Shown: piece after piece, positions 1 to 35,073 of the stretch
Layout: every line of letters begins with the position of its first letter
How positions within the stretch are numbered: the stretch's first letter is position 1
NCBI GenBank assembly: GCA_018333865.1
Contig: JAGXSE010000048.1
Span: 1-35,073, forward strand
Direction: 5' to 3'
Length of the DNA: 35,073 nucleotides
From: Syntrophomonadaceae bacterium
Lineage (GTDB): Bacteria > Bacillota > PH28-bin88
Translations under genes and position numbers: made by a program
The notes under the pieces: model-generated
The model's database searches: none
What the model was told of the DNA's origin: nothing
The model's input: the letters and a program-made list of their open reading frames with translations, nothing else

Positions 1-338
1 CCTCTCAATATTCTGGTGGCCGCCTTTATTTCTTTGCCGTCCACCGCTACTCGCCCCTGGCCGGCGAAGACCTGAATGTTCTTGCCAGCTGCGGTAAAGG
101 AGGCGATCTTCTCTTTATTGTCCCACTGGGGCACTGTCCCAAAGGTTTCCGCCAGTGCCCGCACTTGCACTAAACTGGCTCTGCCAACTACTGTTACTGG
201 CACCGAAGCTGTTTTGCCGTCAATAATCAGGGTTTCGCTTGCTGCTGCTCTGGGGCTTGCCATCGCCGGCATACCGGTTGCGAGCATCGCCACCAACAAG
301 ACTAAACACAACACCAATCGCATGGTTTTCTTTTTCAA
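1..338 (-). CDS. Exported FMN/FAD flavoreductase paralogue, N-terminal part (runs off the left edge)
   Basis: Only the first ~112 codons lie in the window. They encode a signal peptide and a copper-amine-oxidase-N-like domain. The segment aligns without gaps to 21774-22111, the 5' end of the complete flavoreductase, with about 22 mismatches in 338 bases by hand count. Eleven of these cluster in one ~20-base patch (129-148), so codons for AETFGTVPQW replace AAAYGVTPQW. The start is TTG at 338, nine bases after GGAG (348-351); the upstream in-frame TTG touches the GGAG and the later ATG at 323 is too far. The rest of the protein is outside the window, so FMN and FAD domains are inferred from the paralogue. 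A truncated copy cannot be excluded. Confidence 0.8.
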   Translation of the reverse strand, partial: MKKKTMRLVLCLVLLVAMLATGMPAMASPRAAASETLIIDGKTASVPVTVVGRASLVQVRALAETFGTVPQWDNKEKIASFTAAGKNIQVFAGQGRVAVDGKEIKAATRILR

Positions 339-347
339 GCAGGCCAA

Positions 348-572
348 CTCCTCTCATGAATAAATCAAACTGGTTTTTTCGAGGTGAGTAAAAACATTAT
401 CTGCCAGCACGTACTGGCATAAGATGGCGGTATTCTCTCACCTTCCCTTCGCTGCCGGCTTGCTTCCTGCTCCTCTTACCTGAAACAAATGGTGATAAGC
501 TAAGCAACGTTATCGCAGTGGCCGGCTTTTTGCATGAAGAATTGATTGGCATTACCAATAATAACATAGGCC
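348..572 (-). promoter_or_regulatory. Conserved long 5' leader (putative structured RNA), copy 1
   Basis: This is the ~225-nt untranslated region between the predicted transcription start (about 572) and the start codon. It is strongly conserved with the leader at 22121-22344. On the minus strand it holds an outer stem GGTGAG/CTCACC that encloses a hairpin GCCAGTACGTGCTGGC, plus an upstream GATAA/TTATC pairing and two GCCGGC blocks. I compared it by eye with TPP, FMN, cobalamin, SAM, c-di-GMP, THF, ZTP and T-box signatures and found no convincing match. A regulatory RNA role is inferred from conservation and pairing only. Confidence 0.45.
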
Positions 573-578
573 AAGAAT

Positions 579-607
579 ATTATAGCAACAGCTTGTTCTT
601 GCGTCAA
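579..607 (-). promoter_or_regulatory. SigA-type promoter of flavoreductase copy 1
   Basis: Reading the minus strand, the -35 is TTGACG (602-607), the spacer is 17 bases and the -10 is a perfect TATAAT (579-584). The same arrangement, with a perfect TTGACA, stands before the second copy at 22351-22379. The predicted start of transcription is about 572. Confidence 0.75.
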
Positions 608-708
608 CTTTCACAATCTAATAAATAGTCCTGTTGATTAGTCAAATCTTCGGGTTTGCCAAACCTCCGCATTTGCATACTGGTAATTTTTTCTTGCACT
701 CCGCTATG

Positions 709-3138
709 CTATTTTGTTTCGGGAGAGTCTTTCTCCCCCTCATTGTTATCACCTTTTGTCAGTCTCAGGTGATAAAATTCCAATTTTCGGGCTACCCGCC
801 CGAAAACACTGTCCGGCGGGTAATTACCGTCTTCCGCCCGGCCGGCCGGGACACCGGTTAAGATCTCCATCCCTTCTTCCACGCTGGCCACAGGGTAGAC
901 ATGAAACTGCCCGGCACTAACTGCTTCCACGACCTCATCGGCAAGGTTTAAATTGCTGATATTTTGAACAGGGATAATCACTCCCTGCCTGCCAGTAAGC
1001 CCTTTCAGGCGGCAAGATTTGAAAAAGCCTTCGATTTTAAGGGTTACACCTCCGACAGGCTGGATTTCACCCCACTGGTTGACAGAGCCGGTAACAGCCA
1101 GGTCCTGCCTGACCGGCAAATCCGCCAGGCTGGACAACAGGGCGTACAGCTCGGTGCTGGAAGCGCTGTCGCCCTCCACTCCGCCGTAAAGCTGTTCAAA
1201 AGTTATGCTGGCAGACAACGAGAGCGGCCTTTCCTTGGCAAATTTGTGTGCCAGGTAACCTCCCAGTGTCAACACTCCCTTATCATGAATCTGACCGCTT
1301 AACCTTATTTCGCGCTCGATATTGACAATCCCTCGGCGGCCAAGGTATGTCACTGCGGTAATCCGGGAGGGGCGGGCAAAAGCGTAATCTCCGCTGTTTT
1401 GTACCGACAGCCCATTGACTTGACCGATTTTTTCCCCTTCCAGGTCCAGTAATATTTTGCCTTCCGCCAGCAGTTCCTGCAGTTTTTGCTCGTATTTATC
1501 CGAGCGGCTGATTTTTTCAGCAATGGCCCGCTTAACATGCGGGCCGCTGACCACGCCTGCACCATCCAGCTCTGCCCAGGCATCCGCCTCATAAATAATT
1601 TCCACCAGTTCGTTAAAGCGGGTGCTCAGTTTCCGCTGGTGGTCCGCCAGCCGCGAGCTGTACTCCACAATCCGCGCCACAGCGGTCCGGTCGAAATGGC
1701 GCAAGTTCTCCTGCTGGCAATGGGTGGAAATAAAGCTGGCCATACTGGTCATATTCTGGCGGTCCAGGTTCATTTCTGTATCAAAATCAGCCTTGATCTT
1801 GAACAGCTTGCGAAAATCCTCGTCCATGTAGTACAGAATTTGGTACAGGTACGGGTTGCCGATCAGGACAACCTTTACATTAACCGGGATGGCTTGCGGC
1901 CGCAATGTAGACATGGCCAAGAGGCTGAACTGCTCTCCCAGGTTTTCCAGGCACGCTTCCCGGGTTTTCAGAACTCGCTTGAGGCCCTCCCAAGCACCAG
2001 GGTTGGTCAGCACCTCCCGTGCCTGCAGGATCAGGTAGCCGCCGTTGGCTTTCAAGAGTGATCCCGCTTTAATCATGCCGTAATCGGTGGTGACCATCCC
2101 CAGCCTGTTCTCATACTCCACCCGTCCGACCAGGTTGTAATAGGTCGGATTTGTCTCCACAAGCACAGGCGCACCCTGCGTATCCTTATTGTCCACAGCC
2201 AGATTAACCCGGTATTTAACCCCCGGCTCCCCTTTCCGGCGCATCCATGGGAAGGGGACTGCTTCTTCCTCTTCACCGCCGCGGAATTCATCCAGGTTTT
2301 CCAGAATATCTTTTTGCACCGCGTTCAGATAACCGGCAACCGGTTCCCCATAGCGCTCTTTCAGCTCCTCAATCTGGAAACCGACAGCAAACAGGCCGAT
2401 CCTTTTTTCCAGTTCCTTAACTTTTATCTTTATAGCGCGTTCGGCGCTCTGGATCCGGCGCATCACCTGCAGCGCTTTGAACTGGATTTCCGCCGATTTG
2501 TTTTCCATCTCCTCACGTACTTCTGACGGCAATTTCTCATATTCCTCGGGGGAAATTTCCTTGCCGTCAATCAGCGGTATACTGACAAAGCCTGTGCTGG
2601 TCCGGCGCAAAACAAAGCCCTGTTCGCCTGCAGTGCGGGTCAACTCCTCCAAGAGCTCCCCTCTTGCCTCCTGGAGCTCTTTAAACAAAGCGGACTTTTG
2701 CCGCTCGTAATCATCGGCAGCAAAGGCTTTCGGTATTTCCAGCTTCAGCGACTCCACCAGTTCTTCCATATCTTTTTTAAAGCTGTATCCCTGACCGGGC
2801 GGCAAACGCAAGGCCACGGGATGGCCCGGACTTTCAAAGTTATTGACATAACACCAATCGTCAGGAACCTCCTCTTTTGCGGCAATCCTGCTGATTAAAG
2901 ACTGGGCATAAGAGATTTTTCCGGTGCCGGTCAGCCCGGTCATGAAAATATTATAGCCGCGGTGCTTGATGGACAGCCCGAACTCCATGGACCGAACGGC
3001 CCTCTCCTGTCCAACTATGCCTTCCAGAGGAGCCACTGTTTCCGTGGTTTCGAATTCAAAGCTTAAGGGGTCGCAAAAAAACTTCAGTTCTTCCGCTTGC
3101 AGCTTTCTGTGCATCAAACATCTTCGCCCTTTCACCAT
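709..3138 (-). CDS. Lon-family AAA protease (LonB/AAA_32 type)
   Basis: An ATP-dependent cytoplasmic serine protease of 809 aa. The N-terminal AAA part carries a Walker A motif (GLTGTGKI, residues 68-75). A long helical, charged middle section follows. The C-terminal Lon proteolytic domain has the catalytic Ser in GDSASS (about residue 658) and Lys in GGVTLKIEG (about 701). Their 43-residue spacing equals that of E. coli Lon S679/K722. The protein lacks the Lon N-terminal substrate domain and resembles the PF13654 group of Lon homologues found in many bacteria. The start ATG at 3138 has only a weak AAGG site; ATG at 3114 is an alternative. It is monocistronic and divergent from the helicase gene. 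The substrate is unknown. The family is certain, the exact subfamily less so. Confidence 0.93.
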   Translation of the reverse strand: MVKGRRCLMHRKLQAEELKFFCDPLSFEFETTETVAPLEGIVGQERAVRSMEFGLSIKHRGYNIFMTGLTGTGKISYAQSLISRIAAKEEVPDDWCYVNNFESPGHPVALRLPPGQGYSFKKDMEELVESLKLEIPKAFAADDYERQKSALFKELQEARGELLEELTRTAGEQGFVLRRTSTGFVSIPLIDGKEISPEEYEKLPSEVREEMENKSAEIQFKALQVMRRIQSAERAIKIKVKELEKRIGLFAVGFQIEELKERYGEPVAGYLNAVQKDILENLDEFRGGEEEEAVPFPWMRRKGEPGVKYRVNLAVDNKDTQGAPVLVETNPTYYNLVGRVEYENRLGMVTTDYGMIKAGSLLKANGGYLILQAREVLTNPGAWEGLKRVLKTREACLENLGEQFSLLAMSTLRPQAIPVNVKVVLIGNPYLYQILYYMDEDFRKLFKIKADFDTEMNLDRQNMTSMASFISTHCQQENLRHFDRTAVARIVEYSSRLADHQRKLSTRFNELVEIIYEADAWAELDGAGVVSGPHVKRAIAEKISRSDKYEQKLQELLAEGKILLDLEGEKIGQVNGLSVQNSGDYAFARPSRITAVTYLGRRGIVNIEREIRLSGQIHDKGVLTLGGYLAHKFAKERPLSLSASITFEQLYGGVEGDSASSTELYALLSSLADLPVRQDLAVTGSVNQWGEIQPVGGVTLKIEGFFKSCRLKGLTGRQGVIIPVQNISNLNLADEVVEAVSAGQFHVYPVASVEEGMEILTGVPAGRAEDGNYPPDSVFGRVARKLEFYHLRLTKGDNNEGEKDSPETK

Positions 3139-3308
3139 TAAATTTACCTTAATAATTTCCTCCGCTATCGGTCATTTCCTGCTTTTTGCAAAGAAGAATC
3201 TGTTTTTTCTGCAAAAAAAAAAGCAAGAACCGCTACATTCTTGGAGGAGTGAATCAACTGCAGCGCCTGTAATATATAAAGCTCGGTGCAGTAAAGTTAG
3301 AAATACCC

Positions 3309-3337
3309 TTTTAACCCACGACAAATATTTGTATAAT
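3309..3337 (+). promoter_or_regulatory. Possible promoter of the SWIM/SNF2 gene
   Basis: A TATAAT (3332-3337) lies about 40 bases before the helicase start. The matching -35 (TTTTAA, 17-base spacer) is poor. The rest of the 3139-3376 divergent gap shows no recognisable gene. Confidence 0.35.
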
Positions 3338-3376
3338 TAGCATGACTATCATGGTTAGCACATGGGAGGCGCAAAG

Positions 3377-6300
3377 ATGCCAAGAGGTAACCTGTTTGGC
3401 AAAACCTGGTGGGGCAAGGCCTGGGTTGAAGCTATGGAAAAAATAGACTACAGCACCAGCCGCCTCATCCGCGGGAAAAGCTACGCCAACGGCGGCAAGG
3501 TGAGCAAGGTTCAGATTGAGACCAACGGAAAGTTGCTGGCCAGGGTCAAGGGCACCCGCGCCACGCCATACAAAATTACAATCAAGCTCAATGAGTTTTC
3601 CTCGAGAGAGAAAAAGGTAATCGAGGCCATTATTGCCAGGGACCCGGCCCTGGCTGCCGAGCTAGCCATGGGTCGGCTGCCAGAAAACATTCTACATCTT
3701 CTTCGGGAGCAAAAAATCTCCCTTTTTCCCGAGGCTTGGGACGACATCACAGCTACCTGCTCCTGTCCCGATTGGGCAAACCCGTGCAAGCATCTGGCGG
3801 CAGTTTACTACCTCATTGCCAACGAGATTGATAAGGACCCATTAATCCTGTTCAAGTTGCGGCATCTGGATCCCGCCGCAATCATGCAGGCGGCAGGCTT
3901 TGGCAACCTGCAGTCTGGCGCCGTCTCCCCGCCTATTGAAGGCGTTCCTGCCGGGGCTCCCGGCTTTAAATCTTTTCGCGAGGCCCACTCTGCGGTCCGG
4001 GATCATTTAATTGGGGAACCCAGAGAAGATAATGGCAATACCAAGCGACAGGGCTGGCGGGAGCCAGGAAAATCGCCTGTAGACCTAAGCGGGCTGGCCG
4101 CCAGCAGGGAAAGTGAAGCTATTTTCGCCCTGTTGAACGATTTTCCAATGTTCTATCCCGCCGGAAATTTTAAGGAGTTATTGTTAAAGGCCTACAGAAA
4201 CATCGCCGGTTCTGTGGAAAAACTTGAGCTGCGGGAAAACGGCCTGTCCTTTAAAGATCTGTCCTTTACCCTGATCTGCCCTGCAGCCGGGCAGCTCAGA
4301 AAAAATCTCCTGAAAAAACAGCCGATGCAGCAAATTGACAGGCAATTTATCTTTTTTGCCGCTTCCCTCGCTTCAGGCAAGGAGAAACTTTTGCCGGCCT
4401 TTTTCCAGGCAGGCGAAGAAAAGACCCTCGCCATCCCACTGGCAGAGGGAGATAAATTGACTTTAAGAAGAAAAAAAGGCTCCCAGCTACCCCTGAAAAC
4501 TGTCCTTGATCTCTTTCTCTCCCTGCCCTATGGGTTGCCTGCCAACCATACCTCCCCCTGGGCCGATTTTTTGAACGCTGTCACCGCAGTGGCACGAGCA
4601 TTGGCTAGTTCGGCCTCCTTTGTGCCGGTTCTAAGAGACCTGGCGGGAGAGGCTAATGGGCAGGGAAGTTTTTATATTGTCTACCGGCCCCTGGATAGGT
4701 CTGAAAAACTGCCGGCAATAATAGATTACCTTGCCGCCATCATGCCGCCTGGTTTTCTTTATTGTCCGAAGGAAAAAGGGGTACTGGAGGTACGCGCGGC
4801 TGTTGAAGAGCTCCTGACATTGATCCTGACCCATATTGTCTGCTGTTATGCCGGGTTAAAGCCCCATGCCGGCGACAAGGTAGCTCGGGCCTTTTTCTGC
4901 GGCGAATCCTACCTGGCGGAAAAATTTGAAGAGCAACAGACTGCCAAGGCCATTTCCAACTGGTTGGGTTGGCTTAACCTGCGTCCCGCCGGGATCGCTC
5001 CGGTCATTGAAATCGGCATGCCCAGGCCAGGCGGCGAAAAGTTTACCCTCAGGGTGATGGTTACAGACAAAAAAGACCCTCTGGCTCCAATGGTGCGGTT
5101 AAAAGAAGTTTTTGCCGCAGATAAGGCAGAGCTTTTTTCCCTTCCCATTCAATTTGTCCGCCAGGAAGTGGCCCATCAGCTGACCGTGGCCGGGGAACAT
5201 GTCCCTACCCTGAAAAAACTGTTAAGCTTCAAAGGTGAAAAACTGGCCACCCTTTCTCCCTCTACCCTGGCCGAATTCCTTACCAAAGGCCAGCAGATCT
5301 GTTTCCTCCTGGGAATCGGGGCCATCATTCCCAAAGCTTTGCAACATATCGCTATCCCCCGGTTGGCTTTAGCGGCGAAAACCAGAACCAGCAAGGAAAA
5401 AACTGTTTCTTACCTGAACCTGGACGAGATGCTGGAGTTTTCCTGGCAGGTGTCTTTAGGCGGCTTAACCATGAGCGGTGAAGAATTCCGCAAGCTCACT
5501 GAGTCTGCGGCAGGGGTGGTGCAATTCAGGGACCAATACCTGCTGGTACAGCCTGAGGATATCAGCAACATTCTGCAAAAGCTGCACCAACCGGCACCGC
5601 GGCTTTCCGCTATGGAAACTCTTCAGGCTGCGGTCACTAACGAGGCGGCAGGTGTAATCCTTAACCCGGATCAAGCACTCCGGCAATTGATTGATGATCT
5701 AAGTGTAGTCAGGGAGATCTCCTTGCCTGCGGGCTTAATGGCCAGTTTGCGCCCCTACCAGCAAAGGGGATTCCTTTGGCTTTATAATAATACCATCAGG
5801 GGACTGGGGTCCTGCCTGGCCGACGATATGGGCCTGGGCAAGACAGTCCAGGTGATCGCGCTTATTTTGAAATTAAAGGAAGAAGGACGCCTGGAGAAGC
5901 CTGCCTTGGTGGTGTGTCCGACGACTCTGCTCAGCAACTGGGTTAAGGAATGCAAAAAGTTTGCCCCCTCGCTAACGGTCACTGTCTACCATGGTGCCAG
6001 CCGCGAACTGGCTGTCAAAGGCATGGACCTGATCGTTACCTCCTACGGGATCCTGCGCCGGGATGTGGCTAAATTTAAGAAAACCACTTGGGGCATGGTG
6101 GTGATTGATGAGGCTCAGAACATTAAAAATCCGGAGAGCAACCAAGCCAAGTCGGTAAAGGCACTGACCGCCATGGGCTATATTGCCATGAGCGGCACCC
6201 CGGTGGAAAACCGGCTGCTGGAACTCTGGAGTATTTTTGATTTTATCAACAGTGGCTACCTGGGCCGGCGACAGGATTTTGCCAGCCGGTTTGCCCATCC

Positions 6301-7165
6301 CATCGAAAAATACCGGGACGGGGAGAAAATCGAACAGCTGCGAAGAGCCACGGCCCCCTTTTTGCTGCGCAGGCTAAAGAGTGACAGGTCCATCATCAAG
6401 GACCTACCACCCAAGATCGTCAAAGAGGAGTATTGTTATTTGAGCAAGGAACAGGCGGCTCTATACCAGCAAGTGGTAGAAAACATGATCCGTGAGATCG
6501 AGGATAGCGATGGGATCGCCCGCAAGGGGCTAGTATTCAAGCTGATGACAGCCCTCAAACAGATCTGCAATCATCCGGTCCACTACACCAAAAAGGGACA
6601 GGCTGTTAAGGAACATTCGGGCAAGGCCATGAAGGCCTTGGCTGTGCTGGAACAGGCTTTGGCCGCAGGAGAAAAAACCCTGCTTTTTACCCAGTATCGG
6701 GAAATGGGAGAACTGCTGGTAGAACTCATCAGGGATGAATTGCAGGTAGAGCCGCTTTTCTTTCACGGGGGTGTTCCCCGCCAGCAGCGGGATGAAATGG
6801 TGGAAAAATTCCAGGGGGAAGATGGTTTGCCGGTCATGATCGTTTCCCTGAAGGCCGGGGGGACAGGTTTGAATTTAACCGCTGCTACCAACGTCGTCCA
6901 CTATGACCTGTGGTGGAACCCGGCAGTGGAAGACCAGGCCACCGATCGAACCTACCGCATCGGACAGGACAGGACAGTTATGGTGCACCGGCTGCTCAGC
7001 CTGGGCACATTTGAAGAAAAAATCAATGACCTGATGCAGGCTAAAAGAGAGCTGGCAGAATTGACGGTTGCCGTGGGAGAAACCAGCTTAAGCGAGCTGT
7101 CCAACCAGGAACTGAGGGACCTGTTCCAACTTGACACCAAAACCCTGCAACAGGATCCGCTATGA
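3377..7165 (+). CDS. SWIM zinc-finger / SNF2 helicase fusion
   Basis: A DNA-dependent ATPase/translocase of 1262 aa, probably acting in DNA repair or nucleoid remodelling. The N-terminal 320 residues form a complete SWIM-type protein, including the opening NLFGKTWWGKAW and the zinc ligands CSCPDWANPCKH (about residues 127-138). A linker and SNF2-associated region lead to the helicase core: motif I ADDMGLGKT (about 813), motif II VIDEAQ (about 907), and the C-terminal lobe with GGTGLNLTAA and TYRIGQ. In B. subtilis these two parts are separate neighbours (YwqB and YwqA), so this is a natural fusion. I chose ATG 3377, because GGAGG lies seven bases before it and the ATG at 3362 is upstream of that site. 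It is monocistronic. The exact substrate is unknown. Confidence 0.92.
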   Translation: MPRGNLFGKTWWGKAWVEAMEKIDYSTSRLIRGKSYANGGKVSKVQIETNGKLLARVKGTRATPYKITIKLNEFSSREKKVIEAIIARDPALAAELAMGRLPENILHLLREQKISLFPEAWDDITATCSCPDWANPCKHLAAVYYLIANEIDKDPLILFKLRHLDPAAIMQAAGFGNLQSGAVSPPIEGVPAGAPGFKSFREAHSAVRDHLIGEPREDNGNTKRQGWREPGKSPVDLSGLAASRESEAIFALLNDFPMFYPAGNFKELLLKAYRNIAGSVEKLELRENGLSFKDLSFTLICPAAGQLRKNLLKKQPMQQIDRQFIFFAASLASGKEKLLPAFFQAGEEKTLAIPLAEGDKLTLRRKKGSQLPLKTVLDLFLSLPYGLPANHTSPWADFLNAVTAVARALASSASFVPVLRDLAGEANGQGSFYIVYRPLDRSEKLPAIIDYLAAIMPPGFLYCPKEKGVLEVRAAVEELLTLILTHIVCCYAGLKPHAGDKVARAFFCGESYLAEKFEEQQTAKAISNWLGWLNLRPAGIAPVIEIGMPRPGGEKFTLRVMVTDKKDPLAPMVRLKEVFAADKAELFSLPIQFVRQEVAHQLTVAGEHVPTLKKLLSFKGEKLATLSPSTLAEFLTKGQQICFLLGIGAIIPKALQHIAIPRLALAAKTRTSKEKTVSYLNLDEMLEFSWQVSLGGLTMSGEEFRKLTESAAGVVQFRDQYLLVQPEDISNILQKLHQPAPRLSAMETLQAAVTNEAAGVILNPDQALRQLIDDLSVVREISLPAGLMASLRPYQQRGFLWLYNNTIRGLGSCLADDMGLGKTVQVIALILKLKEEGRLEKPALVVCPTTLLSNWVKECKKFAPSLTVTVYHGASRELAVKGMDLIVTSYGILRRDVAKFKKTTWGMVVIDEAQNIKNPESNQAKSVKALTAMGYIAMSGTPVENRLLELWSIFDFINSGYLGRRQDFASRFAHPIEKYRDGEKIEQLRRATAPFLLRRLKSDRSIIKDLPPKIVKEEYCYLSKEQAALYQQVVENMIREIEDSDGIARKGLVFKLMTALKQICNHPVHYTKKGQAVKEHSGKAMKALAVLEQALAAGEKTLLFTQYREMGELLVELIRDELQVEPLFFHGGVPRQQRDEMVEKFQGEDGLPVMIVSLKAGGTGLNLTAATNVVHYDLWWNPAVEDQATDRTYRIGQDRTVMVHRLLSLGTFEEKINDLMQAKRELAELTVAVGETSLSELSNQELRDLFQLDTKTLQQDPL

Positions 7166-7276
7166 CCATAGTGAGCAAGTGACCATTATAGAGTACGAAA
7201 ATATAATATAATGAAGCATAGAGTATCCTGCTGTCAATACCAAATCAGCATATCTTATAAGGAAGGTGGTCTTGCC

Positions 7277-7480
7277 ATGGATAATTCTCTTAGAATATTT
7301 GCCTACGAAGCACTATCGCATAAATACAACATTGAACCTGATCTATTCTGAAATAGTCATGGAAGAGCTAGAGGCAGTTTCCGAAGATAAAAGAAAGCTC
7401 CTTTACGCTGCTGTTGAAGGCTTTACTGTGCTGAAAGTAACAGATGAGATTAGCTGAAGTAACTAAGGGAAGAATTGGAG
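7277..7480 (+). pseudogene. Broken PIN-domain gene remnant
   Basis: The frame at 7355-7456 encodes IYSEIVMEELEAV...LLYAAVEGFTVLKVTDEI, which resembles the middle of small PIN-domain ribonucleases (VapC-like). The match continues as LAEV after a frameshift near 7450. The N-terminal part with the first catalytic Asp is missing. A 24-codon ORF (7277-7351, MDNSLRIFAYEALSH...) begins after AAGGAAGGTGG and ends in TGA in another frame; I do not recognise it. The most economical reading is a decayed toxin-like gene cut off at its 3' side by the repeat array. The rest of 7166-7503 shows no intact gene. Confidence 0.4.
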
Positions 7481-7503
7481 GAAATCTAAATTGGATCCTC
7501 AAA

Positions 7504-7627
7504 ATTCCCCTCCCGTGGAGGGGTGCCCGAAAGGGCGGGGTGGTAATTCCCCTCCCGTGGAGGGGTGCCCGAAAGGGCGGGGTGGTAATTCCCCTCCCGT
7601 GGAGGGGTGCCCGAAAGGGCGGGGTGG
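7504..7627 (+). repeat. Array 1: three 42-bp double-hairpin repeats
   Basis: Three near-perfect tandem units start at 7504, 7546 and 7588. Each unit has hairpin 1 (CCCCTCC-CGT-GGAGGGG), then hairpin 2 (GCCC-GAAA-GGGC), then GGGGTGGT. The 42-bp length is a multiple of three, so every strand stays open in several frames and false ORFs result. The same repeat occurs at 18286-18495 and, inverted, at 18583-18666. Confidence 0.95.
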
Positions 7628-7813
7628 TCGCAACACCAAAGCCTATCTCTCCTTGCCCTATAATCCCAAACTGCGCAACAAGGCAAAAGAGCTACGAAAA
7701 GCCGGCAATCTAGCTGAAGTCTTGCTATGGAATCAACTGAAAAACCGCCAGTTCATGGGCTTTGATTTTGATCGGCAAAAAATTATCGGCAATTATATTG
7801 TAGATTTCTTTTG

Positions 7814-7882
7814 GAATAATGGGGACACCATACCGAATTGTGGGATACAGGTCAGTACTTTAGCATGGTGTCCCCATAATTC
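7814..7882. repeat. Element A: 69-bp short inverted-repeat element
   Basis: The left arm GAATAATGGGGACACCAT and right arm ATGGTGTCCCCATAATTC are inverted repeats (17 of 18 match). The inner sequence GGGATACAGGTCAGTACT also occurs in element C. The element interrupts the DUF559 frame. Such GGGGACAC-type inverted ends resemble REP sequences associated with Y1 (RAYT) transposases; that link is recalled knowledge, and no transposase is present here. Confidence 0.6.
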
Positions 7883-7896
7883 CCAAATTATCTAGA

Positions 7897-9738
7897 CTAA
7901 GGTTGGCAGCATTCATTTTTCTTAACCATCCCTGCAGCACTATAGATTAAGCTGACCTTATTTAGTCTTGGGCTAGTCAGCAAATTACCTGTTTCAAAAA
8001 AAACCCGGTATTGAATGAGCAAGTGATCATTGTGAACAGGGTTAATATCAGATCCGGAAATAGTATAATAATCATCTGTTGAAAATGGACCATGCCAATT
8101 TGCTGCTTCTAATTCTTCAAGATTATTGCCTGATCTTACTTGAAAACGTAAAAAGGTATTTTCCGGCACCAGCCCCTCCCAGCTCAAACCTGTCAGCTTC
8201 ATATTTTCTTTTTTAGATATAACTGGAGAAATAAAAACTCCGGCAGACTGATGCTTTGGATTATTAATCCATAAGCCAATTTGATTGTCAAAAACAGCAG
8301 GAACTAAAATATCTTTATATTTATCTCCATTGATATCTTCAGCATAAACAAAAGTAGCCCCTTTGAAATTTTCCCCGATGATAAATCTTGTAAACCGACC
8401 ATTTCCTTTGTTTTGCCACCAGGCTATTTTATCCGCATATACAGCTGCCGCAATAATATCTTTTTTGCCGTCTTGATTTAGATCGGCGCTGAAAACATTG
8501 GTAGCACCTTCAAACCTGTCATCTACAATAATTTTAGTAAAATTCTGCTCTCCATTATTCTCCCATAAAGCAATTTGGTGCTCATATCTTGCAGCTGCTA
8601 AAATATCAATATCTCCATCGTTATCCATATCCGTCGCATGGACTGATCGCGGCCCATCAAAATTATCATCAATGACATGCTCAATAAATTCTTTTCCTTC
8701 TCCCTTATTTTCCCACCAGAAGACTTTATCTGCAAAACGAGCTGTGCCCAAAACATCAAGATCTCCGTCTCGATCAACATCTGCTGCGTGGACAGATCTT
8801 GCCCCGTTAAATTTATTTCCAATAACTATTCGCGGACTAAACACTCCTCCTCCCTGATTTCTCCACCAGGCAATCTGATCGACAGATTCCGCTGCCGCTA
8901 AAATATCCATATAGCCGTCATTATCAAGATCAGCGCTGTATGTAAAAATAGCACCATTGAAATTGTTATCGATAATTTTTCTGGCGCTGAAAGTCCCGTT
9001 TTGATTATTCCTCCACCATGCAATCTGATCATCATAAAGTGAAGCGCCAATTACATCTTTATAGCCGTCATTATCAACATCAACGCCATGAACGGAAAAA
9101 GCGCCTTTAAAATTGCTGTCGATAATAAATTCTGTAAAACTAACTTTTCCTGTTTCAAGGTTAATTCCTTCATTTTTCCACCAGGCAATCCGATGGGCTT
9201 GCCTGGCTGCGCCTAAAATATCAATTTTACCGTCTTGGTCAATATCAACAGCATGCACAGACCGGGCGCTTAAAAAGTTATCTGCAACTATATTCTTTGC
9301 AAAGTTTATTAAAGTCGTTTTTAATTTTAACTCATTTTCTCCATTGTTGAGCAGTATCAGATTTTCATAAGTGCCATCACTAAAATCAGTAAAAACTTGA
9401 TACATTTCAGCAATTTCTGTACCACAACAGGCATTTTCTGCTGTTATTCCGATTTGATTATCTGTAATAAAATACTCCGCATCTATTATTGAATTTACAA
9501 TTGCCATGGAAGAAGCCGATAATCTGCCATTGATATCAAAAGGGACCAGTAAAATCACTGCTGCGATAACGAAAGCAAGTGTCGTTAATCCCACTACCCC
9601 AAAGAACCATTTGCTCCGGAGACATTTGGTTGGCCGTCGGGCATTTAAATGAGGAGCTTCCGCCAGCTGTTCTTTGCTATAATTCGCACTGGAATGCAAC
9701 TCTCCGTGTTTGAGCCGCAGTTTTGGCTGCATGACCAT
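7897..9738 (-). CDS. Membrane-anchored VCBS/FG-GAP seven-repeat propeller protein
   Basis: A predicted extracellular protein of 613 aa with one N-terminal membrane segment (about residues 44-66) after a charged cytoplasmic stretch, i.e. a type II or uncleaved signal anchor. Seven consecutive VCBS repeats follow. Each has a Ca2+-loop signature such as DIDQDGKIDIL, DVDNDGYKDVI or DMDNDGDIDIL and ends in an IAWWKNEG-like strand, which suggests one closed seven-bladed beta-propeller. A beta-rich C-terminal domain comes after (about 490-605). Two Cys-Cys pairs (ENACCGT and the terminal NECCQP) bracket the ectodomain. The start ATG 9738 has GAGG seven bases upstream. The gene is visibly more AT-rich than its neighbours. 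The ligand is unknown; adhesion or surface binding is only a guess. Confidence 0.85.
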   Translation of the reverse strand: MVMQPKLRLKHGELHSSANYSKEQLAEAPHLNARRPTKCLRSKWFFGVVGLTTLAFVIAAVILLVPFDINGRLSASSMAIVNSIIDAEYFITDNQIGITAENACCGTEIAEMYQVFTDFSDGTYENLILLNNGENELKLKTTLINFAKNIVADNFLSARSVHAVDIDQDGKIDILGAARQAHRIAWWKNEGINLETGKVSFTEFIIDSNFKGAFSVHGVDVDNDGYKDVIGASLYDDQIAWWRNNQNGTFSARKIIDNNFNGAIFTYSADLDNDGYMDILAAAESVDQIAWWRNQGGGVFSPRIVIGNKFNGARSVHAADVDRDGDLDVLGTARFADKVFWWENKGEGKEFIEHVIDDNFDGPRSVHATDMDNDGDIDILAAARYEHQIALWENNGEQNFTKIIVDDRFEGATNVFSADLNQDGKKDIIAAAVYADKIAWWQNKGNGRFTRFIIGENFKGATFVYAEDINGDKYKDILVPAVFDNQIGLWINNPKHQSAGVFISPVISKKENMKLTGLSWEGLVPENTFLRFQVRSGNNLEELEAANWHGPFSTDDYYTISGSDINPVHNDHLLIQYRVFFETGNLLTSPRLNKVSLIYSAAGMVKKNECCQP

Positions 9739-10042
9739 GGTAAAACCTCATTTCAATTTGCGCTAATTTTTCTGCATAGCGGATTATTCCTGCATTTACT
9801 CTATTTTATCTTATTTTACTTGAACTTTCGAGTGTTTTAGCAGATCTTGGTTACAAATTCAGGCTACTTTAAATCCATATCAATTTTAACAAATTGTATT
9901 TTAGAGGCATATGTCATATACTTGGAGTAAGCAATATTTGGAATAACAGAATATCGTCATTAAGACCGGGGTCGGCTTTGGCTGTTGCCTGGCGATGATC
10001 ATTTCCTGGAGTCTTCGATAATTAATTTTTCTAGAGGAGTTG
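9739..10042. other. Divergent intergenic region, no gene recognised
   Basis: About 300 AT-rich bases separate the VCBS gene and spo0M. A weak candidate promoter for spo0M is TTGTAT (9894-9899) and TATACT (9917-9922) with a 17-base spacer. No RNA gene or repeat is evident. Confidence 0.5.
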
Positions 10043-10810
10043 ATGAGGTTGTTTCGCAAGGTGTTAACCGGTATCGGGATTGGGAGTGCCAGAGTTGATC
10101 TGGTGCTGGCCAAATCAAAGTTTGCCGCCGGCGAAAGGATCACCGGGGAACTGCAGATTAAAGGAGGTATTCTGGACCAGAAGGTAGACCAGGTCTATCT
10201 GAAGCTGGTGCTGACCTCCAGCTTCAGGAAAGACAAACAGGTGCAGCAGGTGACCAGGGAGTTTGACCACGAAACACTCGCCGCCGGCTTTGAGATCGCG
10301 GCCGGCGGGCAAATGCAGCCGATTCCGGTCAGCTATACCTTGCCCGAGGATATCCCTGTCAGCACCTTCTCGACAAAATACTATCTGGTTACCGGGCTGG
10401 ACGTGGCGATGGCCGTAGACCCGAAGGACAACGATCTGATCGAGGTGCTGCCGGGGTGCAGACAGGCCATTGTGATGCAGGCAATTGAAAAAGAGCTGGG
10501 GTTCAGGCGCAAGCAGCGCACCGGTGAATATAACGGCCGGGTTCAGGAATTTGAATACTATCCGACCAGCTTTATGCGTGGGAAGCTGGATGAACTGGAA
10601 GTCGTCTACCTGCCGCAGCGTGACGGCGTAAGGCTATATCTGCAGATCGACAAGAAGGCCCGGGGCCTGATCGGCCTGCTGGCCAGTGACTGGGATCTGG
10701 ATGAGCGCCATGTATCTGTGCTAATTCCCAATGGGCAAATTACGGCCCCGGCAGAGGTGGCTTCCCGCCTGGCTGATCTCCTCGAAAGGGAATATCGCAA
10801 GATTTTTTAG
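10043..10810 (+). CDS. spo0M: Spo0M-family sporulation-control protein
   Basis: A cytoplasmic arrestin-like beta-sandwich protein of 255 aa, matching the usual Spo0M length of about 258. Recognisable features are the opening GIGSARVDLVLAKSKFAAGE, HTGLD-like VTGLDVAMAVDPKD, and the late FEYYPTSFMRGKLDELEVVY block shared with B. subtilis Spo0M. In Bacillus, loss of Spo0M affects entry into sporulation, although the biochemical role is unclear. Start choice is uncertain: GAGGAG (10034-10039) is too close to ATG 10043 and better spaced (nine bases) for TTG 10049. The gene stands alone, divergent from the VCBS gene, and is followed at once by inverted-repeat element B. It supports a sporulating lineage but does not prove it. 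Confidence 0.88.
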   Translation: MRLFRKVLTGIGIGSARVDLVLAKSKFAAGERITGELQIKGGILDQKVDQVYLKLVLTSSFRKDKQVQQVTREFDHETLAAGFEIAAGGQMQPIPVSYTLPEDIPVSTFSTKYYLVTGLDVAMAVDPKDNDLIEVLPGCRQAIVMQAIEKELGFRRKQRTGEYNGRVQEFEYYPTSFMRGKLDELEVVYLPQRDGVRLYLQIDKKARGLIGLLASDWDLDERHVSVLIPNGQITAPAEVASRLADLLEREYRKIF

Positions 10811-10847
10811 TGGCTATTGCCGTTGCCGCCGAACCAGAATTATGGGT

Positions 10848-11019
10848 GAATTATGGGGACACCATACCGAATTATGGGCTAGAAGTTAGACCCCCTTTTC
10901 TTTTCGGGGGTCTTTGGGGCTGGGTTTTATGCGGTCACAAATACTATCTCAATATCGTTTCAAAGCTTGTTCGAAAGCTCTCGTCTGCTAAACAATTTAG
11001 TACGGTGTCCCCTTAATTC
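10848..11019. repeat. Element B: 172-bp inverted-repeat element
   Basis: The left end GAATTATGGGGACACC and the right end GGTGTCCCCTTAATTC form imperfect terminal inverted repeats. The left end has GAATTATGGG three times (10837, 10848, 10869). The right end, CTCGTCTGC then AATTTAGTACGGTGTCCCC, matches the right end of element C (18792-18825). It fills the convergent gap between spo0M and the ABC permease and has no coding content I would defend. Confidence 0.6.
10888..10913. terminator. Hairpin inside element B, possible terminator
   Basis: AGACCCCC and GGGGGTCT form an 8-bp stem around a 10-base loop. It lies about 80 bases after the spo0M stop. It lacks a clean T-run on either strand, so termination is only possible. 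Confidence 0.35.
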
Positions 11020-11046
11020 CCTTTAATTCCTAACTGGTTTGTTGGT

Positions 11047-12270
11047 TCACTCGTATCTTAAGGCTTCCATAGGCTTCATATTTGCAGCCCTCCTGGCTGG
11101 ATACAGTCCTCCCAAAATACCAGTGGCAACAGCAACTGCTACTCCGGCAACTAAAACCAGCGGGGATATAATCAGCTCCATATCGGTTATAATAAATCTG
11201 GAAGTGCCAATTTTGATAAAAAGACTTATCAGCACTCCCATTAAAACACCTAAAACTCCGCCTATCAAACTAACAATAGTTGCTTCTATAAGAAATAATG
11301 ATAGAATATCTTTTTTTGTGGCGCCTATTGCCTTCATAATCCCAATTTCACGGGTTCTTTCCATAACTGACATCAGCATGGTATTTACAATTCCCACACA
11401 CCCTACAATCAGTGCAATAAAGGCAATACCAATGACAACAGCTTGTATCAGAAGCGAAACCAACCTGATTTGATCTAGTACTTTTCCGGGAACAACAGCT
11501 GTGGTCAGCCCGCTTACCCCATGGATTTCATCCAGTCTATTTTCGATTTTTTCAGCTAGTTCTCTTGCCTGGCCTAAATCTTCAATCCTTACCAGCATAA
11601 GCATTACATCTTCTGTACCTGTAATTTCTTTTATGGCTTCTTTGCTAAGCAACAAACGATGGCTGACCTCTACCCCTGCAAGGTCATAAGCCATTATGCC
11701 AACTATTGTAAATCCAATCTTTTCGCCGTCTTTATTTTTTATATTTAACTCTTCACCAACTTTTAAATCTGCATTTAACCAACGATTTATATGGTCAAGA
11801 GTTGAAACACTAAGTATTATTTCTCTATTCTCTCCCTCTTTTAGCAATCTCCCTTCTATAATTTCGATAACTCCACCCATAAAATCCTTAAAATCCTTTG
11901 GATTTCCGCCCATTAATTCAACCGGTGCGCTTGTTCCTTTATATTCAACTTCTGCAATTTCAACCATCCAATTAGAGGTAGCTACAACCCCTGCAATTTT
12001 TTCTATCTCTGCTGCAGATTCCTCTGTAAAAGAACCATAAGGAACAAAATCCCGTCCGGGAACCACATGTCCAGGCAATGCTCTGATAATATCCACGGTT
12101 CCGCCGAGCCTTGCACCTACCGCCATTTCCATGCTATGGCTAATAATAATTAAGGAAACTATTGTTGCAATGCCAATTGCAATACTGACGATAGTTAAAA
12201 TTGTACGCGTTTTATATTCTTTAAGACTTGTTTTGGCTAGCTTTATTTTTTTTGTCCATTTCATTGCCAT
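11047..12270 (-). CDS. MacB/FtsX-type ABC transporter permease
   Basis: An inner-membrane permease of 407 aa. The N-terminal membrane helix (about residues 24-46, LTIVSIAIGIATIVSLIII) is followed by a long extracytoplasmic MacB-like domain (about 50-265). Three helices close the protein (about 270-395), with the FtsX signature around VGIVNTMLMSVMERTREIGIMKAIGATKKDI. It pairs with the ATPase at 12293-12964, 22 bases upstream. The start ATG 12270 has GGAG eight bases before it. MacB-type systems are mechanotransmitters or exporters rather than importers. No HlyD-like adaptor is present, as is usual in Firmicutes. The substrate is unknown; see the feo unit for a contextual guess. Confidence 0.9.
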   Translation of the reverse strand: MAMKWTKKIKLAKTSLKEYKTRTILTIVSIAIGIATIVSLIIISHSMEMAVGARLGGTVDIIRALPGHVVPGRDFVPYGSFTEESAAEIEKIAGVVATSNWMVEIAEVEYKGTSAPVELMGGNPKDFKDFMGGVIEIIEGRLLKEGENREIILSVSTLDHINRWLNADLKVGEELNIKNKDGEKIGFTIVGIMAYDLAGVEVSHRLLLSKEAIKEITGTEDVMLMLVRIEDLGQARELAEKIENRLDEIHGVSGLTTAVVPGKVLDQIRLVSLLIQAVVIGIAFIALIVGCVGIVNTMLMSVMERTREIGIMKAIGATKKDILSLFLIEATIVSLIGGVLGVLMGVLISLFIKIGTSRFIITDMELIISPLVLVAGVAVAVATGILGGLYPARRAANMKPMEALRYE

Positions 12271-12292
12271 AATTAACGCTCCTTTTTTATTG

Positions 12293-12964
12293 CTAGTCTA
12301 AAATTTTACCATCTTTTATTTTCACAATCCTATTTGCCATATTGGCAACTGTTGAGTCGTGGGTGGCAAGGATAATTGTCTGTCCTTCTTTATTTAAATT
12401 GATTAATATTTCCATGACCGCAAGGCCTGCTTTGCTGTCAAGATTACCAGTCAGTTCATCACCAATAAGGATTTCCGGGTTATTGCTCAATGCTCTGGCA
12501 ATAGCCACCCGCTGCTGCTCGCCACCACTTAATGCAGAGGGTTTGTGATCCAATCTGTGCTGCATATCTACATTTTTAAGCAGCATTGTTGCCCTTTTAG
12601 ATGCACTGCTGTTTACTCCATCATCCTTCCCGGCAAATAACATCGGCAGCATTACGTTCTCGAACGCACTTAAGGTTGGGATCAAGTTATATGCTTGAAA
12701 TATATATCCTATTTTTTCTTGTCTGATTTTAGCCAGATCGTCATCATTTAACTTGGATGTATCTGCACCATCAATCAAAACCCTTCCACTTGTTGCGGTT
12801 TCAAGACAACCGAGGATATTTAAAAGGGTGGATTTCCCGCAGCCTGACGGACCTTGTAAAGCAATAAACTCTCCTTTTTCTACATGTAGATTGATGACAT
12901 TTAAGACCTTTATTTCAGTGTCATTTATTCTATAAATTTTTGTTAGATTTTCAGCTTGAATCAT
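12293..12964 (-). CDS. LolD/MacB-type ABC transporter ATP-binding protein
   Basis: The cytoplasmic ATPase of the adjacent permease, 223 aa, full length for the family. Walker A is GPSGCGKST (about residues 39-47), the signature is LSGGEQQRVAIARAL, and the H-loop is in ILATHD. The D-loop region reads GDELTGNLDS where the family normally has DEPTGNLDS, a Pro-to-Leu change after the catalytic Glu. The start ATG 12964 has GAGGAG seven bases upstream. The 72-base gap from the preceding gene contains a small stem without a T-run, so read-through from the feo genes is possible. Confidence 0.93.
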   Translation of the reverse strand: MIQAENLTKIYRINDTEIKVLNVINLHVEKGEFIALQGPSGCGKSTLLNILGCLETATSGRVLIDGADTSKLNDDDLAKIRQEKIGYIFQAYNLIPTLSAFENVMLPMLFAGKDDGVNSSASKRATMLLKNVDMQHRLDHKPSALSGGEQQRVAIARALSNNPEILIGDELTGNLDSKAGLAVMEILINLNKEGQTIILATHDSTVANMANRIVKIKDGKILD

Positions 12965-13036
12965 TTTATTTCTCCTCTACTATATTGTCGCAGCTTAACT
13001 TTCAGCTGCCAGCGCCGCCTTTTTGAGTGCCCACCA

Positions 13037-14065
13037 TTAAGATTTAGATCCGTGGAAATTTGATTTTGCTAACCAGGACAGCATTTTCCGGACATTTTTT
13101 GTCATTGCATGAAAAACCATATAAAGCACACTTATTAGGAAAACAAACCAAAAAGTAACCAGGCGCAGGGCTAATGCGGCTGCAATGCCCTGTTCGATGT
13201 CATAGCCCATAGAAACAAACATAAAAGTGTATGCAGCTTCAAAAGAGCCCAATCCACCGGGAAATAAAGGAATCATGGCGATCATGTACGAAAAAAGCGT
13301 TGCTACTGCAACTTCCATTATACTACTCTCGATAGCGAGCGATTGCACAATAATATAAGCTTTTACAACATAGAGTAGCCATATGGCAAAAGCTTGGATA
13401 AGCATGAATAAGCATAACTTGGTGTTTCTCATTAAATTGGCAAAGGTCTGTTGGAGCGAGATGAGAAAAGATTCTGCCTTTAATTTGATGCGCGCGGGAA
13501 TAACAGGGATAGGCCGGATAAAGCTGTTTACCGAATTTGGTTTAATTATAAAAATAACCAGTAACAAAAAAACGACTGCGAATACGACTAGATTTGCCAC
13601 AAAAAAGGCTTTGTTAGCAAAGTAACCTGAATATAGAAACAGAAAAAATATTAACCCGGCAATGTTCAGCAAAATAAAAGTTAAGAGGCTAATGGTTTTC
13701 TGCAGAATCACTATCGAGGTGGCTGTAGTCAGCTCAAGGCCGACATGAGATTTCAACAGGTAAATCCTTGTCAGCTCAGCTCCTGCCTTCATTGCAGGCG
13801 TCACGCTTTCCACAAACGTTCCTGCCATGTTTAGATAAATTAGCTTCCCCCAAGGGATCGATTTTCCGGTCGCTTGGGAAGCAAGTCGCCATTGCCAAAT
13901 AATCAGTGTAATCGTCAGGAGTTGCATTAACGTTGCGACAATGAAGTGTCTTATCTCCATGGCCAAAAGGCAAACCAATATTTCCTGAAAATCGGCTCCC
14001 CTAAGAACCGCCACCATAGCCGCCAATGCCGCTATATACAACAATACCTTTTTATAACTGATCAT
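13037..14065 (-). CDS. UPF0104 / LPG-synthase-TM flippase-like membrane protein
   Basis: A polytopic membrane protein of 342 aa with about eight hydrophobic segments and family hallmarks such as MAGTFVESVTPAMKAGAELTRIYLL and the late MIPLFPGGLGSFEAAY. It belongs to the PF03706 group, which includes the flippase part of MprF and many proteins of unknown substrate. I chose ATG 14065, two bases after the upstream TGA, which implies translational coupling. The longer frame to 14131 would overlap the preceding gene by 64 bases. Its place between a methyltransferase and an ABC system in the feo unit suggests transport or membrane modification linked to metals, by inference only. Confidence 0.82.
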   Translation of the reverse strand: MISYKKVLLYIAALAAMVAVLRGADFQEILVCLLAMEIRHFIVATLMQLLTITLIIWQWRLASQATGKSIPWGKLIYLNMAGTFVESVTPAMKAGAELTRIYLLKSHVGLELTTATSIVILQKTISLLTFILLNIAGLIFFLFLYSGYFANKAFFVANLVVFAVVFLLLVIFIIKPNSVNSFIRPIPVIPARIKLKAESFLISLQQTFANLMRNTKLCLFMLIQAFAIWLLYVVKAYIIVQSLAIESSIMEVAVATLFSYMIAMIPLFPGGLGSFEAAYTFMFVSMGYDIEQGIAAALALRLVTFWFVFLISVLYMVFHAMTKNVRKMLSWLAKSNFHGSKS

Positions 14066-14067
14066 AC

Positions 14068-14601
14068 TCAATATCTGCTTAGAACCATTGTGGGGTACAT
14101 AGCAAGTCCTGCTATTTTTGAGGCCTTCCAATCCGGTTCAAGAACTGTCTTTTGCGCGGACAGGATACCTCGCACAATAATTTGCGCGTGGGGAGCGGCG
14201 TGCTTTTGGATATGCCTGATCACCTTTTCGCGGGGCGTAACCTGCAATGCCACATGCACCAGTGAAAATCCGTCAAGTTCTACTTTTTCTCCCTCGGAGT
14301 GTATAAACGTTATGGCTGGGCACAAATTAAACTTATTTAAAAACTGGTTTCCTTTCTGCACCGCATCCAACTTGTTGTCAATAACAGTGACATCGGCGCC
14401 TGTAAATTTATGTATATAAACTGCTGTAAGCGGGCATGGTCCGCCGCCAATGCATAACACCTTGTCGCTCTTGCGAACGTAGGCAGCTTCGAGTTCCATG
14501 CTGACTCTCTTTTTGTAATACAGGGAAAGCATCTCCAGAATAAAAGGAACGTCCAGTGCGAGTTTCTCGCAAAAACATGTAACGCCCGCTCTAAATTTCA
14601 T
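14068..14601 (-). CDS. Nicotianamine-synthase-like SAM-dependent enzyme
   Basis: A 177-aa Rossmann-fold protein. The SAM loop VLCIGGGPCPLTAVYIH (about residues 48-64) has the GxGPxPLT form typical of nicotianamine synthases, rather than the usual E/DxGxGxG. It is followed by VTVIDNKLDAVQKG, and a later block HVALQVTPREKVIRHIQKH resembles the NAS segment that precedes VVRS. NAS enzymes and bacterial CntL transfer aminobutyrate groups from SAM to build metallophores. Full-length NAS proteins have about 270 residues; most of the N-terminal helical domain is missing here. A plain class I methyltransferase is the alternative. AAGGG at the feoB stop favours ATG 14601; ATG 14607 is only three bases from it. 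It lies directly after feoB. Confidence 0.6.
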   Translation of the reverse strand: MKFRAGVTCFCEKLALDVPFILEMLSLYYKKRVSMELEAAYVRKSDKVLCIGGGPCPLTAVYIHKFTGADVTVIDNKLDAVQKGNQFLNKFNLCPAITFIHSEGEKVELDGFSLVHVALQVTPREKVIRHIQKHAAPHAQIIVRGILSAQKTVLEPDWKASKIAGLAMYPTMVLSRY

Positions 14602-14614
14602 CCACATCAGCCCT

Positions 14615-16375
14615 TTACATTATGAACAAAATCAGGTTGATGGCTTGATTGATCAAACCAGCGAAAAACAAGGCGAATATGATGGTTGAAATGCCTAATG
14701 TAGCTGTGACCCACACGCCGAACTCCCTTATCAACACACCTAAAACTGCCAGGCAGGGTATATAGAACAATGAGACTAGTGAACCAATAAGAAGCTGAAC
14801 GGTGGTCAATTCCATTTCCAGTAAAGGCAATACTGCAAGTTCACGCCTCAGGATACCCAAAATGAGTGAAAGAGCAGCTTCACCTGGCAACCCAAGCCAA
14901 TTTACGACAATAGGTGCCACAAGTTTACTGAAATTCACTAGCACACCGGTTTCAGCTACGAGCGCAGCGATGGCTATGCCGATAAGCATCAGGATTCCGG
15001 CCTCAATCATGAAATGCTTTATGCGCATCAATATTTTTTTGAACAGGGCATGGGGGTTTGGCATCAGGAGGTTGGGCACCTCTATTAAAATAGTGTCGCT
15101 TTGTCCAGGTATGACCCGTTTTAAAAACATGCCACATAAGATAATGGCGCAGAGCGAGATAAAGTATACTAAAACTAGCAGCAAAACGGATCTCTCACCA
15201 AGCAAGGCAAATAAAGCGCCGCTTTGTGAAGCACATGGAACCGCCAAAGCAACTAAAGCGGAAACTATCAGGCGCTGCTTATAGGTTGTGGCGGCGCGAG
15301 TGCCCAGTATTGCAGGTACGGCACAGCCGTAGCCCATCATCATGGGTATAAGGTCGCCTCCCTGTATCCCAAGACGCCTCATTATCCCGTCGGCCAGGAT
15401 GCCGAGTCGAGGCAGATAACCAGTATCCTCAAGAAATGACAACACAATATAAAACAAAAAAACATACGGTAGAATCAGGGCAAATGGCCATTCGATAATT
15501 TTTATCAATATCCCGAAATCACCAATCAGGATGCTGCGAATCATGCCTTCGGGTATAAGCGTTGACACAAGACTTGAAATAAATGGCGCGTAGAAATCAT
15601 TCACCAGAGGGAGAAGAAGAACGGCTCTCAGGCCTCTGCCCCCGCCTACAACTATTCCGATAGAGACAGCCAACACCAAAAAAGCTATGAAAAGACCTGG
15701 GAAAGGCATGATCATGCTGTCACCCAAGCGCTCCCAAAGTGTGGGGTGACGATGCTCCACCTTCTGAACTATACTGATAATCCTGCCTACTTCCTTCCAA
15801 CGCTCCTCGGAGGATAGCACATGCTCTCTCCTGGTTTTACCGGTTTGTGCGGCAGCCGTTAATGCCTTGCTCAAAAGTTCAGTTAACCCTATGTTTCTTA
15901 CGGCTACCGTTGAAATTACCGGGTAACCAAGTTCCTCTTGCAGAGCCAGAACATCTATATATATACCTTTTTGTTCCGCCACATCCATCAAATTCAAGGC
16001 AAAAACCAGCGGGAGGCCCAGTTCTTTAAGCTGAAGGGCAAAATTCAGGTTTCTTTCAAGATTTGTCGCATCCAATACACAGATAACCGCATCCGCACCT
16101 GCATTCAACAACTTCAAGGCTACTTGCTCTGCGATGGAAGTAGCTTCCAGTGAATACATGCCCGGTACGTCCGTTATTACGGCTTGTTTCCCGTGCAGCT
16201 TAGCTTTTCCTGAAGAATATGTGACTGTCGTTCCGGCATAGTTAGAGGCCATAACTTCATGGCCGGTTAATTTGGAGAAGATGACGCTTTTCCCGACATT
16301 AGGGTTGCCGATCAGCAATATTTTGGGGATTTCTCCGGCCCGGGGCATTTCTCCTCGGTTATCATGACTTTGCAA
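14615..16375 (-). CDS. feoB: Ferrous iron transporter FeoB
   Basis: The GTP-gated Fe2+ importer of the cytoplasmic membrane, 586 aa. The G domain shows G1 GNPNVGKS (23-30), the G2 region YAGTTVTYSSG, G3 DVPGMYSL, and G4 as NLMD. Two gate regions with many helices follow, including GYGCAVPAILGTRA and the PCASQSGALFALLG segment. Most FeoB proteins have 650-770 residues, so this is a compact form with short spacer regions and no C-terminal Cys-rich FeoC-like part. The start is TTG 16375: AGGTG inside the end of feoA is eight bases upstream and the TTG comes two bases after the feoA stop. Translation is probably coupled to feoA. Confidence 0.94.
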   Translation of the reverse strand: MQSHDNRGEMPRAGEIPKILLIGNPNVGKSVIFSKLTGHEVMASNYAGTTVTYSSGKAKLHGKQAVITDVPGMYSLEATSIAEQVALKLLNAGADAVICVLDATNLERNLNFALQLKELGLPLVFALNLMDVAEQKGIYIDVLALQEELGYPVISTVAVRNIGLTELLSKALTAAAQTGKTRREHVLSSEERWKEVGRIISIVQKVEHRHPTLWERLGDSMIMPFPGLFIAFLVLAVSIGIVVGGGRGLRAVLLLPLVNDFYAPFISSLVSTLIPEGMIRSILIGDFGILIKIIEWPFALILPYVFLFYIVLSFLEDTGYLPRLGILADGIMRRLGIQGGDLIPMMMGYGCAVPAILGTRAATTYKQRLIVSALVALAVPCASQSGALFALLGERSVLLLVLVYFISLCAIILCGMFLKRVIPGQSDTILIEVPNLLMPNPHALFKKILMRIKHFMIEAGILMLIGIAIAALVAETGVLVNFSKLVAPIVVNWLGLPGEAALSLILGILRRELAVLPLLEMELTTVQLLIGSLVSLFYIPCLAVLGVLIREFGVWVTATLGISTIIFALFFAGLINQAINLILFIM

Positions 16376-16377
16376 TG

Positions 16378-16593
16378 TCAGAACACCTCTTTAACAATGA
16401 TTTGCTTTGCATAGTCATATGAGACGGCAACATCACGCTGTCCAATCCTGAGGACTACTGGCCCCCCCAAAGGCTGCCTGACCAGAACCCGCACGTTCAC
16501 TCCCTTCCTAATACCGAGCGCTTCTAGTATTTTGTGGGCAGGAACCGATTCAATGATACAGCTGGTTGCTTTTTTGATTTTATATAGCAACAT
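16378..16593 (-). CDS. feoA: FeoA SH3-like accessory protein
   Basis: A 71-aa cytoplasmic protein with the FeoA pattern: a mid-protein LGIRKGVNVRVL, then GGPVVLRIGQRDVAVSYDYAKQI. FeoA is needed for FeoB activity and probably binds its G domain. The start ATG 16593 is eight bases after GGGGAGG. It is the first gene of the feo unit and sits just downstream of a Fur-type palindrome. Confidence 0.93.
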   Translation of the reverse strand: MLLYKIKKATSCIIESVPAHKILEALGIRKGVNVRVLVRQPLGGPVVLRIGQRDVAVSYDYAKQIIVKEVF

Positions 16594-16613
16594 TTCACAT
16601 GCCTCCCCTGTGC

Positions 16614-16630
16614 ATGATAATAATTATCAT
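16614..16630 (-). promoter_or_regulatory. Fur box before feoA
   Basis: ATGATAATAATTATCAT is a perfect 17-bp palindrome. It contains the exact 7-1-7 Fur consensus TGATAAT-A-ATTATCA. It lies downstream of the predicted -10 and before the feoA ribosome site, where Fe2+-Fur would block transcription. Confidence 0.88.
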
Positions 16631-16643
16631 TCTCTTATAAGAT

Positions 16644-16672
16644 ATATTATCAATAGATGGCAAATAAATCAA
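16644..16672 (-). promoter_or_regulatory. Predicted feoA promoter
   Basis: On the minus strand TTGATT (16667-16672), a 17-base spacer and TAATAT (16644-16649) form a reasonable SigA promoter. The start would fall at about 16637, so the Fur palindrome overlaps the initial transcribed region. Confidence 0.5.
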
Positions 16673-16839
16673 GACTTTTTATCCCGTTTAATTGGCCCGT
16701 TAATTTGACAAATTATCTGGTGTATTAATGAATTTTAAAGTCAGAAAAATGTCGAAAACAAAAGTATTTAACTTTAATGTCTGAAATTATTGATTTTCTT
16801 GAAGTTTTCGTGTATCATTTTCTAAAAGAGGTGAGTTTA

Positions 16840-18066
16840 ATGATACCAAGAGATATCTATATGAAAACGCTACTATCCTTCAAAGATAAGGATATGGTCA
16901 AGATTGTTACGGGAATACGACGCTGCGGTAAATCTACTCTGCTGGATATGTTCTCAGGCAACCTTATAAATTCCGGCGTAGCGTCAGAGAACATCATCCG
17001 TCTGAACTTTGAATCTCTGCAATACGAGACAATCAAAGACTATCGTGACTTATACAAAGAGGTGTCCGGCAGGATATCAAAGATCGGCAAGAATTATGTC
17101 ATCCTCGACGAGGTACAGATGGTGTCGGGCTGGATGCGCGCGGTCAATTCGTTTCGCGTGGACTTCGACGTCGACATATACATCACCGGCTCCAACGCCT
17201 ATTTGCTTTCCTCTGATTTTGCGACGTTATTGTCGGGACGGTATGTAGAAATCAAAATGCTGCCGCTCTCTTTCAAGGAGTTTCTTGACTTCAATACTTT
17301 TGAACCAGGAACGAGCGATGATCAGAAGTTTGAAACCTTTCTTAAGTACGGCGGTATGCCCTCTGTTGCCGCGTATGACTTCAGGCAGCGTGATATAAAC
17401 ATCGCGCTCGATGGTATTTATTCCTCCGTTATCTTGCGCGATGTAGTGGAACGGAATAAGATTACCGATCAGACGCTTCTTCGTAAGCTCGTACTGTTCA
17501 TGGCCGACAATATCGGCAATCTCACATCTCCAAACAATATTGGAAACGTATTGGTTCACGAAGGAGATCTGGACGAAGGCAAACGAAAGAAAAATCCTGC
17601 CGGCAAAACCATATCGAGCTATTTAACGGCACTAGAGAAGGCTTATGTGTTCTACGGCGCAGGCCGTTATGACATCAAGGGAAAGCAGTACCTTAAAACG
17701 CAGAGCAAATACTATATGGTAGATACGGGCATCCGCAATATGCTGCTCGGCTACCGTGATGTGGACAGAGGGCGCATACTTGAGAATGTTGTATACTTTG
17801 AACTGCTTCGGCGCGGGTATGATGTCTCCATCGGCAAGGCTGGAGAAAAGGAAATTGACTTTATCGCCATCAATCCCGAGGAGAAGATTTACTACCAGGT
17901 CACGGAAACCATGAGCGGTGAGCGCGTACGGGAACGAGAACTTGCCCCGCTGCAGAGCATCAAGGACAATTACGAGAAAGTGGTACTGTCCATGGATAGA
18001 AGCTTTGTGAACTCGTATGAGGGTATCAAGATAAAAAATGTCGTAGATTTCCTGTTGGGGAAATAG
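16840..18066 (+). CDS. AAA_14/DUF4143 ATPase
   Basis: A cytoplasmic P-loop protein of 408 aa. Walker A is GIRRCGKST and Walker B YVILDEVQ, followed by the sensor-like DVDIYITGSNAYLLS. The C-terminal DUF4143 part has the nuclease-like pattern ENVVYFELLRRG...EIDFIAI. The family is common, often laterally transferred, and its function is poorly known. ATG 16840 is chosen because GAGGTGA lies five bases before it; the upstream ATG at 16777 has no ribosome site. It diverges from feoA and does not look related to iron. Its 3' end abuts element C. Confidence 0.88.
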   Translation: MIPRDIYMKTLLSFKDKDMVKIVTGIRRCGKSTLLDMFSGNLINSGVASENIIRLNFESLQYETIKDYRDLYKEVSGRISKIGKNYVILDEVQMVSGWMRAVNSFRVDFDVDIYITGSNAYLLSSDFATLLSGRYVEIKMLPLSFKEFLDFNTFEPGTSDDQKFETFLKYGGMPSVAAYDFRQRDINIALDGIYSSVILRDVVERNKITDQTLLRKLVLFMADNIGNLTSPNNIGNVLVHEGDLDEGKRKKNPAGKTISSYLTALEKAYVFYGAGRYDIKGKQYLKTQSKYYMVDTGIRNMLLGYRDVDRGRILENVVYFELLRRGYDVSIGKAGEKEIDFIAINPEEKIYYQVTETMSGERVRERELAPLQSIKDNYEKVVLSMDRSFVNSYEGIKIKNVVDFLLGK

Positions 18067-18285
18067 AGCTGGGATTATGGGGATACTGGAATTATGGGGA
18101 CACCACACCGAATTATGGGATACAGGTCAGTACTCATTTTTTTTCAAAGGCCTTTGGGGCCGGGTGAAGCGGGCAAATCTAACCCTAAAGTGGGCTTCGC
18201 CCACAACCCAAAAAAATTCCCCTCCATATAGATAATTCTATGGAAACGGGAGCAAATGACGAGGCTGACGAAGAACTCCTAAATA

Positions 18286-18495
18286 ATTCCCCTCCTTTGG
18301 AGGGGTGTCCGTTAGGACGGGGTGGTCTTTCCCCTCCCGTGGAGGGGTGTCCGTTAGGACGGGGTGGTTATTCCCCTCCCGTGGAGGGGTGTCCGTTAGG
18401 ACGGGGTGGTTATTCCCCTCCCGTGGAGGGGTGTCCGTTAGGACGGGGTGGTCATTCCCCTCCCGTGGAGGGGTGTCCGTTAGGACGGGGTGGTC
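18286..18495 (+). repeat. Array 2: five 42-bp double-hairpin repeats
   Basis: Units start at 18286, 18328, 18370, 18412 and 18454. Hairpin 1 is CCCCTCC-CGT-GGAGGGG (TTT loop in unit 1). Hairpin 2 is GTCC-GTTA-GGAC. Compared with array 1 both sides of the stem changed together. The ORFs that run through it on both strands are artefacts of a stop-free repeat. Confidence 0.95.
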
Positions 18496-18582
18496 TAAAT
18501 ACATTCAAGCAAAGGATGTTTTATACAAATTAGCTAGTGTAATGGAGTTTGCCTTGGAACTGTCTCGCATTGCAGCAAGGAA

Positions 18583-18666
18583 ACCACCCCGGTGCTTCGC
18601 ACCACCCCTCCACGGGAGGGGAATAACCACCCCGGTGCTTCGCACCACCCCTCCACGGGAGGGGAA
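18583..18666 (-). repeat. Array 3: two 43-bp double-hairpin repeats, opposite orientation
   Basis: Units start at 18583 and 18626. Read on the minus strand, hairpin 1 is again CCCCTCC-CGT-GGAGGGG, while hairpin 2 is GGTGC-GAA-GCACC, one base longer. It faces array 2 across about 87 bases, so the two could pair as a long stem-loop. Confidence 0.93.
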
Positions 18667-18852
18667 TGGGGAGGTTATACCCAAGCGGGTTTCGCCCACA
18701 ATCCAATAGCAACCTGTTTTTTATTGCAGTTCTAAAACCGTAAGGTACTAATATCGTTTTAAGACCTGATGTTTTTAGACCTGAAAGGAAACGCTCGTCT
18801 GCCAGATAATTTGGTATGGTGTCCCCCGAATTCTCGAATTCAATTCACAATT

Positions 18853-19797
18853 CTACTTCAGCATGGTATCCACATCTCCCGGCCGGGGCGGCCCGATGAT
18901 GGTGATCACCATCCTGCTTGGGGCACAGATGATTTTGCGGTCGGCCTGGCTGATCCAGCCCATGGTCGCACACACCTGTGTCGGGCAGTCGGCTTCCCGC
19001 ACCCTGATCCGCCCGTCTTTTATTTCGATGATGTAGCTGTAATTGGGCAGTACCAGGGTTTTGACCAGGTCTTTTGAGAGATCAAACCTGTACCGCTCTT
19101 CCTGGCCAATGCTGATGACGGCAAATTTCCCTGTTCCGGGATCGGCAGTGGCCTGCCAGTAGACTGGAGCTCCCAGGGCAATCACCACAGCAATCAGCAG
19201 CACGAAAACGTCTTTGATCGCCAGCCTTAAGGGGGCTTGTTTCATATAACCCAGGTAAACCGCCACCTGCCTGATGATCAAACCGGTGATGGCGCCGCAG
19301 GGAATTGCGATCAATGTCAATAAGGGCAGGTAATAGATCATCGCCGCGCTGCCCACCAGATATGAAGCCACCAGCCACTGGGCCCAGTTGTGGGCGATTG
19401 CGCCGGCAATTGCCAGCCCAAGCAGTGAGACAGAAAACCGTTTATTGTAATACAAACAGGCCATCACAAATACACTGACCACCCCTCCGGCCAGCCCGAA
19501 CAAAAAGCCGATGCCAAACAGCTTGCCGGTGATCATTCCGCCTACAAGCTGCCGGAGCACCACTAGCAGCAAAGCGTCCTTCCAGCCGCCCGCAAGCAGC
19601 ACCACCATGGTGACGATATTCGCCAGTCCCCACTTGGCGCCGGGGATGCCCGGAGGCGGCAACAAACCTTCAAACCAATGCAGGATCAGGGATAAAGACA
19701 GCATCAGCCCCATTACCGCTATCCGGCGGGCAGTGCCTGTATTCTGCAAGTCAATTTTCCAAGCTGCCGCATGTTGATTATTACTCAGAAAAGCCAC
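18853..19797 (-). CDS. Gx transporter (HPP synthase I-like) fused to NusG domain II
   Basis: A 314-aa membrane protein. The N-terminal part (about 25-190) is the Gx transporter family, once named heptaprenyl diphosphate synthase component I, with GAKWGLANIVTMVVLL and about five helices. One more helix (about 195-215) leads to an extracytoplasmic NusG-II domain (about 215-305) with the Cys pattern DCPTQVC and later KIICAPSRMVI. In other Firmicutes these are usually separate genes that cluster with FMN-binding proteins and ApbE, so the neighbouring flavoreductase fits. A role in flavin or redox-cofactor handling is inferred. The GTG start at 19797 has a weak site; TTG 19749 after GGAAA is an alternative. 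It lies 230 bases after the flavoreductase. Confidence 0.85.
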   Translation of the reverse strand: MAFLSNNQHAAAWKIDLQNTGTARRIAVMGLMLSLSLILHWFEGLLPPPGIPGAKWGLANIVTMVVLLAGGWKDALLLVVLRQLVGGMITGKLFGIGFLFGLAGGVVSVFVMACLYYNKRFSVSLLGLAIAGAIAHNWAQWLVASYLVGSAAMIYYLPLLTLIAIPCGAITGLIIRQVAVYLGYMKQAPLRLAIKDVFVLLIAVVIALGAPVYWQATADPGTGKFAVISIGQEERYRFDLSKDLVKTLVLPNYSYIIEIKDGRIRVREADCPTQVCATMGWISQADRKIICAPSRMVITIIGPPRPGDVDTMLK

Positions 19798-19957
19798 CCC
19801 ATTTGGTTGTTGAAGTGTATATCATCGACACTATACCACAAAATAAAAAATGCTGATACCCCTGGTAGCTCTAAGGCAGCAGGCAAGTTTTATCATCACC
19901 AGCTGCCCGTTCTAATGCCGCTGCTTTTTGTTTTTCCATTGCGAATTCCCAGTGAAA

Positions 19958-19995
19958 GAGACTTAAAACCACGATTAAACGTGGTTTTAAGTCTC
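19958..19995. terminator. Long stem-loop after the flavoreductase gene
   Basis: GAGACTTAAAACCACG pairs perfectly with CGTGGTTTTAAGTCTC around a 6-base loop. It lies about 30 bases after the flavoreductase stop and before the Gx/NusG-II gene. Neither strand has a clear T-run, so it may be a processing or 3'-stabilising structure rather than a terminator. Confidence 0.5.
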
Positions 19996-20026
19996 CTATC
20001 CTAAGAGGCTTGCCTGGTTTAATTCG

Positions 20027-22111
20027 TTACCTGCTTTCAGCAGCGCTTTTGCCTGCTATTCTGCCAAACACAATTACATCTGTCATGGCATTGCCGCCCA
20101 ACCTGTTGGTGCCGTGGATCCCACCGGTTACCTCACCTGCGGCAAATAGCCCGGGGATGACCCTGCCGTTTCTGTCGATGACCTGGGTCCGCTCATTGAT
20201 TTCTACCCCGCCCATTGTGTGATGGATGCTGACGACTCGGGGGCTAGCAAAAAATGGTGGTCTGTTTAGTTGTACTCCCAGCATTGTTTTCCCAAATTCC
20301 CTATCAGATTTCTGGGCCACAGCCTGGTTGTATGTTTCAATAGTGGTGCGCAATACTGCCGGATCGACCCCGATCTGTCTGGCCAAGCCTTCGATGGTCA
20401 TGTCCGTAAACACGCCCCCCCTGGCAACCAGCTCTTCTATAGCAATCCCCCAAAAACGTGCACCCGGCTGAACAGTTTGTGAATCAACTATAACGAACAT
20501 CGACTGTCCTCTTTGTTTTAGCGTCGCCTCAACTAATTCATCCCGACGCGCTCCTTCGTCAACATATCTCCGGCCATCCCTATTTATCATAATATAGTTT
20601 TCAGGAGCGCCCCAAGCACCACCATCTAAACCGCCAGTCCTCGGATCCCCAAATGGCAGGGATTGAACATGTTCCATGCCAATCAGCCTGGCTCCAACTG
20701 CTTCCGCCATTCTGATTCCGTCGCCGGTTGCCCCGGGATGGTTCGTAGTCGGCAGGTCTTTCTTCGCCGGCCGGTATCTAGCCATCATTTCTTTGTTGGC
20801 GCCAAAGCCGCCTGTGGCCATTACCACTCCCCGGCGAGCCTCCAAGGTCACAGTGCCGCCTTTAGATGTCGCTTCCACGCCTACTACCCGGCCGTCCCGC
20901 ACAATTAAACGCTCAGCCTTGGTTTCCAGCATGATCTCTACCCCGCGCTGAGCAGCTGCCCTTTGCAGGGTGTTGATGTAACCGGTTCCTGAGGGATCAA
21001 CCGGGGAGTGACATCTGGCCCACAGGCTGCCAGTTATGGCTCTAACCGTATCTCTCCATTTCATGCCGTAGCCTTCCAGCCAGCGAATGCCATCCAATGC
21101 GTTATTGACCATGATCCTGATCAAAGCCTGGTTCCCCTGGCGGTCTCCGCCTTCAAAGGTATGCTGGAAATGCAGATCTAGTGAATCCTCAATATTCTGC
21201 CGCCGCTGCAGTTCCGGGTTGACGGCCTGATAGGCTCCACCGCCCCTGATAGTGTTGCCTCCCAGAGCAGGCATTTTTTCGATGAGGATGACTTTGGCTC
21301 CGGCCTCGGCCGCCGATACTGCCGCTGCCAAACCGGCCCCGCCGCCGCCGATTACAACCACGTCTGTCTGTTTTCTGACAGCCGCCGGCTGACCTGGTGC
21401 CACCGGCGCAGCTGCGGCAGGCCTTAGCCTCCACTCGCTGACATTAGCCCTAGCCTTGCCAATCGCCTGAGCTACTGCATCCAGGATGGCTTTGCTGGTC
21501 ATTGTTGCACCAGTAATCCCATCAATGGCTATGCTTTGCTGACTGACAATGGCTTGCGGAATCCGGGCTAGAGCAGGATCAGCAATACCAGGGGTATCCC
21601 GGTGCTCCACTACCCTAACCGATGTAATTTTATTGTCGGCGGTTTTTATCTCTACCCGCAGCATGCCGCCATAGCCTCTTGCTTCACCGGTAAAGGTGCC
21701 GCTTGCTATCGTCCTGGCTACCTTCGCAATACCCAGCAATTCTTGCAAAGGCACTAATTCTACAAACACCCGGCCTCTCAATATTCTGGTGGCCGCCTTT
21801 ATTTCTTTGCCGTCCACCGCTACTCGCCCCTGGCCAGCGAAGACCTGAATGTTCTTGCCGGCTGCGGTAAAGGAGGCGATCTTCTCTTTATTGTCCCACT
21901 GTGGTGTCACTCCATAGGCTGCCGCCAGTGCCCGCACTTGCACTAAACTGGCTCTGCCAACTGCTGTTACTGGCACTGTGGCTGTTTTGCCGTCTATAAT
22001 CAGGGTTTCGCTTGCTGCTGCTCTGGGGCTTGCCGCCGCCGGCATGCCGGTTGCGAGCATCGCCACCAACAAGACTAAACACAACACCAATCGCATGGTC
22101 TTCTTTTTCAA
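20027..22111 (-). CDS. Exported flavocytochrome-c-like flavoreductase with FMN and FAD domains (fumarate/urocanate reductase family)
   Basis: A secreted or membrane-face reductase of 694 aa. Order: signal peptide (about 1-28), copper-amine-oxidase-N-like domain (35-130), FMN-binding domain (about 140-218) with DGITGATMTS, whose Thr near 203 is the expected site of ApbE-attached FMN, then the FAD domain with VVVIGGGGAGLAAA (about 251-264). Late family motifs are HHTMGGVEI and GTNRLGGNAM. There is no CxxCH haem motif, unlike Shewanella FccA, so electrons must come from elsewhere. The substrate (fumarate, urocanate, an acrylate or other enoate) cannot be read from sequence by eye. TTG 22111 is chosen because GGAG (22121-22124) is nine bases upstream. 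A close paralogue begins at 338. Confidence 0.88.
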   Translation of the reverse strand: MKKKTMRLVLCLVLLVAMLATGMPAAASPRAAASETLIIDGKTATVPVTAVGRASLVQVRALAAAYGVTPQWDNKEKIASFTAAGKNIQVFAGQGRVAVDGKEIKAATRILRGRVFVELVPLQELLGIAKVARTIASGTFTGEARGYGGMLRVEIKTADNKITSVRVVEHRDTPGIADPALARIPQAIVSQQSIAIDGITGATMTSKAILDAVAQAIGKARANVSEWRLRPAAAAPVAPGQPAAVRKQTDVVVIGGGGAGLAAAVSAAEAGAKVILIEKMPALGGNTIRGGGAYQAVNPELQRRQNIEDSLDLHFQHTFEGGDRQGNQALIRIMVNNALDGIRWLEGYGMKWRDTVRAITGSLWARCHSPVDPSGTGYINTLQRAAAQRGVEIMLETKAERLIVRDGRVVGVEATSKGGTVTLEARRGVVMATGGFGANKEMMARYRPAKKDLPTTNHPGATGDGIRMAEAVGARLIGMEHVQSLPFGDPRTGGLDGGAWGAPENYIMINRDGRRYVDEGARRDELVEATLKQRGQSMFVIVDSQTVQPGARFWGIAIEELVARGGVFTDMTIEGLARQIGVDPAVLRTTIETYNQAVAQKSDREFGKTMLGVQLNRPPFFASPRVVSIHHTMGGVEINERTQVIDRNGRVIPGLFAAGEVTGGIHGTNRLGGNAMTDVIVFGRIAGKSAAESR

Positions 22112-22120
22112 GCACGCCAA

Positions 22121-22344
22121 CTCCTTTCATGAATTACTCGAACTGATTTTTTCGAGGTGAGTAAAAACATTACCTGCCAGCACGTACTGGCAAAAGATGG
22201 CGGTATTCTCTCACCTTCCTTTCGCTGCCGGCTTGCTTCCTGCCCCTCTTACCTGAAACAACTGGTGATAAGCTAAGCAATGTTAGCGCAGTGGCCGGTT
22301 TTTTCACTAAAAGAATGGCTCGCATTACCAATGCCAACCTGATC
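22121..22344 (-). promoter_or_regulatory. Conserved long 5' leader (putative structured RNA), copy 2
   Basis: This is the untranslated leader of the complete flavoreductase gene. It keeps the GGTGAG/CTCACC outer stem, the GCCAGTACGTGCTGGC hairpin and the TACCGCCATCTT segment of copy 1, while the promoter-proximal part (22290-22340) has diverged. Conservation of the distal part over the proximal part suggests a functional RNA element next to the ribosome site. No known riboswitch class was recognised. Confidence 0.45.
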
Positions 22345-22350
22345 AAGAAT

Positions 22351-22379
22351 ATTATAGCAGAGGCTTGTTCTTGTGTCAA
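22351..22379 (-). promoter_or_regulatory. Consensus SigA promoter of the flavoreductase gene
   Basis: TTGACA (22374-22379), exactly 17 bases, and TATAAT (22351-22356) on the minus strand: both hexamers are perfect. Such a strong promoter with a long leader fits control after initiation. Confidence 0.9.
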
Positions 22380-22483
22380 CTTTCACAATCCTATAGCAGT
22401 CCTGACGATTTGACAAAAAATCACAAGGAAACAAGCATCCCAAACCTTGACTGATAGAACGCCACTCCGATAAGTTAAAAAAA

Positions 22484-22543
22484 TATCGCACGATAATTCT
22501 AGCATTGCCAAATATCGTGCTATATGGTAAAATTATCGTACGA
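22484..22543 (+). promoter_or_regulatory. Promoter and palindromic operator of the Phd-Uma2 gene
   Basis: The promoter is TTGCCA (22505-22510), 17 bases, TAAAAT (22528-22533). Around it lie three related ATCG sites: TATCGCACGATA (22484-22495), ATATCGTGCTATAT (22512-22525, inside the spacer) and TCGTACGA (22536-22543, over the ribosome site). This layout fits autorepression by the Phd/YefM-like N-terminal domain of the product. Confidence 0.6.
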
Positions 22544-22554
22544 GGTGATGAAGA

Positions 22555-23304
22555 TTGAACGACACCACAAAGGTAATTACAGCCACCGAATTTAAAACCA
22601 ACCTGGGACTGTATCTGGACTATGTAATGGCCGACCACGAAGTTGTTATTACCAAGAACGGCAAAAAGGCGGTGCGGCTCACGCCTTATATTACTGAAAT
22701 TGAGCGCTATTTCGCGGTTAAAGAGCAGGCGCACGATTACCTGTACGGCGGCAAGAAAGTTTCCTACGAGGAATTCATGGAGATCTACGAAAAAAGTGAA
22801 CTCAGGATGGAATATATCAACGGCGAAATTGTGCTTTTATCTTCTCCCGACACCTTCCACCAGGATATTTCCGGCAACCTGCATGTATTGTTGCGGACAT
22901 ACCTGAAGGGTGGGAAATGCAAAGTTTTTTACGCGCCGTTTGATGTGCATTTCCTAAAAAAAGGCTTTCAGACGCCGGATGTGATGCAGCCTGATTTGCT
23001 CATTGCCTGCGACCTGGAAACAGCGGTCAACGAAAAGGGAAGGTATATGGGCACACCGTCTTTGTGTGTCGAAATCCTCTCTAAAAGCACCCGCTCCAAA
23101 GATATGGTGGATAAACTCAACACATACATGTTGTCCGGGGTAAGGGAGTTCTGGGTGATTGATCCCGACAAAAAGTCAGTGTTAGTTTACGGCTTTAAAG
23201 ATTTTGCCTTAGATGAACACATCGCTTACAGGCAAGGGGATATTTTAACATCTTATTTTTTTGCCGGATTGGAATTAAGCGTAGCTGAAATTTTCACGCG
23301 CTAG
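22555..23304 (+). CDS. Phd/YefM antitoxin domain fused to Uma2 (DUF820) endonuclease
   Basis: A 249-aa protein of two parts. Residues 1-55 (VITATEFKTNLGLYLDYVMADHEVVITKNGKKAVRL...) match the Phd/YefM DNA-binding antitoxin fold. Residues about 65-249 are a Uma2/DUF820 domain of the PD-(D/E)XK superfamily, with PDVMQPDLLI, PSLCVEILSKSTRSKD, then KLNTYMLSGVREFWVIDP. Putative catalytic residues are the PD Asp, the Glu of VEIL and a following Lys. The start is TTG 22555, six bases after GAGGTGA. No separate toxin gene follows. It might be a self-regulating nuclease; activity is not proven for most Uma2 proteins. Confidence 0.85.
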   Translation: MNDTTKVITATEFKTNLGLYLDYVMADHEVVITKNGKKAVRLTPYITEIERYFAVKEQAHDYLYGGKKVSYEEFMEIYEKSELRMEYINGEIVLLSSPDTFHQDISGNLHVLLRTYLKGGKCKVFYAPFDVHFLKKGFQTPDVMQPDLLIACDLETAVNEKGRYMGTPSLCVEILSKSTRSKDMVDKLNTYMLSGVREFWVIDPDKKSVLVYGFKDFALDEHIAYRQGDILTSYFFAGLELSVAEIFTR

Positions 23305-23384
23305 CTTTTTGCTGACGGTGGAAAAACTGCCATGAACAGCATGGACTAATTCCGATGGCCTTATCGTTTGTGCAGAAAGGATTG

Positions 23385-25211
23385 TTAGTTTTCGGCCTGC
23401 ACTGCATCATTATAAAGCCAGTTATAGGTATAATAGCTGTTCAGAACCTTGGTGATGTACTCCCTGGTTTCAAAAAAGGTGATGGCGGTGGGGAAGTCCT
23501 GGGGCGTGGCGCCCAGGGGGCTATCTCTCCAGCGCCGCACATTGCCGGAACCGCCGTTGTAGGCAGCCAGGGCCATATCCACATCCCCGCGAAACATGTT
23601 TAGCAGTTGCCGCAGGTAAAAGGCGCCAAAATTGATGTTCACTTCCGGCTGAAACAGGTCGTTAGGGGCCAATTCTACGCCTTTTCTCCCGGCAATATTT
23701 AACCCGGTGGCCGGCATGATCTGCATCAGGCCCATGGCCCCCACCCGGGAAACAGCCTGAGGGTTGAAATGGCTTTCTTCGCGCATCACCGCCCAGATCA
23801 GATGCGGATCCAGCTCATATTTCGCGGCGGCTGCCAGCACAAGTTCCGGAAAAGGCCGCTGATAGGCCAACAGGTAGCCCTGCTGCGTTTTTTCCCTGTT
23901 GAGGGACCTGATGCCCCAGCGGGTAGCCTGGAAATAATTCCCACGGGCCTGGTGCCAGTCACCCAGGGCCAGCATCTCCGTAAGGCCCGCCCTGGCTTGG
24001 CCCATGGCCAGGGCAATATCTGCCCATTCCTGGTTTCCCCTTTGCTCCAATGCTTCCGCCACCCGGATAAAAGATGGTTTTTCATACGCCGGGGTTGCCG
24101 CTGCCTCCCATGTTGCTTCTCCAGTCAAGCGCATGGCCCAGGCCGGGTAGGGCATTAGCAGATTTAGCATCTCCTCTTTACCCGGCAGTCCCTTTCTCTG
24201 CATGAGGATGTAAGCCCGATAGGCGGCGTCATCTTTAAACCTGCTTTTTCCCCGGGCCAACCCTACGTAAACTTCCAAGGCCCGCCTGGGCTCTCTCAGT
24301 TCTTCCCAGATCCTGGCGGCCTGCCAGTGAGCTTCCGGATCGGCGCTTTTTAAGAGCGTCCGGATCGCTTCTTTCCTTTTCCCCTGCCGATGCAATATTA
24401 GGCCAAGGCGATGCGCCCCGCTTGTCCCCAGGTTTTCATAAATTTTAGCAGCGGCCGCCCTGTTATCAACAGCTTCCAGGGTGCGGGCATACCACCAGGC
24501 CCTTTTGTTACAACCGCCTTCATAAGCTGCTTTTAAATAGGGCAGGGCCTCTTTGTGCCGGCCCAGTTGGGCATAGCTCTGGCCCAATCCGCCATTTAAC
24601 TCCAGCCGCTCAGGCAAGGACAGGTCCTGTTCCTGCAGTGCCCAGTTAATGTATTCCACTGCTGCCTGCCAGTGTCTGCCTTCCACCAGGGCATGGGACA
24701 CTTCGATGGCGGAAGCGTTCAACTGGATCAGGGCATCCATGGCCTCCCGGGCAGGGACCAGCAAGAGATATTCTGTTATTGCTTCCGCCTTCCGGCCGTT
24801 TGCTTTAAACCAGGCGGCCAGCTGTAAACGAACCGGCTCCGTGGCATGAAGTTCAAGGGCCCGGCGGTAGAAAACATCGGGGGTTCTGCCGGGTTTTGCT
24901 TCCGCCTCCTTCCCTTTTTCTGCCAGAGCCAGATTGGCCAGGTAAGCTGCCACACCGCTGCCCAAAGCGAGGCGCTCCAGCTCCTCCAAGGCTGCCTGAC
25001 CGGTGCCAAGCATATGTTCTTCAACAAGGAGAATATCTGCCAGTTCCTGATTATGCAGAACAGGACCTGCAATAACCTGTTCTATCACGGGAGCCTTTTT
25101 TGCTGCCTTGTCATGGAGAACTGGCTCAGGCAGAGCGCCGGCAAAGACATAATAACCAGCCGCAAACGCTGCCACCATTAACAATAAACCAAGGGAAATT
25201 TTCATTCTCAT
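23385..25211 (-). CDS. TPR-containing lytic transglycosylase (Slt70-like)
   Basis: A murein lytic transglycosylase of 608 aa, anchored or exported by an N-terminal hydrophobic segment (residues 5-25). A long all-helical TPR-like superhelix (about 40-440) precedes the SLT catalytic domain (about 460-590). Catalytic Glu is in REESHFNPQAVS (about residue 479), followed by GLMQIMPATG and the AAYNGGSGNVRRW motif, all typical. It cleaves peptidoglycan glycan strands to 1,6-anhydromuropeptides. The start ATG 25211 has GGAGG eight bases upstream. It lies 54 bases after parC on the same strand and may share its transcript. The superhelix-plus-SLT layout is commoner in Gram-negative bacteria. Confidence 0.92.
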   Translation of the reverse strand: MRMKISLGLLLMVAAFAAGYYVFAGALPEPVLHDKAAKKAPVIEQVIAGPVLHNQELADILLVEEHMLGTGQAALEELERLALGSGVAAYLANLALAEKGKEAEAKPGRTPDVFYRRALELHATEPVRLQLAAWFKANGRKAEAITEYLLLVPAREAMDALIQLNASAIEVSHALVEGRHWQAAVEYINWALQEQDLSLPERLELNGGLGQSYAQLGRHKEALPYLKAAYEGGCNKRAWWYARTLEAVDNRAAAAKIYENLGTSGAHRLGLILHRQGKRKEAIRTLLKSADPEAHWQAARIWEELREPRRALEVYVGLARGKSRFKDDAAYRAYILMQRKGLPGKEEMLNLLMPYPAWAMRLTGEATWEAAATPAYEKPSFIRVAEALEQRGNQEWADIALAMGQARAGLTEMLALGDWHQARGNYFQATRWGIRSLNREKTQQGYLLAYQRPFPELVLAAAAKYELDPHLIWAVMREESHFNPQAVSRVGAMGLMQIMPATGLNIAGRKGVELAPNDLFQPEVNINFGAFYLRQLLNMFRGDVDMALAAYNGGSGNVRRWRDSPLGATPQDFPTAITFFETREYITKVLNSYYTYNWLYNDAVQAEN

Positions 25212-25265
25212 CAGGCTCCCCTCCAGGCAGTAAGTGCAAGTCCTTCAACAGCATCAGCGAACCCT

Positions 25266-27689
25266 TTAATAACTCCGCACCAGTGTGACCACATAATCTC
25301 CCAATATGACATTAACCCCCGGCGCAAAAGCTTTATCCCGGTCCAGCACGGGGATGGCCGCTGATTTCAGGCGGGTAATGGCGCCGGACAGCTGCACCGC
25401 CAGCAGCTCCACGTCCTGTTCCTTGTCGATTATCTGGATGGCAGCCAGAGCCTCTTTTTGCTTTTTTAAGAACCGGCCGACCAGAACTCCTTTTCCTCCC
25501 CGGGACTGCAGGGGAAACTCTTCGACGGAAATCAGTTTTGCCCTGCCCCAATCTGTGATCAGGACGGCCTCCTGGTTATGATTGACGACCTGGGCAGCCA
25601 AAACCAGATCATTGTCCTCCAGGCGCATGGCCTTGACTCCCCCAGCGTTTCTCCCCATTACCGGGATCTCTGTCTCCTGATAACGGATGGCCATGCCGTT
25701 TACAGTCACCTGCAGTATTTGCGCTTCCCCGCTGGTCGCCTCGACTGCCACCACCCGGTCGTCCCCGGTGAGCCGGAGGGCTAAAATACCGTTTGTGCGC
25801 TGGGTAGTGTATTCAGCTAAAGCAGTTCTTTTTACCTGCCCCCTGGCCGTGAAAAAGGTCAGGTACTGCCCGGCATTAAAGTCCCTGACAGGGATCAAGG
25901 CCACCACCTTGTCCTCTTTGGGCAGGGATACCACATTGACCAGAGCGGAACCACGTTCCTTCCACTTGGCTTCCGGCAGCTGGTGTACCGGCAGGCTGTA
26001 GGCTGTCCCTCCGGCGGTGACCACCAGCACGGTCTCCGTGGTATTTGTATTCTTTAGGAAACGGACAAAATCCCGTTCCTTGGTGCCTGCTCCTTCCAGA
26101 TCTGCGCCAGACCGCTGGTAAGACTTGATGGAGGTGCGCTTGATATAACCCTGGTCGGTCAGGGTTACCACTACTTCCTCCGCGGGGACCATCACCTCCA
26201 CATTAACCTTGATCTCCAGAACTTCCTCCCGGATCTGGGACCTGCGGGGACCGGCGAAATTTTGTTTTATCGCCGCCAATTCCTTCTTAATTGTTTCCAT
26301 CAGCTTCTTTTCGCTGGCCAGAATAGCCTCCAGGCTGGCGATAGCCTTTTTTAATTCGCTAAGTTCTTTGGCTAAGGCTGTAATTTCCAAATTTGTCAAC
26401 CGGTACAGTTGCAGGATTAAAATGGCGTCTCCTTGCCGCTCGGTAAAGCCAAGCCTGTTGACCAGGTTGGCCAGGGCGTCAGCCCGGTTTTTGCTCGCCC
26501 GGATCACGGCAATAACCTCATCTAATATGGAAACAGCCCTGATCAAGCCCTCTGTCACATGGGCCCGGTCTTGGGCCCTGAGCAGGTCATGCCGGGACCG
26601 CCTGATCACCACTTCTTTACGGTGACTGATATAGGCTCCTAAAAGATCTTTGATCCCCATCTGCCTGGGGGCCCGATTGGCGATCGCCACCATATTAAAG
26701 TGGTAATTCACCTGCAGGGTGGTTTTTTTAAACAGGTAGTTCAGGACTCCCTGGGCATCAGCGTCTTTTTTCAGTTCCACAATTATCCGCATGCCGGTGC
26801 GGTCTGTTTCGTCCCGCACCTCGGCAATCCCTTCAATTTTCCTGTCTACCCGCAGGTCGTCTATTTCTTTCACCAGCTTGGCCTTTACCACTCCGTAGGG
26901 GAGCTCATCGATGACGATCTGCTCTTTGCCACCCCTGGCCTTTTCAATTATGGCCTTGGCCCGGACTGCTATTTTACCCTTGCCGGTTTCGTATGCCTCC
27001 CTGATGCCTTGCAGGCCCATGATCATGCCCCCGGTGGGAAAATCGGGACCCTTGATATGGCTCATTATTTCCGGCACGCAAAGTCCCGGTTTTTCAATCA
27101 GGGCGATGGCTGCGTCAATCACCTCTCCCAGGTTGTGGGGGGGAATCTCCGTGGCAAAACCGGCAGCCACTCCACTGGCCCCATTGACCAAAAGGCTGGG
27201 GAAGCCGGCAGGCAAGACGGTGGGCTCTTCCCGACGGTCGTCAAAGTTGGGCTTAAAACCTACAGTTTCCTTATCGATATCCCGCATCAGCTCCAGGGCC
27301 AGCGGGGTCATCTTTACTTCGGTATAACGCATGGCGGCAGGCGGGTCATCGTCGATAGAACCAAAGTTCCCATGACCGTCCACCAGAGGGTTCCTGAGCT
27401 TCCAGTCTTGCGCCATCCTGACCAGGGCATCATAGATGGAGGCGTCCCCGTGGGGATGGTATTTACCCATGGTTTCCCCTACCACTGCGGCGCTTTTTAC
27501 ATAATCGCCGTCAGGCCAGACCTTGTTGGTGTACATGGCCCAAAGGATCCGGCGCTGGACCGGCTTCAAGCCGTCCCGGGCGTCGGGAATGGCCCGGTCC
27601 AGGATTATATACCCTGCATATCTTTGGTACCGTTCCCCCAGAAGTTCTTCCAGGGCGACCGGCGCAATTCTTGCTGTTAAACTCTCCAT
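25266..27689 (-). CDS. parC: DNA topoisomerase IV subunit A
   Basis: The DNA-cleaving subunit, 807 aa. The N-terminal part has RAIPDARDGLKPVQRRILW and the catalytic Tyr122 in AAMRYTEVKM. The beta-pinwheel C-terminal domain has a degenerate box QSRGGKG in place of gyrase QRRGGKG, which favours ParC over GyrA. In the quinolone-interaction helix the sequence is HPHGDASIYDAL, so the usual first Ser is Ala83, as in mycobacterial GyrA. The gene starts 13 bases after parE and forms an operon with it. Gyrase subunits would be expected elsewhere in the genome. Confidence 0.93.
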   Translation of the reverse strand: MESLTARIAPVALEELLGERYQRYAGYIILDRAIPDARDGLKPVQRRILWAMYTNKVWPDGDYVKSAAVVGETMGKYHPHGDASIYDALVRMAQDWKLRNPLVDGHGNFGSIDDDPPAAMRYTEVKMTPLALELMRDIDKETVGFKPNFDDRREEPTVLPAGFPSLLVNGASGVAAGFATEIPPHNLGEVIDAAIALIEKPGLCVPEIMSHIKGPDFPTGGMIMGLQGIREAYETGKGKIAVRAKAIIEKARGGKEQIVIDELPYGVVKAKLVKEIDDLRVDRKIEGIAEVRDETDRTGMRIIVELKKDADAQGVLNYLFKKTTLQVNYHFNMVAIANRAPRQMGIKDLLGAYISHRKEVVIRRSRHDLLRAQDRAHVTEGLIRAVSILDEVIAVIRASKNRADALANLVNRLGFTERQGDAILILQLYRLTNLEITALAKELSELKKAIASLEAILASEKKLMETIKKELAAIKQNFAGPRRSQIREEVLEIKVNVEVMVPAEEVVVTLTDQGYIKRTSIKSYQRSGADLEGAGTKERDFVRFLKNTNTTETVLVVTAGGTAYSLPVHQLPEAKWKERGSALVNVVSLPKEDKVVALIPVRDFNAGQYLTFFTARGQVKRTALAEYTTQRTNGILALRLTGDDRVVAVEATSGEAQILQVTVNGMAIRYQETEIPVMGRNAGGVKAMRLEDNDLVLAAQVVNHNQEAVLITDWGRAKLISVEEFPLQSRGGKGVLVGRFLKKQKEALAAIQIIDKEQDVELLAVQLSGAITRLKSAAIPVLDRDKAFAPGVNVILGDYVVTLVRSY

Positions 27690-27702
27690 TTACTGCCCCC
27701 TC

Positions 27703-29682
27703 CTAGCCGGTCTCTTCCATATTAAACCGCAGGTGCTGCTCCAACCACTTCCGCCGCTGCTCGGCAGACTTTTTGTTCATCAAGACTGTTACCCGGCGCT
27801 CTGCCCTGGCTGCGTCCTCAATGCTGACCTGCAACATTGCCCTGGTCTCTGGGTTCATGGTGGTTTCCCACAACTGATCCGCGTTCATCTCGCCCAAGCC
27901 CTTGTATCGCTGCACCGAACAGTTCTTGCCCATTTGTTTAAGAAGCCTGTCCTTTTCGTCATCAGCCCAGGCATACCTGGCCTCTCCTTTGGGGCCTTTT
28001 CCCTTGCTCACCTTGTACAAGGGGGGTTGGGCGATAAATACCCGGCCTGCCAGAACCAAAGGCCGCATGAAGCGGTAGAAAAAGGTTAACAGAAGGCACT
28101 GGATATGAGCGCCGTCCTGGTCAGCGTCAGTAAGAAGAACAATCTTGGCATAGTTGCAGTCTGCCAGATCAAACTCCGGACCAAAGCCTCCGCCAATTGC
28201 CGAAATCAGGGTTTTGATCTCCTCGTTCTGGAGGAGGGTTTCCATCCTTTCACCCTCAGTGTTCAAGGGTTTCCCTTTTAAAGGCAGGATGGCCTGGAAG
28301 CGGCGGTCCCGGCCCAGCTTGGCGCTGCCGCCGGCGGATTCACCTTCGACGATAAAAAGCTCATTTCGTTCAGGGTTGCGGCTTTGGGCCGGGGTCAGTT
28401 TCCCGTTCAAGGACGGACCTTCTTTGCCGGTTTTGCCCTTGCCGCTCCTGGCTGCCTCCCGGGCTTTGCGGGCAGCCTCCCTGGCCTCAGCCGCCCTGAA
28501 CGCCTTTTTGATCAGCATTTGGGCCACTACTGGGTTTTCTTCCAGAAAAATTTCCATTTTTTCCGCTACCACTGCATCCACCGCTGATCTGGCCTTGGTA
28601 GTTCCTAGCTTGGTTTTGGTTTGGCCTTCAAACTCCGGAGGCTCGCTCATCCTGATGTTGAGGACGGCAATCAGGCCCTCCCGCAAGTCTTCCCCGGCCA
28701 GGCCGGCCTCTTTTTTGATCAGCCCTTGTTTCCGGGCATAATCGTTCATTACCCGGGTCAAGGCGTAGCGGAAGCCTGCCTCATGGTGGCCCCCCTCTTT
28801 TGTGTTAATACAGTTAACGTAACTGACCAGGGTCTCGGAATAGCTGTCATTATACTGCAGGGCGGCCTCCACCTCGAACCCCTCTTTATTACCGGTAAAA
28901 TGAACGGGCTGGTGCAGGCAGTTTTGCCCTTCCCCTAGGTATTCCACAAAGGCCTTTGCCCCGCCTTCGTATTTGTAGCTTTCCTCCCGCCGCTCCTCCT
29001 GGCGCTCATCTGTGACCTTGATCGTAAGCCCGGCATTTAAGAAAGCCAGCTCCCGCATCCGTTCGGCCAGGGTGTCAAAATCAAATGCTGTGCTGGGAAA
29101 AATGGATCGATCAGGCTTAAACCTGACCCGCGTCCCCGTCAGGCGGGTCTGCCCGGTGACAGCCAGCTTCCCCACCGGTTTCCCGCCATCCTCAAACCGT
29201 AAAGTATGGATTCTTCCCTCCCGGCAGATCTCCACCTCCAGCCACTCGGAGAGGGCGCAGACTACCGAGGCCCCCACACCATGCAAGCCGCCGGAGACCT
29301 TGTAGCCGCCGCCACCAAACTTGCCCCCGGCGTGGAGGACGGTAAACACCACCTCCGGCGTGGAAATCCCCATTTTGGGGTGCGGCCCTGTCGGAATTCC
29401 GCGGCCGTTATCGGTCACTTCCACACTGCCGTCCTTGTGGATTTTCAGCGCAATTTTGGTGCAGTAACCGGCCAGGGCTTCGTCCACAGCATTGTCCACT
29501 ATTTCAAACACCAAATGATGCAAGCCCGATAAACCGGTGCTGCCGATGTACATTCCCGGCCGCTTTCTTACTGCCTCAAGACCTTCCAGGACCTGAATGG
29601 CATTTTCATTGTATATTGTCAAAGAGTGTTTCGCCCCTTCCCCTGCTTCGGCTGCCATACGATTGATTATACCATCGAACAT
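27703..29682 (-). CDS. parE: DNA topoisomerase IV subunit B
   Basis: The ATPase subunit, 659 aa. The GHKL domain shows RKRPGMYIGSTG, EIVDNAVDEALAG, DNGRGIPTG and GLHGVGASVV. The TOPRIM domain has IVEGESAGGSAKLGRDR and the metal triad TDADQDGAHIQ. ParE-type wording (GGSAK, HIQ..LLLTFFYR) separates it from GyrB. The annotated ATG 29682 has no clear ribosome site, and ATG 29658 is possible; the conserved part begins near residue 21. It is the first gene of the parE-parC pair. Confidence 0.93.
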   Translation of the reverse strand: MFDGIINRMAAEAGEGAKHSLTIYNENAIQVLEGLEAVRKRPGMYIGSTGLSGLHHLVFEIVDNAVDEALAGYCTKIALKIHKDGSVEVTDNGRGIPTGPHPKMGISTPEVVFTVLHAGGKFGGGGYKVSGGLHGVGASVVCALSEWLEVEICREGRIHTLRFEDGGKPVGKLAVTGQTRLTGTRVRFKPDRSIFPSTAFDFDTLAERMRELAFLNAGLTIKVTDERQEERREESYKYEGGAKAFVEYLGEGQNCLHQPVHFTGNKEGFEVEAALQYNDSYSETLVSYVNCINTKEGGHHEAGFRYALTRVMNDYARKQGLIKKEAGLAGEDLREGLIAVLNIRMSEPPEFEGQTKTKLGTTKARSAVDAVVAEKMEIFLEENPVVAQMLIKKAFRAAEAREAARKAREAARSGKGKTGKEGPSLNGKLTPAQSRNPERNELFIVEGESAGGSAKLGRDRRFQAILPLKGKPLNTEGERMETLLQNEEIKTLISAIGGGFGPEFDLADCNYAKIVLLTDADQDGAHIQCLLLTFFYRFMRPLVLAGRVFIAQPPLYKVSKGKGPKGEARYAWADDEKDRLLKQMGKNCSVQRYKGLGEMNADQLWETTMNPETRAMLQVSIEDAARAERRVTVLMNKKSAEQRRKWLEQHLRFNMEETG

Positions 29683-29810
29683 GATTACCGGCCATTGGTG
29701 CCCCTTGCTAACCTTGGCAAAAAATACTTTGTCTGAACGATAAAGGTTAATCAGGCTTTTCGGAACAAAATCAAGTGCTTATCGTCTATCAATCAAGGAG
29801 GGATCAAGAC

Positions 29811-30503
29811 ATGCCTAAAAAAATCATGGGCCTATTATCATTGGTAATTACTTTGCTTCTAATCCTGACAGGCTGCGGAGTTAACGCCAGAGAGGAAGGG
29901 CCTCAGCTTGGCCAGATCAGCTTCGAGGTAATTCAACCCGACAAGCTGCCCGCTGAAGCTGCTAAATGGTATCAAGACAATTTCGCCGTCGATGGCCTCC
30001 ACTCCTTCACGGCAGGCAAAGACAGGTACTTGCTCTTGAGTGCCGGGGAGAAACCTACCGGCGGGTATGCTATTGAAGGTTTAACCCTGACCGGCACCGA
30101 AAAAGAAATCGAGGTCAAGGCTAAACTAAAATCTCCCCAGAGCGGGGATCTGGTGACCATGGCCCTCACTTATCCCCATGTTCTGATTAAGCTGAAAGAA
30201 GACGGGCGGCAGCTAAGGTTCGGCGGTATTGAGGGAAATGTTCCAACTGGCGGCGGCGGAACGGCTGAAGAAAAACAGGGTTTTGGCGTCTATACCGGAC
30301 AGATCGACAGCAACTCCATTGAGATAAAAGTAAGCGGCACCAAGGCTCCCAAAGACGATTACAGGGCCTTCCGCTTGAGTGAAGAGATTAAAAACAAGTT
30401 CGATAGTTTGCAACTGAACACCGGCGACGAGGTACTGTTCACTTACACGGTAAATGAGCACAACCAGCAAATACTCACCAGCATCCAAAAGACGAAAAGA
30501 TAA
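29811..30503 (+). CDS. Lipoprotein with PrcB-like C-terminal domain
   Basis: An exported 230-aa lipoprotein. The signal segment ends in a lipobox LTGC (about residues 21-24). A domain near residues 70-140 with YLLLSAGEKPTGGYAIEG and VTMALTYPHVLIKL matches the PrcB C-terminal (protease complex inhibitor-like) pattern. A Gly-rich linker and a second beta-rich part follow (about 150-230). The function is unknown; PrcB partners a surface protease in Treponema. ATG 29811 is chosen because GGAGGG lies eight bases upstream; the frame opens earlier at 29775 without a ribosome site. It diverges from parE. Confidence 0.8.
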   Translation: MPKKIMGLLSLVITLLLILTGCGVNAREEGPQLGQISFEVIQPDKLPAEAAKWYQDNFAVDGLHSFTAGKDRYLLLSAGEKPTGGYAIEGLTLTGTEKEIEVKAKLKSPQSGDLVTMALTYPHVLIKLKEDGRQLRFGGIEGNVPTGGGGTAEEKQGFGVYTGQIDSNSIEIKVSGTKAPKDDYRAFRLSEEIKNKFDSLQLNTGDEVLFTYTVNEHNQQILTSIQKTKR

Positions 30504-30514
30504 CCGACAAAAAG

Positions 30515-30557
30515 AAAGAGGCACATCTTAGCCAGAGAGACTAAGGTGTGCCTCTTT
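30515..30557. terminator. Bidirectional terminator between convergent genes
   Basis: A 17-bp stem with one G-U pair (AAAGAGGCACATCTTAG with CTAAGGTGTGCCTCTTT) surrounds a 9-base loop. A/T-rich flanks serve both strands. It sits between the lipoprotein stop (30503) and the regulator stop (30560). Confidence 0.88.
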
Positions 30558-30559
30558 GT

Positions 30560-31285
30560 TTAGTCTTGAGCCAGGTCCCAGTATTTTTCGACATTTACAA
30601 TCAAGCTTTCTAAATGTGCTACCATAGCCCGGTCGGCTGCCTCTGGGCTACGCTCTGCAACTGCCTGGTATATTTTTGCGTGCTCTTCTGCAACCCGGCT
30701 GTGAACCTGGTTCCGGATATATTCAAATACTGGTGACAGTTGGCTGTTTTGAATAATCAGATCCAGGGCTGAAGCCAGAACTGCATTTCCAGCACAATGA
30801 GCAATTAACCGGTGGATTTTAACATCCTGCTCGGCGGAAACCTTCTTGCCTACACTTGATTTATGGTGCTCATGGCAGATGCTCTCCAGCAGCCGAATTT
30901 GGGCTTTGGTGGCATGCAAGGCGGCAAGCCTGGCCAGTTCTCTTTCAACTGCCCTGCGGGCAACCAGGATCTCAATCATATTCTTTTTCTCTTTAGAATC
31001 TAGGGTGTTCAGGAACCGCAAACCATAGCGGGAACGCTCCTCCATAAATTGGAGATAAGCTAAACGCTGCTGTCCTTGCACAGTAATCAGCCTGCCCTGA
31101 AAACCCTGCCTGCTGGTATAACCGTTGCGATCCAGGCTGGCAAACAAACGGCCGATGGTTGATTCGCTGAAGGAATAGCCCTTTGCCACCAAAGTTTGGC
31201 TCACCGCGCCGGAACCAACCGGTTTCGGTTCGCCCGCCATCAGTGAAAGCACCTTTAACTCCAAGTGTTCTTTTTCTGTCAGCAT
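30560..31285 (-). CDS. Winged-helix/FCD-domain transcription regulator
   Basis: A DNA-binding regulator of 241 aa. The N-terminal winged helix (about 1-75; VSQTLVAKGYSFSESTIGRL) resembles the NrpR/RNase-R type wing rather than a classic GntR one. The C-terminal helical FCD domain (about 95-235) has the metal and ligand His residues KIHRLIAHCAGN, RVAEEHAKIYQAV and HLESLI. FCD proteins sense organic acids. ATG 31285 is chosen over GTG 31321 because a G-rich site lies upstream and the promoter start is near 31317. It may regulate the adjacent sbtAB-sulP genes, by position only. Confidence 0.82.
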   Translation of the reverse strand: MLTEKEHLELKVLSLMAGEPKPVGSGAVSQTLVAKGYSFSESTIGRLFASLDRNGYTSRQGFQGRLITVQGQQRLAYLQFMEERSRYGLRFLNTLDSKEKKNMIEILVARRAVERELARLAALHATKAQIRLLESICHEHHKSSVGKKVSAEQDVKIHRLIAHCAGNAVLASALDLIIQNSQLSPVFEYIRNQVHSRVAEEHAKIYQAVAERSPEAADRAMVAHLESLIVNVEKYWDLAQD

Positions 31286-31323
31286 AACCCCTGCCCCTGT
31301 TGATGTCAGATGTATTGGCACAA

Positions 31324-31352
31324 ATCATAGCACAATGTTAAAAGAAGATCAA
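31324..31352 (-). promoter_or_regulatory. Promoter of the FCD regulator
   Basis: TTGATC (31347-31352), 17 bases, TATGAT (31324-31329) on the minus strand. The predicted start near 31317 gives a ~30-base leader to ATG 31285 and excludes the longer GTG start. Confidence 0.65.
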
Positions 31353-31448
31353 TTCTCTATCCACTCCCCCCTCACTGCCGGACCATTTCCTTTATAATCA
31401 ATATCCAAATTATTGAGGTGATAATTGATATGCATGATGCAACGTTGA

Positions 31449-33125
31449 TCAGTAGTTTCTAGCCATTCCCACGTTTCTCTCGCCAGTTATCTCTGCTCCA
31501 AGCTTTTCCTGTTCGTCTCCGTCTCCCATTAAGTCAATAGCCTTTTGCAGCGCCTGAACCGGCGTAGCAAAGCGATGCTCCTCTGAAATGCACTCTTTGG
31601 AGCAGAAAGAGTAAATCGTGTTATTGACCTCCGCTGTCATGCCAGCCAGATACACTGCCTTGCCGCTCGCCTGCGCGTCGCGGATAATCGTCTCCACGGC
31701 CCTTGTTGCCGATAAGTCAATCCGCAGCATACCTGAGAAGTCAAGGATGATAAACTCCGTGCCTCTTTTCAGCCTTTCGCGCATCTCGTGTTCCATGTCA
31801 GCGGGCACAGCAAAACTTAGCGGCCCGTCAAACTCATAAAAGGTGACGCGCGAACCTGCTTTGGCCAGCAGTCTGCAGACCTGCGGATCCCGCGGATGGT
31901 GGCTGCCAGCCCAAAGCTGCCTGAGCTGAAAATCAGCCATTTCCTTAACAAACAGGACCGCCGCCATGACTGCGCCCACAATCACGGCTGTAATCAGGTC
32001 CACAAACACCGTCAGCAGCAGTACGGAAAGCATCAGCACCACATCGCTGCGCGGGGATTGGTGCACACGCTGCAGGAAGTACTTGTCAACAATGTCGTAA
32101 CCTACTTTTATAAGTATGCCAGCCAGCACGGCATGGGGAATTTTACTGGCCAGTGGGCCAAGCGCCAGGACAACTGCCAGCAGCACAAGGGAATGAACAA
32201 TGCCGGAAAGATTGGTCCGCCCGCCATTTTGGATGTTGACGACTGTGCGCATAGTGGCTCCGGCACCGGGCACGCCGCCAAATAAGCCGGCAAAAGCGTT
32301 GCCGATGCCCTGTCCGATTAATTCCTGGTTGGAACGATGGCGTGTGCGCGTCATATTATCGGCAACAAGTGATGTCAGCAAACTGTCGATTGAGGCGAGA
32401 AAAGCTAGGATGACCACTGCCTTTAGCATCACGAGGGGAATCTCAGAGGAAACAACCGGTAAATGCAGGCTGGGGAACCCCGTCGGGATATCGCCAATGA
32501 GAGGAGAACCAGGTATAAACAAGCTGACAGTCGTGCCAATCAGCAGCGCCGCCAGCGGGCCGGGGACCCACTTAACCAAGGCCTTCGGCCAGATGAAGAC
32601 CAGCACCAGGGCGAGCAGGCCTACAAGGAGAGCAGGAAACACCGGAACGGCAATAGCCCCAGGGATAGCCTGCAAAGCGGCGATGGTCCCGCCGCCGTTC
32701 GGCACATGGCCAAAAAGGCGTGACAGCTGCAGGGCAATAATGATGCAGCCAATACCGCTCATAAAGCCGGACACGACCGGATAGGGAACCAGGTTGATAT
32801 ACTTACCGAGCTTAAGGATTCCCATCAGAATCTGCAAGAGACCAACCAGGACTACGGCGGTGAAGACAAGAACAGGGTTGCCAGAAAGCACTTCATAGGT
32901 CCCAGCAAAAACCACTACCATCGGACCGGTCGGACCGGAAACCTGCGCCCCTGTTCCGCCAAAAAGAGCAGCGAAAAAACCAAGGAAGATTGCACCCCAG
33001 AGACCGGCCATCGGCCCGGCCCCCGAGGCTTCACCAAAAGCAAGCGCGAGTGGCAAAGCAACTATGCCGGCAGTAACACCCCCAAAGACATCACCGCGCA
33101 CGTTGCTGAGTACTAGCAGCTTCAT
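31449..33125 (-). CDS. SulP-family inorganic anion transporter with STAS domain
   Basis: A membrane transporter of 558 aa. Sulphate-transporter hallmarks include GVTAGIVALPLALAFG near the N-terminus, GAQVSGPTGPMVVVF, and NPYPV-like VPYPVVSGFMSGIG, with about 12-14 helices. The last ~130 residues form a cytoplasmic STAS domain (FIILDFSGMLRIDLSATRAVE). SulP members move sulphate, bicarbonate or other anions; cyanobacterial BicA is a SulP. Because it lies 66 bases after an sbtB gene, bicarbonate is a likely substrate, but sulphate cannot be excluded. The C-terminus has an odd FCSKEC pair. The start ATG 33125 has a distant AAGGG. Confidence 0.92.
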   Translation of the reverse strand: MKLLVLSNVRGDVFGGVTAGIVALPLALAFGEASGAGPMAGLWGAIFLGFFAALFGGTGAQVSGPTGPMVVVFAGTYEVLSGNPVLVFTAVVLVGLLQILMGILKLGKYINLVPYPVVSGFMSGIGCIIIALQLSRLFGHVPNGGGTIAALQAIPGAIAVPVFPALLVGLLALVLVFIWPKALVKWVPGPLAALLIGTTVSLFIPGSPLIGDIPTGFPSLHLPVVSSEIPLVMLKAVVILAFLASIDSLLTSLVADNMTRTRHRSNQELIGQGIGNAFAGLFGGVPGAGATMRTVVNIQNGGRTNLSGIVHSLVLLAVVLALGPLASKIPHAVLAGILIKVGYDIVDKYFLQRVHQSPRSDVVLMLSVLLLTVFVDLITAVIVGAVMAAVLFVKEMADFQLRQLWAGSHHPRDPQVCRLLAKAGSRVTFYEFDGPLSFAVPADMEHEMRERLKRGTEFIILDFSGMLRIDLSATRAVETIIRDAQASGKAVYLAGMTAEVNNTIYSFCSKECISEEHRFATPVQALQKAIDLMGDGDEQEKLGAEITGERNVGMARNY

Positions 33126-33191
33126 GTAATACCAGACCCTTCTTTTTGAGAAATTAAAGACCGATACTTTTTAATCTTCGAAAAATTGTGG

Positions 33192-33512
33192 CTAAAATTT
33201 AGCAATTCTTGCCACTTGCACGTCTTCCAGATAAACTAAGCCGGCATATTTATTAGCTAAATAATTGTTGATTATCAACTCCATGATTGCCTTGGCTTTT
33301 TCTTCGGTAGCAACAACGGTTTCAATTCTTACATTCTCACCAAAAGTGCTCATGCCGCCGGATCCCGACCGGATGCCGCGAGAGCCTTTGCCGGCAATAC
33401 CTCTATAGATTGTGTAACCCCTCGCGCCTTGCTTGTCAATTATGCGCAGTACATCTGTTTCAATAGCCGCTTCAGTGATGACAACTAATTTCTTTGCAGT
33501 TGTCAGTTCCAA
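33192..33512 (-). CDS. sbtB: SbtB-type PII-like signalling protein
   Basis: A 106-aa PII-like trimer subunit. KLVVITEAAIETDVLRIIDKQGARGYTIY and GKGSRGIRSG align well with cyanobacterial SbtB, as does KYAGLVYLEDVQV near the end. SbtB binds adenine nucleotides, including cAMP and c-di-AMP in cyanobacteria, and controls SbtA. The C-terminal CGPxGC redox loop of cyanobacterial SbtB is absent. The start is TTG 33512, eight bases after GGAGG (33521-33525). The longer frame to 33641 would overlap sbtA by 59 bases and adds a tail unlike PII proteins. It lies 70 bases downstream of sbtA. Confidence 0.88.
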   Translation of the reverse strand: MELTTAKKLVVITEAAIETDVLRIIDKQGARGYTIYRGIAGKGSRGIRSGSGGMSTFGENVRIETVVATEEKAKAIMELIINNYLANKYAGLVYLEDVQVARIAKF

Positions 33513-33582
33513 CCTGCACACCTCCGTTACATACTTTTCTGCCAGATCGCCAATGAAAAACCCGCTGTCATTTCCTGGGCAA

Positions 33583-34578
33583 TTAGAAATAATTGCCCAA
33601 AATGAGGGCGAGTTGGTAAGCAAACGGGATTCCAAATGCAATATTAAACGGGAATGCTACTATCAGAGCTAGGCCTAAGGACAAAGAGGGGTTTGCACCC
33701 GGGAGTGCCGTTCTCATGACAATTGGCGCGGAGATGAAAGAACAGCCTCCGGCTAAACCAATAGCGAAAATAGTAACCCCACCTGGACACAATCCAATTG
33801 CAGTGGCAACAATCGCACCTATTAATATATTGATAAATGGCATAAATATACCAAAACCGATAATGAATTTGCTGACCCCTTTTAATTCTATTAATCGCTG
33901 GCCAGCCAGAACGCCAATTTCCAGCATAAATAATGCTGTTACCCCATGAAACAGGGAATCAAAAAGCGGCATTACCTTTTTTGTTCCCGATACTCCCGCA
34001 ATAAATCCGACAGCTAAGCAACCGATCAAAAGGATTGTTGTACGGGCTGTAAGTGATTCGATCAAGATCTCCTTAATGCTGTGATCGCTCGCATTTACTT
34101 GTGGTGATTTCCGCATCCCCATCCTGGCCAAAACAATTGCGGTGACGAGAGCAGCTGTATCCATAAAGGGATAAAGCCCCGGCACAAAAGCATCGTAAGG
34201 AATTTGCATGTCTTCCACAAAAGTAACTGACATCACCAGGGTCGCACTGCTAACCGCGCCAAAATGTCCGGCGACTGAACCAGCATTAGACGGGTCAAGT
34301 CCAATGAATTTACTGCTCAACACATTATAGCTGATAAATGCGAGCAATGCTCCTACTAACGTTGCAGCTGCGGCTCCAATAAGTACTTTTTCATCCAGTC
34401 CAACCTTGCTTACAGCAACTCCTGCTCGCAAACCGATGGCTGCCAGGAGGAATATCCCCATCGTCGCCCCGGCAGCATCAGGGAACTTAAGGTCCGATTT
34501 GACAATTGCGGCCAATACTCCTAAGGCAAAGAACATTGTAAAAACAGATAATATATTCTGAATAATCAGATCTAGCAC
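33583..34578 (-). CDS. sbtA: SbtA-type Na+-dependent bicarbonate permease
   Basis: A membrane protein of 331 aa with about ten helices (PF05982, Sbt_1). It is built as two inverted halves, with GSVAGHFGAVSSATLVMS in the first and GLAGGCSFISAPIVMRTALP in the second, both substrate-site regions of SbtA. It would import HCO3- with Na+. The start is GTG 34578, nine bases after GGGAAG. It heads a minus-strand cluster with sbtB and sulP. SbtA is best known in cyanobacteria but occurs in other bacteria. Here it could feed CO2-fixing or carboxylating reactions; none is encoded nearby. Confidence 0.9.
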   Translation of the reverse strand: MLDLIIQNILSVFTMFFALGVLAAIVKSDLKFPDAAGATMGIFLLAAIGLRAGVAVSKVGLDEKVLIGAAAATLVGALLAFISYNVLSSKFIGLDPSNAGSVAGHFGAVSSATLVMSVTFVEDMQIPYDAFVPGLYPFMDTAALVTAIVLARMGMRKSPQVNASDHSIKEILIESLTARTTILLIGCLAVGFIAGVSGTKKVMPLFDSLFHGVTALFMLEIGVLAGQRLIELKGVSKFIIGFGIFMPFINILIGAIVATAIGLCPGGVTIFAIGLAGGCSFISAPIVMRTALPGANPSLSLGLALIVAFPFNIAFGIPFAYQLALILGNYF

Positions 34579-34736
34579 AACTTTTTACTTCCCTTCAGTA
34601 TGCGACAAGTCGCCTTTAATCCCATTTTTACGAGATCCCAAGTCACACCACCTTCTATCAATAATTGAATATCTAATTTTCCGACCCCTCCCCTTTTTAA
34701 ATTTGGGTATCCGCCGTTAAAACATGTGACGAGCTC

Positions 34737-34765
34737 ATTATACTTACTTCTATAATACTATAGAA
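34737..34765 (-). promoter_or_regulatory. sbtA promoter with palindromic operator
   Basis: TATAAT (34737-34742) is the -10 on the minus strand. The expected -35 (34760-34765, TTCTAT) is poor and lies inside the perfect inverted repeat TTCTATAATACTATAGAA (34748-34765; 7-bp arms). A regulator bound there would control the promoter. The leader to sbtA is about 150 bases and has no recognised structure. Confidence 0.5.
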
Positions 34766-34863
34766 AAAAAAATTAGCCAAGCAGAAAATGAAAAATAGTA
34801 CAAATGTTGGCCAGTCGTAGCAAACCCGGGTCTTTGACAGTTGCATAGTAAAAAAACCCTCAG

Positions 34864-34889
34864 AAGCCTTGAAAAGGCTTATTTTTTTT
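34864..34889 (+). terminator. Rho-independent terminator upstream of the transposase
   Basis: AAGCCTT-GAA-AAGGCTT is followed by ATTTTTTTT on the plus strand. No plus-strand gene ends nearby, so it probably shields the insertion sequence from outside transcription. Confidence 0.75.
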
Positions 34890-34909
34890 GTCAAATTTCG
34901 TTTTTTGCG

Positions 34910-34938
34910 TTGCGTTTTTTTGCGTTATGTGTTATAAT
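34910..34938 (+). promoter_or_regulatory. Promoter of the transposase gene
   Basis: TTGCGT (34910-34915), 17 bases, TATAAT (34933-34938), about 25 bases before the TTG start. Confidence 0.6.
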
Positions 34939-34962
34939 ATAAGGGTTAGGAGGGATTGAGCC

Positions 34963-35073
34963 TTGCGACTACAAATATCCAAATCTAAAAATGCGGCCTC
35001 ATTTTATGTTATAAAAACAACATATACTAATGGAAAAGAGCAAACAAACATTGTTGAAAAGCTTGGAACTCTT
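34963..35073 (+). CDS. IS1634-family transposase, N-terminal fragment (runs off the right edge)
   Basis: Thirty-seven codons are visible: MRLQISKSKNAASFYVIKTT, then YTNGKEQTNIVEKLGTL. This opening (short basic strand, SFYVIK, VVEKLGTL-like end) is typical of IS1634-type DDE transposases. The start is TTG 34963, nine bases after GGAGG. The catalytic residues and the right end are outside the window. The left terminal repeat should lie between about 34770 and 34860 but I could not define it. Confidence 0.75.
   Translation, partial: MRLQISKSKNAASFYVIKTTYTNGKEQTNIVEKLGTL

Follow-up and report, generated by a model that had tools for sequence, protein, structure and literature searches.

Why would an operon for iron uptake carry, directly behind feoA and feoB, a gene for an enzyme resembling nicotianamine synthase (NAS) and another for a flippase-like membrane protein? 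The question is raised by six genes read from the minus strand between positions 11047 and 16593 of the window, as we call the whole stretch of 35,073 nucleotides analysed here, which encode in this order FeoA, FeoB, the NAS-family enzyme, a UPF0104 protein, an ABC ATPase and a MacB-type permease (Table 1). A preliminary description of this DNA had proposed six co-oriented genes with short gaps and no evident terminator, and gene calls, profile matches and measured gaps agree with it: feoA and feoB are separated by 2 nt, feoB and the NAS gene by 7 nt, UPF0104 and the ABC ATPase gene by 72 nt, and the ATPase and permease genes by 22 nt; the stop of the NAS gene lies 2 nt from the ATG of UPF0104, and the two genes overlap if UPF0104 starts at the TTG. 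Since the gaps from feoA to UPF0104 are only 2, 7 and 2 nt, these four genes would very likely share one transcript. The ABC pair starts 72 nt past UPF0104 without a terminator above chance level, terminator-like sites in the window (7) showing no excess over the 5.7 expected from shuffles.

Table 1. Positions in the window of the genes and of the putative regulatory site, with the profile evidence for each assignment.
Feature	Position	Strand	Basis and remarks
feoA	16378..16593	-	71 aa; PF04023 49.2 bits, cut-off 23
feoB	14615..16375	-	586 aa, TTG start; TIGR00437 331 bits, cut-off 315.65
Short NAS-family enzyme (NAS-1)	14068..14607	-	179 aa; PF03059 32.3 bits, cut-off 27.1
UPF0104/COG0392 flippase-like membrane protein	13037..14065	-	342 aa from ATG, alternative TTG at 14071; PF03706 153.5 bits (cut-off 33.4), 1.2e-44; TIGR00374 94 bits (cut-off 43.2)
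72-nt gap	12965..13036	-	pssA position in nearest relative, L025
ABC ATPase, LolD/MacB type	12293..12964	-	ABC_tran profile; accessory, outside core
Permease, MacB_PCD plus FtsX	11047..12270	-	profile matches; accessory, outside core
Fur-box-like palindrome upstream of feoA	16616..16634	-	GAGAATGATAATTATTATC; 17/19 matches to GATAATGATAATCATTATC

The classical Fur 19-mer GATAATGATAATCATTATC was used as reference for the palindrome upstream of feoA. This box had been called perfect; it is very good, with two positions deviating from the reference, and control of the unit by Fur is supported by the putative site and by the finding that no match with up to 3 mismatches occurred in 100 shuffles of the window. 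Similar Fur-type boxes were predicted in 22/46 related clusters (p<=0.025), and they favour iron as the transported ion.

Concerning the enzyme, its kinship with NAS and CntL is supported both by a PF03059 score above the cut-off and by structure. The PDB-chain search with a profile of 20 relatives gave thermonicotianamine synthase as top match (E 7e-21) and CntL as second (2e-16), PF03059 was matched by 18/20 relatives at E<=0.01, and the AlphaFold model of NAS-1 (pLDDT 89.6) found MtNAS (3fpe, E 7.6e-11) as the best Foldseek match, with CntL next. The enzyme possesses the SAM site GGGPCPLT and the invariant residues E14, Y31, E38, D77 and R146. In the alignment of 20 sequences neither E14 nor Y31 varies; both also hold across the wider set of short NAS proteins, and their E-x16-Y spacing is that of E85/Y102 in the CntL-type proteins of our survey. 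The catalytic Glu/Tyr pair of this family is E81/Y107 in MtNAS and E77/Y106 in AtNAS1 (PMC10491745, PMC10248798). By alignment, E14 and Y31 match the pair of MtNAS and CntL, the Glu being placed by the MAFFT alignment and the spacing, while local HMM alignments span the Tyr and not the Glu, and the hhalign alignment of short NAS with CntL stops short of the Glu. Rossmann domain, GGGP-type SAM site, Glu/Tyr pair and linkage to metal uptake are thus shared with the NAS family (MtNAS, plant NAS; PF03059) and CntL; however, the short form has 179 aa against about 255-320 and is without the N-terminal domain: most of the stretch ahead of the catalytic Glu in full-length members is missing (about 70 residues fewer), and NAS-1 begins just 13 residues ahead of the aligned Glu. 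This loss could make room in the active site for a larger substrate. The score of NAS-1 against the CntL equivalog profile is 29.3 bits, the cut-off being 350. Methyltransferase profiles also match NAS-1; we rejected an ordinary methyltransferase because both profile and fold matches are weaker than those to NAS, and the enzyme did not fall into an unrelated methyltransferase family.

To see which genes accompany this enzyme elsewhere, we surveyed 101 relatives and then 399 genomes, all of them drafts and from one phylum. NAS-profile matches were found in 51/399 genomes, and the short form in 40. The neighbourhoods of 54 loci and of the window were read, a partner being counted when it was co-oriented and at most four genes away, and with this definition the short NAS genes were accompanied by feoB at 38/44 loci, by UPF0104 at 37/44 and by pssA at 19/44, bearing out the expectation that the genes co-occur in other organisms. 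The gene orders found were feoA-feoB-NAS-UPF0104-pssA, feoA-NAS-UPF0104-feoB and NAS-UPF0104-feoA-feoB; because the linkage survives rearrangement, the core genes likely cooperate. The association of the core is well supported: the feo-NAS-UPF0104 arrangement is not due to chance, and the block is kept across many families. The ABC pair, which the preliminary description had included in the system, did not hold up as a member of the core: a MacB permease is near short NAS at 3/44 loci only, and the pair follows UPF0104 only in the window and in L025 (Bacillota MAG HKB214), the closest relative, whose NAS is 79% identical to that of the window. We regard the pair as a lineage-specific addition. 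The full-length CntL-type genes L040, L103, L106 and L107, in contrast to the short NAS genes, adjoin an opine dehydrogenase and Opp/Nik-type importers. Opine dehydrogenase was found beside short NAS at 0/44 loci, and a CntL-type opine system was rejected on this count; the operon differs from CntL systems also by having no histidine racemase or known exporter, and by having FeoB as partner transporter.

Nor is the FeoB encoded in these operons an ordinary one. A tree built from 63 FeoBs places the NAS-linked proteins in one clade (SH-aLRT 100), with two exceptions, L091_04 and L104_09, that are near a NAS gene yet fall in other clades. The unlinked FeoB of L126 falls inside the NAS-linked clade, and the FeoB of L080 is labelled unlinked only as its NAS gene (G118 4020-4571) is absent from the ORF set. 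The clade conserves E295, S396 and E475, which are rare or absent in other FeoBs, and has Leu at position 437 where the others have Arg. The FeoB of the operon possesses the G domain, the Gate domains and the GxGC motif, and the residues specific to the clade would fit a FeoB specialised for one partner or substrate. Mn2+-specific FeoBs are known (PMC8749426).

For the UPF0104 protein, the model (pLDDT 91) gave MprF as all six best PDB matches (top E 2.1e-4), with nothing but MprF below E 0.01, and the likeness comes from the fold search only, phmmer against PDB sequences finding no match. MprF combines modification of a phospholipid headgroup with flipping of the modified lipid (PMC8131360); flippase function has been predicted for UPF0104 proteins (PMC5898192), and the operon for glucosaminyl-phosphatidylglycerol includes one of them (PMC12713373). 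The model suggests a putative lipid flippase of MprF type. At L085, UPF0104 and NAS are fused in one protein (PF03706 at 9-319, PF03059 at 416-557), an arrangement comparable to that of MprF. At L086, a NAS gene adjoins znuABC and a gene for another protein of lipid-translocase type (VTT/DedA), which likewise speaks for a lipid product. With MprF, and with UPF0104/COG0392 proteins such as GpgF, the operon shares the flippase-domain fold and the pairing of a headgroup enzyme with a flippase; however, the aminoacyl-tRNA-dependent synthase domain of MprF (lysyl-/alanyl-phosphatidylglycerol synthase plus flippase) is replaced by a NAS-type enzyme linked to iron uptake.

Lipid synthesis is also indicated by the gene that follows UPF0104 in many relatives. 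It encodes a CDP-alcohol phosphatidyltransferase whose top NCBIfam match is PssA or archaetidylserine synthase, whose closest PDB chain is the PssA 7pow and whose catalytic motif is intact. The copy of L025 (5947-6450; PF01066/TIGR00473, 127.7 bits) and a few others pass the PssA cut-off of 107 bits, most cluster copies scoring about 90-107 bits. In L025 the gene lies exactly where, in the window, 72 nt separate UPF0104 from the ABC pair. We did not find pssA in the window, and the genome to which it belongs (G000) has one elsewhere, at C1:48545, adjoining psd; the operon of the window has either lost pssA or never had it. Unlike the usual PssA, the cluster copies sit with feoB and without a decarboxylase partner: as called with one profile on draft genomes, psd was not found in 20/20 genomes with a cluster pssA (19 of the phylum sample and G399, that of L025). 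The cluster copy is the only pssA found in 17/20 of them, while G043, G083 and G118 have one other match. Among genomes with pssA, psd is missing from 21/35 with short NAS and from 4/116 without it (Fisher 7e-13), counts that are not phylogenetically independent, the 19 cluster-pssA genomes belonging to 9 families, so that the true events are fewer. Since psd is absent and the synthase is encoded in the iron operon, phosphatidylserine has no evident use in these cells outside that operon.

From these data we consider it about an even chance (roughly 0.5) that the iron-regulated core makes a metal-binding phospholipid which is flipped outward and coupled to a dedicated FeoB. What we infer of the chemistry, namely the acceptor, the product, the flipping and the metal hand-over, would be as follows. 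PssA would make phosphatidylserine (in the window's genome, the pssA located elsewhere would be used). The short NAS would then move a 3-amino-3-carboxypropyl (ACP) group from SAM to the amine of the headgroup, releasing MTA and giving a membrane-bound ligand of nicotianamine/xNA type; alternatively, ACP-serine could be made first and then attached by PssA. UPF0104 would then bring the lipid into the outer leaflet, just as aminoacyl-phosphatidylglycerol is flipped by MprF, and at the cell surface the lipid would capture Fe2+, or a metal akin to it, and pass it to FeoB. The preliminary description had suggested that a small metal ligand is made and that UPF0104 and the ABC pair could export or handle it. 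In our reading the product is probably a lipid: because UPF0104 resembles MprF and PssA is a partner in the relatives, a lipid-linked product is likelier than a freely exported one.

More tentative is the particular form in which ACP-phosphatidylserine is a membrane-anchored metallophore feeding a co-evolved FeoB and, where pssA is lacking, the lipid acceptor comes from a second NAS, in the manner of BtaA and betaine lipids. Five short-NAS genomes in which pssA was not found need another acceptor, and in the window, which lacks pssA and belongs to a genome with psd, phosphatidylserine is not reserved for this purpose. All five (5/5) possess NAS-2, a separate NAS clade (SH-aLRT 95) that includes the NAS domain fused to UPF0104, against 1/35 of the other short-NAS genomes (Fisher 9e-6). 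NAS-2 may supply the acceptor in place of PssA, a speculation on five genomes. BtaA is the precedent for moving the ACP group of SAM onto a lipid, but this one known lipid ACP transferase acts on diacylglycerol and is not homologous to NAS, and free amino acids are known substrates of NAS homologs (PMC10491745).

This last point leads to the main rival of the lipid reading, a soluble metallophore, which we hold to be rather unlikely. The enzyme would make a free nicotianamine-like amino acid, UPF0104 would export it, and the metal complex, or Fe2+ released from it, would be taken up by the specialised FeoB or by an importer of Opp/Nik type. The products of NAS and CntL are soluble ligands, the glutamates E295 and E475 of the FeoB clade could suit an altered substrate, and some loci do resemble soluble-metallophore systems: the short NAS of L033, where opine dehydrogenase is missing, has an EamA exporter and a NikA-type importer for neighbours, and divergent Opp/Nik-type importers stand next to L035 and L085. 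However, a substrate-binding protein is absent from 43/44 same-strand short-NAS neighbourhoods, and a soluble product explains neither the pssA of the operon, usually the sole copy in genomes without psd, nor why the fold of UPF0104 matches MprF only.

A third reading keeps the lipid and dispenses with metal delivery: the headgroup would be alkylated or methylated and the lipid flipped by UPF0104 to change the charge of the membrane or protect it, either when iron is scarce or where Fe2+ is abundant. Headgroup enzyme and flippase are laid out in this way in MprF and gpgSDF (PMC8131360, PMC12713373), and the weaker methyltransferase matches of the enzyme would agree with it, but the strict pairing with one FeoB clade, the Fur-type boxes and a kinship closer to NAS than to methyltransferases are left unexplained, and we consider it improbable. 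That unrelated iron-regulated genes merely came together is hardly credible and, for the core, refuted by the survey, since feoB (38/44) and UPF0104 (37/44) are kept through several gene orders and one fusion, even if conservation does fail for the two ABC genes of the window.

Returning to the lipid ligand that we prefer, each part of the operon belongs to a known family, and the novelty lies in the combination, with lipid synthesis inside an iron-uptake operon. FeoA and FeoB above the curated cut-offs and a Fur-type box make it a Feo system, distinguished by its separate FeoB clade (E295, S396, E475) without the equivalent of R437; NAS, flippase or PssA-type partners are not mentioned in a study of Feo evolution (PMC8749426). 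A survey of zincophores was keyed on opine dehydrogenase and, with this gene as handle, would miss the short-NAS operon. The preliminary description knew of no system with this set of genes, and in agreement with it our search of open-licence papers found no described link of FeoB with NAS, flippase or PssA; the feo/NAS/flippase operon is widespread across the phylum and undescribed in the open-licence literature found. If the lipid reading is true, bacteria use a membrane lipid as iron ligand, joining the fields of metallophores and of phospholipid headgroup modification; FeoB, whose substrate capture is poorly understood, gains a metal donor at the surface; and phosphatidylserine that is made yet never decarboxylated in some bacteria is explained. 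If the product is instead a soluble metallophore, this is a known kind of system in a variant form. The firm part, a block under Fur control in which a distinct FeoB clade, a short NAS and an MprF-like flippase occur together in many families, is by itself a testable system.

Scanning contigs with a single-sequence query returned one close relative only, and the plasmid search gave a single distant NAS-family match, in Paenibacillus.

NAS-2, the separate second clade of nicotianamine synthases (NAS; loci L087, L096, L100, L101, L039 and L085), was found in all genomes that carry the short NAS without the phosphatidylserine synthase gene pssA. At L085, where flippase and NAS domains are joined in one chain, the fusion gene is adjoined by feoAB and by a separate short NAS gene.

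Other transporters accompany the short NAS at two related loci (see table). L086, with its znuABC genes, is possibly a zinc version of the system; a psd-pssA pair lies about 6 kb from its short NAS. L033 resembles the cnt system in a reduced form, differing from it in that opine dehydrogenase is absent at this locus.

Location of the features in related loci and in the window
Feature	Position	Description
Short NAS locus	L086:6766-14424	adjoins VTT/DedA membrane protein and znuABC
Short NAS locus	L033:7969-15999	genes for an EamA exporter and for a NikA-type SBP/ABC importer alongside
UPF0104-NAS fusion	L085:7850-9565	571 aa
Tandem array, GC-rich 42-43-bp unit (TTCCCCTCCCGTGGAGGGGTG...)	window 7503-7628	3 copies, near-perfect
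Same unit	window 18286-18495	5 copies, near-perfect
Same unit	window 18582-18667	2 copies, near-perfect
AAA_14/DUF4143 ATPase gene	window 16777-18066	divergent; adjoins Fur box

Concerning FeoB, the L126 protein (G303 C1:2722111) belongs to the NAS-linked clade and yet is encoded outside the NAS cluster of its own genome. The window's genome possesses two more feoB genes, L001 (C40) and L002 (C66), which fall in other clades.
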